From contig JAHHIA010000002.1 in NCBI GenBank assembly GCA_019359045.1, forward strand, positions 180,401 to 244,400: a stretch of DNA of 64,000 nt, written 5' to 3'. Shown piece after piece: positions 1 through 64,000 of the stretch; positions within the stretch are counted from its first letter, which is position 1, and every line of letters starts with the position of its first letter. The translations under genes and the position numbers were made by a program. The notes beneath the pieces are model-generated. The model was given only the letters and a program-made list of their open reading frames with translations, searched no databases and was not told the DNA's origin. Source of the stretch: Scytolyngbya sp. HA4215-MV1. Its GTDB lineage: Bacteria; Cyanobacteriota; Cyanobacteriia; Leptolyngbyales; Leptolyngbyaceae.

Positions 1-145
1 TGTCCTTAAGTTGTTGCAGAGCTTGAACTAACACTGAGTAACCTTTACCTGTCAGATCAAGGAGTTCGCCTCGGTTTTTGTCTCCTTGCTGCAACGCCTC
101 GAGAACAATCGGGGCAATTTCACTGAAAGGCTTTTCAGTACTCAA
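1..145 (-). CDS. Unknown protein, N-terminal part, translationally coupled to rpsU
   Basis: Partial reading frame that runs off the left edge, so only about 48 codons are visible. The likely start is a TTG at 145-143 that overlaps the rpsU stop in a TTGA arrangement, the classic geometry for translational coupling. The visible protein begins [18 protein letters not shown] and continues with a charged stretch and a second amphipathic helix ([12 protein letters not shown]), which could be a small winged-helix or helix-turn-helix start. I do not recognise the family. The frame is open from the TTG to the window edge. Starting codon and function are inference. Confidence 0.5.
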
Positions 146-330
146 TAGCGAAACTTCCTCTTACGCTGTTTATGCTTAGCAAGCGCTTTTCGTTTTCGTT
201 TTTCGATCGGAGTTTCAAAATGGCGATGCTTCCTCATATCTGGGAAAATGCCTGCTTTAGAAACTTCGCGTTTAAATCGACGCAAGGCTGATTCAATTCC
301 TTCATTTTCCCCAGGAACGACTTGGGTCAT
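142..330 (-). CDS. rpsU: 30S ribosomal protein S21
   Basis: Small-subunit ribosomal protein that helps mRNA engage the 3' end of 16S rRNA. The 62-residue product has the usual length and the family's start (MTQV, then [15 protein letters not shown]) and a very basic C-terminus rich in [11 protein letters not shown]. It lies 94 bases downstream of an RRM protein gene on the same strand. An rbp-rpsU pair is known from Anabaena, where both are raised by cold, so shared cold regulation is likely here but not shown by the sequence. Its stop overlaps the TTG start of the next gene. Confidence 0.96.
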
Positions 331-424
331 CTAATATCCTCAGTAAGTTGATCAAATTCAGGCTAGATGAGAACAAAGCGTCAAAATGCTCTGGCTCTCA
401 AAGAATTTAGATGCAGACCAAAGA

Positions 425-727
425 TTAATACCGACGAGAAGACCCACTCTTGTTACCCCAGCTGCCACCAGAAGGACCTCTTTCTTCACGGGGTTTTGCC
501 TTGTTGACTTTCAGATCACGCCCCATCCACTCAGCCCCGTCTAAGGCTTCGATCGCCGCAGTTTCTTCTGCTTCCGTCTCCATCTCGACAAACGCAAATC
601 CACGCAAACGACCTGTCTCACGATCGGTTGGTAATTGCACCCGTTTGACTGTACCGTACTCTGCGAAAGCCTGAGTCAAAGCATCCGGTGTGACTTCGTA
701 GGATAGGTTGCCGACATAAATGGACAT
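425..727 (-). CDS. rbp: RRM-type RNA-binding protein (cyanobacterial Rbp)
   Basis: A 100-residue protein with one RNA-recognition motif. RNP2 is IYVGNL near residues 3-8 and RNP1 is RGFAFVEM near residues 42-49, with the usual spacing. A short glycine/serine/arginine tail (GGSWGNKSGSSRRY) follows, as in the glycine-tailed Rbp class. Such proteins bind single-stranded RNA in the cytoplasm and many are induced by cold. The gene sits upstream of rpsU on the same strand, as in Anabaena rbpA1-rpsU. The start ATG at 727-725 is preceded by GGAGAATC. An AT-rich leader of at least 100 bases lies upstream and is where cold control would be expected (inference). Confidence 0.93.
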   Translation of the reverse strand: MSIYVGNLSYEVTPDALTQAFAEYGTVKRVQLPTDRETGRLRGFAFVEMETEAEETAAIEALDGAEWMGRDLKVNKAKPREERGPSGGSWGNKSGSSRRY

Positions 728-935
728 AGAGATTCTCCAGAATCAAGAGTGTAGAGATTTAGATTCGGAGAAACGCTTGTAAAACGAATTACACAGCCGA
801 AAATAAGCCTTACTAAAGACACTAACACAAGACTCTCAATAGTAGGAGAAAAACGTTGCACCACTTATCGCCAGGTAGCCAAAATCCCAATCCCGATCGC
901 AATGACGGAGAAGTCTGGCAAGCACTAGCCATCTT

Positions 936-1352
936 TCAAGACCTTTGGCTCTGGAAAAGTTGCGATAGGTCGGCGTGCATCAAGGCAATATCCGGGTCAC
1001 GTTGAATGGCTTGATAGTATTTTTGGCCTAACTGGGTCCCTTCTTCTGCGGGCTGCATCAAATTCTGTGCCTGTTGCAACAATTCATCAGCTTGTTCCAG
1101 AGTGACCGGATCCTTTGACAGAATGAAATCATCCATCTGAACAATAAATTGGGAAATGGGGCGCAACCAACTAAACCAATCATGCCCAATCACTAACTGC
1201 AAGAACTCATTGTTCGAGCGAATCGCACCATATTCTTGCTCATAAACAACCCGTTCTGAATGAAGTAAGGCTTTGTGTAATCGTAGAATCGAGAGCCGTA
1301 CCTGGCGCAGGTACTGTAGGGTAGGTTCTAGAGACGAATCGGTAGAAGACAT
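936..1352 (-). CDS. Conserved hypothetical protein, all-helical
   Basis: A 138-residue soluble protein with no signal peptide or membrane segment. It reads as a helical bundle: long leucine-rich helices (LQYLRQVRLSILRLHKALL), a tryptophan-rich central part (GHDWFSWLRPISQFIVQMDD) and a glutamine-rich last helix. I do not recognise a named domain. The phrase HDWFSWLRPIS near residues 57-67 is the most distinctive part and would make a good search probe. Codon use resembles its neighbours. It stands alone on the minus strand, 208 bases from rbp, facing away from the transporter gene at 1586. Confidence 0.75.
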   Translation of the reverse strand: MSSTDSSLEPTLQYLRQVRLSILRLHKALLHSERVVYEQEYGAIRSNNEFLQLVIGHDWFSWLRPISQFIVQMDDFILSKDPVTLEQADELLQQAQNLMQPAEEGTQLGQKYYQAIQRDPDIALMHADLSQLFQSQRS

Positions 1353-1585
1353 TCAGCAACCACGTTGATGAGGACTCATTATGATCTTGTCATAATGAGC
1401 TAGAGATTGGATAAAAGATGATAAATGTAGGCGTTGGTTGGGTAGTGGAGAGACTTTCGACCGACTTTTTCGGGTCAATAGAAAATTCATGGTTTTGGTA
1501 AAGGCAATCAGGCTGAGTTTGCCAGTCTTGGGGTTGGGCCAGAGATTGCGGTTCTTTATCAGGACGTTCCAGATTTAACGGAGCA

Positions 1586-2494
1586 ATGAAAAGATTTTTC
1601 GTCTGGTTTCTATTAATGCTGGTGTTGGTGGGAACGATCGCCAGTTGCAGTCCTCAAACTTATGGGGGCGGCGATCTCATCATTGCGTCCAAAGATTTTA
1701 CAGAACAAGATATTCTGGGCGAATTACTCGCGCAGCATATTGAACAGACCACTGGATTAAAAGTCGATCGTCGCCCTCGCTTAGGCGGTTCCCAGGTCTG
1801 TCATCGGGCAATCACCTATGGCAAAATCGACGCCTATGTTGAATATACCGGGACTGCTTACACAGGCATTTTGGAACAACCACCGATCGCCGATCCCAAC
1901 CAGGTGTTTCACAATCTTCACCAACTCTACGCTCAGAAATTCAACCTAGAAGTCATGCCATCCCTGGGGTTTGAGAATACTTTCGCGATGATCATCCGGG
2001 GCGAAGATGCCCGCCGCTACCGGGTCAACACCCTCTCTGAAGCAGCGCAATACACCCCTCAGTGGCGTGGCGGGTTTGGTTACGAGTTTTTGGAACGTGC
2101 CGACGGTTTTCCTGGTCTTGCCAAAACCTACCATCTCAAGTTCTCTAACCCCCCCCAGATTATGGATTTGGGTTTGATCTACCGGGCACTGATCCAGAAA
2201 CAGGTGGACTTGGTGGCTGGCAACTCTACCGATGGGCAAATCGCTCGTCTGGGCTTGGTGATTCTCAAAGACGACCAGCACTATTTTCCTCCTTATGAAG
2301 CGGCTCCGATCGTCCGACAGGCAACTTTGGCAAAGTATCCCCAGGTAAAAACCGCGATCGCCCAACTAGGAGGACTCATCACCTCAGCGGAAATGCAACG
2401 GATGAATTATCTCGTGGAAGGCGAATTTCGCGATGTGAAAGAAGTTGTGCAAGAATTCTTGCAGTCAAAAGGTTTGGGATCGGTCAAACAATGA
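1586..2494 (+). CDS. Osmoprotectant/glycine-betaine-type ABC transporter substrate-binding lipoprotein
   Basis: A 302-residue binding protein. The N-terminus MKRFFVWFLLMLVLVG is a lipoprotein signal that ends in an IASC lipobox (Cys20), so the mature protein should be membrane-anchored. The body shows the OpuAC/ProX pattern: a strand-helix start (IIASKDFTEQDILGELLAQ), then GGSQVCHRAITYGKIDAYVEYTG with the segment that closes over quaternary amines, and later VDLVAGNSTDGQIARLGLVILKDD. Known family members carry glycine betaine, choline or related solutes. No permease or ATPase gene is adjacent, so its membrane partner lies elsewhere or it has another role. It overlaps xthA by four bases (ATGA). 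Confidence 0.88.
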   Translation: MKRFFVWFLLMLVLVGTIASCSPQTYGGGDLIIASKDFTEQDILGELLAQHIEQTTGLKVDRRPRLGGSQVCHRAITYGKIDAYVEYTGTAYTGILEQPPIADPNQVFHNLHQLYAQKFNLEVMPSLGFENTFAMIIRGEDARRYRVNTLSEAAQYTPQWRGGFGYEFLERADGFPGLAKTYHLKFSNPPQIMDLGLIYRALIQKQVDLVAGNSTDGQIARLGLVILKDDQHYFPPYEAAPIVRQATLAKYPQVKTAIAQLGGLITSAEMQRMNYLVEGEFRDVKEVVQEFLQSKGLGSVKQ

Positions 2495-3309
2495 CCCTAA
2501 AAATTGCTACCTGGAATGTAAACTCCATTCGCACCCGCTTGAGCCATGTCACCACCTGGTTGCAAGAAAATCCGGTGGATGTGCTGTGCCTGCAAGAAAC
2601 CAAAGTGATCGATCAAGACTTTCCCCGATCGTCCCTGGAAGATCTCGGTTATCACCTGGAAATCTTTGGGCAAAAAAGTTACAACGGTGTTGCCATCCTC
2701 AGTCGCACTCCTCTGCAATCCGTCAGTCTGGGTTTTGCGCCGATCGTTGGAGCAACGCTGGCAGAAGACTTCGATGATCAGAAGCGCGTCATCACGGGGA
2801 TTTACGCAGGCATTCGTATCGTCAATCTCTATGTGCCCAACGGGTCTGCCATGGGGAGCGAAAAATACGAATACAAACTGCGCTGGTTCAAAGTGCTATA
2901 CGAGTATTTGAAAATTCTGCAGCACTCCCCCGTCCTTCCGGCTTCACCTTCAATTCTGATCTGTGGTGACTTCAACATTGCCCTGGAAGACATCGACATT
3001 CACGATCCCACCGGGCGAGAAAAACAAGTCATGGCAACTGATGCCGAACGACTGGCACTCCGCAGCATTCTCGATTTGGGGTTCCAGGATGCCTTCCGCA
3101 AATTCACCCTCGAGGGTGGACACTTTAGTTGGTGGGACTACCGCGCCGCTGCCTTTCGACGCAATCTGGGCTGGCGGATTGATCATCATTACTTGACTCC
3201 TGATTTGTACGAACAAGCGATCGCCTGCACGATCGACAAAGCCCCCCGCAGCCTAGAACAACCTAGCGACCATACGCCTGTGATTGTTGAGCTTGAGGTC
3301 AAACTTTAG
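2491..3309 (+). CDS. xthA: Exodeoxyribonuclease III (AP endonuclease, EEP family)
   Basis: A 272-residue DNA repair enzyme that cleaves the backbone at abasic sites and trims 3' ends. It shows the endonuclease/exonuclease/phosphatase fold motifs in order: IATWNVNSIRTR at the start, LCLQETKV (metal-binding Glu), NLYVPNG, CGDFNIALEDIDIHDP (Asp/Asn active site), RIDHHYLTP and the closing SDHTPVIVE (catalytic His). Length matches the family (about 268). The ATG overlaps the stop of the transporter gene, so the two are probably cotranslated although their functions are unrelated. Confidence 0.96.
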   Translation: MTLKIATWNVNSIRTRLSHVTTWLQENPVDVLCLQETKVIDQDFPRSSLEDLGYHLEIFGQKSYNGVAILSRTPLQSVSLGFAPIVGATLAEDFDDQKRVITGIYAGIRIVNLYVPNGSAMGSEKYEYKLRWFKVLYEYLKILQHSPVLPASPSILICGDFNIALEDIDIHDPTGREKQVMATDAERLALRSILDLGFQDAFRKFTLEGGHFSWWDYRAAAFRRNLGWRIDHHYLTPDLYEQAIACTIDKAPRSLEQPSDHTPVIVELEVKL

Positions 3310-3384
3310 AGAGTGGTCAGTCCTGGCAAAATCGTTGATAGTGAAGAGAAAGATTCCCACTTTCCACTCCTCACACCAACCATC

Positions 3385-4260
3385 ATGTTTCTTGTCACTG
3401 GAGCAACCGGAGGGTTAGGTCGTCGCATCGTTCGCCTTCTGCGCGATCGCCAAACACCAACACGGGCATTCGTTCGCCTTACTGCTCGTTATGCAGAACT
3501 GGAACATCGAGGAGCAGAAATTTTCTTAGGTGATCTGCGCCACGAAAAAGACATTCAAAAAGCCTGTCAGGACGTGCAGTATGTCATCTCTACGCATGGC
3601 ACTGGCGCAGACGAGATGGAGATTCATTACCGCGCCAACCTCAAACTGATCGAAGCTGCTAAGGCAAATGGCGTGCAACATTTCGTCTTTATCTCTGTCC
3701 TGGGAGCTGATCGTGGCTATGACGACGCTCCGACTTTCAAAGCCAAACGAGCCGTGGAACAAGCTTTGCAAACCAGCGGATTAAATTACACCATTCTGCG
3801 TCCGGCTGGCTTTGCTTCCAACTTATTGCCTCTGGCAGAACGATTTCGACAGACCGGGATTTATATCTTGATTGGTGATCCTCAGTCGCGCACCTCGATC
3901 GTCAGCACGGACGATCTGGCGCGCATTGCAGTGGACTCCATCACCACTGCCGACGCACGCAACCAAATCTTTGCCGTTGGGGGACCCCAAATTTTGCAAC
4001 GACAAGACATTCCTCGCATTTTTGGGCGCGTCTTCAATCGCGAGCCCTTTTTGCTCAACCCGCCCCTGCTTGCCTTCGATGGGCTACGCAGTATTATTGG
4101 GTTATTTAGTCCCAAAACTCAGGCATCCCTGGGAACATTGCGAACTCTACTTGCTAACGAATTTTTCTGCACTGTCGCAGAAATCGAACGGTTAGAAGCC
4201 GTGTTTCAGATCCCGCTAGAAACGCTAGAAGCTTTTTTACGCCGCCATCTCAGTGTGTAA
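3385..4260 (+). CDS. NmrA-like atypical short-chain dehydrogenase (Ycf39-like family)
   Basis: A 291-residue NAD(P)-binding protein. From the ATG at 3385 it begins MFLVTGATGGLGRRIVRLL, an unmistakable GxxGxxG Rossmann start. An in-frame start 72 bases upstream would add a hydrophilic tail and is less likely. HFVFISVLGAD and NYTILRPAGFASNLL are typical of atypical SDRs of the NmrA/Ycf39 group, which often act as redox sensors, assembly factors or reductases rather than classical dehydrogenases. The C-terminal third is a variable substrate or partner domain. No Tyr-x3-Lys catalytic pair is evident, as is common in this group. It overlaps the following peptidase gene by eight bases. Confidence 0.85.
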   Translation: MFLVTGATGGLGRRIVRLLRDRQTPTRAFVRLTARYAELEHRGAEIFLGDLRHEKDIQKACQDVQYVISTHGTGADEMEIHYRANLKLIEAAKANGVQHFVFISVLGADRGYDDAPTFKAKRAVEQALQTSGLNYTILRPAGFASNLLPLAERFRQTGIYILIGDPQSRTSIVSTDDLARIAVDSITTADARNQIFAVGGPQILQRQDIPRIFGRVFNREPFLLNPPLLAFDGLRSIIGLFSPKTQASLGTLRTLLANEFFCTVAEIERLEAVFQIPLETLEAFLRRHLSV

Positions 4261-5128
4261 TGTTCAGAACCCAACCCAGGTTGAATTAAAAGCCAGGCTA
4301 GAAACCCACCTGCGTCAGATTGTACGAGAACGCGATCCCTTTCTGGCAACCGAGGGACATTTCTACGTGCAACAATATATTCAGCAAGAATTGGGACAAT
4401 GGGGCACAGTAGACGTGCAAACCCTTAAAAGACGAGGACAAACATTACAAAATCTGACACTACGGTTGCCTGCGATCGCAGTTCCAACTGGCAAACCACG
4501 ATCGCCGATCTTAATGGGTGCTCACTATGATGCTGTCCCGGGTTCACCTGGAGCTGATGACAATGCCACCGGGGTTGCAGTTCTGCTAGAGTTGGCACGC
4601 GCGTTCCAGCAAACTCCTGCCCGGTATCCCATTCACCTCGTCGCCTTCGATTTTGAAGAGACCCTGGATGCCGAAAAGGGCAGCACTGCCTATGCTGAAT
4701 TGCTGCAAGGTCAACCCCTACGCCTGATGTTCTCCCTGGAAATGCTCGGCTACTGCGACCCGACTCCTGGCTCCCAAAGATATCCGGCTGGGTTAAAACG
4801 CTTTTACCCCGATCGAGGGAACTTCATCGGTTTAATCGGCAATCTAACAACCATTCCCGATCTCATGCGCCTAAGCCGCAGCATACGCCAGATGGGCGTG
4901 CCCTGCGAGTGGCTACCCGCTGGACAGCGCGGCTTAATCTTGCCATCGACTCGCCGCAGTGACCATGCTCCCTTTTGGGATCGGGGCTATCGCGCCATCA
5001 TGGTGACAGATACCGCTGATCTTCGTAATCCTCACTATCACCGCAGTAGCGATCGGCTCGAAACTTTGGATCTCGATTTCCTCACCCGCATCTGCTTGGG
5101 CTTGGCACACGGCATTCGGTCTCTCTAA
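4253..5128 (+). CDS. M28-family zinc aminopeptidase
   Basis: A 291-residue peptidase using a GTG start inside the end of the preceding gene. Zinc-binding residues are visible: GAHYD (His91), GADDNATG (Asp102/103), the acidic pair in VAFDFEET (about residue 138), and late SDHAPFWDRGYRAIMVTDTA with PHYHRSSDRLETLD. These match the two-zinc M28 arrangement of His, bridging Asp, Glu-Glu, Asp and His. No signal peptide is seen from this start, so it would act in the cytosol unless translation begins elsewhere. It leads directly into a caspase-like gene eight bases downstream, so two proteolysis-related genes are adjacent. Confidence 0.87.
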   Translation: MCNVQNPTQVELKARLETHLRQIVRERDPFLATEGHFYVQQYIQQELGQWGTVDVQTLKRRGQTLQNLTLRLPAIAVPTGKPRSPILMGAHYDAVPGSPGADDNATGVAVLLELARAFQQTPARYPIHLVAFDFEETLDAEKGSTAYAELLQGQPLRLMFSLEMLGYCDPTPGSQRYPAGLKRFYPDRGNFIGLIGNLTTIPDLMRLSRSIRQMGVPCEWLPAGQRGLILPSTRRSDHAPFWDRGYRAIMVTDTADLRNPHYHRSSDRLETLDLDFLTRICLGLAHGIRSL

Positions 5129-5136
5129 CACCGCCT

Positions 5137-6498
5137 ATGACACGCATTTTCCCACTGGCGCTCCTTTCTAGTACAGCTTTGCTGATTCCTTTGAGTGTAC
5201 ATTTGAGCACCCAACCGTTAACGATTTCTCAAGGTGTTTCTTCTATCTCCCGCCTGCATCAGTCACTTCGAGCCAATTGGGAATCTGCCAGTCACCTCGC
5301 TTCCGCCTGGAGAACGACTGTTTTTCCGGAGGGACGATCTCCGAGCACACGCCCCCAACCCTCAGGGCAATTCCCCACTTCCCATTGCCAAACAACTGCT
5401 TCTAATTTTTTAGTTATCGGTGGTGGGGGTGCGCCTAGCTATAACGAGATCGCGATCGAAAAAAACGTCCTCTACTTCCAGCGCACCCTGAAACTCCTTG
5501 GATTAAATCCAGCGAGCGCCAGCATCTTCTTTGCCAACGGCAACAACGGACAGGCAACCGTTCGCTACAGAGATGCACAGGGACAAGAACAGTTCAAACC
5601 ACCCGAAATCCCTAACTTGCACGGACCCGCCACTCGTGCCAATTTGCAACGGGCACTGCAGCAAGCCGTCCAATTATCCAAGCGCCCCCTCTTTTTCTAT
5701 TTCACTGGACATGGTGCCGAGAATGAGCGCAACCATAACAATAATGCGCTGATCCTCTGGGGAGAAGATTTTCTCAGCGTGCAGCAGTTCACCCAAATCC
5801 TCGATCGCTTACCGCCCCAAACTCCAGTGGTCACGATGATGGCACAGTGCTACTCCGGCTCCTTTGCCAATTTCATCTATCAAGCTGGTAATCCCAATCG
5901 GGCGATCTCTCTGCAAACCCGTTGCGGCTTCTTTGCTACCGTCAAAGATCTTCCCTCTATCGGCTGTACTCCAGAGGTCAACGAAGCCGACTACCGTGAC
6001 TACAGCTCGAGTTTCTTCGCCGGACTGAGCGGACGCAACCGCATCGGACAACCCGTCGCTTCAGCCGACTATAACCACGATGGTCGTATCGCTTATAACG
6101 AAGCTCACGCCTTCGCCAAAGTGGATGAGCAAGGCATTGATTTACCCATTTCCACCTCGGAATCTTGGTTGCGTAACCGCCTATCTAAAGCAGACAAAGA
6201 GCGCTATACCACGCAACCGATCGCCAACCTGCTACAAACTGCCCGTCCCGAACAACGCTATGTCGTCACCACCCTGGGACAAAAATTTGGCTTTAATCTG
6301 AAACAATCGTTCGATCTCAACTGGCAACACCTGGACGAATCTCAAACCCACTCGGAAATCCAGCAAGCCTATGCTACTCGGCTCTGGCTGGAACTCCTCA
6401 ACATCGGTGCCGAAAAACAACTGCGCACTTCCCGTAACGCCAAACAAATTGCAGTGCTCGATCGCCTGCTCAAATGTGAATCAGGTTCGTGGAAATAG
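5137..6498 (+). CDS. Secreted caspase-like (clan CD) cysteine peptidase with an EF-hand loop
   Basis: A 453-residue protein. The first 29 residues are a hydrophobic signal peptide or anchor. A clan CD dyad is visible: FYFTGHGAEN with His192 and MMAQCYSGSF with Cys238, about 46 residues apart as in caspase, legumain and clostripain-like enzymes. At residues 311-322 there is a canonical calcium-binding loop of EF-hand pattern, D-x-N-x-D-G-x-I-x3-E (DYNHDGRIAYNE). Calcium is known to activate many metacaspases, so calcium control is a reasonable inference. The C-terminal 100 residues are helical with no recognised domain. It follows the M28 gene by eight bases. Confidence 0.82.
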   Translation: MTRIFPLALLSSTALLIPLSVHLSTQPLTISQGVSSISRLHQSLRANWESASHLASAWRTTVFPEGRSPSTRPQPSGQFPTSHCQTTASNFLVIGGGGAPSYNEIAIEKNVLYFQRTLKLLGLNPASASIFFANGNNGQATVRYRDAQGQEQFKPPEIPNLHGPATRANLQRALQQAVQLSKRPLFFYFTGHGAENERNHNNNALILWGEDFLSVQQFTQILDRLPPQTPVVTMMAQCYSGSFANFIYQAGNPNRAISLQTRCGFFATVKDLPSIGCTPEVNEADYRDYSSSFFAGLSGRNRIGQPVASADYNHDGRIAYNEAHAFAKVDEQGIDLPISTSESWLRNRLSKADKERYTTQPIANLLQTARPEQRYVVTTLGQKFGFNLKQSFDLNWQHLDESQTHSEIQQAYATRLWLELLNIGAEKQLRTSRNAKQIAVLDRLLKCESGSWK

Positions 6499-6538
6499 GA
6501 GGAGTTTACAATAGAGATCTACCTCCCGGAGCAGACTT

Positions 6539-7372
6539 ATGGGCTTCTCAATCACCACTCTGTTCGGTTTTCTAATCTTTCTAACCCTTTCAGGGCTGCG
6601 GCTCGATCGCGAATATCAGCGAGGGGTCATCTTTCGCTTAGGACGGCTTCAGGGAGTACGAGGACCTGGCATGTATTGGGTCATTCCCGTAGTTGACCAA
6701 AAAGCCCAGATTGATATCCGCACCAAAACTGTGAACATTGAACCGCAGGAAACCGTCACTGCCGACAGTGTCACGATTCGAGTCAATGCCGTACTCTACT
6801 ACCGCATTCTCGATCCTGCTAAAGCTATCAATAAGGTGGAAAGCTACGACATGGCAGTCTACCAAATTGCTTTAACCACGTTGCGTAATGTGGTCGGGCA
6901 AAACATTCTGGATGATGTGCTGCAAAATCGAGACAAAATTAACGTCAAAGTACAGGAAATTGTAGACGAAATTACAGAACCCTGGGGCATTGTAATTGAG
7001 CGGGTTGAAATGAAAGATGTGGAAATTCCGCCAGGGATGCAGCGAGCCATGGCAAAAGAAGCGGAAGCAATCCGTGAGAAACGGGCGCGATTAATTAAAG
7101 CGGCGGCTGAGCAGGAAGCCTCTATCAAACTGGCAGAAGCCTCTCAAAACATTAGTGCCAATCCGGTAGCGCTGGAACTGCGCCGATTGCAAATGCTGAC
7201 TGAAATTGGGGCAGAAAATAACACAACCACGATCGTCATGATGCCTTCAGACTTTATCAATCTCGCCCATCGCTGGTCCGGTATCCCCAATCACCCTTCT
7301 AATGAAACGATTCAACCTTTCAATCCCGAGGTTCGATTTGTGCCCAAGACACCTCAGCCTGAAAATCCCTAG
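6539..7372 (+). CDS. Slipin / stomatin-like SPFH-domain membrane protein
   Basis: A 277-residue integral membrane scaffold. A hydrophobic hairpin (residues 1-20) is followed by the SPFH core: REYQRGVIFRLGRLQGVRGPGMYWVIP, then DIRTKTVNI and VTIRVNAVLYYRI, all textbook stomatin/slipin. A helical, alanine- and glutamate-rich segment (AKEAEAIREKRARLIKAAAEQEAS) supports oligomerisation. Bacterial slipins form membrane microdomains, often paired with an NfeD protein, but none is seen next to this gene. A GGAG lies nine bases before the ATG. The gene follows the caspase-like gene by 40 bases and may be cotranscribed with it. Confidence 0.93.
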   Translation: MGFSITTLFGFLIFLTLSGLRLDREYQRGVIFRLGRLQGVRGPGMYWVIPVVDQKAQIDIRTKTVNIEPQETVTADSVTIRVNAVLYYRILDPAKAINKVESYDMAVYQIALTTLRNVVGQNILDDVLQNRDKINVKVQEIVDEITEPWGIVIERVEMKDVEIPPGMQRAMAKEAEAIREKRARLIKAAAEQEASIKLAEASQNISANPVALELRRLQMLTEIGAENNTTTIVMMPSDFINLAHRWSGIPNHPSNETIQPFNPEVRFVPKTPQPENP

Positions 7373-7427
7373 TGATCGACCACATTCTCCCCCTTCCTCT
7401 TCCCATCGTCGATCAGTCCAGCCAACG

Positions 7428-8249
7428 ATGGTTGGAATAGCATGTTCACTCCTTATGGCAACGTCTGCCTGTTCAGTTCTTACGCCGAACTCGGTCTCCA
7501 CGCCTGTACAGACACCGACGATCGCGACTTCAGCTACCCCAGCAAAATCCCCTCCACTGCCTGCCGAAGATTTATTACGGGCAGCCGAAGATAAAGCCAT
7601 GAGTGCAGCCAACTTGACCCAGTTGGCACAAACCCAGGATGATTGGAATCTGGCGGCCCTCCAGTGGCAACGGGCGATCGCCCTGCTCAAATCCATTCCT
7701 GCCAAGAGCCCCCAACGAAGCATCGCCCAAAAAAGATTGTCGAACTATGAGCGCAATCTTGCCCTCACCCAACGTCATGTCAAAAGCGCCCTTACTCCCA
7801 CTGCTGCTTCCACGATCTCAGAAAATGGCGTTCCTTTAATGGCAGGACCCGATGCCATTAGCGATAAGGCGAATATCCAGACAGCCGAAGCCGAAGCCCG
7901 CAATTATTTGAAAACCTTGAACCGAGCACAACAAGCTTTTTTTCTAGAAAAGAAAGAATTTGCCAGTAATCTGGAAGACCTTAAATTGGGATTGCCCGCC
8001 GAAACGCAGAATTATACCTTTCGGATAGAGTCTGTCAGTACTGAGAGCGTTTTGTCAGTAGCGATCGCGAAACGAGGCGGCATCAAAAGCTATAGCAGCG
8101 CGGTCTATATCATCCAAGATGTTCCAGGCAATCGCCTTGCTCCGAGTAGTATTGTTTGTGCCAGTGCGCAGCCGTCTATCTTTGCGCCAAATATGCCCGA
8201 GCTGGTTGAAAAACAACTCAAATGTCCAGCCAATGCAGTTCTGGAGTAG
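7428..8249 (+). CDS. Type IV pilin-like G/H family lipoprotein
   Basis: A 273-residue protein from the ATG at 7428; the frame stays open upstream into the slipin gene, so the start is uncertain. The N-terminus has a short hydrophobic run ending in a lipobox-like ATSAC, instead of the G|FTLxE prepilin cleavage site. A low-complexity linker and a helical part follow (residues 40-140). The last 130 residues are the cyanobacterial pilin G/H domain: YLKTLNRAQQAFFLEKKEF, then SNLEDLKLGLPAETQNYTF and a disulphide-ready C-terminus. The family is exported. A lipid anchor would tether it to a membrane rather than to a pilus (inference). Confidence 0.78.
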   Translation: MVGIACSLLMATSACSVLTPNSVSTPVQTPTIATSATPAKSPPLPAEDLLRAAEDKAMSAANLTQLAQTQDDWNLAALQWQRAIALLKSIPAKSPQRSIAQKRLSNYERNLALTQRHVKSALTPTAASTISENGVPLMAGPDAISDKANIQTAEAEARNYLKTLNRAQQAFFLEKKEFASNLEDLKLGLPAETQNYTFRIESVSTESVLSVAIAKRGGIKSYSSAVYIIQDVPGNRLAPSSIVCASAQPSIFAPNMPELVEKQLKCPANAVLE

Positions 8250-8281
8250 GGCGATCGATGCCAAGTACCCCCTTTCCCATA

Positions 8282-8315
8282 AAAAATCCCCCTACCCAAA
8301 GGCAGGGGGATTTTT
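8282..8315. terminator. Bidirectional intrinsic terminator between the pilin-like gene and psaB
   Basis: A perfect 12-base inverted repeat (AAAAATCCCCCT at 8282-8293 and AGGGGGATTTTT at 8304-8315) with a ten-base loop. Reading rightward it ends in a T run, and reading leftward from psaB it also ends in a T run. It sits between two convergent genes, the natural place for a shared rho-independent terminator. Confidence 0.9.
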
Positions 8316-8345
8316 AACTTGTCGTACTAGCTTTCAGAAATTACG

Positions 8346-10574
8346 CTAGCCAAACTTCGCAACCGTCGAACCGACCAAGAAGGCGGCATAAGTTACAAAG
8401 TAGCCAACCGTAAAGTGAGCTAGACCCACCAGTCGTGCCTGCACAATAGACAGCGCAACTGGCTTATCCTTCCAGCGAACCAAGTTCGCCAACGGTGTAC
8501 GCTCATGTGCCCACACCAGGGTCTCGATCAACTCCTGCCAGTAACCTCTCCAGGAGATGAGGAACATGAAGCCCACAGCCCAACAGAGGTGAGCAGCCAG
8601 GAAGATCCAGGACCAAATCGCAATATTGCTGGTGCCGTAGGGGTTGTAACCATTGATCAGTGGACCGGAGTACAGCCACAGATAGTCACGGAACCAACCC
8701 ATCAGGTAAGTCGAACTTTCGTTGAACTGAGCAATATTACCTGACCAAATCGACAGATGCTTCCAGTGCCAGTAGAAGGTCAACCAACCCAAGGTATTCA
8801 GCATCCAGAACATCGCCAGGTAAAAAGCATCCCAGGCAGAAATGTCGCAGGTGCCGCCCCGTCCAGGACCATCGCAGGGGAAGCTGTAGCCGAAATCTTT
8901 CTTATCGGGCATCAGCTTAGAACCGCGTGCATCCAACGCACCCTTGACCAAAATCAGGGTGGTCACGTGCAGACCCAGTGCGATCGCATGGTGAACCAAG
9001 AAATCGCCAGGACCAATGGTCAAGAAGAGGGAATTGGCTCCACTGTTGATGGCATCCAGCCAACCGGGCAGCCAGACGTTACCGGCATTGGGCCAAGCCG
9101 TGGTGGCAATGCTATCTGGGTTAGATAGCAGGGTGTTCATGCCATACAGCAATTTACCGTGGGAAGCTTGAATCCACTGAGCAAACACAGGCTCAACCAA
9201 GATTTGCTTCTCAGGGGTGCCGAAGGCAACCACAACATCGTTATGAACATACAGACCCAGGGTATGGAAGCCCAAGAAGAGGGAGACCCAGCTCAAGTGA
9301 GAGATCAGAGCCTCTTTGTGCTCCAGCATCCGAGCCAACACGTTGTTCTTATTCGCTTCAGGATCGTAATCCCGAACAAAGAAGATAGCACCGTGAGCAA
9401 AAGCACCAACCATCAAGAAGCCAGCGATGTACTGGTGATGGGTGTAAAGCGCAGCCGTTGTCGTAAAGTCCTTCGCAATGAAGGCATAGGACGGCATCGA
9501 ATACATGTGCTGTGCTACCAGAGAGGTCACAACACCCAGACAAGCCAAGTGCCAACCCAACTGGAAGTGCAGAGAATTGTTATAGGTATCGTAGATACCC
9601 TTGTGACCGTCGCCGATCATGCCACCGAAAGGCGTGCCCTTGGGTGGATTGTGCGCTTCCTGAATTTCCTTGATGCTATGTCCAATCCCAAAGTTGGTCT
9701 TGTACATATGACCAGCGACGATGAATAACACCGCGATCGCGAGGTGGTGATGAGCAATATCCGTCAACCAGAGTGCATCTGTTTGAGGATGGAACCCACC
9801 CAAGAAAGTCAGAATTGCAGTGCCCGCTCCCTGGGAAGTGCCAAACACATGTCCAGAAGTATCTGGATTTTGTGCATAGACACCCCAATTACCTGTGAAG
9901 AAGGGAGCGAGACCAGCCGGGTGAGGCAAGGTAGACAAGAAGTTGTCCCAGCCTACATGCTGACCCCGTGCTTCAGGAATTGCAACGTGAACCAAGTGAC
10001 CCGTCCAAGCCAGTGAGCTAACACCGAACAGACCTGCCAAGTGATGGTTGAGCCGAGACTCAGCATTCTTAAACCAGGAAAGGCTAGGACGGAATTTAGG
10101 CTGCAGATGCAACCAACCGGCAAACAGGAAAACCGCAGACAGAATCAGTAGGAATAACGCCCCAGTATAGAGGTCGCCATTTGTCCGCATCCCGATGGTG
10201 TACCACCAGTGGTAAACACCAGAGAACGAGATATCAACTGGGTAAGAAGCGCCACCTTGAGTAAAAGCTTCTACCGCTGGCTTACCAAATTGGGGGTCCC
10301 AAATCGCGTGAGCAATGGGACGGACATTGAGCGGATCTTTAATCCACTGTTCAAAATTACCTTGCCAGGCGACATGGAACAGGTTGCCCGAAGTCCACAA
10401 GAAAATGATTGCCAGATGACCAAAATGAGTCGCGAAGATCTTCTGATACAGATTCTCTTCGGTCATGCCATCGTGACTTTCAAAGTCATGAGCGGTAGCA
10501 ATCCCGTACCAAATCCGACGAGTTGTCGGGTCCTGAGCGAGGTCTTGGCTAAATTTGGGAAATTTAGTTGCCAT
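8346..10574 (-). CDS. psaB: Photosystem I P700 chlorophyll a apoprotein A2
   Basis: One of the two large core subunits of photosystem I; it forms the heterodimer that binds P700, antenna chlorophylls and the F-X iron-sulphur cluster in the thylakoid membrane. The 742-residue protein starts [20 protein letters not shown] and has the expected length with eleven membrane spans. The F-X loop [12 protein letters not shown] supplies two cysteine ligands. A strong AGGAGG lies upstream of the ATG. It follows psaA by 24 bases on the same strand, the conserved cyanobacterial psaAB operon, and ends before a shared terminator. Confidence 0.99.
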
Positions 10575-10598
10575 AAGTTCTAATGAATCCTCCTCGCC

Positions 10599-12845
10599 CT
10601 ATCCTAAGGAAAGTGTTCGAGCTAGGAAGAATGCCCAAGTGGTAGCAATTCCGCCTAGGAGGTAGTGAGCTACCCCAACAGCCCGACCCTGAATGATACT
10701 CAGTGCACGAGGCTGAATTGCCGGGGCAACTTTCAGCTTATTATGTGCCCAAACAATGGACTCAATCAATTCTTGCCAGTAGCCACGACCACTGAACAAG
10801 AACATAAGACTGAATGCCCAAACAAAGTGAGCGCCCAGGAACATCAAGCCATAAGCAGACAAGGCAGAGCCGTAAGAGCTAATGACCTGAGAAGCCTGTG
10901 CCCATAAGAAGTCACGCAACCAACCATTAATCGTGATTGCACTTTGAGCAAAGTTGCCAGCGGTAATGTTAGCAACTGAACCATCCGCATTTACAGTTCC
11001 CCAGACATCGGACTGCATCTTCCAACTGAAGTGGAAAATTACGATCGAGATGGAGTTGTACATCCAGAACAAACCGAGGAAGACATGATCCCAACCAGAA
11101 ACCTGGCAGGTACCACCCCGACCGGGTCCATCGCAAGGGAACCGGAAACCAAGGTTTGCCTTATCGGGAATGAGGCGAGAATTGCGAGCAAACAGAACGC
11201 CTTTCAGCAGGATCAAGACAGTAACGTGGATGGTAAACGCATGGATATGGTGTACCAAGAAGTCTGCCGTGCCCAGCACGATCGGGGCTGCTGCAACCTT
11301 GCCACCGACAGCTACTAGATCTCCACCGAAAGCAACGCTGGCAGAAGCCAAAGCATTAGGTGCAGTAGTACCTGGAGCCGCTGCATGTAGGCTCTGAACC
11401 CACTGAGCAAAGATCGGCTGCAACTGAATGCCCGTATCCGAGAACATATCTTGAGGACGACCAAAAGCCCGCATCGTGTCGTTATGGATATAAAGACCGA
11501 AGCTGTGGAAGCCCAGGAAGATACAAACCCAGTTCAGGTGAGAAATAACCGCATCCCGGTGACGGATCATGCGATCGAGAACATTATTCTGGTTAATCAC
11601 CGGATCGTAGTCACGCACCATAAAGATGGCGGCATGAGCTGCGGCACCCACAATCAGGAAGCCACCAATCCACATGTGATGGGTGAACAAGGACAACTGA
11701 GTAGCGTAATCAGTTGCGAGATAGGGGTAAGGCGGCATGGAATACATATGCTGAGCAACAATGATGCTCAAAGAACCCATTCCAGCCAAGTTCCAAGCCA
11801 ATTCGATATGCCAGGAAGTCGTAAAGGTTTCATAGATTCCCTTATGACCTTCACCTGTGAAGGGACCCTTATGAGCTTCATAGTTCTCCTTCATGCTGTG
11901 ACCGATACCCCAATTGGTCCGGTACATATGACCAGCAATGATGAATAGAACAGCGATCGCTAGGTGATGGTGAGCGGAATCAGAAAGCCACAGACCGCCT
12001 GTTACGGGGTTCAGCCCACCCTTAAAGGTCAGAAAGTCAGAGTATTCTGCCCAATTGAGGGTGAAGAATGGCGCCAGACCCTTAGCAAAGCTGGGGTACA
12101 GATCCGACATCAACTTAGAGTTCAGGATGAACTCTTGGGGCAGGGGAATGTCCTTAGGCGCAACCCCAGCATCCAATAGCTTGTTGATTGGCAAAGATAC
12201 GTGGATCTGGTGACCAGCCCAGCCCAGTGAGCCACAACCCAGCAATCCAGCCAGGTGGTGATTCAACATAGACTCGGCATTCTGGAACCACTCGAGCTTA
12301 GGTGCACTCTTGTGATAGTGGAACCAGCCAGCAAACAGCATCAAGCCAGCCATCACCAAACCACCAATTGCGGTGCAGTAAAGCTGGAAGCTATTTGTAA
12401 AACCAGCGGCTCTCCACATGTAAAACAAACCAGAGGTGATTTGAATCCCGTGGAAGCCACCACCAACATCTGCATTCAAAATTTCTTGACCGAAGATGGG
12501 CCAAACAACCTGTGCACTGGGTTTAATGCCAGTAGGGTTGCTCAACCATGCTTCGTAGTTTGAAAACTTAGCGCCATGAAAATACATTCCACTCAGCCAG
12601 ATGAAAACAACGGCTAAGTGTCCAAAATGGGCACTAAAGATTTTGCGGGATACGTCTTCTAAGTCGCTAGTATGGCTATCAAAATCGTGAGCGTTGGCAT
12701 GAAGGTTCCAAATCCAAGTTGTGGTTTTTGGACCTCTTGCCAGGGTGCGATCAAAATGACCAGGTTGGGACCACTTCTCAAACGAAGTGGGAACCGGGTC
12801 TTTATCGACAACAACCCTGGCTCGCTCCGGTGGGCTAATTGTCAT
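10599..12845 (-). CDS. psaA: Photosystem I P700 chlorophyll a apoprotein A1
   Basis: Partner of PsaB in the photosystem I core, carrying half of the P700 special pair and the F-X ligands ([12 protein letters not shown]). I place the start at 12845, giving [19 protein letters not shown], which matches the family N-terminus. The longer frame upstream adds 29 non-family residues and lacks a ribosome site, whereas GAGAGGAG lies just ahead of this ATG. Length is 748 residues, as expected. A leader of about 890 bases without genes precedes it. Light-intensity control by RpaB is known for psaAB in other species, but I could not find a clear HLR1 element here. Confidence 0.99.
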
Positions 12846-13737
12846 TGAGACTCTCCTCTCTCTAGACAGGAACGAGGAATCCCCCATTCCGGGAATGCTG
12901 TTCTCCGAATACAACCCTACACTGAAAAACAACTTAAGGCTGCATCAACAAGGTTCAAACTGAATCGCATTCATTCACTTTTCAGCTAGAACCCTATCCC
13001 AAGGAAGAAAGCAACTATCTTGTAGACTCCAGAAAACCCAGAATCGCGTAAGTTAGCCCGGTGTGAGTTCTCATCGTGACATTATAGGACTGGGGTTGGA
13101 GCCAACATGAAGCCAGTTAACAATAATTCAAAATGGAGCAATCCTGGACATGACGTGACTTACAGAGTTATTAAACAGGGAACAAAGTCAAGCCTATTCT
13201 GATTAAGTTCTTAAAACTAAACAATAGATAAAATCTATCAACACTTGCATCTACTGTGCTCTATTTAGGTCATCAAGTCGTTGCTATTCGCTGGTTTGCG
13301 CATCTCTCCTGAGGGCTCATTGGTGTTTTGCGTTCTCCCCTCTCTCATTTTCTCTATCTGGTGTTGCTCAACAACGGGATGAAAATGATGCTGAATGATT
13401 TTAAACTTCGTTCCAAATCATCTTGCTTTTCAGCAACGCCCTCTATCTGGCTTATCACCCTAAGGTGGAATTGGACTCTGTACCCTATTTGAGAAGTGAT
13501 ATGTAAGAAGTTATTAAAAAAGTAGATCGATGCTTTCTCCACCGACAAAAATCTCGTACGGTAAGCATTGCCTGCAAAGTAAGACATCTTTCTACTTGCA
13601 AGCCAAACCAGCATTGCCACTTAAGGTGACGGGGTGATGCCAGCCTTTTTGGGTATATTTCCGTATGGGCAGTCATTTCGAACCGCTGAACTGCCAGTGA
13701 TTCCAGTTATTATCGTTAGTCTGCTGAGGGGGTTTCC
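12846..13737. promoter_or_regulatory. Long psaAB leader and promoter region, no gene seen
   Basis: About 890 bases between the divergent psaA and the gene at 13738. It is AT-rich in the middle (13130-13260) and contains only short shadow frames with no family resemblance. psaAB in other cyanobacteria has multiple promoters and a long 5' leader, so most of this stretch is probably psaA regulatory DNA. I looked for tandem HLR1-type TTACA repeats and found no convincing pair. The right end carries GAGGGGG just before the GTG at 13738, a ribosome site for that gene. Confidence 0.5.
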
Positions 13738-15552
13738 GTGCTGAGAATTAATCGCTGGGGGCGTGCTGTCAGAGCACTTTTGACATTTGGATTCGCGATC
13801 GTGCTGTTCTGGGAATTCACAAGTTCTCACAACATTGCCAATGCAGTCGGCTTCTTCAACCGGGGTTCAGCCACACAAGCTGAAAAATCTGCACCTGCCA
13901 AAGTTAGCAATAAACCATTGAGCAAACCTTCAGGCAAATCTTCGGGCAAAATTGCGGAAGTCTCACCACCTCCAGCGATTCAGACTTTGCGGCAAGAATT
14001 GGAAAACTATCAGCCACAAGTCAGCATTCTCAGCCCCAAAATGAATGAGACCTTACAAGACACAACGGTCAGCGTTCAATTTCAGGTTAAAGATTTACCC
14101 CTATTTAAAAACGAACCGCTAGGGTTGGGTCCTCACCTTCACGTTTTTTTGGACAATCAGCCTTATCAGGCAGTTTATGATGCCAATCAACCTCTAGTTT
14201 TTAAAGATGTGCCCCCCGGAACCCATACGATCCGGGCATTTGCTTCCCGTCCCTGGCACGAAAGCTTTAAAAACGACGGGGCTTACGTCCAAACGACCTT
14301 CCATATTTTCAGCCAAACTCAAGAAAATAATCCCAACCCCAAATTGCCTCTTCTGACCTATAGCCGTCCCCAAGCCAGCTATGGGGCAGAACCCATCATG
14401 TTGGATTTTTATTTAACTAACGCCCCCCTTCATCTCGTCGCCCAAGAAAGCAGCAAAGATGAAATCGCTGATTGGCGCATCCGTTGCACAGTTAATGGGG
14501 ACAGTTTTGTGCTCGATCGCTGGCAACCGATCTACCTCAAAGGTTTTAAACCTGGTAAAAACTGGGTTCAACTGGAATATCTGGACGAGCAAGGCAATCC
14601 AGTTCCCAATGCTTTTAATAACACTGTTCGTTTGATTAACTATGAACCGGGTGGAAAAGATGCCCTTGCTAAGCTGACTCGCGGTGATCTTTCAGCGGCA
14701 GATGCTCGCGGCATTGTTGATCCCAACTACAAACCGGCTCCACTGCCAGTACCAACCGTAACCCCGACCCCTGCACTCCTACCCAAGCCTGCTGTATCGC
14801 CTACGCCAAAACCCAGCATTTCGCCCTCTCCCACTGCAAGTCCTAAACCAACAGTTTTTCCTACCATTAACCCTATTCCAATTCCAGTTGTTCCAGAGCC
14901 TGCTTCTAGCCCTAGCCTCGCAGCACCAACTCAACCCCTGAACCAGGAGCCTGTCCCCAGGGTCTCAGTCCCCCCTAAAGTCGAAATAGCACCTGCGCCC
15001 AAAGTGGCTCCTGCTGAGAAACCAACTGCTGAAAAAGCAAAACCGACGAATAATCCTGTTGGAAAATTATTCGATCGCGTCCGCCTCCCCTTTGGCAAAT
15101 CATCCACAACTCCCCCCAAAGCAGTTCCCACAACACCAAAATCGACTGAACCGATCGCCCCCAAAGTCCCAGCAGCGATCGAAACTGCCCCTCAAACCAC
15201 TCCCCCCCCTTCGTCTGCGGTTGAAAAAGCCCCGCCTGCTCTTCCGGCATCACCGCAACCGCAACCCAGTCCCACCCCCAAGCTGATTCCTCCAACTCCG
15301 AAGACGGTGGTTCCAAAGTCTGAACCAAGCCCTATCCCAGCCGAACAAAAGCCTGCAGTCATCTCGCCTGCGGCACCATCAGCTAGCCAATCCCCAAAGA
15401 ATCAATACTTAGAACGTTATCGTCGTCCCAAACCTAGCCCGATCGTGCCTTCCCCAACACCCTCGCCAACAGTCACACCCGACCAGCCCTTACCCAGCCC
15501 ATCAGCCAATCCAGTTCCAGCGTTCGCCAAAGAAAAGGCTTTGGCTCCTTAG
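13738..15552 (+). CDS. Exported protein with beta-rich N-terminal half and long proline-rich tail
   Basis: A 604-residue protein with a GTG start supported by an adjacent GAGGGGG. Residues 1-37 form a signal peptide (VRALLTFGFAIVLFWEF, with a possible cut after NANA-like ANA). Residues 90-330 look like two beta domains; phrases GPHLHVFLDNQPYQAVYD and GTHTIRAFASRPWHESF suggest a periplasmic immunoglobulin-like or substrate-free binding fold. From about 335 to the end it is a Pro/Thr/Ser-rich extension with PxP repeats, probably a wall-spanning linker. I cannot name the family. It may be a cell-envelope protein (inference). Confidence 0.8.
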   Translation: MLRINRWGRAVRALLTFGFAIVLFWEFTSSHNIANAVGFFNRGSATQAEKSAPAKVSNKPLSKPSGKSSGKIAEVSPPPAIQTLRQELENYQPQVSILSPKMNETLQDTTVSVQFQVKDLPLFKNEPLGLGPHLHVFLDNQPYQAVYDANQPLVFKDVPPGTHTIRAFASRPWHESFKNDGAYVQTTFHIFSQTQENNPNPKLPLLTYSRPQASYGAEPIMLDFYLTNAPLHLVAQESSKDEIADWRIRCTVNGDSFVLDRWQPIYLKGFKPGKNWVQLEYLDEQGNPVPNAFNNTVRLINYEPGGKDALAKLTRGDLSAADARGIVDPNYKPAPLPVPTVTPTPALLPKPAVSPTPKPSISPSPTASPKPTVFPTINPIPIPVVPEPASSPSLAAPTQPLNQEPVPRVSVPPKVEIAPAPKVAPAEKPTAEKAKPTNNPVGKLFDRVRLPFGKSSTTPPKAVPTTPKSTEPIAPKVPAAIETAPQTTPPPSSAVEKAPPALPASPQPQPSPTPKLIPPTPKTVVPKSEPSPIPAEQKPAVISPAAPSASQSPKNQYLERYRRPKPSPIVPSPTPSPTVTPDQPLPSPSANPVPAFAKEKALAP

Positions 15553-15913
15553 GATTGTAAATTCAATAAGATCAAAAATTTATTTGCCGTAGGGATGTAA
15601 TGAGATTTCTAGCAAATAAATTACCCGCTGGCTTCGACTTCGCTCAGCCAGCTTTTGCGCGGAGCGAAGTCGAAGAGCAAAGTGGCAATCGCTAATCTCG
15701 TCATAGGGAAGGCTTCTTCTGGATAAGGAAAATGTGTTGCAGCTGAGAGCGATCGTTGTCGCAGACAAGTTGTGAAGGAGCGATCGCGGCTTCAAGCCAG
15801 GTAAAATGAGTAGAAGGACGATTGCTCTCTCATTGCAAATATTGCTACAACCAAGCTCTAAATCGGCGATTGCCAAGAAATCCAGTCATGTTTCCGTCAC
15901 TGCCTCCAGCGGT
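15553..15913. repeat. Intergenic stretch with a perfect hairpin and dispersed-repeat sequence
   Basis: No gene is seen. A perfect 14-base inverted repeat, CTTCGACTTCGCTC (15632-15645) and its complement (15662-15675), flanks a 16-base loop. The stretch near 15560-15600 (ATTCAATAAGATCAAAAATT then a GTAGGGATG) resembles the sequence at 26968-27010, where a similar tTCGACTgCGCTCAA motif also lies nearby, so both may be copies of one degenerate interspersed repeat. Confidence 0.5.
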
Positions 15914-17095
15914 TTATTCGTTGCCAACCGCTCCTAAGGCTCTCAAAGTAACCCTTTGAGCTTCATTGAGTCCGATCGTATCGCTAATATTCATCCCTTC
16001 ATAGGGATGTTGCACTCTTAAGGTGGATTGGCACGATCGCGTTTCCAGGCTCCAATGTTTGATCGTTTGGTCAAAGCTACAACTTACCAAGGTCTGTCCA
16101 TCAGCACTGAAGCGCACCTGCCAAACACTGTTGCTGTGTCTCAGTAAGGTCTGGAGGCAGTGTCCGGTTTGAAGATCCCAGAGTTTGACGGTGGTATCGA
16201 AACTACTGCTGGCTCATTGGGGCTAAAGGCAACCGAAACAATCGGCGCTGTTTGTCCCTTAAGGGTTTGGATACATTTGCTTGAATCCAGATCCCACAGT
16301 TTGACTGTGCGAGCGTATCACTCAGTTTTTGGCAATCTGCATCGGACTCCACTAATCCTTTCTCATGCCGAATCTTTCGTCCTTCAGAGAGGGACAGCCC
16401 GGTTAATTGCGGCGATCGTACCGGTAGCGTATCCCCTTCTCGAATACTGACTTCAACGGGTTTCTCGCGACCGGTCAACACCCAACAACTCTGATGCCGC
16501 TCATCACTGACTCGCTCCAGCTATTGACGATAGGATTTGTAGCCACCATGATAGCATCCAGCACCCTGACTACTTTAAAAAATCGATTCCACATTATCTA
16601 ACACCAACAAACAGCAATGCTGCCGCAAATACTTCATCAAACACGAGATTTGGCTATCGGCTGATTCGGGTAACTTCACATCCTGCTGGCCTGAAAGAAT
16701 CAAAACTAAGTCAGCTAGCAACTCTTGCCGCGAGGGAGCATGACGCCAGATCAGGTAGTCGAACTTACCCTGCACTTGTTCTGCTAATTTGACGGACAAT
16801 GCAGTTTTGCCCATGCCACCCATACCCAGAATGGTGACTAAATGACAGCGATCGTGCTGAACCCATTGGGTAAGTTGCGCTAATTATCGGTGCGGTTGTA
16901 GAAGACGGAAACATCGATCGCCTCTCCCCAATCGATCGTGGGTTGAGGGGTCAGTGGTGAGAGTGCCGCTAGCGCAAGGTTGAGAGAGCGTCGTTGCACC
17001 AGGATCAAGTACAGGCTGACCCAAAGCCTCATTACCAGACCTAATGGTGTGACTAAAAACTCGACCCACTCTAAAAAAGTCAGCCATACTTTCAT
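15914..17095 (-). pseudogene. Decayed NB-ARC/WD40 (STAND NTPase) gene
   Basis: Remains of a large signal-transduction ATPase. In order on the minus strand: a hydrophobic N-terminal piece with DWGEAIDVSVFYNRTD (from 17095), a frameshift near 16882, the NB-ARC P-loop LVTILGMGGMGKTALSVKL and LLVLDNVESIF, a fragment with VLTGREKPVEVSIREGD, then WD40 units readable only by switching frames (TVKLWDLDSSKCIQTL; FDTTVKLWDLQTGHCLQTL; DGQTLVSCSFDQTIKHW) and the family C-terminus GLNEAQRVTLRALGAV. About 390 codons remain of a family normally over 1000, with several stops and frameshifts and most of the middle deleted. Not functional as an NTPase. Confidence 0.85.
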
Positions 17096-17126
17096 GCGTT
17101 GTCTTCCTTGACGTATGGATATGTGA

Positions 17127-17972
17127 CTAAACTTTGCCTTTAAGAAACCCGACTAGATTGTGCAGAAACGAGTGGCTGAGCATCGTGGCTTCGGGCACAG
17201 CGGACTCCATGGGCAGCGGTTCTGGCTTGGGATGCGCTGTGATGACAGTGACCAATGGGACTTCTTCCACTAAGCCTGCTGTCACTAAACGAAAGGCAAT
17301 TTGCTGCACTTTCTCCAACGGTAATTGCAGTTGTTGGGCGATCTCCTGCAAGGAAATTGTACCCTTGGCAAACTCCCAAAGCTGCCACTCGGTTTGGTTC
17401 AGCTTCTGTTGGGGTTTACCCTCGATGATGCTCATCACTGCTGAAGTTGGTTCCGGTAGTTTGTTTGCGAGAGCGCTCCAATCCTTCAGCACCCGTAGGG
17501 CTGCCAGGGTGACTTCCGTCGCAGGTGCATTTAAGCCGGTCATCTCGGCAAAGGGTAACGGCGCTTTGCAGTCAAATTGAAACCAGGCATCCTTGAGCGC
17601 AAATAAGGTGCACACCTGGCGCATCACCTGCGTGTAGAACAGCAGCTTGAGTTGCTCCACCGTCAATAAGCCCTGGTTCTTCAGGCTGAGACCGATGGGT
17701 GTACTCACATCACATGTCTGCGCAACACGCAAGGCGGTGTGTTCCCCCAACCAGCCGCGTTGACCAATCATGTAGGCAAGCCCATGCTGATCGAGCCGAT
17801 TGGCCGCCGCTACAATCCGTCCTTGATTGAACCAGATGTAGTGGTTTTCGCGGTACTGCAGTTGATCGTCTGACAGCTTACAGAGGGTAAGTAAGCCTGT
17901 TTTGTTACCCTGCTCCAAAAAATTGAAGAGTTCTGCCAGGGCGAACTCTGATAGATAGCCAGTCACTGCCAT
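17127..17972 (-). CDS. PATAN / DUF4388-domain signalling protein
   Basis: A 281-residue soluble protein. Residues 1-115 match the PATAN (DUF4388) pattern: GYLSEFALAELFNFLEQGNKTGLLTL, then YIWFNQGRIVAAA and GLLTVEQLKLLFYTQVMRQV. A helical C-terminal half ends with a winged-helix-like region (SLQEIAQQLQLPLEKVQQIAFRLVTAGLV, about residues 200-230). PATAN proteins in cyanobacteria include phototaxis regulators that dock on pilus motors and partners. No receiver domain is fused, so input probably comes from other proteins. It is last in a same-strand series after a small GTPase (34 bases upstream), which suggests it is the output of that module (inference). Confidence 0.8.
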   Translation of the reverse strand: MAVTGYLSEFALAELFNFLEQGNKTGLLTLCKLSDDQLQYRENHYIWFNQGRIVAAANRLDQHGLAYMIGQRGWLGEHTALRVAQTCDVSTPIGLSLKNQGLLTVEQLKLLFYTQVMRQVCTLFALKDAWFQFDCKAPLPFAEMTGLNAPATEVTLAALRVLKDWSALANKLPEPTSAVMSIIEGKPQQKLNQTEWQLWEFAKGTISLQEIAQQLQLPLEKVQQIAFRLVTAGLVEEVPLVTVITAHPKPEPLPMESAVPEATMLSHSFLHNLVGFLKGKV

Positions 17973-18006
17973 ACTGTTTTCCTTATAGTCTTTAACGTTG
18001 CGGGTT

Positions 18007-18555
18007 TCACGAAAGAGGCATTAAGTGGGCCTGCATCGAGTGTTGTACCAGGGTGATGACGGCTTGGGCGACAGAGGTTGTTTGGGTGGGATCGACAGCG
18101 ATGATCGGGGGACGCTTGTTAGTACTCAAATAGCCCAGCGCGATCGCAGCATTTTCAAGATCCCAGGCTTCTGGCACGTCCATGTGGGTCAAGCCAATGA
18201 TCATGGGCACGGGCGATCGTTGGCGCATAAATGCACGAATCCGACGGGCCTCGATAAATTCACTCGGTCGATGAGCGGCAACTAAGAGAATATAGGCGTG
18301 CGCTTTTTGAATCAGAATGTCCCACATGAAATCAAACCGGGATTGTCCGGGGGTGCCGTAGAGATGCAGTGCCATTTCGGGTCCAAAAGACAGCCGCCCA
18401 AAATCGAAGGCGACCGTCGTTTTTTGCTTCAGCAGTGCGGTCTCATCCGTTGCTCGACGGTCTGTATCGACCACGGCAATCTCACTGACGGAACGAATAA
18501 AGGTGGACTTGCCGGCACCAACGGGACCAGTCACCACCAGACGCATAATCTCCAT
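18007..18555 (-). CDS. Small Ras-like GTPase (MglA/Gtr-like)
   Basis: A 182-residue G protein. The P-loop GPVGAGKST lies at residues 10-18, a switch-2-like LYGTPGQSRFDFMW replaces the usual DTAGQ, and GLTHMD stands where NKxD (G4) is expected. These traits match bacterial Gtr/MglA-type GTPases that work with Roadblock proteins. The ATG has AAGGAA eleven bases upstream. A Roadblock gene sits 124 bases upstream and a PATAN gene 34 bases downstream, all on one strand, a clear functional set. The non-canonical G4 (T-H-M-D) may alter nucleotide specificity. Known relatives set polarity or gate motility. Here the role is inferred. Confidence 0.87.
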   Translation of the reverse strand: MEIMRLVVTGPVGAGKSTFIRSVSEIAVVDTDRRATDETALLKQKTTVAFDFGRLSFGPEMALHLYGTPGQSRFDFMWDILIQKAHAYILLVAAHRPSEFIEARRIRAFMRQRSPVPMIIGLTHMDVPEAWDLENAAIALGYLSTNKRPPIIAVDPTQTTSVAQAVITLVQHSMQAHLMPLS

Positions 18556-18679
18556 GCAGCTTCCTTAGTTTGAAAACGAGAGGTGTAGCTATGTACAGAT
18601 AAGGGTTGAGAGCAGCGAGCGGGTGTTCCAGCTTTGCGGTTGATGACAACACCCGCCAGCCACTCCTATCGCGATTGCA

Positions 18680-19051
18680 TTAGTTCAGAATCAGTTTCAG
18701 CTCACCCAATGTCCGCTTGATTTCCAGCATGAGCAAGCCCTGTTTCGCAGCTTGATTAGCAAGGACAAGAAAGACCGCATCCGTACCGCAACTAGTCAGA
18801 ATGCCGTACCCTTTATTTCCTTCCACAAAAATGCGATCGACATCGCCTCTGTTAAATTCAGCACTGATGCGTTCGCCAAGTGAGAGCATCGCAGCGGACA
18901 TTGCTGCTGTCCGTTCCTCATCGATCGCTTTTGGTAAACTCGTTGCCAGTGGCAAGCCGTCTGGGGTAACAATGGCTGCCCCTTCGACATCACTGGTCGA
19001 GCTCACAAAGTTTTGGAGCACGCTACTGAGCTTTTCAACATTAATTGCCAT
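18680..19051 (-). CDS. Roadblock/LC7-domain protein (MglB-like GTPase regulator)
   Basis: A 123-residue single-domain Roadblock protein. The pattern is typical: SSVLQNFVSSTSDVEGAAIVTPDGLPLATSLP, then helix ERTAAMSAAMLSLGERISAEF, and strands RIFVEGNKGYGILTSCG and AVFLVLANQAAKQGLLMLEI. Family members dimerise and act as GTPase-activating or scaffold proteins for MglA-type GTPases. Its place directly upstream of such a GTPase gene supports that pairing. Upstream lies a 229-base spacer with a strong hairpin, separating it from the V4R-like gene. Confidence 0.92.
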   Translation of the reverse strand: MAINVEKLSSVLQNFVSSTSDVEGAAIVTPDGLPLATSLPKAIDEERTAAMSAAMLSLGERISAEFNRGDVDRIFVEGNKGYGILTSCGTDAVFLVLANQAAKQGLLMLEIKRTLGELKLILN

Positions 19052-19201
19052 GATTAGATCCTCTTGTAGATTTTGTGGTTAATGAATGAATGCAAGCGGT
19101 TGTGCTGTTACTTACTTCAAGCCTGTGGTGTGTGAGGGTGTGCTTGACTTGGCAGACTGAATCTGCTAAAGCACTAGTACAACAAGGCGGAAGTTCGGCA
19201 A

Positions 19202-19251
19202 CCGTAGGGCAGGCATCTTGCCTACTTGCAGTCGAAACGACTGCGCTACGG
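19202..19251. repeat. Compound palindrome between the V4R-like and Roadblock genes
   Basis: Nested inverted repeats: an outer CCGTAG/CTACGG pair (19202-19207 and 19246-19251), a GTAGGGCAGGCA...TTGCCTAC half-hairpin, and a perfect GCAGTCG-AAA-CGACTGC hairpin (19228-19244). It resembles the small palindromic repeats common in cyanobacterial genomes and could also modulate expression within the operon. No T run follows on either strand, so it is not a classical terminator. Confidence 0.6.
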
Positions 19252-19280
19252 AAGGGTGGCTAGATTTACGCCACAGACTA

Positions 19281-19772
19281 CTAGCCTAAAACCTCAAACT
19301 CAATCACATCGTGGTCACTGCCACGCAGAACAGACTCTATTTGCTTACCTCGCAAACGCTTTCCTGAGATTTGCTCCAGCACACCCTGGACAGCACCGAG
19401 CGTGAAAGTCAGTTTACGGGGAGACCCTTCGGGCTCTCCGGCAGAACAAATGGTTTCCCGGCAGTAAACTGTGATCAATTCCCCGGTTTCGACAATCTTC
19501 TCGATGATGCAGAGTCGGGTGCCCTCTTTACCCAACGCTGTTTGAAGAAGGGCAATGCTGTTCTCAGCAGCAATCCCTTTCCCCGTAAGACCAAGCTGAT
19601 TGGCCACTTGCTTGCCACGTTGACGACCAGCAGAAATCAAGGCGATTGCGGCTGCCTTTTCACCTAACGCTTCTTCAGTCCCCACAACCACCGCTTTGAA
19701 ACAAACAATGCTGCTAAAGTCACCCAACTCAGAGCGCAACTGATTTGTAGCCGGAATTGCAACAGTAGACAT
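19281..19772 (-). CDS. V4R-like (hydrocarbon-binding) small-molecule sensor candidate
   Basis: A 163-residue protein without membrane segments. Its last third matches the V4R/bacterial hydrocarbon-binding pattern: ETICSAGEPEGSPRKLTFTLGAVQGVLEQISGKRL followed by ESVLRGSDHDVIEFEV, that is, a G-x-x-x-G-x-L core helix then a charged turn and a closing strand. V4R domains bind small hydrophobic ligands or regulate partners. The N-terminal half is helical and strand mixed (IVCFKAVVVGTEEALGEKAAAIALISAGRQRG) and not recognised. It lies between a protoglobin gene and a Roadblock gene on the same strand, so a sensor or adaptor role in that module is inferred. Fold assignment is moderate. Confidence 0.62.
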   Translation of the reverse strand: MSTVAIPATNQLRSELGDFSSIVCFKAVVVGTEEALGEKAAAIALISAGRQRGKQVANQLGLTGKGIAAENSIALLQTALGKEGTRLCIIEKIVETGELITVYCRETICSAGEPEGSPRKLTFTLGAVQGVLEQISGKRLRGKQIESVLRGSDHDVIEFEVLG

Positions 19773-19885
19773 AAATCAATACCTCAGAAATTTTTAGGAG
19801 AGATTCTGGGCAGTAAAACCGTTACTGCTTCTAAAGGTCAACAAGGCAATGGCTTGAGGGTGCCTCTGACTCATAAACAGCGTGC

Positions 19886-20440
19886 TTACAGCGTGCCTGC
19901 GCCAGAGGTGATGAGTCGTCTGAATAACCCTTCAGTCCAACCTGTTTCTTTCAGCACAGCAGCGGCAGACACTTCAACGTATGCTTGCTCAATAAACGCG
20001 AGATCAATCATGCAAATCTTGCCCAAAGAGTCTTGCAGAGCCGCAGATTTTCTTTCGGCGCGTAACCGTTCACCTACGGCTTGCACCACCACTGCCATTG
20101 CCGGTACAACGTGCTGTGGACCAATCCCAATGCGGACATGGATCAGACCAATACGCCAACGTCGATCGGCATAAGCATTCCCCCAGTGATCCATCCCCGT
20201 AAACATCTCTCCAAACCAATCAATAAACGTTTCTCGTAGGCGGTGAATGCGTCCTTCAGAAGCATTCAAAATCGCGTTCATCTCTTCATCACGACCCATA
20301 AAGTCATAGAAATGATCAGCCATGTCGGGTGCAATTTCAGTGCCCCAGCTAGCACTTGCTTGTAGCAACTCTCGATCAGCATTAGTGAAGCTGATGCGCT
20401 CTGATATCTTGTTCATAAAATTGTGCGGATCTAAAACCAT
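19886..20440 (-). CDS. Protoglobin (globin-sensor-type haem protein)
   Basis: A 184-residue single-domain globin. The core of the protoglobin/globin-coupled-sensor family is present: ADHFYDFMGRDEEMNAIL, then IHRLRETFIDWFGEMFTG and RWRIGLIHVRIGIGPQHVVPAM, where His101 is the expected proximal haem ligand in the conserved I-H-x-R-I-G setting. Family members bind O2, CO or NO. No output domain is fused, so signalling must pass through other proteins; the genes downstream encode a GTPase, Roadblock and PATAN protein. It is first in that series and follows a 469-base AT-rich upstream region that probably carries the operon promoter. Confidence 0.9.
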   Translation of the reverse strand: MVLDPHNFMNKISERISFTNADRELLQASASWGTEIAPDMADHFYDFMGRDEEMNAILNASEGRIHRLRETFIDWFGEMFTGMDHWGNAYADRRWRIGLIHVRIGIGPQHVVPAMAVVVQAVGERLRAERKSAALQDSLGKICMIDLAFIEQAYVEVSAAAVLKETGWTEGLFRRLITSGAGTL

Positions 20441-20909
20441 CGTGTGAAACCTTGTAACTTTGGGTATCTATTCAACAACTCATTTATAGCAAGTCAGATT
20501 AATAACTGTGATAGCAGAAATACGTAGTTTATGACTGTAAAAAGGATCTACAAAACTAGGTAAAATCTAGCTACAGGACTGCTATAAAATAGCTATAGAT
20601 TTAACCTAAGAGCCTTAAAAAGGATTTGGTTGATAAAACTTAAGCTTGCTTTAGAGTCCTAGAATCCCCTTAAAAGGTATGCATAAAGAGGAGTATAGAT
20701 TTCAGGTTTAACAACAAGATAGTTGTTTATCTATTTTGATTACCTGCGTCAGGGTGAGCACATCAAATTTTGTAATCTTGTGTGAACAATAGCTTGCTAT
20801 ATTGAATGCTTCACTTAGTTTGAAGAGTGAAAAATATATCAATTTACATTAGAGTTTTTGGGAAATAAAACCAGTTTTGGAACAAGATTTTCCAATATTC
20901 TTGACTCAT
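20441..20909. promoter_or_regulatory. AT-rich upstream region of the globin-GTPase gene series
   Basis: About 470 bases, clearly richer in A and T than the flanking genes, with no credible reading frame. It separates the protoglobin start from a transposase remnant. The likely promoter for the minus-strand series must lie here, but I could not single out a convincing -35/-10 pair. Confidence 0.45.
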
Positions 20910-21343
20910 TTATGCTGCATCCAGATACAAGTTCCACAAACCGACGGCGTTAAGTATTAAGCGATCATCGAAATCAGGCACACGATTGCGATAAACATCC
21001 GTTACGAACGATAACGCTTGATGCCTGCATGGGCGTATTCACACTTGACCCCTTGTCGGCTAAACTCTTGGCTCTCCTGCTTGTGTTGTTCGCTTAATTC
21101 CTTGCCCTTAGGTTTCTTGTGCGGCAAATGAACGTTATCAAATTCGTTCTGTAATCCTCGAAGTCCGAGATCGCCTTCTATCGCAACTTCATCAGGAATG
21201 TTGCCTACCAAGGCTTCTTCGTCGAGTTGTCGTTTGTCATGAACTTTGCCTGCTCTTGCCTTTGTCAGGATGATGACTCGCTTTTTTCGCGTACTACCCG
21301 TGATGTGCTTACGGGTATGACGTTTCTTTTTACCGGAGTAATG
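20910..21343 (-). mobile_element. IS5-type transposase remnant (C-terminal part, frameshifted)
   Basis: About 145 codons of a DDE transposase C-terminus. Seen in one frame: YSGKKKRHTRKHITGSTRKK, then GKVHDKRQLDEE, IEGDLGLRGL, VHLPHKKPKGKEL and EYAHAGIKRYRS. One base is missing near 21005, after which VTDVYRNRVPDFDDRLIL and GLWNLYLDAA continue to a stop at 20910. These are hallmark phrases of a cyanobacterial IS5-family group. The N-terminal half with the first catalytic Asp is gone and no terminal repeats were found, so it is inactive. Confidence 0.85.
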
Positions 21344-21862
21344 TTAGATGCTCTACACAACCACAAGTTATACCAGTTTCAAAAGATAGCACTTCAGATG
21401 ACCGTCTGTAAGGGCGTACGGCCGTACGTCCTACGAGAATTTGTAAACAGACTTTAGAGAATTGGCATCATGCTTCGATGTGGTTGCTGTGTAAAAGAAT
21501 CACGATGCTTTGTGGTTACCACCTATCTTGAAGCGTATCTCCTGTAGTTGGGGGCGGAAGTGTAGGGCAGTTGCAACTGCCTCCTCGATCCCAAGACAGA
21601 CCTCGGTCATGGCTTTATATCAGGGCTTTATGTCGGTGGAGAGACGCGATTGCACTGCTAAATCATTAGGGTTAATTCAAGTAGAAACCAAGGACGATCG
21701 TTCAAGCATCTTTGAGTGGATGGTTTAAAAGTCTTATTGCTGGTAGCTAAGCTGTGAATAGTATTCATGCCATAGCCGAAGTGGATGCTAGTTTCCTCAC
21801 GTCTGCCATATCAACTGTTGATGGGATGGTAGCGCTCTTACAACTCTATAGAGGTTCATCTC
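21344..21862. repeat. Gene-free scar region with a GTACGGCCGTAC palindrome
   Basis: No credible gene. A perfect 14-base palindrome CGTACGGCCGTACG (21415-21428) sits within GTAAGGGCGTACGGCCG followed by TACGTCCTAC, the typical form of a small dispersed cyanobacterial palindrome. The rest (21470-21860) reads as a patchwork of short open frames, possibly further remnants of inserted DNA, but none shows a recognisable family. Confidence 0.5.
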
Positions 21863-21955
21863 ATGACCCATCACGTCACCTTGCACCCACTCAGTGAGTC
21901 AATGCAACAGTGCATTCAAAACTGTCTGGACTGTCATATTAAGAGAGAGATTTAA
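21863..21955 (+). pseudogene. Truncated copper-storage-like (four-helix Cys-rich, DUF326) gene
   Basis: Thirty codons starting MTHHVTLHPLSESMQQ and continuing CIQNCLDCH, then a short foreign tail (IKREI) and a stop. The Cys-x3-Cys-x2-Cys-His pattern after a His-rich start is that of the cyanobacterial four-helix copper-binding family, whose members are normally over 100 residues. Only the first helix survives. The stop (TAA) overlaps the ATG of the next tiny frame as TAATG. Family assignment rests on this short motif, so confidence is moderate. Confidence 0.55.
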
Positions 21956-22071
21956 TGAAACTTGTGAAACTTCTAATTTGTCTCGCAGCCATAGGTTCCT
22001 TGGCCTCCATTGTCAATGCCCAACTACAGCGCTTAAGCGGCTTGATTAATCCTGGGTTCGGTGGCTTGTAA
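21955..22071 (+). CDS. Possible tiny secreted peptide, 38 residues
   Basis: A short frame with an ATG overlapping the previous stop. It reads as a complete signal peptide (KLVKLLICLAAIGSLASIV) with an NA|Q cleavage-like site, then a short mature part QLQRLSGLINPGFGGL. The purine run AAGAGAGAGA upstream could serve as a ribosome site. The pairing of a clean signal sequence with glycine-rich end is unlikely by chance but translation is not proven. No family known to me. Confidence 0.45.
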   Translation: MKLVKLLICLAAIGSLASIVNAQLQRLSGLINPGFGGL

Positions 22072-22115
22072 CCAACAAGTTTAGATACGGGATTAGCATT
22101 TCACAGCAACCCTGC

Positions 22116-23363
22116 TCACCCAACTTTTGGACGTGCTACGGGTGTAGGAAATAACTTCTGAAAGGCTGCCTTCCTGACTGCGATGGGTTCCTGGGTCAAG
22201 TTCCATAGCGTTTCATAGAAAAAGAACGAGACTCCCATCTGCTGGCGACGCACTAGCTGCACTTGTTCCTGCACTTGCTGGCTAGACACCGCTCGCTGTC
22301 GCAATCCTGTCAATACACCGACGCCCACAGGAATATGCCGTCGGGCTGCTAACACTTCTGGGCGATTAAGTTCTGCTAGAAAACTTTGAGGACTATCTCG
22401 ATAGACCTGCAACACCAACTCTTCGATGTAGCCTGCTCGTTCCCATGCCCACCAGTCTTGTAGGGAATGGTTGAGAGAAAACTCGTAGTTATTGGGTGAT
22501 AGCGCAAAGATGACATTGGGCTTTTGCGTCTTCACTGCCCGAAACAAGCGCTGGGTAAAGGCGGTGATTTTATTAGCTCGCCAGCGAATCCACGTCGGGT
22601 CTTGCGGATTCGTGGGTGGTGTTTTCCCGGTTTCCTGGCGATAGAGTTGCACTGTAAAGTCGTCGTAGCCAAACTCATAAGGTAAGCCGAAGTGGTCATC
22701 AAACTGAATACCATCCACATCGTATTTGGTAACGATTTCCAGGACTAAATCCTGAATAAACTGTTGCACTTCGGGCTTGAAGGGATTTAGCCATACTCGT
22801 GACCAGCGCCCTTCCATCCAGGTTTGAGCAGAACCGTCGTCACAAGGGCAATGGTCGGGCTGTGTAGTTGAATTACTGGCTTGCTTTTGGGTCAGCCAGT
22901 CGGGATGGCGTATCGCGAGGGCAGAATCTTCTGGCGTCATGAAGCCAAACTCAAACCAGGGCAACACAGCAAGTTTGTTTTGGTGGGCTTGCTGCACCAG
23001 TTCTGCCAGCATGTCACGCCCAGTGAGACTATCTGGACGAGGATCAACAGCATTGCCCATAACGGACTGCATCACGGTGCTGGGATAAGTGGTATATCCC
23101 CAATTCCACACGACGGGATATAAGGTATTGAAATTCAATCGCGCCAGTTCTTGCACCGCATTCGTTAATTGATTTGCCTTAAACAAGACATTGCTATCGA
23201 TATTTGTGATCCAGACACCGCGAATCTCACTGGCAGGGGAATTGGCAGCTATCGGCTTGGGAATGAGGGTAAGCCAAAGGCAAATGGCGATCGCCAAACC
23301 ACTCACCAGGAATGATGACCATTTTTGCAAGAGACGGATTAAGGACAAACGCAATAGTTTCAT
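22116..23363 (-). CDS. GHL10-type glycoside-hydrolase-like protein (DUF187/YngK family)
   Basis: A 415-residue protein from the ATG at 23363 (a GTG 51 bases upstream is possible). A hydrophobic export signal (LVSGLAIAICLWLTLIP) is followed by the GHL10 TIM barrel: EIRGVWITNIDSNVLF, then FNTLYPVVWNWGYTTYPS, LAVLPWFEFGFM, RVWLNPFKPEVQQFI, YDVDGIQFDDHFGLP (barrel strand with the acidic pair) and IFALSPNNYEFS. Family members act on cell-wall or envelope glycans. It lies 69 bases downstream of a NAGPA-type gene on the same strand, so the two are probably one transcript and may act on the same envelope polymer. Confidence 0.88.
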   Translation of the reverse strand: MKLLRLSLIRLLQKWSSFLVSGLAIAICLWLTLIPKPIAANSPASEIRGVWITNIDSNVLFKANQLTNAVQELARLNFNTLYPVVWNWGYTTYPSTVMQSVMGNAVDPRPDSLTGRDMLAELVQQAHQNKLAVLPWFEFGFMTPEDSALAIRHPDWLTQKQASNSTTQPDHCPCDDGSAQTWMEGRWSRVWLNPFKPEVQQFIQDLVLEIVTKYDVDGIQFDDHFGLPYEFGYDDFTVQLYRQETGKTPPTNPQDPTWIRWRANKITAFTQRLFRAVKTQKPNVIFALSPNNYEFSLNHSLQDWWAWERAGYIEELVLQVYRDSPQSFLAELNRPEVLAARRHIPVGVGVLTGLRQRAVSSQQVQEQVQLVRRQQMGVSFFFYETLWNLTQEPIAVRKAAFQKLFPTPVARPKVG

Positions 23364-23432
23364 AGGTGATGCAAGAATAATGACACGATTGGTCGAATTT
23401 TGTGGGCGTTGCACGCCTGTAAAATCCGCTGC

Positions 23433-24401
23433 TCAAGATTGTTTGGCACGCGGACGAATTTTTAAATAATGTGGTAGTGCTGCTACCTTTTCTCCTGTAA
23501 CCACTTGAGGCAAAATTAAATCACCGACCTGAGCATTCCAAAGATAGGTCGAAATTCCACCATCAATTGTGATCAGATCCCCTTCAACACCCGATCGTCG
23601 TAATACTTGAGCGGTCTCTTCTAGAGTGGCTCGATCTGCTGTTGCAATCACCAAACTCGGAGATCTTTCTCCCACCTCAGCCCGCACTCCCAGGATGTGG
23701 TAGCGATTCACGGGATCTCCCGCCAAGCGATACGCGGGATGATCTCGATAGGCATAGGAAACTATTGCATTCTGAACATCGGGTTGGGTTAAGGGAGCGC
23801 CGCTGTTGGGGTCATAGTTGGTGATCCGAGCCTGCCCCTCGCCCCAAATCAGGACTTTGAGTTGGACTGTGCGGTAGGCGGGATCAGCGGACTGGGGGAT
23901 AGGACCATAGGAACTGCTGCCTGCCGTGATCACCTTACCATTTAGTTTGATCGGAAAGGACAGTCGAGTACTGGGTTGATAATCTTCAAAAAATGATCCA
24001 TTGATGATTGAAAAAATCCGATTTCTAGAGGAGAGTGGATGGGAGTCACGAATGCTTGCAGGGGTTAGTCGTTCAAAAAAAGGACTTGAAACGTTTTCCT
24101 GGCTGGGATAATACAGTCCTTGGGCTGATTGGGTGGACTCAATAGCTCCGACAATTTGCTCAATTTGCATGGTCTGGAGGTTGATGGTTTGTAGGTAAAT
24201 ACTATTGCCATCAGCAAGGGGAATTTTTTCGAGTCTTGCCCCATTCAGTGTTGATAAAAGCTGTGGGGGAGATTGAGACAACGTCTCATCGGGTTGTCTG
24301 AGCCAAAGGATTAGAGCGATCGAAAAAGTGACTATCCCAATCAAAAACCATATTGCGACTTTGCTAAGCGATCGCCGTTTCAGATTGAACCAAGGTTTCA
24401 T
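23433..24401 (-). CDS. Phosphodiester glycosidase (NAGPA/DUF2233) family protein
   Basis: A 322-residue membrane-anchored exported protein. One N-terminal membrane helix (IWFLIGIVTFSIALILWL, about residues 17-34) is followed by the NAGPA-type core: LEKIPLADGNSIYLQ, FSIINGSFFEDY (catalytic-region NGSFF) and GDLITIDGGISTYLW (DGG motif). The family hydrolyses sugar phosphodiesters such as those in cell-wall teichoic acids or exopolysaccharide. It precedes a GHL10 gene on the same strand. The start ATG at 24401 has no strong ribosome site visible. Confidence 0.85.
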   Translation of the reverse strand: MKPWFNLKRRSLSKVAIWFLIGIVTFSIALILWLRQPDETLSQSPPQLLSTLNGARLEKIPLADGNSIYLQTINLQTMQIEQIVGAIESTQSAQGLYYPSQENVSSPFFERLTPASIRDSHPLSSRNRIFSIINGSFFEDYQPSTRLSFPIKLNGKVITAGSSSYGPIPQSADPAYRTVQLKVLIWGEGQARITNYDPNSGAPLTQPDVQNAIVSYAYRDHPAYRLAGDPVNRYHILGVRAEVGERSPSLVIATADRATLEETAQVLRRSGVEGDLITIDGGISTYLWNAQVGDLILPQVVTGEKVAALPHYLKIRPRAKQS

Positions 24402-24563
24402 CGTTTCGGTCGTTTTAATCTGTCGCTATCACGCATTCAGTGTAAAAGTGAACAATGCAGTCTGTCTCCCTGCCAGATCAACCATCTTGCAGGAACCACC
24501 TTCCAGGTTGTCAGGGTACTTTCTCACAACCTCGAGTAAAGCACCCTTATTCAAACGTTGTCC

Positions 24564-25517
24564 TTAATACACTTGCGGTACAAAGAACTGCTCGTTCTTG
24601 GGTGGACGAACGTAGTCTGTGGCGGGTTTACGCGCAGGTAACTCGATCGGATCAGGTGTAATGTCTTCGTAAGGAATTTTGCTCAAAATGTGATGGATAC
24701 AGTTGAGATGTGCCCGTCGCTTGTTATCCGATTCGATCGTAAACCAGGGAGCTTCTGGAATATTGGTATGGGCAAACATTGTATCTTTCGCCTTAGAATA
24801 TTCCACCCAGCGATCGCGCGACTCCAGATCCATCGGACTGATCTTCCAGCGCTTTGCTGGATCCAGAATGCGCTCCTGAAACCGACGCTCCTGCTCTTCA
24901 TCACTCACAGAAAACCAATATTTGAGCAAAATGATGCCCGATCGTACCAGCATCCGCTCAAACTCTGGGCAAGACTGCATAAACTCGTGATACTGCTCGT
25001 CAGTACAAAAGCCCATCACATACTCTACCCCTGCCCGGTTGTACCAACTGCGATCAAACAAAACGATTTCTCCCGCAGCTGGTAGATGTTCCACATAGCG
25101 TTGAAAATACCATTGTGTCTTCTCATGATCCGAAGGCTTGCCCAATGCCACAATTCGACAGCCTCTCGGATTCAACGGTGCTGAGATGCGCTTAATCATG
25201 CCGCCCTTTCCGGCAGCATCCCGTCCCTCAAAAATAATCACTACTCGGAGTCCCTGGTGTTTCACCCAATACTGCAATTTCACCAGTTCCACCTGAAGCC
25301 GTGCTAATTCCTTCTGATACACCTTTCTTTTCACGCTATCGGCTTTTCTGCCATCTGGCGCGATCGCCTTCACCTTGAGTTTTTTCGTCGCTCCTTTTGT
25401 CTTGTCTTTTGTGGCCTTATGAGGTGCATCTCCATTCAATTTTTCGGTCTTTTTTTTATTTTTTTTTTCAGTCAGACTATCAACCAGCGGCAAATCATTT
25501 TTTTGATCCGTTTCCAT
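24564..25517 (-). CDS. ppk2: Polyphosphate kinase 2
   Basis: A 317-residue kinase that transfers phosphate between polyphosphate and nucleotides. The ATG at 25517 is chosen because GGGAGA lies just upstream. A lysine-rich tail (residues 15-70, with a poly-K/poly-T DNA tract) precedes the PPK2 core: RVVIIFEGRDAAGKGGMIKR (Walker A), LGKPSDHEKTQWYFQRYVEHLP, LFDRSWYNRAGVEYVMGF (Walker B) and SVSDEEQERRFQER. Class I architecture by length. It faces the divergent psiE-like gene at 25869, a possible phosphate-related pairing. Confidence 0.96.
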   Translation of the reverse strand: METDQKNDLPLVDSLTEKKNKKKTEKLNGDAPHKATKDKTKGATKKLKVKAIAPDGRKADSVKRKVYQKELARLQVELVKLQYWVKHQGLRVVIIFEGRDAAGKGGMIKRISAPLNPRGCRIVALGKPSDHEKTQWYFQRYVEHLPAAGEIVLFDRSWYNRAGVEYVMGFCTDEQYHEFMQSCPEFERMLVRSGIILLKYWFSVSDEEQERRFQERILDPAKRWKISPMDLESRDRWVEYSKAKDTMFAHTNIPEAPWFTIESDNKRRAHLNCIHHILSKIPYEDITPDPIELPARKPATDYVRPPKNEQFFVPQVY

Positions 25518-25868
25518 CGTTCTATTCTCCCAATCGATTAGATACCAAGTCTGGATTCGCAATGGGTCAGGTTAGCACCCCTCATCCCCAATTCCAAAGC
25601 ATGTGCGAAATAGAAGGAGATTAAGAGATTTTCTATGGAATATACCGCCCCAGTCTTGATCAGTTTGTTACGTAGCAGTCTTAAATCATGAGTGTAATTG
25701 GAGATTTCCGGAAAGAGATGCCTGGTTGGATTCTCTCGCAATTCCACTGGGATTGCTATCTAGACTGCTCCATCTTAATGATTGGAAATGAATGGGGTTG
25801 CTGAGCATACGAAGCGCGGTAAGCTTCTTGTTGGAAAGATACGGCTGCATTCAATCGAAAGAATTTGC

Positions 25869-26348
25869 ATGAAAGAGCGATCGCGAAAATCCTGGCTAAG
25901 GTTCAAAGAATCAGTGAATAATCGGAAATTCCTCAATTTTCTGGACGTGCTTGAGGGCGGAGTTTCCATCGTCCTCTCGCTCGTCATGGTATTAGTTATT
26001 CTGATTACAATTTTTGATTTAATTACATTTTTGTTTAGAGAACTACTGATTTCTCCAGTCGGCAAATTTCATAACAATCTATTTACAATTTTTGGGCTGT
26101 TTCTCAATGTTCTGATTGCTCTAGAAATCCTAGAAAATATTACGGCGTATCTTAAAAAACATGTGGTTCAAGTTGAACTGGTCATTGTGACATCGTTGAT
26201 TGCAGTTGCCCGTAAGATCATCATTTTGGATCTGGAAAAAACTTCTGGTGTCGAGCTGTTGGCATTGGCAGCTGCGATCGTGTCTCTTTCTGCCAGCTAC
26301 TGGCTAATTCGCCGATCTCATGCCCATATTCCACCTCCTGAGCATTGA
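25869..26348 (+). CDS. PsiE-family (phosphate-starvation-inducible) membrane protein
   Basis: A 159-residue inner-membrane protein starting at the ATG at 25869. Four membrane helices: VSIVLSLVMVLVILITIFDL, LFTIFGLFLNVLIALEIL, VELVIVTSLIAVARKIIIL and ALAAAIVSLSASYWLI. The phrase YLKKHVVQVELVIVTSLIAVARK is the PsiE signature. In enterobacteria psiE responds to phosphate starvation; the biochemical role is not known. It is divergent from ppk2 and five bases upstream of narM. A longer in-frame start at 25782 adds a polar tail and seems unlikely. Confidence 0.87.
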   Translation: MKERSRKSWLRFKESVNNRKFLNFLDVLEGGVSIVLSLVMVLVILITIFDLITFLFRELLISPVGKFHNNLFTIFGLFLNVLIALEILENITAYLKKHVVQVELVIVTSLIAVARKIIILDLEKTSGVELLALAAAIVSLSASYWLIRRSHAHIPPPEH

Positions 26349-26353
26349 TTATC

Positions 26354-26806
26354 ATGGCAACTTTTTTTCAGTTTGAAGCCGATTTTGTCGAGTCCTTGCG
26401 TTGTATTCCGATGCAGGTGCGCTATAAGCTGGATACCTGTGGTGTGAAGCTTAAACTGGCTCAGTGGAATCGGTTTAGCCAGACCGATTGCCAAGCTTTA
26501 GTCGATCGTCCCTGCGAAACAGCCACAGACATGCAGGCTTACCGCCAGTTTTTGCAAGAATTGGTGGCGCACTATACAGGCTCGCCTGCCAGTGAATTGG
26601 CGATCGATCCTCACCCTGCCTGGACTGATCGTCAGACAATTCCCGACAGCGTGCAAACCAAAGCCGCAGAGGTGAATGTCACCCTCTTGCTCCCGCAATG
26701 GGCTGCCCTTTCTCCCCTGCAACGGTTCGCATTGATTAAGCTCAGTCGATCGGGGCATGAAAACAACAACTTTCTACCAGCGCTCCAAGAATTCGGACTC
26801 CTGTAG
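26354..26806 (+). CDS. narM: Nitrate reductase-associated protein NarM
   Basis: A 150-residue cytoplasmic protein known in cyanobacteria to be needed for active nitrate reductase. It matches the family: FFQFEADFVESLRCIPMQV, then RYKLDTCGVKLKLAQWNRFS, and the C-terminal LSPLQRFALIKLSRSGHEN and FLPALQEFGLL. I choose the ATG at 26354; a TTG nine bases earlier overlaps the preceding stop and is also possible. No nitrate reductase or transporter genes are adjacent, which is unusual because narM is often with narB. Confidence 0.9.
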   Translation: MATFFQFEADFVESLRCIPMQVRYKLDTCGVKLKLAQWNRFSQTDCQALVDRPCETATDMQAYRQFLQELVAHYTGSPASELAIDPHPAWTDRQTIPDSVQTKAAEVNVTLLLPQWAALSPLQRFALIKLSRSGHENNNFLPALQEFGLL

Positions 26807-27259
26807 CAGTATCACGTTTTTAGGACCTTTAAGGGCTTAGGGATCTGCGGATTAATAGTGTACCAAGCAGTCAGGTTTCGACTGCGCTCAACTTTCAGTC
26901 GTTGCGGATTGAGCGTAACCGAAATCCAAACCGCTGATATTTTATTTTCGTACAAGTTCCTTAGGAACGTGGATTCAATAAAATCGAAAATTTATTCATT
27001 ATGGGAACGCAATTTCCGGCCCCTACTTGGCAAATCGGGGTTGATGCGTGAATTGCATTTGCACAATGCATAATCAGCAATCCCCCTGAGATAATGTGAT
27101 CAGCAATACAAAGATCTGAGAGAAATCTTCATACCGTCTCTATGTAGGAAAACAATGTAGGAATTTGCGAAGTCCAGAACGGCTGTATTGATAGTCTCCT
27201 ATCTGGCTTCCAGCTTTTGTAACAACTCCCTACATAAACCCTCATTTTGGAGAATTGGT
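26807..27259. repeat. Intergenic stretch with repeat-like sequence and porin promoter
   Basis: No gene. Near 26870-26930 the motif TTTCGACTGCGCTCAAC occurs with a partial inverted copy (GATTGAGCGTAACCGAAATC). Near 26968-27000 ATTCAATAAAATCGAAAATT resembles 15565-15590. The two blocks again lie close together as at 15.6 kb, supporting one degenerate dispersed repeat. The promoter of the porin gene should lie downstream, between about 27060 and 27240. Confidence 0.45.
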
Positions 27260-29080
27260 GTGAGAGATCAAATATCGAGTGCTGTACAAAAGCGAGTACA
27301 GCAGTTTTTGTTAACCAGTCCCCTGGTTTTAGTGACCGTGCTGGTTTATACCAGTCCTGTCCAAGCCGTTGACGCCCAAACGGTTGAGCCTGAAACGATT
27401 GATACCCAAGCCCTGGTTGAACCAGACTTGTTGCAGGCTGTCGCGATCCCTAATCAAACAACCGCAGCATCTCCGGTGGCGCTGGCTCCAGTCATGCCCG
27501 ACGTGCCAGCCGTTTCTGTGTCATCTGGTGCGATGGCTACTAATGCCGTTGAGCCGACGGTTGAGTCAAATGATACAGATCTTAAAGCAGTTGCAGCTGC
27601 ACCCAGTGACATGGCAAGTGACATGGCGCAGGTCACCTCAGTTTCGCAACTCTCAGATGTACAACCCACCGATTGGGCATTTCAGGCGCTTCAGTCGTTG
27701 GTAGAACGCTATGGTTGCATCGCGGGCTATCCCGATGGCACCTTTAAAGGCAATCGTGCCCTGACTCGCTATGAGTTTGCGGCTGGGTTAAATGCCTGTC
27801 TCGATCGCGTCAATGAACTGATCGCTGCAGGAACCACGGGATTGGCAACCAAAGAAGACCTGGCAACACTGCAAAAGTTGCAAGAAGAATTTGCCGCAGA
27901 ATTGGCAACCTTGCGAGGGCGCGTGGATGCTCTGGAAGCAAGAACCACCGAGTTGGAAAAGAACCAGTTTTCCACCACCACCAAACTGACGGGAGAAGTC
28001 ATTTTTGGCTTAGCCGATGCCTTTGGGGATGGTATTGATGCGGAAGCCGTTCTCCACGATCGCGTTCGCCTCAATTTCTTGACTAGCTTCACTGGCAAAG
28101 ATCGATTGAGAACCCGTCTGCAAGCAGGTAATGTCGGCAATACTTTCCAGACTGCCACCAACACCAACGAAGGACGCTTTAGCTACGATGGCTCCACTGA
28201 CAACAACTTCGTGCTGGATATTCTAGATTATCGGTTCCCGATCGGCAATAACCTTGCTGTCACGGTCTTTGGTGCCAATGCCCTGCATCACTACTACGCC
28301 GATACAGTCAACCCCTATTTTGAAGGCTTTGGTGGTGGTAGTGGTGCTCTTTCTCGTTTCGGTGAACGAAACCCCATCTATCGCATTGGGCCCCTCGGCG
28401 CAGGGGTTGGCGTCAATCTTAAACTGAGCAATTCACTCAAAATTGATTTGGGCTATCTTGCCAATGAAGCCAATCAACCCAGTCAGGGAGAAGGCTTACT
28501 CAACGGCAACTATTCTGCTTTAGCACAGTTAGTTTTCCAACCTAGCAAGAGTTTGAAACTGGGCTTTACCTATGTCAACGCTTATGACGGCACTTCTCCT
28601 GCCAATCGTCGGTTTACCTTTGGTGGGACTGGCACCAACTTTGCCAACCGGCCCTGGTTACCTGCAGCATTGCCACCCACCCCTGTTTCTAGCAATTCTT
28701 ATGGCATTGAAGCCTCATTTAAATTGGGCGCTAAATTTGCGATCGGTGGCTGGATCGGTTTAACCGAAGCCCGCTTGATTGGTAAAGGGGATGCTGAAAT
28801 CTGGAACTATGCAGTGACCCTTGCCTTCCCCGATTTGGGTAAAAAGGGCAACTTGGGCGGCATTATCATCGGTGCTGAACCTTACCTGACCAGTCTGAAC
28901 GTGCCGGGCGATCCTAACTTTGCAGACGATATTCCCTTCCATATCGAAGGGTTCTACAAATACGCCTTGACGAAGAATATTTCGATTACGCCGGGATTGA
29001 TCTGGTTAACGGCTCCCAACCAGAGCAACAACAACGACGACATCTTCATTGGCACGATTCGCACCACTTTTACTTTCTAA
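27260..29080 (+). CDS. SLH-domain OprB-type outer-membrane porin (iron uptake porin family)
   Basis: A 606-residue cyanobacterial porin. The GTG at 27260 is preferred because GGAGA lies eight bases upstream; translation from 27188 lacks this. Signal peptide about residues 1-36 (LVLVTVLVYTSPVQA cut). An acidic Pro/Ala/Thr linker follows, then one SLH domain (SDVQPTDWAFQALQSLVERY, GYPDGTFKGNRALTRYEFAA), a coiled coil (LATLQKLQEEFAAELATLRG) and an OprB beta-barrel to the C-terminal aromatic residue (RTTFTF). The SLH part grips the peptidoglycan-linked polymer. Such porins pass inorganic ions, including iron, in several species. Confidence 0.93.
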   Translation: MRDQISSAVQKRVQQFLLTSPLVLVTVLVYTSPVQAVDAQTVEPETIDTQALVEPDLLQAVAIPNQTTAASPVALAPVMPDVPAVSVSSGAMATNAVEPTVESNDTDLKAVAAAPSDMASDMAQVTSVSQLSDVQPTDWAFQALQSLVERYGCIAGYPDGTFKGNRALTRYEFAAGLNACLDRVNELIAAGTTGLATKEDLATLQKLQEEFAAELATLRGRVDALEARTTELEKNQFSTTTKLTGEVIFGLADAFGDGIDAEAVLHDRVRLNFLTSFTGKDRLRTRLQAGNVGNTFQTATNTNEGRFSYDGSTDNNFVLDILDYRFPIGNNLAVTVFGANALHHYYADTVNPYFEGFGGGSGALSRFGERNPIYRIGPLGAGVGVNLKLSNSLKIDLGYLANEANQPSQGEGLLNGNYSALAQLVFQPSKSLKLGFTYVNAYDGTSPANRRFTFGGTGTNFANRPWLPAALPPTPVSSNSYGIEASFKLGAKFAIGGWIGLTEARLIGKGDAEIWNYAVTLAFPDLGKKGNLGGIIIGAEPYLTSLNVPGDPNFADDIPFHIEGFYKYALTKNISITPGLIWLTAPNQSNNNDDIFIGTIRTTFTF

Positions 29081-29113
29081 AATCACGTGTCTGAATCGAT
29101 GGGAGGATTAAGA

Positions 29114-29175
29114 ATGCGGGGACGTGGAGATCTCATGGAACTGACTAGTTCTCCGCGTCTCTCCCCTCCCCGCAT
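29114..29175. terminator. Imperfect hairpin between convergent porin and SDR genes
   Basis: ATGCGGGGA (29114-29122) pairs with TCCCCGCAT (29167-29175), with further partial pairing inside (GGAGATCTC region against the CGTCTCTC region). It lies between two convergent genes, consistent with a shared terminator, but no long T run follows, so this call is tentative. Confidence 0.45.
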
Positions 29176-29203
29176 CGATCTTGATAATTCAGATGCGCTC
29201 AAG

Positions 29204-29899
29204 CTAGGCGTTGCCATACACGGGTATAGCAGCTCCCCTCACATCCTGCGCCGCTTCAGAAGCGAGAAAACAGATCGTTTGGGCAAGCGATTCTGGTTTC
29301 ACCCACTGAGCGGCGTTTTCTGCGCCCATGGCTGCCCGGTTAACAGAGGTGTCAATGACGCTGGGTAAAACCACGTTGGCAGTGATGTTGGTGCCTTTGG
29401 TTTCGTCTGCGATCGCCTGGGTTAACGCCACCACTCCTGCTTTAGAGGCACAATAAGCGGCCAGTTGCCCGCCCGGTTGCACGGCTCCGCGTGACCCGAT
29501 CGTGACAATGCGCCCATAGCCATGCTCCAGCATTTTTCTCAAACTATGCTTACAGGCTAAAAATGTCGTCTCCAGATTGAGCTGAAAGTCTCGTTGCCAC
29601 TCTGCCAGGCTATATTCGTGAGTTTTTCCCATGGCAAATCCTCCAACCAGATGAATCAGCACATCCACTCGCCCCATAGTGTTGACCAGCCGCTCCACAT
29701 CCGCTTCCTGAGTTAAATTCGCTGCATGGAACTGAATTCTGGCAAAATCCGCAGGGACTAAAAATCCTTTCATCCGCTCAACTTCAGCGGCATGGTAGTA
29801 AGGAATCGTGATTTCTGCCCCTCTGGCTAGCACCATCGGCGTTACGCCCAAGCCCAAGCCCCCCGTTCCTCCCGTCAGTAGCACTCTTTTTCCTTTCAT
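29204..29899 (-). CDS. Short-chain dehydrogenase/reductase
   Basis: A 231-residue classical SDR. The cofactor loop LLTGGTGGLGLGV is near residues 7-19, the conserved strand DVLIHLVGGF follows, and the catalytic set appears as a serine in IVTIGSRGAVQP with YCASK (Tyr/Lys). The second glycine motif VLPSVIDTSVNRAAMG fits. Substrate cannot be told. The ATG at 29899 has AGGGA upstream. It stands alone and converges on the porin gene. Confidence 0.92.
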   Translation of the reverse strand: MKGKRVLLTGGTGGLGLGVTPMVLARGAEITIPYYHAAEVERMKGFLVPADFARIQFHAANLTQEADVERLVNTMGRVDVLIHLVGGFAMGKTHEYSLAEWQRDFQLNLETTFLACKHSLRKMLEHGYGRIVTIGSRGAVQPGGQLAAYCASKAGVVALTQAIADETKGTNITANVVLPSVIDTSVNRAAMGAENAAQWVKPESLAQTICFLASEAAQDVRGAAIPVYGNA

Positions 29900-30263
29900 T
29901 TCCCTATCTCTCAGTTCAACAACTCAAAATGATTTGGATGGATGGAAAACCTATCAATTTAAGGGACTTGCCCAAGATGGCAGAGTTTCGGCAGGCCGAG
30001 GCAGCAGGAACCACAGCAACGTAGACGGATCGGACAAGCACTTCAATTAGGAATCCGGAACTAGATAGTGATAGCAGTCGTCCTTTTAGGGATAATCATC
30101 AGCTTATACAGAGATTGGCTGACAGTTGCTGGAAAAATAAAAGGTTTTTTAGTCCTTTATTGCTTAAAACTCTAAGATTTTCCTAAGGATTATGATTGAG
30201 GGGTGTCGTCCTCTTTGCTAGGTTACAGGCGATCGCTTTTTCTTCCCTTCACGGAATCAAGCC
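29900..30263. other. Intergenic region, nothing recognised
   Basis: About 360 bases between divergent genes, AT-rich from 30110 to 30200 (AAAAATAAAAGG and TTTAGTCCTTTATTGC). It must hold the promoters of the SDR and of the secreted protein at 30264. I see no RNA gene, repeat or family signal. Confidence 0.4.
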
Positions 30264-30782
30264 ATGCTTAAAAAAGATGTCTGTCTAGGTTCTTTACCAT
30301 CCTTCTCGAGGATGACAATATTGACTACGCTGGTGGGACTGTCGGCAACCATTTTTCCCGCCCAAGCTGACTCGGTGGTGATTGTGGATGGCAATGTCTA
30401 CATCCAATCAGGACGATCGCATGTTCATCGAACCCGCAGTGAAAATAGCAATGTCCCGGTTTACCGTAGCCCTAACGATATTCCCAATGGGGAGGCAGGC
30501 TACTCACGTTCTTATAATTCACCCAATGCTTATCCTTACAACCTGAACAATGGAGGCTGTTATTCTGGCTATTGTGCCCCCATCATTCGAGTGCAGGTCA
30601 GAACCATTCCCTTTGAGGGTGAACATCAAAAGGTTGATCATTCCATCCTGGTCAATCCAACCATTATTAATTCTGAAATTCAAAATTCGACTCTGATTAA
30701 TCCGGTAATTATCGATTCGTCAGGGTATGTTGACGGTTCAACCCAGGGACAGCGGTTTTACATCATGAATGGTTCGTATTAA
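30264..30782 (+). CDS. Small exported protein, Asn/Ile-rich C-terminus
   Basis: A 172-residue protein. The N-terminus MLKKDVCLGSLPSFSRM is followed by a hydrophobic signal segment (TILTTLVGLSATIFPAQA) with cleavage after AQA. The mature part is Ser/Tyr/Asn-rich with two Cys in GGCYSGYCAP that could form a disulphide. The end has a repeat-like beta pattern (ILVNPTIINSEIQNSTLINP), suggestive of a short beta-solenoid. I do not know the family. No neighbour clarifies its role. Confidence 0.75.
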   Translation: MLKKDVCLGSLPSFSRMTILTTLVGLSATIFPAQADSVVIVDGNVYIQSGRSHVHRTRSENSNVPVYRSPNDIPNGEAGYSRSYNSPNAYPYNLNNGGCYSGYCAPIIRVQVRTIPFEGEHQKVDHSILVNPTIINSEIQNSTLINPVIIDSSGYVDGSTQGQRFYIMNGSY

Positions 30783-30809
30783 GTCGAGAGAACTTCCACT
30801 TGCACCTCA

Positions 30810-31703
30810 TCAAGCGATGAATTCGGATGCCACAATCATGGAACCAATTCCAGCATCTGTGAAGATTTCTAGCAGTAGTGCATGGGGAATGCGCCCATCA
30901 ATAATGTGAGCAGCCCGTACGCCTTGCGCCAGCGATCGCACACAACAGTTCACCTTAGGGATCATGCCGCCTGAAACGATCCCAGATTCGATTAACTTAC
31001 GGGCTTCTTGAATATCCAACTTGGGGATCAAGGTAGAGAGATCTTTGAAATCCTTAAGAATGCCTGACGTATCAGTCAGCAAAATCATTTTTTCTGCACC
31101 GAGGGCGGCTGCCAGTTCACCTGCCACTGTATCCGCATTGATGTTGTAAGCTTGACCCATTTCGTCCGCTGCCACACTGGAGACCACCGGAATGTGTCCA
31201 TTTTTAACCAGAGACTCCAGAATTTGGGTGTTGACACTGCTCACCTCACCGACAAACCCAACATCTCGCTGATCTGCTGGACGCGCTTTGATCAGACTGG
31301 CATCTTTGCCACACAACCCAACCGCTGAACCGCCCGCTTGATTGATTAAAGAGACGATTTCTTTATTTACTCTTCCGACTAAAACCATTTCCACCACATC
31401 CATGGTGGCAGCATCTGTTACACGCAAGCCATTTTTGAATTGCGGCTCAATTCCCAATTTGTCCAGCCAGGTATTGATTTCTGGACCTCCCCCATGCACC
31501 ACGACGGGTCTCAGCCCAACACAAGACATAAAAACAATGTCCCGAATAACCTTTTCTTTGAGTGCAGCTTCTTTCATGGCTGCTCCTCCGTATTTGACAA
31601 CGATGGTGCGTCCAGCAAATTGCTGGATGTAGGGGAGCGCTTCACTCAAAACGCGGACGCGCGTGGCTTCGGCTTTACGAATGTATTCAGTGTCGTTGAG
31701 CAT
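30810..31703 (-). CDS. argB: N-acetylglutamate kinase
   Basis: Second step of arginine synthesis: phosphorylates N-acetyl-L-glutamate. The 297-residue protein has the amino-acid kinase fold: [18 protein letters not shown], then [48 protein letters not shown] and the lysine-containing [15 protein letters not shown]. The N-terminal helix ([17 protein letters not shown]) marks the arginine-inhibited, PII-controlled hexameric class, so binding by the PII nitrogen sensor is expected from known biology. It lies 109 bases downstream of aroK on the same strand. Confidence 0.98.
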
Positions 31704-31812
31704 GCTGGCAGGTTGAACAAAATGAATTGGATCTAGTCTAGGGGAGGCTGTCTATCTCGTCAGCCTGTGAGTTAACAGATGAAGACAAACATGACCGAAT
31801 TTCATGCCAAAC

Positions 31813-32370
31813 CTAATTCCATTCTGGGATCGGTTGGCGTGGCTTGATGACTTGGGCGATCGCTGCCATTGTTTGGGTGGCAACTTGCTGAGGTGAATTT
31901 TGGGGATCAATCGCGACTCGTACATCTGCCTGGGCATAAAGTGCGTGTCGTTCTTGCCAGAGATGATTCAACTTTTCTAGGGGATCAGTATCTTGTAAGA
32001 GCGGACGAGTGGCATCTTGGCTCAAACGCGCATAGAGTTGCTCGACGGGCACATCTAACCACACCACTACCCCGTGTTGCAAATAGCTCCAATTCTCGCG
32101 TTGAACTACGATGCCGCCACCGGTCGCGATCGCCAAATGGGTATAGGTTGACAATTCGGACAAAACTTGGCTTTCCAATTGGCGAAAGGCAACTTCTCCT
32201 GATTCGGCAAAAATTGTGCGGATAGAGCAGCCCGCCACCTGTTCTACTAGAACATCTGTATCAAAAAACTGGTAGTTCAGTTGTTGTGCCAAAATACGTC
32301 CGACTGTGGTCTTGCCACACCCCATCATGCCTATCAAGTAAAGGCTGACGCCCTGCAAAAGATCACTCAA
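31813..32370 (-). CDS. aroK: Shikimate kinase
   Basis: Fifth step of the shikimate pathway to aromatic amino acids. A 185-residue P-loop kinase with [19 protein letters not shown] (Walker A), [20 protein letters not shown] (shikimate-binding Asp), [15 protein letters not shown] (Gly-rich) and [17 protein letters not shown] accept the TTG at 32370 because GGGAGAAACG precedes it. A MITE-like repeat begins 39 bases upstream (32409), so the promoter may lie in or beyond that element. Confidence 0.96.
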
Positions 32371-32408
32371 TCGTTTCTCCCTTCGTCTTTCCCGGGTTCA
32401 GGTTTTCT

Positions 32409-32529
32409 GATAAGTAGGTAGCCCTAATGACATTGTAAGAAAGGGGTTTGGGGGCGCAGCCCCCAAACAGGGGTTTTATCCCTCCACCCTCAAAAACATC
32501 TTCAATTTAATTTAGCCCAGCTACTTATC
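32409..32529 (-). mobile_element. MITE-like element, copy A
   Basis: A 121-base unit with imperfect terminal inverted repeats: GATAAGTAGGTAGCCCTAAT at the left end and, read from the other end, GATAAGTAGCTGGGCTAAAT (first nine bases identical). Its centre carries a strong palindrome, TTTGGGGG-CGCAG-CCCCCAAA (about 32448-32467). It is about 85 percent identical to 55804-55916 in opposite orientation and carries no gene. It sits in the 412-base spacer between aroK and the transporter at 32783. The rest of the spacer (32530-32782) shows nothing recognisable beyond presumed promoter sequence. Confidence 0.85.
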
Positions 32530-32782
32530 TGTCTTATTCGGAAGTTTGTGCGACCAGACGTTAGACTTAAAGTCATTTCAGCCTTTTTATGAGGCTCCAA
32601 TTCCGTGAAATCCATTGTCTGGTGTCGATAAGTATAAAGCCCAATTTTCTGCTTGAGTCAGAAGACTACTATTAGTCTATGTGAAGAAGCTTTACTATTT
32701 GCCAGAGAGCCAGAGCGTCTTGTTCTCCCTATACTGTTGACGTTGTTGAAACACTACCAAGCCACTGCTGCGAGTCATTAAG

Positions 32783-33859
32783 ATGCGTCTATCGCCTAAG
32801 CTGCAACGTTTTTTGATTCTAGGTTTAAGCGGACCGATCGTGGCTCTGAATGTTTGGCTGATGTCGCAAGTGTTTCGCTACTTTGAACAATTAATTACCC
32901 TGTTGACGATCGCCGCAGTCATTGCCTTCTTGCTAAACTACCCAGTTCGCTTTCTGGAGCGCATCAAAATTCGCCACAACTATTCTGTAATGGGCGTTTT
33001 GTTGATGACACTCGCCTTATTAACCATTTTGGGCTTGACCCTGGTTCCGGCTGTGGTGGATCAAATTGCACAGTTGTTGAATAAGCTGCCCGAATGGCTT
33101 CAAACGAGTCAGCAAAACCTGGAATCCATTGATACTTGGGCGAGGGCACGTCGGCTACCGCTGGATCTGACGGGTTTTAGTCTGCGAATGAATAATAGTA
33201 TTGAGAAACAGATTCAAACCCTGGCACCACAAGCGCTAGGGTTGGCTGTGGGCACAGTCAACGGGGTGTTAAATGCTTTCCTGGTTTTGGTTCTGGCATT
33301 TTACATGCTGGTGGATGGCGATCGACTCTGGCAGGGGTTAATTCTCTTGCTCCCCAACCAATCGGGAATTTTACTCAGTGAATCGCTGCGGCTGAATTTT
33401 CACAACTTTTTTATCAGTCAGATTCTGTTGGGAATTTTTATGTTTGGGATACTGACCCCGATTTTTTTATTCCTACAAGTTCCCTTTGCGCTCCTCTTCG
33501 CTTTGCTGATCGGTGTTTCTCAATTGATTCCCCTGATCGGCGCAACCTTGGCGATCGGTTTAGTGACGCTGCTGATTATGTTTCAGAACGTCTGGTTAGC
33601 GATGTGGGCAGGCTTGTTAGCTGTCGTTGTACAGCAAATCAAAGACAACTTGCTGGCTCCCAAGCTCATGGGCAACTTCACAGGACTTAACCCTCTCTGG
33701 ATCTTCATCGCATTGCTAATGGGGCTTCAGATTGCAGGATTCCTGGGAGTCTTAGTGGCTGTGCCGATCGCGGGTACTCTCAAAACGATGATCGATGCCA
33801 CTCGCAGCAAGCAGGGTTTCCCCAGCGAAAGCAGCCCTCGGCGCTCAATGGGTGAGTAG
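32783..33859 (+). CDS. AI-2E (PerM/DUF20) family membrane transporter
   Basis: A 358-residue inner-membrane protein with about seven to eight spans. The pattern is that of the PerM/TqsA group: an N-terminal pair of spans, LLNYPVRFLERIKIRHNYSV, an amphipathic central region (VDQIAQLLNKLPEWLQTSQQ), then LAFYMLVDGDRLWQGLI and the C-terminal core LIGVSQLIPLIGATLAIGL, and LAPKLMGNFTGLNPLW and GFLGVLVAVPIAGTLK. Members export small molecules or ions, and the substrate cannot be told here. Its 5' spacer contains a MITE-like element. Confidence 0.92.
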   Translation: MRLSPKLQRFLILGLSGPIVALNVWLMSQVFRYFEQLITLLTIAAVIAFLLNYPVRFLERIKIRHNYSVMGVLLMTLALLTILGLTLVPAVVDQIAQLLNKLPEWLQTSQQNLESIDTWARARRLPLDLTGFSLRMNNSIEKQIQTLAPQALGLAVGTVNGVLNAFLVLVLAFYMLVDGDRLWQGLILLLPNQSGILLSESLRLNFHNFFISQILLGIFMFGILTPIFLFLQVPFALLFALLIGVSQLIPLIGATLAIGLVTLLIMFQNVWLAMWAGLLAVVVQQIKDNLLAPKLMGNFTGLNPLWIFIALLMGLQIAGFLGVLVAVPIAGTLKTMIDATRSKQGFPSESSPRRSMGE

Positions 33860-34060
33860 GCAAAAGTGATGCGGCGATCGGTCCCAAGGCTCAGACAGCA
33901 GAAGGTCAAACTCCCGGATCGCCCTCCTCCAACTGGCTCTTTCACTTCCTTACACCCTTTCCTCTCCTATCACTGAAAGCTGACCATAGAGATGGTATTT
34001 ATAAATGGGAACATTTTTTTCGGCTCTGCTACGTTGAGCATAAATAGTTGAGGTGACCTG

Positions 34061-34426
34061 ATGAAACAAGTTAATTTTGTAATCATTTTTGTCATTTGTC
34101 TGGCGCTCGTGCTATTTGGCATCGAGAATACAGAGTCTTCAGTCATTCGTGTCACAAATGGCTTACAGGTTCAAGCCCCTCTTTCCATTGAACTGATTTT
34201 GGCAATGGGAATTGGGGCAGTATTTGCGTGGGTGTTTAGTGTGTGGACTCAGGTACAGCGGATGTTGGAGTCTCGTCAAGAAATGCAAGAACGAGATGTC
34301 CGCATTCAAGAACTGGAGCAGGATGTAGAGCGCTATAAGGTGGAATTGCAAGAGCAACAACGGTTGTTACCTGCTGCCAATTCGGTGGTGGAAGATGCAG
34401 AAACCAGCGAAGCGTTTGTTCAATAG
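34061..34426 (+). CDS. LapA-domain (DUF1049) membrane protein with coiled coil
   Basis: A 121-residue protein with two membrane helices (VIIFVICLALVLFGIEN and LILAMGIGAVFAWVFSVW) framing the typical LapA turn (NTESSVIRV), then a cytoplasmic coiled coil (MQERDVRIQELEQDVERYKV). The Enterobacteria homologue LapA works with LapB in lipopolysaccharide control. Cyanobacterial relatives are of unknown role. GAGGTG precedes the ATG. It is 12 bases from a small membrane gene and then scpA, all on the same strand. Confidence 0.87.
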   Translation: MKQVNFVIIFVICLALVLFGIENTESSVIRVTNGLQVQAPLSIELILAMGIGAVFAWVFSVWTQVQRMLESRQEMQERDVRIQELEQDVERYKVELQEQQRLLPAANSVVEDAETSEAFVQ

Positions 34427-34438
34427 TTTTTTGCGATC

Positions 34439-34663
34439 GTGCCTCCCGAAGGAGTTGATCTCCTGGAATCGGAGGCTAATCTTTTCGAAGACGCACACCC
34501 AATGCTTGTCAACTATACTGAGGATGTGAATCTGGAACTAGCGTTGTTGGCAGCTCCTGATTTGATTACTCCTTCCAACTACTGGAGTCTCTGGGTGCCT
34601 TTTGGGCTTTTGGGACTGATCTGTTTGGCAGCGATTTACTTCGTTCAGGTTAAAATCCGATGA
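34439..34663 (+). CDS. Small single-span membrane protein
   Basis: A 74-residue protein, start GTG at 34439 (an ATG at 34504 is possible but would remove the acidic N-terminus). The acidic N-terminal half (LLESEANLFEDAHPMLVNY) is followed by one C-terminal membrane helix (WVPFGLLGLICLAAIYFV) and a basic end. Its place between LapA-domain and scpA genes, with 12 and 49 base spacers, suggests one transcript. No ribosome site is obvious, which lowers confidence in the start. Family unknown to me. Confidence 0.65.
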   Translation: MPPEGVDLLESEANLFEDAHPMLVNYTEDVNLELALLAAPDLITPSNYWSLWVPFGLLGLICLAAIYFVQVKIR

Positions 34664-34712
34664 GGTTGGGTGGGTCTGTGCCCTGCAAGTTTTTTACTCA
34701 GCAATTTAGTTC

Positions 34713-35582
34713 ATGACCCTTTCCCTGGCACAGGACGCGATCTCCCTCCTTATCGACCTGGCAGAACGGGGGGAAATTGACCCCTGGGATGTGAAGGTGA
34801 TTGATGTCATCGATCGCTTCTTGCGAGAGTTGGCTCCTTTTAATGCCAAGGGTCGAGAACACTATGAAGCGAACCTGTCTCAATCGGGGCAGGCTTTTTT
34901 GTATGCCTCAATGCTGGTATTACTGAAAGCTGAAAGTCTTGCCCAGGCAGATGCCGAACCAGAGCAGGAACTGCCAGAAGATCTGGATCTGCCCGATCTA
35001 GATTATTTAGTAGAACCCCAATTGCCCCTCAACTTAGAACGACAATTGCGGCGGCGTGCTGTCGCTCCACCGCCGCCCCGTCGTCGCGTTACCCTCAAAG
35101 AACTGATTGAACAACTCCAGGTGATTGCGGCAACCCTGGAAGAAAAGGTGCCCCGTGCTCGTCCGCGTCGCCCACGTCCACAATCTAAGAACCAGGCAAT
35201 TCGCGCGATCGCCCAACTGGCACACCAGGAAAATCTCTCCGAGATGGCGATCGAGCTAGAACAATTTCTGGCAGATTATTGGACAGACAGCGCTCAAGCA
35301 CAAGCCTGGATCAATTTTGATTTGCTCATTGAACTATGGTCTCAGACTAAGCAACAAGCCCGTAATGCTGCAATTAACGATGCGGATGAGGCAGCCCTGG
35401 CAGCAGCGGAACATGCGAGAGTTCACGATCGTGTGGGTGTTTTTTGGGCACTTTTATTACTGTCGGCTCAGACCAAGGTTGAATTATCTCAGACCGAGTT
35501 TTACCAAGATCTCAGAGTCCGTGCTCTCATAGAAAAGCCTGAAACTGGGCAAACCGATCTCCCTGCGACCGCACCTGATTAA
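34713..35582 (+). CDS. scpA: Chromosome segregation and condensation protein ScpA
   Basis: The kleisin subunit of the bacterial SMC condensin. The 289-residue protein has the ScpA start: ISLLIDLAERGEIDPWDVKV, IDVIDRFLREL, and a central helix (AFLYASMLVLLKAESL), then an acidic linker and a winged-helix C-terminus (GVFWALLLLSAQTKVELSQTE). A positively charged stretch with RPRRPRPQSK lies mid-protein. It bridges SMC heads and joins ScpB. It is third in a same-strand run after two small membrane genes. scpB is not seen in the window. Confidence 0.9.
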   Translation: MTLSLAQDAISLLIDLAERGEIDPWDVKVIDVIDRFLRELAPFNAKGREHYEANLSQSGQAFLYASMLVLLKAESLAQADAEPEQELPEDLDLPDLDYLVEPQLPLNLERQLRRRAVAPPPPRRRVTLKELIEQLQVIAATLEEKVPRARPRRPRPQSKNQAIRAIAQLAHQENLSEMAIELEQFLADYWTDSAQAQAWINFDLLIELWSQTKQQARNAAINDADEAALAAAEHARVHDRVGVFWALLLLSAQTKVELSQTEFYQDLRVRALIEKPETGQTDLPATAPD

Positions 35583-35765
35583 AGGCGTTGAGAACATCTT
35601 CAGTCAGGGATACGGAATCGATACCGATCCGAATAAAAGCTCATGAACCCATCGTAAAATTTTGAATTTTGGGTCTCTGGGGAGGCAGACATCGCTAGAG
35701 GAATCGAGTTTAATGGAAGAGCATTCGCGCAACTTTAGTGGTTATGGGGTGAAGGATAAAAATTT

Positions 35766-36956
35766 ATGAAAGCCATGATCCTGGCAGCCGGTAAAGGAAC
35801 TCGTATTCGTCCGATTACTTACACGATTCCTAAACCCATGATTCCCATTATGCAAAAGCCCGTAATGGAGTTCTTACTGGAGCTTTTGCGACAGCATGGT
35901 TTCGATCAGATCATGGTTAACGTTAGCCATCTAGCCTACGAAATTGAGAGCTACTTTCGCGATGGTCAACGGTTTGGAGTACAACTCGCCTATTCCTTTG
36001 AAGGCAGAGTTGTAGATGGTGAATTAATGGGGGAAGCATTGGGTTCAGCAGGTGGTATGCGGCGAATCCAAGACTTCAGCCCTTTTTTTGACGATACGTT
36101 TGTGGTGCTGTGTGGCGACGCTTTGATTGATCTCGATCTGACTGCGGCAGTGAAGTGGCACCGAGAAAAGGGGTCGATCGCCACCGTTGTGATGAAGTCT
36201 GTTCCGCGCGAAGAAGTTTCGAGTTACGGGGTGGTGGTCACCGATGAAGAAGGGCGCATCCAAGCGTTCCAGGAAAAACCCTCAGTCGAAGAAGCCCTGA
36301 GCACAAATATCAACACAGGGATCTATATCTTTGAGCCAGAGATTTTTAAATATATTCCCTCAGGACAAGAATATGATATCGGTGGGCAACTCTTTCCTCA
36401 TTTAGTCGAGATCGGTGCTCCTTTCTACGGCATTCCAATGGAGTTTGAGTGGGTTGATATTGGTAAAGTTCCCGATTATTGGCACGCGATTCGCAGTGTG
36501 TTGTTAGGGCAGGTCAAAAACGTTGCCATTCCTGGACACGAAGTGGCTCCGGGTATCTATACCGGGCTAAATGTGGGTGTGAATTGGGATAAGGTCGAGA
36601 TTCAAGGACCTGTTTATATTGGGGGGATGACCCGCATTGAAGATGGCGCAAAAATTATTGGTCCAACGATGATTGGTCCAAATTGCTGGGTATGCAGCGG
36701 TGCCACCGTAGACAACAGCGTCATTTTTGACTATTCTCGCTTAGGTCCCGGCGTGCGCTTGGTGGATAAGTTGGTATACGGGCGCTATTGCGTAGACAAA
36801 ACAGGTGCCACGATCGATGTCCAAGCTGCCTCCCTCGATTGGTTGATTACTGACGCGCGGCAAGCAATGCCCGAAAACCCCTCTGCCGAACGCCAAGCGA
36901 TCGCAGAACTCTTGAACGTCGATGACTCTGCTCCCCCTCTCTTAGGTATCCAGTAA
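35766..36956 (+). CDS. Sugar-nucleotide pyrophosphorylase (mannose-1-P guanylyl/glucose-1-P type)
   Basis: A 396-residue nucleotidyltransferase with an N-terminal Rossmann-like domain and a left-handed beta-helix. Motifs: KAMILAAGKGTRIRP (nucleotide-binding loop with Arg), PKPMIPIMQKPVMEF, VVLCGDALIDLDL (metal Asp), SYGVVVTDEEGRI and FQEKP, INTGIYIFEPEIF. The C-terminal third (YIGGMTRIEDGAKIIG, MIGPNCWVCSGATVDNSVI) is hexapeptide-like. Such enzymes supply GDP- or NDP-sugars for capsule, S-layer glycans or lipopolysaccharide. The exact sugar cannot be fixed by eye. Confidence 0.9.
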   Translation: MKAMILAAGKGTRIRPITYTIPKPMIPIMQKPVMEFLLELLRQHGFDQIMVNVSHLAYEIESYFRDGQRFGVQLAYSFEGRVVDGELMGEALGSAGGMRRIQDFSPFFDDTFVVLCGDALIDLDLTAAVKWHREKGSIATVVMKSVPREEVSSYGVVVTDEEGRIQAFQEKPSVEEALSTNINTGIYIFEPEIFKYIPSGQEYDIGGQLFPHLVEIGAPFYGIPMEFEWVDIGKVPDYWHAIRSVLLGQVKNVAIPGHEVAPGIYTGLNVGVNWDKVEIQGPVYIGGMTRIEDGAKIIGPTMIGPNCWVCSGATVDNSVIFDYSRLGPGVRLVDKLVYGRYCVDKTGATIDVQAASLDWLITDARQAMPENPSAERQAIAELLNVDDSAPPLLGIQ

Positions 36957-37227
36957 GCGCCATTCCCTGGTACAGCTCCTTAAACCCAGAGCGTTGCTTG
37001 AGAGATTCCACTCCAGCTAACCTCTGGGTTTGCCGTGGTAGGGATAATTACTCCCCCTGGGCAGATCCCTGGCACACTGCCTTAAGCTAGACCAGCCCCT
37101 GTCTGGTAACACTTGAAACCTTCCTCATCACTATCTTCCCGCATCTTCCACTTCTGACTCTTCCATCCGTCATTACCTATAGGAAAATGGAGACAAATCC
37201 AGGGATCAAGCGTAGGGGTAAAGTTGA

Positions 37228-37533
37228 GTGCTGAGATTGATTTTGTATAGCAAGCCTGGTTGTCACCTGTGCGAAGGATTGCAAGAAAAGTTGGCGCAGG
37301 TACAAACCCTAACATTTGACCTGGAAATTCGGGACATTACTACCCGGGAAGATTGGTTTCAAGCTTACCAGTACGAAGTCCCGGTTCTGTTTATGGCTCA
37401 AGATGAGGATGCAAGCGCTGAAACGACAGCAGACCGATCGCTTCTGATCCCCCTTCCTCGACCTTCGCCCCGATCGACCGTGCGTCAGTTGGAGCAGATG
37501 TTACAGAAATACATGCTGGATAAGACACAATAG
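37228..37533 (+). CDS. Glutaredoxin-like protein (DUF836 family)
   Basis: A 101-residue thioredoxin-fold protein. It begins LRLILYSKPGCHLCEGLQEKL, with a glutaredoxin-type C-x-x-C (Cys-His-Leu-Cys) active site, and ends in QLEQMLQKYMLDKTQ. The cis-Pro loop appears as EVPVLFM. The start is a GTG at 37228. It precedes murE by 28 bases on the same strand, so the two are likely cotranscribed, though no functional link is known. A second site Cys is present, so dithiol chemistry is possible. Confidence 0.88.
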   Translation: MLRLILYSKPGCHLCEGLQEKLAQVQTLTFDLEIRDITTREDWFQAYQYEVPVLFMAQDEDASAETTADRSLLIPLPRPSPRSTVRQLEQMLQKYMLDKTQ

Positions 37534-37561
37534 GCGCAGATGCTTGTGAGGAGTTGTTGAC

Positions 37562-39064
37562 ATGAAATTGCGTGAGTTATTGGCTACATTACCCGCAGTA
37601 CAAATGCCCCATCACCCATCACTCGATTTAGAGGTGAAGGGCTTAACGACCAACTCGCTGGCATGTCAGCCTGGGGATTTGTTTATCGGGATGCCGGGCA
37701 CACGAGTGGATGGGGGAGAGTTCTGGCAGGGGGCGATTGCGGCGGGAGCGATCGCGGCGCTCATTTCGCCCAATGCAGCACAAAAAGCGCATGAGATGCC
37801 AGCGTTTGCGGAACTGAATCCTCTCTTAGTGCCCCTGGAAGATATGTCCAGAGCCTGCGCTCAGACATCGACCGCATTTTATGGATATCCAGCGCAGAAG
37901 TTAAAACTAGTCGGTGTGACGGGCACCAATGGCAAAACCACCACGACGCATTTGGTCGAGTTTTTGTTGAACCAGGCGCAACATTCAGCAGCGCTATTTG
38001 GTACGTTGTATGCCCGCTGGCAAAACTATCTACAAATTGCGGCACATACCACTCCTTTTGCCGTCGAGCTTCAGCATCAACTGGCATTGGCAGTAGAGGC
38101 GGGCTGTCAGTTTGGTGTGATGGAAGTCAGCTCCCATGCACTTTCTCAGGGACGGGTGTGGGGATGTCCCTTTCAGGTGGGGATCTTTACCAACTTGACT
38201 CAAGACCATTTAGACTATCACCAAAATATGGAGGATTATTTTGCTGCCAAGGCCTTGCTCTTCAGCCCAGATTATTTAGTTGGGCAGGCAGTGATTAACC
38301 AGGATGATCCCTATGGCAGACAATTGATTCAGCATTTGGATCGCGATCGTGTTTGGAGCTATAGCACTCAAACCCAGGCTGACCTATGGACGGGTGATTT
38401 GAGCTATGGTTCAGAGGGCGTTAGCGGTGTGTTGCACACACCGATGGGGAATGCAGCGTTTCGTTCCCCGTTGGTGGGGCAGTTTAATCTAGCAAATTTG
38501 CTGGCTGCGGTAGGGGCTGGCTTGTATTTGGGGCTAAGCTTAGAGGAGATTGTGGCTATCTTGCCTCAGTTTGGCGGTGTGCCGGGACGCATGGAACGAG
38601 TCCAAATTACCCCCGATCAAAACATCAGTGTCATTGTGGACTATGCCCATACGCCGGATAGTTTAGAAAATCTATTGCGGGCTGCTCGTCCTTTCGTACA
38701 GCAAAAAATGATTTGTGTGTTTGGGTGTGGCGGCGATCGCGATCGCACCAAGCGTCCCCAAATGGGTCGAATTGCTGCCGACCTGGCTGATCAGGTGATC
38801 GTCACTTCCGATAACCCCCGCACAGAAGATCCCCAGCAAATCCTGCAAGATATTTTGGCGGGAATTTCCAATACCGCAAACACAACGGTCTTGGGCGATC
38901 GTGCCGCAGCGATTCGGACTGCTATCTTGCAAGCTAACCCTGGGGATAGCGTTTTGATTGCTGGCAAAGGGCATGAAGACTATCAAATTTTAGGGACTGA
39001 AAAAATTCATTTTGACGATCGTGAACAAGCCCGACTAGCGCTGACAGAACGGTTGGCAGGATAG
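37562..39064 (+). CDS. murE: UDP-N-acetylmuramoyl-tripeptide synthetase
   Basis: Cytoplasmic ligase adding the diamino acid (meso-diaminopimelate in cyanobacteria) to UDP-MurNAc-L-Ala-D-Glu in peptidoglycan synthesis. The 500-residue protein has LVGVTGTNGKTTTTHLVEF (P-loop), MEVSSHALSQGRVWG, FTNLTQDHLDYHQNMEDYF, DYAHTPDSLENLLRAARPF and VTSDNPRTEDPQQILQDI, where the DNPR motif marks diaminopimelate-using enzymes. It follows the glutaredoxin-like gene by 28 bases. Confidence 0.97.
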   Translation: MKLRELLATLPAVQMPHHPSLDLEVKGLTTNSLACQPGDLFIGMPGTRVDGGEFWQGAIAAGAIAALISPNAAQKAHEMPAFAELNPLLVPLEDMSRACAQTSTAFYGYPAQKLKLVGVTGTNGKTTTTHLVEFLLNQAQHSAALFGTLYARWQNYLQIAAHTTPFAVELQHQLALAVEAGCQFGVMEVSSHALSQGRVWGCPFQVGIFTNLTQDHLDYHQNMEDYFAAKALLFSPDYLVGQAVINQDDPYGRQLIQHLDRDRVWSYSTQTQADLWTGDLSYGSEGVSGVLHTPMGNAAFRSPLVGQFNLANLLAAVGAGLYLGLSLEEIVAILPQFGGVPGRMERVQITPDQNISVIVDYAHTPDSLENLLRAARPFVQQKMICVFGCGGDRDRTKRPQMGRIAADLADQVIVTSDNPRTEDPQQILQDILAGISNTANTTVLGDRAAAIRTAILQANPGDSVLIAGKGHEDYQILGTEKIHFDDREQARLALTERLAG

Positions 39065-39316
39065 AACCCGATTCCCTCATCCCTAACGCTTGCCAATTTC
39101 CTAAAACTTGGCCAAATTTTTTTACACGGTTCTATTTTGAGTTCATCCTGATAGGTAGACATTCGCCGTGCTTATCTATAGAGAAAAATGCGGCGATCGA
39201 TCCCCCTGAGACGGAGCCATTCAATTAGGATCAGATCAAGTTCTAACCGGGCGATCTGACAAAGTGCTCGCAAGCTTCAATTTAAAACCCTCCAAATTTT
39301 CAGGAAATATTGCTGC

Positions 39317-40933
39317 TTGCACCCGATCGTTGAAGATGTCCCATTCACTTTATTGCGGTTCATGAATCAGCCACTGGATTTAGAGGTATCACTTTACGAA
39401 CTGGCTCAAACGGTTGCGCCATCGTCCAGTTTCGTGCAGACCAGTCCCGCAACGTTCAGAGCTTTGCTCAGTAGTTTGATTGGGCTGCTGATTGAGAATA
39501 AGCTGCCAGCGACGCTTTGGGCAAAACTTCCTCATGCTTCTGCCTGGCAAACTGAACTCAAGCAATATTGTGAATTAGTGAATGTTCCTCGGGTTGTTTA
39601 TCTGCTGAGTAGCCACAAAGAAGATGCCCCAGTGGATGAGGGAGTGACTGGGATAGTTGCTAACAGTGGTGCAGAGAGCGCCACTGTTGCTAGTGAAGAA
39701 ATTGCTGCTCAGTCAAGAAGCACGCCCGTTTCGGGGTCAGATGCCTCTTCTGAGGTTGTGTCACTGCAATTACCTGCCAATACACCGCTACGATCGGACT
39801 ATTTTTTGTTAGTTGGAACCGACTCTCTGTGTGCGCTGATTTTAGCCCATCACCCTAAACCCCTTCCTGCTTCCAGCGAAGGGATGGCGCATGAGAGCCC
39901 CGATCGCAAACAATTGCTTCAGGTTCTCTGTTCTTTCGACCAAGCCTTGATTCAAGCAGTGTTTGCTGCCATCCAGCAGGCAATCAACACAAGTAACCTC
40001 AGTGAAATCATCATCAGCCCCTTAGCAATGACGTTGGATCAGTTGTTCAGTCAGTGGCAAAGCCAATTTGCCAACTTGCCACAACAGACCGATGCCACAT
40101 TGGTTGAGCAGCTCTTTGCTAAACAAGTCCAGCGGCAAGAAGAGTTGTGGGCACGAATGACTGCTTATCGAAAGCAAGCTGAGACGATCGATGCCCTCAA
40201 CGCTCAAAACCAAGAATTGCTGAATACCATCCGCTTTAAGGATGAATTTCTCAATAATGTGGGGCAAGAGTTGCGAACGCCTTTGACCAATATGAAAACA
40301 GCACTGACATTGCTCAACTCGCCCAGCCTGAAGCCACCTCAGCGGCAGCGCTATATGGATCTCCTGAGCCAAGAGTGCGATCGCCAGAGTTCTTTGATTA
40401 CTAGCTTGCTGGAACTGGTGCGTCTGGAGCAAGTTGCGGAACAAGCCACCTTCCAACCTTTGCGCCTGAGCGAAATTGTGCCCGGCGTGGTGAGCACTTA
40501 CCAACCTCTTGCTGAGGAAAAAGGAATTCAGTTGGCATACACGGTTCCCGATGACTTGCCATCTGTATCGTGTATGAATGATTGGCTCAAACAAATTGTG
40601 ATCAATTTATTACATAACGGCATTAAATTTACCCCTAGGGGGGGGCAGGTTTGGGTTCGTGCCAAGCAACAGGGAGATTATGTCCAACTGGAGTTTCGCG
40701 ATAATGGAATTGGCATTGCCCCCAGTGAGATTTCAAAAATCTTCGATCGGTTTTATCGAGTACGCCAACCAGCCGGTGAAGAGGTGGGTGGTGTGGGGCT
40801 GGGATTGACGATTGTCCAACAGCTATTGTTTCACAGCAGTGGCTCCATTTCGGTGAAAAGCAAACTAGGAGAAGGTTCGACCTTCAATGTCCTGCTACCG
40901 ATTTATAAGAATTCAACAGATACGCTATTCTGA
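39317..40933 (+). CDS. DICT-domain histidine-kinase-like sensor protein lacking the phosphoacceptor His
   Basis: A 538-residue soluble protein; start TTG at 39317 or ATG at 39362. The N-terminal half (to about 225) fits the DICT sensory domain (PLDLEVSLYELAQTV, LSSLIGLLIENKLPA, YFLLVGTDSLCALILAHHP). A helical linker leads to HisKA: FKDEFLNNVGQELRTPLTN. The residue where the phosphoacceptor His is expected (…SHELRTPL) is Gln317, codon CAA. The ATPase boxes are intact: QIVINLLHNGIKFTPRGG (N box), RDNGIGIAPSEISKIFDRF (G1), GGVGLGLTIVQQLL (G2). It therefore probably binds ATP but cannot autophosphorylate in the usual way. Whether the change is family-wide is unknown to me. Confidence 0.88.
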   Translation: MHPIVEDVPFTLLRFMNQPLDLEVSLYELAQTVAPSSSFVQTSPATFRALLSSLIGLLIENKLPATLWAKLPHASAWQTELKQYCELVNVPRVVYLLSSHKEDAPVDEGVTGIVANSGAESATVASEEIAAQSRSTPVSGSDASSEVVSLQLPANTPLRSDYFLLVGTDSLCALILAHHPKPLPASSEGMAHESPDRKQLLQVLCSFDQALIQAVFAAIQQAINTSNLSEIIISPLAMTLDQLFSQWQSQFANLPQQTDATLVEQLFAKQVQRQEELWARMTAYRKQAETIDALNAQNQELLNTIRFKDEFLNNVGQELRTPLTNMKTALTLLNSPSLKPPQRQRYMDLLSQECDRQSSLITSLLELVRLEQVAEQATFQPLRLSEIVPGVVSTYQPLAEEKGIQLAYTVPDDLPSVSCMNDWLKQIVINLLHNGIKFTPRGGQVWVRAKQQGDYVQLEFRDNGIGIAPSEISKIFDRFYRVRQPAGEEVGGVGLGLTIVQQLLFHSSGSISVKSKLGEGSTFNVLLPIYKNSTDTLF

Positions 40934-41064
40934 ACCGATCATGGCTCCACAATCGGGATTTTGAACTTTAGGGGGCTGAATGGGGGGTGAATCCCCTCAA
41001 TTACAGCGATTATTCCAGTCATTGCGTTGTATTCTTGTCAAGGTAGGCTTAGACAGCACCCCCT

Positions 41065-42285
41065 GTGAGTGATGACGCGGATCAACTGCTGAAACAAGGT
41101 ATTGAGCAGTATCAATTGAATCAATTTGAAGCGGCGCTTCAATCTTGGCAACAAGCCTTGGCTTTGTATCATGAAAGCGGCAATGTTCGTAAACAGGGAG
41201 CCGCACTGGGTAATTTAGGTGTTGCCTATCAGGCATTAGGGCAACACGATCAGGCGATCGCAGCCTATCGGCAACATTTGACAGTTTCACGCAAAATTCA
41301 AGACTGTAAGGGCGAAAGTAATGCGCTGGGTAATTTGGGGAACTTGTACCATGCCTTGGGCGATTACGAAGAAGCCATCCATTGCCATCAGCAACGGTTA
41401 GCCATTACGCAACAATTACAAGATCGGCAAGCTGAAGGGCATACCTTAAGTAGTCTGGCAGCCAGCTACTATACATTGCACTGCTATGACAAAGCCATCT
41501 CCTGTTACGAAGTCTCTTTAGCGATCGCCCGCGAAATTCACGATTTATTCCGGCAAGCACAAGCGCTCAAACAGCTTAGATTTGCCTACCTGACATTGGG
41601 CGATTCTCACAAAGCCGCAGAATACAAACAGCAACAACTCGCCATGCTGCTGGCGCTCTTAGCCGAAACTACAACGGCTGGCTTTATTCAGTCAGCAACC
41701 ATGATTGGACTAAACCCCCTGCTCGATCTTGCCGGAGCCAATCTGAGCCAGATGGATCTGATGCGGACTGATTTTAGAGGGGCTGAGCTGCCAACAACCA
41801 ATCTTCAGGCAAGTAACCTGCATCTGGCTGACCTCAAGGGAGCGAACTTGAGGAGCGCCAATCTGAGCCATGCCAACCTAACGTTGGCAGATTTGAGCCG
41901 TGCCGATCTGCAAACGGTTGATCTCAGCCATGCCTGTCTGGACAATGCCAATCTGCGTGACGCGAACCTCAGTCATGCCAATTTGAGCCACGCCGATCTA
42001 CGCACTAAAATGCCGCGTGCTAACTTGCAGGGTGCCTGCCTAACCCACGCCAATTTAAATGGAGCTTATCTGCCTGCTGCCAATCTCAATGAAGCTGATC
42101 TGAGCCAGGCTGACTTGACCCAAGCCGACCTAAGCGAAACCACCTTGATCGGTTGTAATCTGAGCGGCACTATTTTAAAAGCAGCAACTGTAGAGAATGC
42201 TCACTTTGGTCACAATGCTGGTCTATCGGATGCTCAGAAACAGGATCTGATCAAACGAGGGGCTGTGTTTGAAGATCTCGGATAA
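41065..42285 (+). CDS. TPR-pentapeptide-repeat fusion protein
   Basis: A 406-residue soluble protein with two repeat modules. Residues about 1-195 are tetratricopeptide repeats (GNLGVAYQALGQHDQAIAAY; GNLGNLYHALGDYEEAIHCH; SSLAASYYTLHCYDKAISCY), a protein-binding scaffold. After a short helical bridge, residues about 215-390 are pentapeptide repeats in A(D/N)LxX form (LAGANLSQMDLM, ADLKGANLRSANLSHANL), which fold as a quadrilateral beta-helix. The GTG at 41065 is the start. Both modules are common in cyanobacteria; the fusion in one protein suggests an adaptor. Partner unknown. Confidence 0.9.
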   Translation: MSDDADQLLKQGIEQYQLNQFEAALQSWQQALALYHESGNVRKQGAALGNLGVAYQALGQHDQAIAAYRQHLTVSRKIQDCKGESNALGNLGNLYHALGDYEEAIHCHQQRLAITQQLQDRQAEGHTLSSLAASYYTLHCYDKAISCYEVSLAIAREIHDLFRQAQALKQLRFAYLTLGDSHKAAEYKQQQLAMLLALLAETTTAGFIQSATMIGLNPLLDLAGANLSQMDLMRTDFRGAELPTTNLQASNLHLADLKGANLRSANLSHANLTLADLSRADLQTVDLSHACLDNANLRDANLSHANLSHADLRTKMPRANLQGACLTHANLNGAYLPAANLNEADLSQADLTQADLSETTLIGCNLSGTILKAATVENAHFGHNAGLSDAQKQDLIKRGAVFEDLG

Positions 42286-42509
42286 AGATTGCGATCGCCA
42301 TGACTCCAACGCTGATCTCATGACTGGCCTTTAGACGATCGTCGTTAGACGCTAGACTTGAGATTGCTTGAATTCTCTCATCCGAGGCTTCAACAAGATC
42401 GCTATTGCCCTTCGGGTTAAGACGGAATACAACGGTACAGCTTAATTCTGATGTCTGGATTAACTTGGCGACAGTGATTTTTGCAATCAAGGCATTTATT
42501 TTTTGAACG

Positions 42510-43328
42510 GTGATTCAACCTCGTAAGCAATTTGCTCAACATTGGCTCCGCAGCGAAAAAGCATTGAGCCGAATTATGGCAGCAGCAGCACTCAATCCCC
42601 ACGATCGCGTTTTAGAAATTGGTCCCGGTACCGGGATTTTGACCCGGCAATTATTACCCTTAGCCCAAGCAGTGGTCGCCGTTGAAATCGATCGCGACCT
42701 TTGCAAATCACTGGCTCAAAAAATCGGAGAAACTGAAAATTTCTTATTGCTCCAAGGTGACTTTTTGAGCTTAGATCTCATGACATTGCTTGAGCCTTTT
42801 CCGGCATTTCAAGCACCCAACAAAGTGGTTGCCAATATTCCCTACAACATTACTGGACCCATCTTAGAAAAACTATTGGGCACGATCGCCCAGCCTGCCG
42901 CTCATCCCTTCGAGCACATAGTCTTACTCGTCCAAAAAGAAGTGGCTGAGCGTCTGCACGCGAAACCGGGTTCCCGAAACTATGGTGCCCTTTCCGTGCG
43001 GGTGCAATATTTAGCAACTTGCGAGTTTATTTGTGATGTACCTGCAAAAGCCTTTCAACCGCCTCCCAAAGTAGATTCAGCCGTCATTCGCCTGTGTCCT
43101 CATGTTCCCGACCCGATCGCCCAAGATCCCCATCACTTGCAAACTTTAGTCAAGATGGGGTTTGCCAGTAAACGTAAAATGTTGCGAAATAACTTGAAAG
43201 CAGTTGTAGAGCCTACCCGACTCACCCAATTACTGGAACAATTAAACATAAACCCACAAGTACGTGCCGAAGACCTCAGCGTCACCCAGTGGGTTGCACT
43301 CAGTGATCAGCTCAAGACGATCGCCTAA
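42510..43328 (+). CDS. rsmA: 16S rRNA dimethyladenosine transferase
   Basis: Methylates two adjacent adenines in the 3' end of 16S rRNA during 30S maturation. The 272-residue protein starts IQPRKQFAQHWLRSEKALSRI from a GTG, then VLEIGPGTGILTRQLL (SAM-binding), VVAVEIDRDLC, LLQGDFLSLDL and VVANIPYNITGPIL (catalytic NIPY). The closing VDSAVIRLCPH and FASKRKMLRNNLK are family-specific. Stands alone, 224 bases from the repeat protein gene and 272 from ispE. Confidence 0.97.
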   Translation: MIQPRKQFAQHWLRSEKALSRIMAAAALNPHDRVLEIGPGTGILTRQLLPLAQAVVAVEIDRDLCKSLAQKIGETENFLLLQGDFLSLDLMTLLEPFPAFQAPNKVVANIPYNITGPILEKLLGTIAQPAAHPFEHIVLLVQKEVAERLHAKPGSRNYGALSVRVQYLATCEFICDVPAKAFQPPPKVDSAVIRLCPHVPDPIAQDPHHLQTLVKMGFASKRKMLRNNLKAVVEPTRLTQLLEQLNINPQVRAEDLSVTQWVALSDQLKTIA

Positions 43329-43600
43329 GGATCAGTTAAAAATTTTGAGGGAGACGTGTTGATCTGAGATTTGAGAAGTCGCAAATACCGTCGGGGAGGG
43401 GCAAACCCTGGGGTACAAAATCACTCACAAAGTCCAAAAAATCATCATCCAAATGTTTTTTCTGCTAGTGATTGGGACTGCTCCTTTTTAACATCATTCA
43501 GTGCCCTCAATCTTGTTTTAAGGGGGACTAAAACTTAAAATGCCAAACTCAACATCTAAAACTTAAAGCCCCAAATTTACTCCATAGAACTCTTTTCCTT

Positions 43601-44554
43601 ATGCGTTCTTACTCTCTCCTGGCTCCAGCCAAAATCAATCTTTATCTGGAAATTGTGGGCGATCGCCCTGATGGATATCATGAACTCGTCATGCTGCTAC
43701 AAAGCATTGACCTTGCCGACCAAGTCGATCTTCGATCGAGCAGCACTGACAAAATCTTGATTCACTGCGACAACCCGAACATTCCATCAGGAAAAGAAAA
43801 CTTGGCATACCGGGCAGCTGAACTGATGACTCGACAATTTCCCGAGTGCTTTGCCCGATATGGCGGTATCGAAATTACCTTACATAAACATATTCCTGCG
43901 GAAGCTGGGTTAGCAGGTGGTTCGACCGATGCTGCGGCCGTACTCGTCGGTATCGATCTGCTCTGGGATCTGGGGCTGACTCAAATTGAACTCCAGGATC
44001 TGGGGGCAATGCTTGGTTCAGATGTGCCTTTTTGTGTGGCAGGCGGTACCGCGATCGCCACAGGACGCGGCGAGCAACTCAATCCCTTGCCCGATCTTGA
44101 AAACCTCTATGTCGTGCTGGCAAAATATCGAAATTTGCCTGTTTCTACCGTTTGGGCTTACCAAGCCTATCGTCAGCGCTATTATGACACCTATCTACCT
44201 GCCGAAGCCGATTGGCAAGCGCGACGACAGCATATTCATTCGGGACCCATGGTTGCCGCGATCGCCCATCGAGATCATGTAGCGATCGGGCACCTGCTCC
44301 ACAACGACCTCGAAAAAGTTGTCTTTCCCGAATTTCCTAAAATTGCCCATTTAAGAGACACTTTCAAGCATTTTGATATCCTTGGCACTTTAATGTCAGG
44401 CTCAGGCTCCACCGTCTTTGCCCTGGTAGAATCTCAAACACAGGCGCAACAAATTCAACAACAAATGCAAACTGCGATCGCCGATCCCACCCTTGACCTC
44501 TGGATCAGCAAATTTACCAACACAGGCATTCGGTTAGCCTCAACGGTGAATTAG
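43601..44554 (+). CDS. ispE: 4-diphosphocytidyl-2-C-methyl-D-erythritol kinase
   Basis: GHMP-type kinase of the methylerythritol phosphate pathway, which makes isoprenoid precursors for carotenoids and chlorophyll tails. The 317-residue protein starts with SYSLLAPAKINLYLEI, then GYHELVMLLQSIDLADQV, HIPAEAGLAGGSTDAAAVL (ATP-binding glycine loop), LGSDVPFCVAGGTAIATGRGE and TLMSGSGSTVFALVES (motif 3). ATG start. It precedes a DUF3082 gene by 44 bases. Confidence 0.97.
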   Translation: MRSYSLLAPAKINLYLEIVGDRPDGYHELVMLLQSIDLADQVDLRSSSTDKILIHCDNPNIPSGKENLAYRAAELMTRQFPECFARYGGIEITLHKHIPAEAGLAGGSTDAAAVLVGIDLLWDLGLTQIELQDLGAMLGSDVPFCVAGGTAIATGRGEQLNPLPDLENLYVVLAKYRNLPVSTVWAYQAYRQRYYDTYLPAEADWQARRQHIHSGPMVAAIAHRDHVAIGHLLHNDLEKVVFPEFPKIAHLRDTFKHFDILGTLMSGSGSTVFALVESQTQAQQIQQQMQTAIADPTLDLWISKFTNTGIRLASTVN

Positions 44555-44598
44555 GGAGTCGGTGACCCAAAACTCCAAACCTTCCCCCTCTCCCTTCT

Positions 44599-44916
44599 AT
44601 GACTCTCCCCACTCCTCCTCCTTCCCCCACCCCGCCGAACCCCTGGCAATGCCTCGGTGGTTCGATCGTGGCAGGGGGCATTGCCAGCGTTTTGTATATG
44701 CTGACTACCTCGATCGCTCAAGCCTTTGCTAATAAACCGCTTGCTTCAGACAATTTCACAGCCCGGCGCATCGCCGCCGCCGTCAGAACCCTGGTGGTCG
44801 GCTTAAGTGCTCTAGGCACAGGGATCTTTGCCCTAGCAGCGATTGGGCTATTTGCCTTGGGCATCCAGCTTTGGTTACGATCGAAACAAAAAACTACACC
44901 CCCCGCCGACTCCTGA
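44599..44916 (+). CDS. DUF3082-family membrane protein
   Basis: A 105-residue cyanobacterial protein. A proline-rich N-terminus (TPPPSPTPPNPWQ) precedes two membrane helices (GGSIVAGGIASVLYMLTTSI and LVVGLSALGTGIFALAAIGL, the latter extended by FALGIQLWL) and a short basic end. Family members are of unknown role and often sit near ispE. Spacing of 44 bases suggests a shared transcript with ispE. Confidence 0.85.
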   Translation: MTLPTPPPSPTPPNPWQCLGGSIVAGGIASVLYMLTTSIAQAFANKPLASDNFTARRIAAAVRTLVVGLSALGTGIFALAAIGLFALGIQLWLRSKQKTTPPADS

Positions 44917-45010
44917 GCATCGCCCCATGGCAACCCTGCCGCAGGAAAAGGATCCATTCAAAACTGCCTACCCAACCGCAGCCCTATTATTGTGTCTGCC
45001 TACTAACCTG

Positions 45011-45700
45011 TTACTTGCTTAAAGGGACAAGCCGCCGATATTGGTAAGAATTGGCTTGTGCGCCCCAGACTTGTTTGCCTTGGGCATCAAAACCCCGATC
45101 CCAGGTTTCCATCCCCGTTTCAGAGAGTACGACCCGGTTAGTAATCCGCACTGCCCCGCGATAGTTCGCCGGACAGCCATCAAGGGGCGTGCTGCCAATG
45201 AATACCGTGCCAACTTGTCGCAGGAATACGCTGCACACCGGTTGACCCAAATCCCCAACTTCCAGGCTGCGATCGACTTCAGGGCGATCGCATAACCCTT
45301 TCCAGGTGTCTGTGGTTGTGGGTTTAAACGAGAGGGACTGCACACTCTCGCTATAGGGACTGGGGGAAATCTGTAGAAACCTTTGCCGATAGGGCTGAGC
45401 TAGATTACTGGTGAGTGACTGCTCCTGATAGAGAAAAATTCTTTGCTCTTTTCGGGGAGCAGCATTTTTGACCCTAACTTGACAGGTCGTCATTCTGACA
45501 CTGGGCGCTTTGGGGTTTGTCGCCGCCTGCGCCGAGGTATCCATGACGCCAATCAAGCGATTTGCGACTTCTTGTGCCTGACGTTCTACTTTAGTCCGAT
45601 CGCCAGCAGATTGTGCTTGAACGTTCAAAGCAGGCAGGATCAGCCAGACTGTCAGCATCAGAACGACAGAAGTCTTCGCGCCGATCGACACGGTGTTCAT
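45011..45700 (-). CDS. Exported CpcT/CpeT-like protein (bilin lyase fold)
   Basis: A 229-residue protein. Residues 1-29 form a signal peptide (VVLMLTVWLILPALNVQA, cut after VQA), odd for this family, whose studied members attach bilins to phycobiliproteins in the cytosol. The family core is present: RIFLYQEQSLTSNLAQPYRQ, CDRPEVDRSLEVGDLGQPVC, GSTPLDGCPANYRGAVRITN and MDTWDRGFDAQGKQVWG-like ETWDRGFDAQGKQVWGAQAN. Five Cys could form disulphides outside the cytosol. It lies 28 bases downstream of a phytochrome-like protein on the same strand. A lyase activity is not shown. Confidence 0.78.
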   Translation of the reverse strand: MNTVSIGAKTSVVLMLTVWLILPALNVQAQSAGDRTKVERQAQEVANRLIGVMDTSAQAATNPKAPSVRMTTCQVRVKNAAPRKEQRIFLYQEQSLTSNLAQPYRQRFLQISPSPYSESVQSLSFKPTTTDTWKGLCDRPEVDRSLEVGDLGQPVCSVFLRQVGTVFIGSTPLDGCPANYRGAVRITNRVVLSETGMETWDRGFDAQGKQVWGAQANSYQYRRLVPLSK

Positions 45701-45728
45701 AAAATTGTCTCTGCAACATGGGTCAATT

Positions 45729-48362
45729 CTAGATCTTCCAACAAAATTGGGTCGCTGCTTCAGCCGTCAGGGGCTTGCTCAAAAAATAGCCCTGCATCAC
45801 ATCACAGTCAATCGTTTGAAGAAACTGCATTTGCTCAGATTTCTCAACCCCTTCAGCAATCACTCGTAACCCCAACCCATGTGCCAGCGTGACGATCGCC
45901 TGCACGATCGCTGCATCACGACGACTGTTTGGCAAATCTCGAATAAAAGACCCATCCACTTTCAGCGAATTGAGCGGAAACCGTTTGAGGTAATTGAGAG
46001 ACGAATGTCCCGTTCCAAAATCATCCATTGAGGTGTGAATGCCCATCGTCTGAAGCTGTTTCAAAATAGAAATTGTCAGCTCCAGATCCCACATTGCCAC
46101 ACTTTCAGTAATTTCAATTTCTAAAAATTTAGGATTGAGTCCTGTTTCTTTCAAAACCTGATCAATACAGGGAAGCAACGTTTTTTGCTGAAACTGTCGT
46201 GCCGAAATATTGACTGCCATTTTTAAGGGAGGTAACCCGGCTTCTTGCCAGAGACGGTTTTGCATACAAGCCTGCCGCAATACCCACTCACCAATGGGAC
46301 AAATCAGTCCCGTTTCTTCTGCCATAGGAATAAATTGGTTGGGTGCAATTAACCCCTGCGTGGGGTGCTGCCAGCGAATCAGCGCCTCCATCCCTACAAT
46401 CTCCCCAGTCTCTAAATCAATCTGAGGTTGGTAGTGGAGCAAAAATTCTTCTCGTTCTAAAGCTCGTCGCAAATCGGTTTCTAATGCCAGTTGTTCAGCG
46501 CCCCAAACGCTCATCACCGGGGTATAGAACTGGAAATTATTTTTTCCCTGTTGCTTGGCAGCATACATGGCAGTATCGGCATTTTTGAGTAGCGTTTCTG
46601 CATCCTCACCGTCGTAAGGCGCGAGTGCGATCCCCAGACTGGCAGTAATGTATAACTCTTGTCCGCCAAAGTAGAACGGAGCACTAAGGGTCTCCAAAAT
46701 TTTTTGGGCGACGCTGATGACATCTTCGGCAGACTTCACTTGGGGAAGCAATAGGGTAAATTCGTCTCCTCCCCAACGGGCAATAAAATCGCTTTCTTGT
46801 AAACAAGGCTTCAGGCGTTCTGTGGTGCAGCACAGCAGATGATCGCCAGCGGCATGTCCCAAGGTATCGTTGATGGTTTTGAAGCGATCGAGATCGAGAA
46901 AGACGACAGCTAAAATTTCTCGCTGTTGCTGGGCACTGACCAGAGAGAGTGAAAGTTGTTCATCTAGCAGTAAGCGATTGGGTAAACCAGTCAGTTGGTC
47001 ATGAGACGCCTGATGTCGAATCGTATCTTCGACACGGCGCTGCATCACCGCCATATAGAGGTGAATCCCGATCGCCTGAGCCAACTTGATCTCCTCCAAA
47101 TCCCAGGGTTGTGCCTGCCCTTGTTTAATTTCTCGCCACGCAGCAAAAGAGGCGCGGGGACGGAGATTGCGATCGTCCTTATGGACTTCTCCTGCCCACA
47201 ACCGCTCGGTTTCAATCTCATTACGAAAAATCACCAAACTGCCAATCGTTTGTTGACGATATTGCAGCGGCACACTCAAGATCGAACGAATCGGCGTCGC
47301 TTGAAAAGCAGGCTGCAACGGCTGCAATTCGGGCACCTGATAAAGATCCGCAATCGAATGCAGATGCAGCACATCCGGCGTGGAGGTGGGTGGCTTATGT
47401 ACTAAGGGTGGGGGCTTCATTTCACTCAGCTTTGAGTTGGATTGCCAGACCGATCCCTGGATACTCTGGGCATGATCGGCAACTTCTAAAGTGGGTTGCG
47501 ATCTCAGCAGCATCTGCCAACTCGCATTTTCTTCCAGGTTAGGTAAGTCAGGCTGTTGCCCATAGGTGTAAAGCTGGGCAGGTTCATCGGGCGATGCGGC
47601 AAAAAGACAGAGCCTTCCTCCTGAACCTGCTAATGCCTGAACCGTGGCTTCTAAGACGGTTTGGCGAATTTCTGCCACATTACGAGGGGCATGGAGTAAA
47701 CTGCTGATTTGATTGACGATGGCTTCGTGATGGGCTTGCTGTCGGGCATGGGTCAACAAGTTAGATTGGGCAATCGCGATCGACACCTGATCGACCAATA
47801 ACTGAGCAATTTGCAAATCTCGCTCAGAAAACTGATGCGGTTGGCTGTGATGAGCCACTAACAAACCCCAAAGGTTTTTTTTGTGCAGGATGGGAAATGC
47901 CAGCGAAGCACTGACTCCCATCGTAGTAAGATAGTCGGCATGGCAGGGATCAACTTCTGCATAACGAATATCTTCTGTCGCTAGACATTCTCCGGTTTCA
48001 GCGCAATCTAGCTGGCTCAGGGTTTTGCGTTTGGTATTGACATTCACAATCACCCGCTGGCGGGCTTGGATAAAAAGGTCACGGGCTTGTGATGGAATAT
48101 CACTTGCAGGGAAGTGTAACCCTAAGAGGGAGGGTAGGCGATGTCGATGAATGGCTTCTGCAATCACTTCACCACTCTCGTCTGGAGCAAACCGATAGAT
48201 TTTGACGCGATCGACTTGCAGGAACGATCGAATCTCCACCACCGCTGTGCTCAAAATTTCCTGCAGTTCTAAGGATTGGCGAATACGATTGGTGATTCGA
48301 TTGAGTAAGCTTTCGCGATCGGAAACGATTTTTGGACTCGTTTTTCCTTGCTTGCGCTTCAT
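45729..48362 (-). CDS. Phytochrome-like GAF-GAF-GGDEF-EAL signalling protein
   Basis: An 877-residue protein from the ATG at 48362 (GAGG eight bases upstream); a longer start adds 15 residues. The first GAF (about 20-190) is phytochrome-like: [38 protein letters not shown] and [17 protein letters not shown], where Cys140 sits where phytochromes attach bilin. A second GAF follows. The GGDEF domain has WGGDEF (about 531-535), so diguanylate cyclase activity is possible, and the EAL domain has [10 protein letters not shown] (659-661) and [28 protein letters not shown], so c-di-GMP breakdown is possible. Light-dependent c-di-GMP turnover is inferred. Confidence 0.93.
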
Positions 48363-48662
48363 CCAGGTAACCTCATCAACCACTGTTTTAAGCGAGCAGC
48401 CTTTCATGTTTTTTGAGATAGGGCATTTTGCGAAAATTTTCGCAACCTATTTATCCCATTCCCATTCCCATTTCCATCGCACCGTCCATGACCCTTGCCT
48501 TGGCATGCCACCCCAAAAAAGACATTAGACGAAATCTCTGTTCAATCAATCGCCATCTGATCTCTTGTCACTTCTAGAATTGCCAGTCTCCCCTATCCAT
48601 TATCTAAAGTCTCAGAAACTTTACGTTCTGCAATGCTGACATAGTTTCTGTAGTCGCGAAGC

Positions 48663-48691
48663 TTGACACCCGTTCTAATTTACCTTATCTT
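48663..48691 (+). promoter_or_regulatory. Candidate futA promoter
   Basis: TTGACA (48663-48668) and TATCTT (48686-48691) are separated by 17 bases, a sigma-70-like pair in the 386-base spacer upstream of futA. A candidate Fur site follows four bases downstream, where a repressor would block transcription. The spacer holds no gene; it also carries a run of CCCATT units near 48457-48475. Confidence 0.55.
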
Positions 48692-48694
48692 CTG

Positions 48695-48717
48695 CTATTG
48701 AGAATAAATTTCAATAG
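48695..48717 (+). promoter_or_regulatory. Candidate Fur box upstream of futA
   Basis: CTATTGAGAATAAATTTCAATAG with perfect seven-base arms (CTATTGA/TCAATAG). The central 15-mer TGAGAATAAATTTCA agrees with the TGATAATNATTATCA Fur core at 11 of 14 defined positions. It lies just downstream of the candidate -10 and about 50 bases before the futA start, so iron repression by FurA is a sound inference. Confidence 0.6.
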
Positions 48718-48766
48718 CTAAATCTTTTCATGCTCAATATCTTCATATTTGAGTCACTCCATCCCC

Positions 48767-49858
48767 ATGAAATCTGCAAAGGAGGCAAACTATTCGGTGA
48801 GCAAAATTTCTAGACGCGTTTTTTTAGCGGCTGGTGGTGCAGTTGCGGTTGTAGCACTGCATCGAATCGTGCGGCGCAACAGTACTACGATCTCGTCGAA
48901 CGATCGGATAGTTAACCTCTATTCAGCCCGGCATTACGATACGGACACTGCCATCTACGAGAGCTTTACCGCCAAGACTGGAATCAAGGTTAATCTCGTT
49001 GAAGCCGAGGCAGACAAACTGATCGAACGGATCAAAAGTGAGGGAGCGAATAGCCCTGCGGATGTATTAATCACCGTAGACGCAGGAAGACTCTGGCGCG
49101 CCCAAGAAGCGGGTATTCTCCAGCCGATTGCTTCACCTACCTTGATGTCTTTACCCCAAAATTTGTATGAGCCACAAGGGCATTGGTTTGGCCTGACCAA
49201 ACGGGCACGAGTCATCGTCTACAACAAAGCACGGGTCAAAGAGTCTGATCTCTCGACCTATGAGGATTTAGCAAATCCCAAGTGGAAGGGAAGAATTGTC
49301 ATTCGGAGTTCCACCAATGTTTATAACCAGTCGTTGGTGGGATCAATTTTGGCGGCATTGGGGCCGGTAAAAACCGAAGCCTGGGCAAAAGGGATTGTTG
49401 CAAACTTAGCCAGAGCACCCGAAGGCAACGATACTGCCCAAATTAAGGCTGTGGCAGCTGGTCTAGCGGATGTGGCGATCGTCAATCAGTACTATTTGCT
49501 CCGATTAGCACAATCAAAAAAACCTGAAGAGCAAGAAATTGTTGACAAGGTAGGGATCTTTTTTCCCAACCAAAACGATCGCGGCACCCACATTAATATC
49601 AGTGGAGGTGGAGTCGTCAAAACAGCTCCACATCGGGAAGCTGCCATCCAATTTTTGGAATATCTAGCGAGCAAGGATGCACAGGCAATTTTTGCCAAGG
49701 GGAACTATGAATACCCCGCACTAGAGGGGGTGACGCCAGATACAATCCTTGCCAGCTATAGTAAAAATTTCAAGAAAGAAGATAGCCTGAATGCTGCCGT
49801 GTATGGTCGGAATAATGCGGAAGCCCTAAAAATTATGGATCGAGCAGGCTGGAAATAG
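48767..49858 (+). CDS. futA: Iron(III) ABC transporter substrate-binding protein
   Basis: A periplasmic or lumenal ferric-iron-binding protein of the FutA/FbpA class. ATG at 48767 is preferred; a TTG at 48749 would add six residues. It begins with a twin-arginine-type signal (SRRVFLAAGGAVAVVAL), as known FutA2 does. The body fits: IVNLYSARHYDTDTAIYESF, LVEAEADKLIERIKSEGANS, RLWRAQEAGILQP, RARVIVYNKARVKE and the C-terminal GGGVVKTAPHREAAIQFLEYL. Tyr residues in NVYNQSLVG and NQYYLLRLA are likely iron ligands. futB follows on the opposite strand and futC diverges from futB. Confidence 0.94.
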   Translation: MKSAKEANYSVSKISRRVFLAAGGAVAVVALHRIVRRNSTTISSNDRIVNLYSARHYDTDTAIYESFTAKTGIKVNLVEAEADKLIERIKSEGANSPADVLITVDAGRLWRAQEAGILQPIASPTLMSLPQNLYEPQGHWFGLTKRARVIVYNKARVKESDLSTYEDLANPKWKGRIVIRSSTNVYNQSLVGSILAALGPVKTEAWAKGIVANLARAPEGNDTAQIKAVAAGLADVAIVNQYYLLRLAQSKKPEEQEIVDKVGIFFPNQNDRGTHINISGGGVVKTAPHREAAIQFLEYLASKDAQAIFAKGNYEYPALEGVTPDTILASYSKNFKKEDSLNAAVYGRNNAEALKIMDRAGWK

Positions 49859-49980
49859 GACTTCCCGCATCCTCTTGATTATCTTTGACCTTTTGAGGGG
49901 AAGGCTTTTCTGGCCGATATCATCGATCTGTCTCGATCAGATCCGACCGTCCTCTCTCAAGCTTTTTGCACTCTGGATTT

Positions 49981-50015
49981 CGTCTTCCAAGTAATCACTG
50001 ATCACTTGGAAGACG
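49981..50015. terminator. Hairpin at the convergent futA-futB end
   Basis: A perfect 12-base stem, CGTCTTCCAAGT (49981-49992) and ACTTGGAAGACG (50004-50015), with an 11-base loop that overlaps the last codons of futB. It lies between convergent ends of futA and futB, so a bidirectional terminator is plausible, though no T run follows either side. Confidence 0.5.
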
Positions 50016-51660
50016 AGGAAATTTTATTGCTGAGAAAGATGACCGGAATCAAGCCAACTAAGACGATCGCTAATGCAGAACCAGCGGATTCGGCGAGGCG
50101 TTCGTCGGCAGCCAGATTATAGACTCGGATTGCCAATGTATCAAAATTGAAGGGGCGAACAATCAGCGTGGCAGGCAGTTCTTTCATAACCTCTACAAAC
50201 ACGAGGGTGGCAGCCGTTAAAATGCCTCCCCCCAACAAAGGGGCGTGAACTTGAATCAGGGTACTGGTAGGGCCGTGCCCTAAACTGCGGGCTGCATCGT
50301 CCAGACTGGGGCGAATTTGAGTGAGACTGGCCTCCACAGAACTCAGCGCTACTGCCAGAAACCTTACTAGGTAAGCAAAAACCAGCGCTGTAACTGTCCC
50401 ACTGAACAATAAGCCAGTTGAAACTCCCCAGAACGATCGGGCTGCTGCATCGATCGCATTGTCGAATTTGCCAATGGGGATCAAAATGCCGACAGCGATC
50501 ACCGATCCGGGAAGTGCATAGCCCATCGCAGCCATTTGAGTTGATACTCTCATCCCCTGATTGGGATACAGCCGCTGCCCGTACGCCATGCCTACAGCAA
50601 TGACTACCGAGATCGCCACCGTTAGTCCTGCCAGAATCAAACTATTGTGGGCAAAGCCCCAAAAGCGATGGTCAAAAGTTTGGGCAGGATTTTCCCACGC
50701 CAATTGCAAAAGTACCTGACCTGGCAGGAAAAAGCCGAAATAGATTGGCAAAAAGCAAATGAAGCTAGACCCAATTGCTCTCACTCCGCTCAACCGATAG
50801 CCTGACAAATGCTGCTGACTAGCAGTTTGATAATAGCGAGCTTGTCCACGAGATACACGCTCTAGCAACACTAGCCCAAACACAAAGGCCAAAAGAAACG
50901 CAGCTAATTGGGTGGCTGCCAGCCGTTCATTCATGCCAAACCAGGTGCGGTAGATACCGGTGGTAAAGGTATCAACGCCAAAAAATTGAACCGTGGCAAA
51001 GTCATTCAGGGTTTCCATGAGTGCCAGCGATAACCCCGCCATAATGGCAGGTCGAGCCATCGGTAGCGCAACAGTGAAAAAGCTTTGCCAAGGGTTGCAG
51101 CCCAGACTCCGACTCACTTCCAAAGTACAGAGCGATTGGTTCAAAAAGGCGGTGCGTGCCAGTAGGTAAACGTAGGGATAGAGCACTAGGGTCAGCATGA
51201 CGATCGCCCCCCAGAGCGATCGTACATTGGGAAACCAGTAATCTTGCGCACTTTGCCAGCCCAACCACTGGCGCAAGCCCGATTGCACGGGGCCGTAGTA
51301 GTCCAGCAGATCGGTGTAGGTGTAGGCCAAGATGTACGCAGGTGCTGCCAGAGGTAACAATAACGCCCATGCAAAGATGCGCCGCCCTGGAAAGCGACAC
51401 ATTGCCACCAGCCATGCCGTACTCGTGCCGATCGTCGCAGTCCCCACACCAACCCCCACCATCAGCCAAAAAGAATTGCTGAGATAAACTGACAAAACGG
51501 TCGCTGCCAGGTGTTCCCAGACATCTCTTGCATCTGTAAAGATGCCAGCGAATATACCCAAAACAGGTAAAGACAGCAGTACAGAAATTGCCACGACTAG
51601 CCCTGTCCAACCACTTTGACGATCGAACCAGTGAATCAACCATCTGCGGGCAGCTTGCAT
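50002..51660 (-). CDS. futB: Iron(III) ABC transporter permease
   Basis: A 552-residue inner-membrane protein with two fused permease halves and about twelve membrane helices, the FbpB/FutB type. Each half has the EAA-like cytoplasmic loop: EVSRSLGCNPWQSFFTVALP in the first and DAARSLGHGPTSTLIQVHAP in the second, which dock on the ATPase FutC. Residues such as YVYLLARTAFLNQSLC and MKELPATLIVRPFNFDTLA are family phrases. It is on the minus strand between plus-strand futA and futC, so the system is one locus with split transcription. Confidence 0.94.
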   Translation of the reverse strand: MQAARRWLIHWFDRQSGWTGLVVAISVLLSLPVLGIFAGIFTDARDVWEHLAATVLSVYLSNSFWLMVGVGVGTATIGTSTAWLVAMCRFPGRRIFAWALLLPLAAPAYILAYTYTDLLDYYGPVQSGLRQWLGWQSAQDYWFPNVRSLWGAIVMLTLVLYPYVYLLARTAFLNQSLCTLEVSRSLGCNPWQSFFTVALPMARPAIMAGLSLALMETLNDFATVQFFGVDTFTTGIYRTWFGMNERLAATQLAAFLLAFVFGLVLLERVSRGQARYYQTASQQHLSGYRLSGVRAIGSSFICFLPIYFGFFLPGQVLLQLAWENPAQTFDHRFWGFAHNSLILAGLTVAISVVIAVGMAYGQRLYPNQGMRVSTQMAAMGYALPGSVIAVGILIPIGKFDNAIDAAARSFWGVSTGLLFSGTVTALVFAYLVRFLAVALSSVEASLTQIRPSLDDAARSLGHGPTSTLIQVHAPLLGGGILTAATLVFVEVMKELPATLIVRPFNFDTLAIRVYNLAADERLAESAGSALAIVLVGLIPVIFLSNKISSSSK

Positions 51661-51726
51661 CTCAAAATACCTGCTTTTTAATGAGAAAAACTATCAAAAA
51701 ATACTTTACTATAATCCCGAAATTGT

Positions 51727-51741
51727 TGATGATGCATCTCA
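51727..51741 (+). promoter_or_regulatory. Weak candidate Fur site between futB and futC
   Basis: TGATGATGCATCTCA agrees with the Fur core at 10 of 14 positions and contains the palindrome GATGCATC. It lies 50 bases before futC in the divergent futB-futC spacer, the place for a shared iron-responsive operator. The match is weak and is supported mainly by position. Confidence 0.35.
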
Positions 51742-51776
51742 ATAAGAGAGTGCGGCACAAATCACCACTGAGATTT

Positions 51777-52895
51777 ATGGAGCGATCGAACATTCTTCAA
51801 CTAACAGCTATTACGCAACAGTTCTCCGCAACCCCAAAGCCTGCCCTCCGCCAAATCAACTTACAACTGCAACAAGGGGATCTGTTGGCGCTGTTGGGAC
51901 CCTCTGGTTGTGGAAAAACCACCTTGCTGCGTCTGATTGCTGGCTTTGACCGGCCCCAACAAGGCACCATTGTCTTGGCAGGACAAGTGGTGGCGGGTAA
52001 AAGTACTTGGGTGCCACCTGAACGCAGGGATGTGGGTATGGTGTTTCAAGACTATGCACTGTTTCCCCATTTAACCGTCGCCAAAAACGTTGCCTTTGGA
52101 CTCCATCATTGGCGACCGCAGCGATCAACCGACCAAATTCAACAACAGACCCACCAGGCGATCGCGCTGGTGGGTCTGTCTGGCTTAGAAAACCGCTATC
52201 CCCATCAGTTATCAGGAGGGCAACAACAGCGAGTTGCGCTGGCACGTGCGCTGGCATCCCGCCCTAGTTTGATTTTGCTGGACGAACCTCTGAGCAATTT
52301 GGATATGCAAGTCCGGTTGAAACTCCGGCAAGAAATTCGGGATATTCTCAAATCCACCCAGACCTCTGGTGTGTTTGTCACCCATGATCAGGAAGAAGCC
52401 CTCTCTATTGCCGACCAAGTGGCTGTGATGCGACAGGGGCAACTGGAGCAGATCGGCACACCCGAATCTATCTATCAACAGCCAGCCACCCGATTTGTGG
52501 CAGAGTTTGTTACACAGGCAAATTTTTTACCAGCAAAGCTCAATGGCAAGCACTGGGAAACAGCGGTGGGAAATTTTGCCGCCGCGACCGAGATAACAGA
52601 CAAGGCCATTGGGCAAGCTCTCATCCCCAACCCAACGACCCAGAGTTCCCGTACGATCACTGCCGATTTAATGATTCGTCCAGAAGATTTGATCCTGGAA
52701 CCCAATGAAGCGGGAGTAGTCACCATTCACGATCGTCAGTTTTTAGGGCGAGAACATCGCTACTGCCTGCTCAGTGACTCTGGTCAAACGCTCTATGCCC
52801 GCACCACTGCCAAAAATCGCTTGCCCATTGGCCTACGAGTTAACCTCACTGTCGCCCACTCCACGCTGCAAGTTTTCCCAGAACACAACGCCTAA
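51777..52895 (+). CDS. futC: Iron(III) ABC transporter ATP-binding protein
   Basis: A 372-residue ABC ATPase powering ferric iron import. I start at the ATG at 51777 (MERSNILQLTAITQQF); the open frame extends upstream into futB and is not credible. Motifs: LALLGPSGCGKTTLLRL (Walker A), RDVGMVFQDYALFPHLTV (Q loop), YPHQLSGGQQQRVALARAL (signature), SLILLDEPLSNLDMQ (Walker B) and SGVFVTHDQEEALSIAD (H loop). A regulatory TOBE domain ends it. It is divergent from futB with a 116-base spacer carrying a weak Fur-like site. Confidence 0.96.
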   Translation: MERSNILQLTAITQQFSATPKPALRQINLQLQQGDLLALLGPSGCGKTTLLRLIAGFDRPQQGTIVLAGQVVAGKSTWVPPERRDVGMVFQDYALFPHLTVAKNVAFGLHHWRPQRSTDQIQQQTHQAIALVGLSGLENRYPHQLSGGQQQRVALARALASRPSLILLDEPLSNLDMQVRLKLRQEIRDILKSTQTSGVFVTHDQEEALSIADQVAVMRQGQLEQIGTPESIYQQPATRFVAEFVTQANFLPAKLNGKHWETAVGNFAAATEITDKAIGQALIPNPTTQSSRTITADLMIRPEDLILEPNEAGVVTIHDRQFLGREHRYCLLSDSGQTLYARTTAKNRLPIGLRVNLTVAHSTLQVFPEHNA

Positions 52896-52901
52896 TCCCG
52901 A

Positions 52902-53684
52902 ATGATAATGCTGCCCCGTTGTTATCTATTGCCTATGCCTCAACAATTGTCTCTCTGGAATAAAAATCTAGCGGTGGGGTCGAAAACTTTCCCTATCACA
53001 ATCTCGGGAGAAAAGCTTGACTTGCCCAATGCAGAAATCATGTTCTACTCACAGGGGATACCCCAATCGGACGCCGATTGCTGCTTCCAACAACTTGCCA
53101 CGGAAATAATCTGGCGACAAGATAGTATTACTCTATATCAAAAATCAATTGCCTTGCCACGATTGACGGCATGGTATGGCGATCCCGGTAAAACCTATAC
53201 CTATTCTGGTATCGAGATGCTGCCTACTCCCTGGACGCCAACGCTACTGGCAATTAAGTCACAGGTTGAAGCTTTAGCAGGCGTGCAATTTAACAGTGTT
53301 TTACTGAACCTATATCGGCATGGGCGGGATAGTGTGGCATGGCACAGCGACGACGAACCCGAATTGGGAGAGAATCCTACGATCGCTTCGGTGAGTCTGG
53401 GTGGCACTCGACGCTTTTGCTTGAAGCATCGTCAACAGAGGCATTTGCGCCACCATCTGGAACTGACGCATGGCAGTATTTTGCTGATGCTAGGTTGCAC
53501 CCAACATTACTGGCAACACCAAATCCCGAAAACTCAAAAACTGGTGCCGCCTAGAATCAATCTGACTTTTAGAACGATTCTAGATTTTGAAGCGCCATTC
53601 CTACCACGGCGGTGGCAAAGTCAAGACAACAGCTTGTCGGAGAAGCCGAGGTTTGAGAGCTTTCCAGTAGGTTCAGCTAAGTAG
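52902..53684 (+). CDS. AlkB-like 2-oxoglutarate/Fe(II) dioxygenase
   Basis: A 260-residue oxygenase of the AlkB/ALKBH2-3 type, which removes methyl damage from nucleic acids. Visible are the nucleotide-binding start (LTAWYGDPGKTYTYSGIEM), NSVLLNLYRHGRDSVAWHSDDE with the H-x-D pair His148/Asp150, the SVSLGGTRRFCLKH strand, the second His in HGSILLMLGCTQHYWQH and the 2-oxoglutarate-binding PRINLTFR. ATG choice is uncertain; 52902, 52908 and 52935 are all in frame. It starts six bases after futC, so the two are probably cotranscribed, but a role in iron uptake is unlikely. Confidence 0.92.
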   Translation: MIMLPRCYLLPMPQQLSLWNKNLAVGSKTFPITISGEKLDLPNAEIMFYSQGIPQSDADCCFQQLATEIIWRQDSITLYQKSIALPRLTAWYGDPGKTYTYSGIEMLPTPWTPTLLAIKSQVEALAGVQFNSVLLNLYRHGRDSVAWHSDDEPELGENPTIASVSLGGTRRFCLKHRQQRHLRHHLELTHGSILLMLGCTQHYWQHQIPKTQKLVPPRINLTFRTILDFEAPFLPRRWQSQDNSLSEKPRFESFPVGSAK

Positions 53685-53815
53685 CGTAGATTTTTTACAT
53701 GCTTTGGCTTAGCCTAGAAATGGTTGTCGGGTGAGAACCCAGGGAATGGCTGATGCCTCCCAGTTTAGCTGGAAGATACAGTCTCCATAGGTGCAACCAA
53801 TTCAGAACACCTCTG

Positions 53816-53871
53816 ACCTTCCCACTTCTTGAGTGCTGTCCAGCAAGCTTTAGAACGGGAAGGTTCTTTTT
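53816..53871 (+). terminator. Intrinsic terminator after the AlkB-like gene
   Basis: ACCTTCCC (53816-53823) pairs with GGGAAGGT (53857-53864), with a nested TGCT-GTCC-AGCA hairpin in the loop, followed by TCTTTTT. It ends plus-strand transcription before the convergent thiD. The 200-base spacer before it (from 53685) has no gene; a short structured RNA ending here is possible but I cannot assign one. Confidence 0.75.
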
Positions 53872-53885
53872 ATGGTGGAAAAATT

Positions 53886-54716
53886 TCAAACCGTGGGGGC
53901 AGCATTTTCTAGTAAGGGAAAGAAGTGCCCGACGGGTCCCTGCCCTTTGCCGATGTTCAGTGCATATTTTAGAGCAGTGGTGACATAGCTTTTAGCTAAA
54001 CGGGTAGCAGTGAGAGGATCTTTGCCCAATGCCAGGTTCGCTGCGATCGCCGCGGAAAGAGTACATCCCGTCCCGTGCGTATTGGGGGTGTCAATCGTCT
54101 CCGTCGTCAAGGTTTCCAGACGATCGCCTGCAAACCAGACATCCACGCCACGTAGAGCCTGGGTCATGCCTCCTCCTTTGACCAAAACGGCTTTGGCTCC
54201 CAATTGATAAATTTTTTGAGCGGCGGCTTGCATCTCTGTCAGCGTTGCAATCTCGAAACCACTCAAAATTTGAGCTTCATAGCGATTGGGAGTCACAATG
54301 GTGGCTTGGGGAATCAGTGACCGACGCAATGTCGCGATCGCGGCATCATCGATTAATTGAGCACCCGTACGCGATACCATGACCGGATCAACCACCAGTT
54401 GAGTAATCCCCAACTGTTCCACTTGTTCGGCTACGGCTGCAATAATTTCCCGATTGAGCAACATGCCTGTTTTGGCTGCTTGGATGCCAATATCTTGTGC
54501 CACCGCTTGCATTTGGGCGATGACTGCTTCTGGCAGCAGCGCATCGACACGATTCACGCCTAGGGTATTTTGCGCCGTGATGCAGGTGATTGCGCTGGTG
54601 CCATGCACTTTGTGAAAGGCGAAGGTGCGTAAATCAGCTTGAATCCCTGCTCCGCCACCGCTGTCGGAACCCGCGATCGTCATCGCAACGGGGATTGATT
54701 GTGAAAGATTAATCAT
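53886..54716 (-). CDS. thiD: Hydroxymethylpyrimidine/phosphomethylpyrimidine kinase
   Basis: Two-step kinase in thiamin synthesis making HMP-pyrophosphate. The 276-residue ribokinase-fold protein shows AMTIAGSDSGGGAGIQADLRTF (substrate and ATP loop), HGTSAITCITAQNTLGV, VVDPVMVSRTGAQLID, AKAVLVKGGGMTQ and the anion-hole motif THGTGCTLSAAIAANLA. The ATG at 54716 has no strong ribosome site. I looked for a thiamin pyrophosphate riboswitch upstream (54717-54843) and saw none. Converges on the AlkB-like gene. Confidence 0.97.
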   Translation of the reverse strand: MINLSQSIPVAMTIAGSDSGGGAGIQADLRTFAFHKVHGTSAITCITAQNTLGVNRVDALLPEAVIAQMQAVAQDIGIQAAKTGMLLNREIIAAVAEQVEQLGITQLVVDPVMVSRTGAQLIDDAAIATLRRSLIPQATIVTPNRYEAQILSGFEIATLTEMQAAAQKIYQLGAKAVLVKGGGMTQALRGVDVWFAGDRLETLTTETIDTPNTHGTGCTLSAAIAANLALGKDPLTATRLAKSYVTTALKYALNIGKGQGPVGHFFPLLENAAPTV

Positions 54717-54843
54717 GAATTGGCAGGTTGAGGGGAATTTCGAGTTTTAATTCAGGATGGAATATCAACAGTGGATTTTTACATCAGTTCTTTCTATCAT
54801 TCTGTATGATGAGAGAGTATGTAAAGAAATATTGCAGTTCTCG

Positions 54844-55641
54844 ATGAAACTCACTTGGATCGATCTGAATAGCTGGATTTTTGAGTTGGGAGAACAGACG
54901 ATATTGGTTGATCCCTGGCTGGTTGATCCCCTGATATTCTATGGTCAACCCTGGCTTTTTACGGCTTATCACAATACACCGATCTCCTTTACACCTCAAA
55001 CCTTACCCCCGATCGATTTAATTTTGATCGCTCAGGGGTTGGATGATCACTGCCACAAACCGACTTTAGCGTGTCTCGATCGCAGCATTCCCGTGATCGC
55101 TGCTCCAAGTGCCGCCCAAACCTTGCAGGCGTTGGGCTATGCCCAAGTCACAACACTACAATCTGGGCAGACGGTTGACCTGGCAGGAGGGATACAAATT
55201 ACTGCTGTACCGGGTGCTCCGATCCAACCGGGACAAATCGAAAATGGCTATCTGTTGCGCGACCGAGGCAATGGAGCGTCACTCTACTATGAACCGCACC
55301 TGTTTCCCGGGGCAGCGGCGGTTCAGCATTACATCGAGCAGGTGGATGTGGCGATCGCTCCGGTTATTGGTCAAATTTTTCCCCTCCTGGGACAGGTGAT
55401 TATGGGCCCTGAACAAACGATGGCGTTGGTCAAGACACTTCAACCTCAATTCTTTCTACCTACGACTTTGGGGGATATCCGGGCCAGTGGCATTCTGCCA
55501 ATGCTGACCCGATCAGTGGGGAGTGTGGAAGAATTTCAGGCTTTGTTACATCAGTCGCTTCTCTCGACTCAGCTACTTCATCCTGTACCGGGAGAAGCGA
55601 TCGAAATTGACACGATCGCAGGAAAAACCTCCAGGGGATAG
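54844..55641 (+). CDS. MBL-fold metal-dependent hydrolase
   Basis: A 265-residue metallo-beta-lactamase-fold protein. I choose the ATG at 54844 because upstream codons from 54757 lack family sense. The fold opens with LTWIDLNSWIFELGEQTILVDPWLVD (metal strand), and the metal motif is GLDDHCHKP with Asp67, Asp68, His69 and His71, a variant of H-x-H-x-D-H. Later strands include GGIQITAVPGAP and FFLPTTLGDIRASG. The motif order fits the UlaG-like/ycf-related group in cyanobacteria. Substrate unknown. Confidence 0.85.
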   Translation: MKLTWIDLNSWIFELGEQTILVDPWLVDPLIFYGQPWLFTAYHNTPISFTPQTLPPIDLILIAQGLDDHCHKPTLACLDRSIPVIAAPSAAQTLQALGYAQVTTLQSGQTVDLAGGIQITAVPGAPIQPGQIENGYLLRDRGNGASLYYEPHLFPGAAAVQHYIEQVDVAIAPVIGQIFPLLGQVIMGPEQTMALVKTLQPQFFLPTTLGDIRASGILPMLTRSVGSVEEFQALLHQSLLSTQLLHPVPGEAIEIDTIAGKTSRG

Positions 55642-55803
55642 CTGGCAGGAATCTTAACGATTGACATCAACCAATTTCAAATCGAGTCTCTAGCAGAAAC
55701 TAGCCAGGAGCCTGAATCTGCAAGGAGGCATAATTCTGGATTCTAATTTCTGACTTCCCACCCTGACTCGATCACCTCCACTATTGACAACAGCAATGTG
55801 CTC

Positions 55804-55916
55804 TCTAATAGCTGGGCTAAATTAAATTGGAGATGTTTTTGGGGTGGAGGGGATAAAACCTCCTGCCTGGGGGTGCAGCCCCCTTTCTTACAATTAATTA
55901 GGGCTACCTACTTATC
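55804..55916 (+). mobile_element. MITE-like element, copy B, overlapping the end of ftsZ
   Basis: About 113 bases, inverted relative to 32409-32529 and roughly 85 percent identical: shared blocks include GGGCTAAATTAAATTG, GATGTTTTTG, GATAAAACC and, at the right end, TTAGGGCTACCTACTTATC. The internal palindrome is shortened here (CTGGGGGTGCAGCCCCC). Its terminal bases provide the last bases of the final ftsZ codon and the TAA stop. The rest of the spacer (55642-55803) contains a TTGACA-N16-TAATAG promoter-like pair at 55784-55811 pointing towards ftsZ antisense. Confidence 0.85.
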
Positions 55917-57213
55917 TGGGTGGACGACGACGCTGCAAAAATTCGGGAATATCCAACCCAGCCGATCTAGGTTTGGTGGGATCGAGGGGTGCAGACGGGG
56001 TCGGTGTAGAAGGCGGACTGGGTCTGCGAGGTGCTGGTGTGGCGGCTTTGTTCGTTGCAGGGGGAACATGAACTTCTCCCGTAAAGCCTGTCGCAATTAC
56101 GGTGACCCGAATTTCTCCCTGTAGCCGATCGTCTAACACTGCCCCAAAAATAATGTTGGCGTTGGGATCAACGACTTCATAAATAATCTCAGCGGCAGCA
56201 TTGACCTCATGCAAAGTCAGATCATGTCCACCTGTGATATTGAAGACAACCCCTCTTGCACCATCGATCGAAGACTCCAACAGGGGGGACGAAATCGCGG
56301 CAATCGCGGCTTCTCTTGCCCGCGATTTACCAGATCCCACCCCAATTCCCATTAATGCAGAACCTGCATCTGCCATCACAGCCCGCACGTCCGCAAAGTC
56401 TACATTGACCAGACCGGGGACCGTGATGATATCTGAAATACCCTGAACCCCCTGACGCAAGATATCGTCTGCGACCCTAAATGCTTCCTGTACTGGAGTT
56501 TGTTCTGAAATCACGGAGAGCAACTTGTCATTGGGGATGATGATTAGGGTATCGACTCGGCTCTGGAGTGCAGCAATCCCCTCTTCTGCCTGTCCAGTAC
56601 GTCTGCGCCCTTCAAAGGTAAACGGGCGAGTGACGACACCCACGGTCAGAGCCCCTGCTTCCTTTGCCACTTCAGCGACAATCGGGGCTGCCCCTGTCCC
56701 TGTGCCACCGCCCATTCCTGCTGTGATAAAAACTAAATCGGAATGTTCTAACGCTGCGGCAATATCATCCCGTGATTCTTCCGCTGCCTTTTGCCCGATC
56801 GAAGGATTTCCCCCAGCACCCAATCCTCTGGTCAGTTTTTGCCCCATTTGTAATCGTTTGGGGGCAGCTGCTTGTGCCAGTGCCTGTGCATCTGTATTAA
56901 TCGACCAGAACTCCACCCCAGCAACATCACTCGCGATCATGCGGTTGACCGCATTGCCTCCACCCCCACCAACACCGATGACTTTGATTCTGGCAATACT
57001 ACTCAACACGATGTCATCGCTCCTAGATTCTTCACTGAGCAAGCTTTTTGAATTGGAGTGTTGTCCCACATGCAGCCCAGAATTACTAAATGAGTTGGAA
57101 GCATTCATCCCTGAGAAATTAGAGTTTTCCTCAGACTGAGAGCTTTCATGATCCAGCGCTTCCCTGTTATCAAGATTCATTTGAATTGAGGTGAATTTAT
57201 GATCGAGCGTCAT
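55912..57213 (-). CDS. ftsZ: Cell division tubulin homologue FtsZ
   Basis: GTP-binding protein that forms the cytokinetic ring. I place the start at 57213 (MTLDHKFTS), which fits cyanobacterial FtsZ; the frame upstream has no family sense. After an 90-residue disordered N-terminus, the core shows [38 protein letters not shown] (GTP tubulin signature), RTGQAEEGI and [20 protein letters not shown] Pro-rich linker leads to the C-terminal FtsA/ZipN-binding peptide [15 protein letters not shown]. The family usually ends RRRPPKN or similar; here the stop comes from a MITE-like element. Length 433. Confidence 0.98.
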
Positions 57214-57374
57214 TGCGATTACAAAAGGGCTATGAACAGGTCCAGATACTAAAGGGATGTCAACAACAGAGCCAATCTCAATAAAGCTGAAATCAATAGA
57301 AAATTTGCAACTGTTCAACCTGAATTGAGAACCGGAAGAATGCAAAATTTATAATTTTTGATTCTCTCACACTC

Positions 57375-58250
57375 CTAGTTTTCGGGGGGGACGGTTTTTT
57401 CAGGATTTTTGGGTTTATTCATTTCTATAGAAGGCATATCGGGATTTCTGAGATCAATGTAGGCGATCTCGCTGGCATTAACTCGTTCAGATAAATGCCG
57501 CAGACGGTCTAATGTACTCAATTGTTTGGGAAAAGCCGAACGATAGGGACCACAATAAACCGTGCCCAGTTCAGTTTTGAGAACCAAGTTTGCTGGATCT
57601 CGCCAGTCAATCTCAAAGATTTTGACTGGGCTTTGACTGACTGCTTGATAAAGTTTAGTCCAGTAAAGGTGATAGTACTCTGGTTTACCAAGAATTTTTA
57701 GAGATGGCAATCTGAGAGAAAGGTCAAGAGATGTATAGTTGGCGAGCGGAAAGCGTGCACCGCTCGCATCCAACAATTCTGCTCCGGTTGGGAAGGGTTG
57801 GGAAGCAGAGTCTTTGGCAACAGGATTGGCGACTGGGGCGATTGGTGAAACCGCAGGCAGTGCGATCGCAACAGGCAATCGTTCTGTAACTTGCACCGTT
57901 AGCCCTGGCGGAAATAGCCGTCTATCGACTTTAGCATCGGAAATTGGGGCATTGGCTTTGAGGGTTTTGGCAATTGAGCGAGGATCGATCTTCAGCAAAA
58001 ACTGGGGCGTATTCAGCGGCAGCAACGCGCGTAACGTTTGTTCTGGGATAAATTTATTTCCTTCAATTACAACCTGGTCTTTGCCAACTAACCAAATAGG
58101 CAAGGTTGATACCCACACAACCCCCCCTGCTAATCCACTCACTGCCACGGTTCGCCAACTAACCTGAAGCCATTTTAATTTTCGCTGTCTACGTAATTTT
58201 TGTCGCCGCTGGGCTAGTTCTACTTGGGAGATGGATATGATGCTGGTCAT
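57375..58250 (-). CDS. ftsQ: Cell division protein FtsQ
   Basis: A 291-residue bitopic membrane protein of the divisome. The cytoplasmic N-terminus is basic (RRQKLRRQRKLKWLQ), one membrane helix follows (VAVSGLAGGVVWVSTLPIWL), then the POTRA domain: DQVVIEGNKFIPEQTLRALL and LLKIDPRSIAKTLKANAPI, VDRRLFPPGLTVQVTERLPV. The periplasmic beta domain ends at a basic tail. It is followed by ftsZ 161 bases downstream on the same strand, as is usual in cyanobacteria; the usual upstream murC-murB genes are not here, and the next gene upstream is unrelated. Confidence 0.92.
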   Translation of the reverse strand: MTSIISISQVELAQRRQKLRRQRKLKWLQVSWRTVAVSGLAGGVVWVSTLPIWLVGKDQVVIEGNKFIPEQTLRALLPLNTPQFLLKIDPRSIAKTLKANAPISDAKVDRRLFPPGLTVQVTERLPVAIALPAVSPIAPVANPVAKDSASQPFPTGAELLDASGARFPLANYTSLDLSLRLPSLKILGKPEYYHLYWTKLYQAVSQSPVKIFEIDWRDPANLVLKTELGTVYCGPYRSAFPKQLSTLDRLRHLSERVNASEIAYIDLRNPDMPSIEMNKPKNPEKTVPPEN

Positions 58251-58825
58251 CCTGATTTTCTCAATTCCGGGGCAGAAGGATGACGATCGGCTGGGTTGCT
58301 TGCCAGCACTCCGTCACATACTCGAAGCTGATAGTTTAGCTCATATTCCAGTGGGTGCAAGCGCATTCTTTTCAGTCAGTACAAGCGCATAAATCAGAAA
58401 CTCTTGGGTCTAAAAACAGGACATTTCGATTACATGTCTTTGCAGCCAACATTTACGCCAAAGGCAACTTGCTTGCTTCCTATCGCTAACTATGCCCTCC
58501 CATTTAATCACTCATTTCAATCTATGCAAGACTATCCGTAAAAAAAACTGTAATGCTTGTACTGTGCACGATCGCACTCGTTGCATGAGCTGAAAAGACG
58601 TAACAAAATAGCAGGGTGTGGATGTCAGTCTCCTCACCCTGGTTGATTAGAATGTGGTTCCCAGGTGCGATCTCGTCTGGGGACCGCTTAGCAAACGGAC
58701 GTTGCTGATTCTGGGTATGAATTTGGAGTTGTATGAATTGAAACTTCCTTCCAATTCATACTGAACTGCTATTCAGCAACCGAAAACAGCGTAACCAAGC
58801 CTCAAGAGAGCACGGGTTGAACTGG
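58251..58825. other. Gene-free region upstream of ftsQ with a repeated hairpin element
   Basis: About 575 bases. A strong hairpin GTATGAATTG (58731-58740) and CAATTCATAC (58752-58761) is preceded by a direct partial copy GTATGAATTTGG at 58715. Promoter sequence for ftsQ-ftsZ must lie at the left part (58251-58450). I found no tRNA, RNA gene or credible frame. Confidence 0.45.
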
Positions 58826-59218
58826 TTATACTTCGTTCAACTTGCCACGAATCATTTCAATCCGTTTGCGGTTGACCCCCAGGTCAGATTTGCCCAATCT
58901 AGAAGCAGATCGAACCTGAATGACTCCAGCGGCTTCATCCAAGTAAAATTCCACATCATCGACAAAGCCCATGAGCCCACTCGTAAACTCAGCATAGAGA
59001 TAGCTAGCGGATTCACTCACAATGTGTGTTTTAGGCAGGGCTTGAATGATGCGTTTGAGGTCAGCCATTGCCTGTGGGGGCGATGTGCGGTAGGTCAGCG
59101 GTTCAATGTGATGCGTGGCATCTGCATCTTGACTACAGACACAATTCGGAGAACTGGGGCAGGGAGAGAGTTTTCCATCGTAGACACCCAGATTCGTTGG
59201 TCGTTTTCCTGCAAACAT
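58826..59218 (-). CDS. DUF1499-family protein
   Basis: A 130-residue protein from the ATG at 59218, preferred because GGAGG lies four bases upstream; the frame is open back to 59260. The family pattern is clear: GVYDGKLSPCPSSPNCVCSQ near the start, MADLKRIIQALPKTHIV, YLYAEFTSGLMGFVDDVEFYL and VRSASRLGKSDLGVNRKRIE. The function is unknown. The conserved Cys in SPNCV could bind a metal or thiol. Stands alone. Confidence 0.88.
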   Translation of the reverse strand: MFAGKRPTNLGVYDGKLSPCPSSPNCVCSQDADATHHIEPLTYRTSPPQAMADLKRIIQALPKTHIVSESASYLYAEFTSGLMGFVDDVEFYLDEAAGVIQVRSASRLGKSDLGVNRKRIEMIRGKLNEV

Positions 59219-59371
59219 CATGCCTCCATAAAAAATGGGATCAAGACATGGAGATCCCATTGCGGATGATCAACAGCTTATACCTTGGGTTACCTCATGA
59301 GCTGTTTCCTACTCTGGATTCGTCTGAGGAATATTGTGCAGCTTGCTCCAGATTAGGTTTTAGGAATGGGT

Positions 59372-59890
59372 CTAAGTTGCACTTTTCCTGGGGGAGGGGC
59401 TGGCTTTGGATTCTGCTTCCGGTGCTTGCAGGGCACGATCGAGCGTTGCTCTTGCCTCTTCAGCCTGCGATCGGGCTTCGCGGTAGCGCAGATTCAACTG
59501 AGCAAAGGTCTTGAGAACCTTAAAGCCTTCTTTCAGACGATTGATTTGATCTTCTGTGATCGGATCATCTTGGAACAAGATATCTACCAAATCACGGATT
59601 TGATAGGCTTCCAATCGAATATCTTGAACCTTCATTTTTAAGGTTGCCAGGTTGCTCAGCACTTGAACTGCCTGAGTGATTGTATCTTCTTCGCTACTGG
59701 GTAGGGGTTCCATCTCTTTCACTTCAATAAATTGCTGCGGACCAAATCCATCCGAGAGGTCAGTCGGCAACGCTCCCGTGTCCATCAGTTCCATCAACTG
59801 ATCCATAGCTTTGTCACGGGCTTTTTCTGAATCTTTACCGGGCACAGTCAAAATGACTTCCGGACTCTGAGCAAGTGTATACCGAACCAT
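59372..59890 (-). CDS. Conserved cyanobacterial hypothetical protein with helical core
   Basis: A 172-residue soluble protein. It begins VRYTLAQSPEVILTVPGKDSEK, then an acidic middle (FGPQQFIEVKEMEPLPSSEE) and a long helical region (LSNLATLKMKVQDIRLEAYQ, NLRYREARSQAEEARATLDR) that may form a coiled coil, ending with a Pro/Ser/Lys tail. I recognise it only as a type seen in cyanobacteria. No operon partner: 112 bases to the next gene. Confidence 0.75.
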   Translation of the reverse strand: MVRYTLAQSPEVILTVPGKDSEKARDKAMDQLMELMDTGALPTDLSDGFGPQQFIEVKEMEPLPSSEEDTITQAVQVLSNLATLKMKVQDIRLEAYQIRDLVDILFQDDPITEDQINRLKEGFKVLKTFAQLNLRYREARSQAEEARATLDRALQAPEAESKASPSPRKSAT

Positions 59891-60291
59891 AGGGATTCAA
59901 GCGGAGATTTTCGCCGATCGAGGGGTGAACCGTAAGAGAAAAACCAATAAGACACAAAATATCGCCCAAGACCCTGCCAGCGGTAATGTTTGATATTAAA
60001 CTGCCATTCTAAAAGATTGGGTTGTTTTTGGCGATCAGGCATTGAATCGACTGAACCTCTGACCTGCACGGCTTTACCTATTCCCTTGCTAGTGGCTTAA
60101 CCAAATGCTCCCCGCTTTGCTGGCAACCAACACCCGAGGATCGATTCTTACCACCACCACGAATGAGTTTGAAGGGTGCGTAATATTCTTAGAAAAGCTA
60201 GGGAAAAGGGAGCTACGAATTATTTCATAGAATTAGACTAAAAAAAGAGTTGCTTGGATCAATCCAAATCTAAACCAATGAGCGATTTCAG
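59891..60291. other. Intergenic stretch, nothing recognised
   Basis: About 400 bases, turning AT-rich at the right end next to the PycTM-like gene. A TTGGATCAATCCAA palindrome lies at about 60255-60268, possibly part of a terminator for that gene. A 73-codon frame at 59848-60069 seems accidental. No RNA gene or repeat family seen. Confidence 0.4.
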
Positions 60292-60867
60292 TTAAGCAAC
60301 AGAAAATAGATAACTAACAGCTGCCACAACAAAAAGAATTAAACTGAATGCTGCAAATCCAAACCCAATGTTAACTGCAAGATGCTTCTTGCGGACGTTA
60401 TGCGAAAGAATATAAATTTCCTCTGCAAGCACTTTAAGCTCAAATTGCTCTTCTATAGACTCAAGCGTGACTTGAAACTTCCGCTGATCTAAACCCTCAA
60501 TAAACTGGAAAAACCAGACTATTTTTTCGGAAGGGTATATATCAGAATTTTGGCATTGCGACTCGGCTTTTTTAATAATTCGCTTGACTTCGTTAGTTGA
60601 ATAGATTCGCGACCAAATACAAGCTATAGAAGATCCAATAGAGACGATTAATGATAAAAGCATCAATGCGAGGCTTAACCCTGTTACCCAATTGAATTCA
60701 GCAAGAATTACTCGTAATTTATCAGGTTCGGAAAAAATCGTGCTTGTCAAAAACGCTAAGAATCCCGTATCAATCGCTAAAACTACTTGAGCCTTTGAGT
60801 CCGCACTTTTATACCAATCTAAAACACTTTCATACAGTCGTCGTGCATACTCCAATTGGTTAGACAT
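60292..60867 (-). CDS. PycTM-like Pycsar effector (DUF5706 family) membrane protein
   Basis: A 191-residue protein from the ATG at 60867 (AGGGGA seven bases upstream). The family pattern is W-Y-x-S-A-D-S-K-A then a membrane helix (QVVLAIDTGFLAFLTSTIF), a second helix (WVTGLSLALMLLSLIVSIG), a soluble stretch, the helix EIYILSHNVRKKHLAVN and a last membrane helix (AAFSLILFVVAAVSYLF). In Pycsar anti-phage systems such proteins sense cCMP or cUMP and disrupt the membrane. No pyrimidine cyclase gene is next to it, so it appears orphan. Base composition is low in GC (about 33 percent in one sampled 60-base line against 53 percent in the adjacent gene), suggesting transfer. Confidence 0.78.
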   Translation of the reverse strand: MSNQLEYARRLYESVLDWYKSADSKAQVVLAIDTGFLAFLTSTIFSEPDKLRVILAEFNWVTGLSLALMLLSLIVSIGSSIACIWSRIYSTNEVKRIIKKAESQCQNSDIYPSEKIVWFFQFIEGLDQRKFQVTLESIEEQFELKVLAEEIYILSHNVRKKHLAVNIGFGFAAFSLILFVVAAVSYLFSVA

Positions 60868-61059
60868 CGTGACGTCCCCTATGCAAATTTCTAATATAGA
60901 GTCCACCCATTGCAAAATACCACTGTCGCATCGCTACACTGAATTCCTCAATATTTTTAGGAGTAATCCGAGTAAAATTCCTAGAGAAGGCACGTTGCAA
61001 ATGTCCTTTCAGTGCTGTGCCTAATGACTTCGTTCTAGCTAACATAAATTCAGGCAGTT

Positions 61060-61584
61060 GTGAGTTCAGACAGTTTAAGCATCGCTAAAACCGAATACCA
61101 GGCAGGGCAAGATGCCTTTGAGCGAGGGCAATACCGCCAATCTGTAGAATTTCTAGAGAAAGCCAGTGCGCTGCTCTCGCCCACGTCTCAGCTAGCGGGT
61201 GAGGTGCATTTATGGCTGGTCACTGCTTACGAAGCCGCTGGCTTGCGCACCGAAGCGATCGACCTCTGCCGCAAAATGACCCGCCACCCCGACTACAAAA
61301 CTCGCACAGAAGGGAAGCGCATTCTCTACATTCTGGAAGCCCCTCAACTCAAACGCCCTGCTGAATGGTTAACCCAGATTCCGGATTTAAATGAACTCCA
61401 AAATGGAGAATCCAAACTTCGCCAAGCTGCCGGAACCCCCACCAAATCAACCCCATCGCAGTCTCGCTACCAACCGATCGAACCCGCCGATCCCGACCAG
61501 GTAGATACTCAAGACAACCGGTTTGTTTGGGTGGCGTTGATCGCTGCGGGGCTGGTGTTGGTTAGCTTGATCGGGTTGAGTTAG
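61060..61584 (+). CDS. TPR-like protein with C-terminal membrane anchor
   Basis: A 174-residue protein starting at a GTG. Residues 1-105 form two to three TPR-like helical repeats (EYQAGQDAFERGQYRQSVEFL, GEVHLWLVTAYEAAGLRTEAI). A polar linker with PSQSRYQPIEPADP leads to one C-terminal membrane helix (FVWVALIAAGLVLVSLIGL). It is likely cytoplasmic with a tail anchor. The family is seen in cyanobacteria, function unknown. It diverges from the PycTM-like gene and lies 67 bases upstream of the tldE-like gene. Confidence 0.82.
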   Translation: MSSDSLSIAKTEYQAGQDAFERGQYRQSVEFLEKASALLSPTSQLAGEVHLWLVTAYEAAGLRTEAIDLCRKMTRHPDYKTRTEGKRILYILEAPQLKRPAEWLTQIPDLNELQNGESKLRQAAGTPTKSTPSQSRYQPIEPADPDQVDTQDNRFVWVALIAAGLVLVSLIGLS

Positions 61585-61651
61585 AGATTCTGCACAAATT
61601 CTTCATCCAGCCTAAGATCAGTAGAAACAAGCCTTTATTTTTCTTGCCACT

Positions 61652-62965
61652 GTGAGCGACGCAATACTAGAAACGATTCTGAAACTGGCAAAACAACGGG
61701 TTGAGTCAGCCGAGATTTACTACGCCTCTAGTCAAGATACGCCGATCGAATTTGAGAACAATCGGCTGAAATCTCTGCAAACAAAAGCCATTCGTGGAGT
61801 TGCTTTGCGAGTGATTCATCAGGGGCGGTTGGGGTTTGCCAGTTCTACCGATCTAACTCGTTTAGAAGATTTGGTCGATGCGGCGGTACAAACCTCTGAC
61901 ATTGGAGATGTGGCAGAGTTTGAATTTGCTGCTCATGAACTCAAAGCGGAAGCAACGATTGGGCGCACTTACACGCCGCCCACTACCCAAGAATTGGTCG
62001 AAGTGGGCGAACGCTTGATCCAGCAAGTGCACGACTACAACCCCAACATTTTGGTGGATGCCGGTTTTCATGTACGATCGGGGTCTGCCAGAATCGCGAC
62101 CAGCAGCGGAGTATACGCCGAGCGTAGCAGTCAAACGCTCAGCGCCAGTCTATCGGGGAACTTAGTTCGGGGCGAAGACTTTTTGCAGGCATACAGCTAC
62201 GATGTCACCCGCGATCGCACCCCAGACTACGACCTGATTCTCAAAGAGCTCCTGCAAAAATATCAATGGGCAGAGCAACCTGCCACCATTCACAGTGGCA
62301 CTTTCCCCATACTCTTTACCCCGCGCGCGGCTGCTAGCACCCTGGGCAGATTGTTTGACACGATCTTGTCAGGGCAAGTGGTTGTCCAACGGGCATCTCC
62401 CCTGGCGGATAAAGTCGGAGAAAAATTATTTGACGATCGCTTCACGTTGTTTGAAGATCCCACCCTCGGGCCTTCTGCTTGCACCTTCGACGACGAAGGC
62501 ACACCCACCAGCCGCAAAGTCTTAATCGATCAAGGGACTGTAACGGGGTTTTATTGGGATCGCCGCTGGGCGGCGCGGGCAGGCTGTGAATCGACGGGCA
62601 ATGGGTTCCGGGGAGGGCTGTCCCGTCCTGGCCCTGATCTGGTTAACCTCTGCATGGCTCCTGGCAAAACCGCTACGGCTGACCTAATTGCTGGCATCGA
62701 AGAAGGGCTGATCGTGGATCAAGTCTTAGGTGCAGGGCAATCGAATCAATTGGCGGGGGAGTTTTCGGTCAACCTGGATCTGGGCTATAAAGTCGAGAAG
62801 GGACAGATTGTAGGACGAGTCAAAAACACAATGGTGGCAGGCAGCATTTTTGAGGCGTTCCAGCAACTAGTTGACCTGGGCGATCGACCCGAATGGGTTG
62901 GAGGAGGTGCTTATTTACCCAGTTTGTTGTTTGAGGCGTTAGGTGTTTCGGCACGGCAGGGCTAA
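61652..62965 (+). CDS. TldE/PmbA-like subunit of the TldD/TldE protease
   Basis: A 437-residue protein from a GTG. It matches the PmbA/TldE side of the heterodimer: ESAEIYYASSQDTPIEFENN, SLQTKAIRGVALRVIHQGR, LGFASSTDLTRLEDLVDAAV and the C-terminal core STGNGFRGGLSRPGPDLVN, YKVEKGQIVGRVKNTMVAGS. The zinc motif HExxxH of TldD is absent, as expected for TldE. The complex degrades unfolded peptides and matures some ribosomally made peptides. A TldD gene is not in the window. Confidence 0.9.
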   Translation: MSDAILETILKLAKQRVESAEIYYASSQDTPIEFENNRLKSLQTKAIRGVALRVIHQGRLGFASSTDLTRLEDLVDAAVQTSDIGDVAEFEFAAHELKAEATIGRTYTPPTTQELVEVGERLIQQVHDYNPNILVDAGFHVRSGSARIATSSGVYAERSSQTLSASLSGNLVRGEDFLQAYSYDVTRDRTPDYDLILKELLQKYQWAEQPATIHSGTFPILFTPRAAASTLGRLFDTILSGQVVVQRASPLADKVGEKLFDDRFTLFEDPTLGPSACTFDDEGTPTSRKVLIDQGTVTGFYWDRRWAARAGCESTGNGFRGGLSRPGPDLVNLCMAPGKTATADLIAGIEEGLIVDQVLGAGQSNQLAGEFSVNLDLGYKVEKGQIVGRVKNTMVAGSIFEAFQQLVDLGDRPEWVGGGAYLPSLLFEALGVSARQG

Positions 62966-63067
62966 GCAAGAATCTGAAGAATTTGGTTTGGGAGCCGGAG
63001 ACAAGGGACTTCAGACTGTAGACTTTAGACAGCTTTCGGTCTGGTGTCTCTCGTCCTACTTTCTGAT

Positions 63068-63910
63068 ATGCCCTCTAGAAGTTTTGCCTCTCCCCATCGC
63101 ACGTTCCGGCGAGGATTGATTCGCCTCCTGGCGCGGTGGCGTGTGCTTTGGATTATCGTACTGGCAGCACTAATGCTGTCTGGCTGTGTGCATTATGACG
63201 TGGGGATCAATTTCGATAGCCCCAATCGGGGAGAAATTGTGCAACATATCCGCTGGCAAGACCAGTTGACAGCGTTTAGTAATCCTTCATTGCGCCAATG
63301 GGTGGATGATCTCGATCGCCGCGCCCATCAGCTCCAGGGCAGAACGAAACGCATTTCCGATCGCGAAATCAGCGTCATCATTCCCTTCAGCAGTGCCACC
63401 GATTTAGAAACCAAATTCAATGAATTTCTCAATCCCAGCGCTGAAAGCCGCCGTCCCCTTGCCAGTCAGAGTGGCGCCGAGCTACCCGACTTTACCTCTC
63501 AACTCAGTGTCTCTCAAAATAATTTCTTCTTTTTGCAGCGAATTCACTTGAGCTACGATCTGGATTTGCGATCGCTCGGTCTGCTAGCCAGTAATGGGAA
63601 TTTGCTATTTAGCCCAGATTCGTTACTAGAACTGGAATTTAATCTACATACTCCCTGGGGCGCACGCAACCTGGTTGCTGCCAGCTCCAAAGCACAGCGT
63701 TCGACGACTTCAAGCCAATCTTCCACTGCTGAGGTTCAACAACAAGGAAAAGATCTGAGCTGGAATTTGAAGCCAGGACAGATCAATCATTTAGAAACGA
63801 CATTTTGGCTACCCAATCCACTCGGCATTGGCACTGTAATGATTGTTTCGCTTGTGGTTTTAGGGACTTATCTCAAGACCCAATTTTTGCCCACCGCACC
63901 AACGCCTTAA
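63068..63910 (+). CDS. DUF3153-family lipoprotein
   Basis: A 280-residue exported lipoprotein; ATG at 63068 is chosen, with a possible GTG at 63044. A basic start (FRRGLIRLLARWRVLW) precedes a hydrophobic segment ending LMLSGC, a lipobox. The body matches DUF3153: HYDVGINFDSPNRGEIVQHI, RTKRISDREISVIIPFSSAT, and a C-terminal membrane helix (GIGTVMIVSLVVLGTYL), as in family members. The role is unknown, possibly envelope maintenance. A hairpin follows 15 bases after the stop. Confidence 0.9.
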   Translation: MPSRSFASPHRTFRRGLIRLLARWRVLWIIVLAALMLSGCVHYDVGINFDSPNRGEIVQHIRWQDQLTAFSNPSLRQWVDDLDRRAHQLQGRTKRISDREISVIIPFSSATDLETKFNEFLNPSAESRRPLASQSGAELPDFTSQLSVSQNNFFFLQRIHLSYDLDLRSLGLLASNGNLLFSPDSLLELEFNLHTPWGARNLVAASSKAQRSTTSSQSSTAEVQQQGKDLSWNLKPGQINHLETTFWLPNPLGIGTVMIVSLVVLGTYLKTQFLPTAPTP

Positions 63911-63924
63911 GGTTTTGAGTCACT

Positions 63925-63959
63925 ATTTGGGGTGAGTTGCATCGCAACTCACCCCAAAT
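63925..63959. repeat. Long perfect hairpin after the DUF3153 gene
   Basis: A 35-base perfect palindrome with 16-base arms (ATTTGGGGTGAGTTGC and its complement) and a three-base loop (ATC). It lies just past the stop at 63910 and probably acts as a terminator or transcript end structure, though no T run follows; it is also of the size of cyanobacterial dispersed palindromes. Confidence 0.7.
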
Positions 63960-64000
63960 ATCGGGATACTTTCATGTTGAGCGAGAAGAATCCATTAGCG

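Follow-up and report, generated by a model that had tools for sequence, protein, structure and literature searches.

Five genes lying side by side on the minus strand of the window (the whole stretch of 64,000 nucleotides of Scytolyngbya sp. HA4215-MV1 which we analysed) belong, as we rather incline to think, to one signalling module, in which an MglA-type GTPase and a Roadblock protein would form the core, sensors of gases or other ligands the input and a PATAN protein the output. The computed basis of this reading consists of the identity of the genes, their linkage, their common orientation, the haem ligands of the globin, the V4R fold and the replacement of one sensor by another: among relatives the haem protein frequently gives way to a different protein that binds a ligand. 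This points to a switch for steering the cell that can take various sensors.

The five genes and their products

The sequence-only reading had announced five same-strand genes between positions 20440 and 17127, in the order given below. All five open reading frames are found there on the minus strand, with identities obtained by Pfam or by fold:

19886..20440, minus strand: protoglobin (sensor globin), 184 aa; PF11563, E 1.4e-19
19281..19772, minus strand: V4R/Bet3-fold protein, 163 aa, proposed ligand sensor; AF2 fold, Foldseek
18680..19051, minus strand: Roadblock/LC7 (MglB-type) protein, 123 aa; PF03259 (Robl_LC7), E 1.7e-18
18007..18555, minus strand: MglA-type small GTPase, 182 aa; ATP_bind_1/Roc/Ras matches, AF2 model
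17127..17972, minus strand: PATAN (DUF4388) protein, 281 aa, proposed output; PF14332, E 1.4e-25

From the globin gene down to the PATAN gene, the intergenic gaps are 113, 229, 124 and 34 nt. The same reading had called these spacers short, which is right for the gaps of 113, 124 and 34 nt and wrong for the 229 nt between the V4R and Roadblock genes. This longest spacer looked like a repeat, an idea that we rejected, as it is single-copy in the genome. Terminator-like sites across the five-gene region show no excess over the chance expectation. Gaps of 100-230 nt could hold separate promoters.

The closest PDB matches of the globin are 8h17 (Tlr1989; E 9e-87) and the globin-coupled kinase 5ohe (E 1e-13). 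His101, already proposed as the position of the haem ligand, falls on the proximal haem His in the alignment; both it and the distal Tyr45 occur in every one of the 96 full-length globins of the module. The alignment agrees with the proposal, and it supports the view that the globin is equipped with the residues that a haem sensor should have. A bilin-binding globin of the BBAG kind was considered and found no support, since Pfam classes the protein as Protoglobin and its proximal His is invariant.

The V4R-like protein of the window, scanned alone, has no match in Pfam, and Pfam V4R is matched weakly by 9 of the 42 members of its family (best E 0.0017). The profile of this family found nothing among PDB sequences, so that the assignment came from the fold search only. 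With the AlphaFold (AF2) model (pLDDT 81) as query, the top Foldseek matches are the V4R domains of MopR and PoxR together with Bet3/TRAPPC3 (probability 1.00, E 5e-6 to 1e-5, TM about 0.5-0.7); the model supports placing this predicted structure in the V4R/Bet3 fold. An H-NOX identity was discarded: H-NOX ranks lower in the fold list and the family has no invariant His.

The Roadblock/MglB gene adjoins that of the GTPase. PDB matches of its product include CvnB5, and an Asp-Gly pair is present in 150 of 155 Roadblock relatives. The GTPase is a single G domain whose 182 aa fall inside the 150-240 aa range of MglA groups 2-5; its best Pfam match is ATP_bind_1 (E 7e-16), with Roc and Ras just below their cut-offs, and its AF2 model resembles structures of Arl and MglA. 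It has GPVGAGKST at G1, GTPGQ at G3 (a motif shared by 156 of 157 relatives) and THMD at G4. The last motif departs from the guanine motif [NT]KxD, so that specificity for guanine is presumptive; the same departure is general among the 157 relatives, where T-H-x-D prevails and NKD occurs in only 4; MglA group 2 is also without the Lys in G4 (PMC4316618). T46-T47 is invariant in 44 aligned sequences and, read against PMC4316618, puts a Thr at the Arg finger position of G2. Motifs, Pfam and structure matches agree in assigning the GTPase to the MglA type and the Roadblock protein to the MglB type, as was first thought. We considered a Rup-type GTPase and found no support for it: the G3 motif here reads GTPGQ and a Roadblock gene is coupled, whereas coupling to MglB occurs in none of the Rup members (PMC4316618).

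Conservation of the linkage and exchange of the sensors

We surveyed 390 cyanobacterial genomes. Of the 96 related globins in them, 80 have a related GTPase at a distance of at most 2 kb, and in 80 of 80 cases the two share a strand. This excludes that the genes are scattered in relatives, the outcome which the sequence-only reading had named as contrary to its proposal. Across the 80 named globin loci and the window, we count 78 with Roadblock, 72 with the GTPase, 49 with PATAN and 32 with V4R. When one keeps only the 63 globin chains that do not reach a contig end, 61 contain Roadblock and 57 the GTPase. Nine globin chains, again clear of contig ends, stand alone with no gene of the module. 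PATAN is missing from 20 of the 63 (about a third), which means that it is not the only output. Gene order differs between lineages and the members still stay together; in the Nostocales, where the order is reshuffled, PATAN-GTPase junctions overlap or measure at most 30 nt in 88% of cases.

The linkage recurs in two phyla. Plasmids of Thermus carry a DUF4388-GTPase-Roadblock-protoglobin operon whose genes overlap or nearly touch, followed directly in 2 of 3 records by a GGDEF-EAL or EAL protein. These loci came up through the GTPase; the plasmid search with the globin as query gave no match, and we conclude that the Thermus protoglobins are too diverged for such a query. A chance neighbourhood is excluded by the shared orientation and by the recurrence of the linkage in many genera and also in a second phylum.

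Among the 34 GTPase chains that have no globin and lie clear of contig ends, V4R is found in 20 and a hemerythrin (bacteriohemerythrin) in 4, and 10 such modules are without any recognised sensor. One can notice a second copy in the Scytolyngbya genome itself, V4R-Roadblock-GTPase-PATAN, which is free of globin. On the GTPase tree the type of sensor changes 39 times, versus 81 when shuffled. Globin, V4R and hemerythrin would be inputs that replace one another or are stacked, and at least three types of sensor gene are involved. The finding of V4R or hemerythrin in place of globin at GTPase sites means that the core is Roadblock-GTPase, usually with PATAN; the exact set of five genes, first taken as the unit, must be given up, globin and V4R being alternative or additive.

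Proposed working of the module and rival explanations

Our statements on sensor docking, on the ligand, on which way the effect runs and on motility as the output go beyond this and are inferences. The Roadblock protein, probably a homodimer, would speed hydrolysis or exchange on the MglA-type GTPase, with PATAN as the output in most cases. The V4R protein would sense its own ligand and the protoglobin O2 (possibly NO or CO), both as stand-alone proteins; either one, once occupied, may dock on Roadblock or on the GTPase and alter the GTP/GDP cycle. The GTPase would then act through PATAN on a polar machine, for instance the motor of type IV pili. For the coupling of globin to Roadblock there is a precedent in HGbRL, a globin-Roadblock fusion of Methylacidiphilum (PMC4476040). 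One may go further and see the Roadblock dimer as a docking plate on which protoglobin, hemerythrin and V4R/Bet3-fold sensors are swapped or stacked and set the nucleotide state of the GTPase, with PATAN, STAND or c-di-GMP outputs; we hold this tentatively, at slightly less than an even chance.

Several other explanations can be opposed to the module. A gas-responsive GTPase switch might act on gene expression or on c-di-GMP/STAND signalling rather than on pili, PATAN regulating transcription or another partner through a possible winged helix. The window PATAN protein agrees with this to some extent, for its 281 aa have no Pfam match to REC (receiver), the domain carried by the PATAN-REC proteins of the published pilus contacts, and its C-terminus matches a winged helix weakly (HTH_47, E 0.001, below its cut-off); so do the GGDEF-EAL gene after the Thermus operon and the NB-ARC-TPR genes that PATAN-less modules sometimes include. 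However, the PATAN proteins that have been studied in cyanobacteria act on PilB, according to work cited in PMC9090330, and Myxococcus MglA-type GTPases act on type IV pili (PMC11580455), so that we judge this output unlikely, though a serious competitor.

The globin could also be a detoxifier or scavenger of NO or O2, co-expressed with a surface-behaviour module and sensing nothing for the GTPase. A Methanosarcina protoglobin is reported to have nitrite-reductase and peroxynitrite-isomerization activity (PMC4020757), and some close globins stand alone; yet no reductase gene recurs next to the globin, V4R or hemerythrin genes take its place at the same position, and in Thermus a diverged protoglobin still shares one tight operon with the GTPase, all of which makes this role improbable. 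Mere proximity, in which a common promoter region or expression need would hold separate pathways together, is suggested by spacers of up to 230 nt and is very improbable, since the linkage survives the shuffling of gene order, shows overlaps in Nostocales and Thermus and extends over two phyla.

Relation to known systems

Makarova is said to have described, in 2006, PATAN-linked neighbourhoods of MglA-type GTPases. To our knowledge, what stand-alone protoglobins do is for the most part not settled; the linkage to GTPase, Roadblock and PATAN offers them a specific and testable partner. It also suggests a route tying oxygen or NO to surface behaviour in cyanobacteria and Thermus, and the exchange of globin with V4R or hemerythrin suggests a general rule by which small-molecule signals enter bacterial Ras-like GTPases. 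If the docking-plate reading were true, protoglobins would be trans-acting regulators of G proteins, and a bacterial operon would pair a subunit of the TRAPPC3 fold with Roadblock and a GTPase.

The MglA/MglB polarity system of Myxococcus and Thermus likewise has a Ras-like GTPase with a neighbouring Roadblock partner gene. The present module differs from it by GTPGQ instead of TVPGQ and a Thr for the intrinsic Arg finger, as in MglA groups 2-5 (PMC4316618), by a G4 which is mostly T-H-x-D, and by sensor genes in the operon. PATAN genes are known near MglA-type GTPases, and the PATAN gene beside the window GTPase agrees with the group 1/5 neighbourhoods of Wuichet and Sogaard-Andersen (PMC4316618), where one also stands beside Roadblock and GTPase; cyanobacterial MglA was assigned to group 5, PMC4316618 makes no mention of globin, and the sensor genes appear undescribed. 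HGbRL similarly couples a haem globin to a Roadblock domain, and its authors propose a signal relay from haem to Roadblock; however, it is a fusion with a flavohaemoglobin-like globin, its MglA-like gene lying elsewhere in the genome (PMC4476040), whereas we find separate genes and a protoglobin. The actinobacterial conservon CvnA-D also unites a sensor, MglB-type CvnB and MglA-type CvnD in one conserved operon, but its sensor is a histidine kinase, and it is without globin, V4R, hemerythrin and PATAN. The slr0149-type BBAG clusters (globin, two V4R and an Fe-S protein; PMC10151467) resemble the module by cyanobacterial globin and V4R genes, but their globin is bilin-binding, of the phycobiliprotein kind, and PMC10151467 mentions neither GTPase nor Roadblock. 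The open-access literature yielded no described system with the present set, in accordance with the first reading, and searches for Tlr1989 and for the gene combinations gave no account of the linkage either; Tlr1989, a solved stand-alone protoglobin (PDB 8h17), is a member of the family of the window globin.

Finally, TRAPP (Bet3/TRAPPC3, a longin core and Rab) has, like the module, a V4R/Bet3 fold, a Roadblock-class protein and a small GTPase. The module differs in its bacterial setting and in its V4R-like protein, which is nearest to bacterial aromatic sensors; a complex would here be hypothetical. The V4R-Roadblock-GTPase operon also bears on the prokaryotic roots of TRAPP-type complexes.

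Layout and conserved linkage of the five genes

On the minus strand of the window the module reads, in transcription order:

20440-19886, minus strand, protoglobin (first gene)
19772-19281, minus strand, V4R-like protein of 163 aa (second gene)
19051-18680, minus strand, Roadblock protein (third gene)
18555-18007, minus strand, Ras-like GTPase (fourth gene)
17972-17127, minus strand, PATAN/DUF4388 protein (fifth gene)

The spacers measure, in gene order, 113, 229, 124 and 34 nt. Across the module, neither terminator-like nor promoter-like sites are in excess of chance, and the 229 nt spacer between the V4R-like and Roadblock genes is single-copy in its own genome. Upstream of the globin, a short minus-strand ORF (window 21211-21002) resembles a transposase remnant on visual inspection. 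Directly 3' of the PATAN gene, on the same strand, lie the frameshifted remains of an NB-ARC/WD40-type gene (window 17100-15914, minus), with two parts:

16823-16575, minus strand, NB-ARC fragment
16117-15914, minus strand, WD40-like fragment

Conservation was counted in two ways. Of the 80 named globin loci plus the window, 78 have Roadblock, 72 the GTPase, 49 PATAN and 32 V4R, figures which are biased towards the globin because this set was anchored on it (a GTPase-anchored set corrects the bias in part only). In the named loci all copies of these four genes share the strand of the globin and, when only chains away from contig ends are considered, Roadblock accompanies 61/63 globins and the GTPase 57/63. 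A further sample, drawn separately, comprised 390 cyanobacterial genomes, 85 of them with a globin match; there, a GTPase lies at most 2 kb from the globin at at least 80 of 96 globin sites, a lower bound since no more than eight GTPase candidates were scored in each genome. All 80 of these pairs are co-directional, the GTPase being downstream of the globin in 71. The Leptolyngbya-type order is globin-(V4R)-Roadblock-GTPase-PATAN, while the Nostocales mostly have PATAN-GTPase-Roadblock-globin, with PATAN-GTPase junctions overlapping or at most 30 nt apart in 88%. Since the linkage was kept although the order was rearranged, there is good evidence for a functional tie between the module genes.

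Exchange of putative sensors and outputs

The globin is not the only putative sensor found with the Roadblock-GTPase pair. Among 34 globin-free GTPase chains away from contig ends, 20 have V4R, 4 a bacteriohemerythrin and 10 no recognised sensor; hemerythrin also occurs within ten globin modules, usually behind PATAN. The window's own genome carries, on another contig, a second V4R-Roadblock-GTPase-PATAN copy without globin, and in one genome (G127) the three modules L226, L176 and L189 comprise one with globin and two with hemerythrin. When six sensor classes are placed on a tree of 143 GTPases, 39 changes are needed, against 81 after shuffling, the former number being approximate because many forks have weak support. 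This shows that the sensor type is partly inherited, yet repeatedly changed.

One well supported branch of the tree (SH-aLRT 99) is made up of 30 GTPases from modules that lack PATAN and often have a second GTPase. Overall, an NB-ARC-TPR (STAND) gene stands in eight modules, none of which has PATAN. Loci at which such a gene was noticed are:

L022:15676-17760, NB-ARC-TPR (STAND) gene beside a PATAN-less Roadblock-GTPase module
L018, L057, L060, L067, L068, L078, L088, L201, NB-ARC-TPR gene likewise

PATAN and STAND are not found together, as if they were alternative outputs.

In alignment A5, each of 12 module hemerythrins (among them L026:13031-13468 and L185:2816-3247) has an Asn at the position of a His in the DcrH hemerythrin. 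We take this His to bind iron, so that the module proteins may have an unusual iron site.

Protein families and a possible signalling path

The window globin belongs to Pfam Protoglobin (E 1.4e-19). Among proteins of solved structure, the closest is Tlr1989 from Thermosynechococcus (PDB 8h17, E 9e-87), followed by a globin-coupled histidine kinase (5ohe), with whose His99 and Tyr45, the haem-proximal and haem-distal residues, its His101 and Tyr45 align; both are kept in 96/96 full-length module globins. Close globin relatives also stand alone, without Roadblock or GTPase (L211-L214, L218-L222). Early globin surveys already list the protoglobin of T. elongatus (PMC1457004), whose structure is present in the PDB.

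G3 reads GTPGQ in 156/157 GTPase relatives, G1 is mostly GxxGAGK and G4 mostly T-H-x-D. MglA groups 2-5 are described as having GTPGQ, a Thr replacing the Arg finger and a Roadblock partner with an Asp-Gly pair, cyanobacterial members being assigned to group 5 (PMC4316618); judged by their motifs, the families of the window GTPase and Roadblock have these traits. The AF2 model of the GTPase (pLDDT 81) matches Arf-like GTPases and MglA.

The second protein had been called V4R-like in the sequence-only reading. A Pfam search with it gave no match, and 9/42 of its relatives gave weak V4R matches. Its AF2 model (pLDDT 81) resembles, with probability 1.00, the V4R domains by which MopR and PoxR sense aromatics, as well as the fold of Bet3/TRAPPC3, so that the guess is borne out at the level of the fold. 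V4R and Bet3 are homologous (PMC2253512). In an Asgard archaeon, GTPase genes generally lie outside operons that hold genes for Roadblock, longin or TRAPPC3 proteins (PMC10933270); against this background the V4R-Roadblock-GTPase operons are notable.

In the simplest reading, each sensor, a single-domain protein, would work on the Roadblock-GTPase pair in trans. Such contact has a precedent in Methylacidiphilum, where a globin is fused to a Roadblock domain and the authors propose that the haem signal is passed on to the latter (PMC4476040). The next target, downstream of the GTPase, would be PATAN, or a STAND protein or c-di-GMP turnover in other lineages. A further step from PATAN to the pilus motor PilB would be the weakest of the mechanism, because the published contacts, as cited in PMC9090330, concern PATAN-REC proteins and the window PATAN protein gave no REC match.

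PATAN adjoining MglA-type GTPases is already known (PMC4316618). In the open-access literature we found no paper joining protoglobin, hemerythrin or V4R with the Roadblock-GTPase module, and the association with sensor genes is apparently new.

Thermus plasmids and a phage record

A plasmid search with the GTPase as query recovered Thermus plasmids, so that the gene set extends to a second phylum. In pTthSNM1-7b and pTHEOS01 the order is DUF4388-GTPase-Roadblock-protoglobin, with genes overlapping or nearly touching, and in pTHEOS01 a GGDEF-EAL protein directly follows the four. On pTB1 of T. brockianus a single Roadblock-GTPase-PATAN operon (L235:4039-6144) includes three genes of the protoglobin family, and a protein annotated EAL follows directly. 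Identity between Thermus and window proteins is 46% for the GTPase, 37% for Roadblock and only 22% over 93 residues for the globin. It follows that the globin-GTPase link, shared with these plasmids, either has an old origin or arose at least twice.

One ssRNA phage record from metagenomic data (NC_074098.1:17-178) has, at its extreme end, 54 aa that resemble Roadblock with 48% identity; this probably reflects a chimeric assembly.
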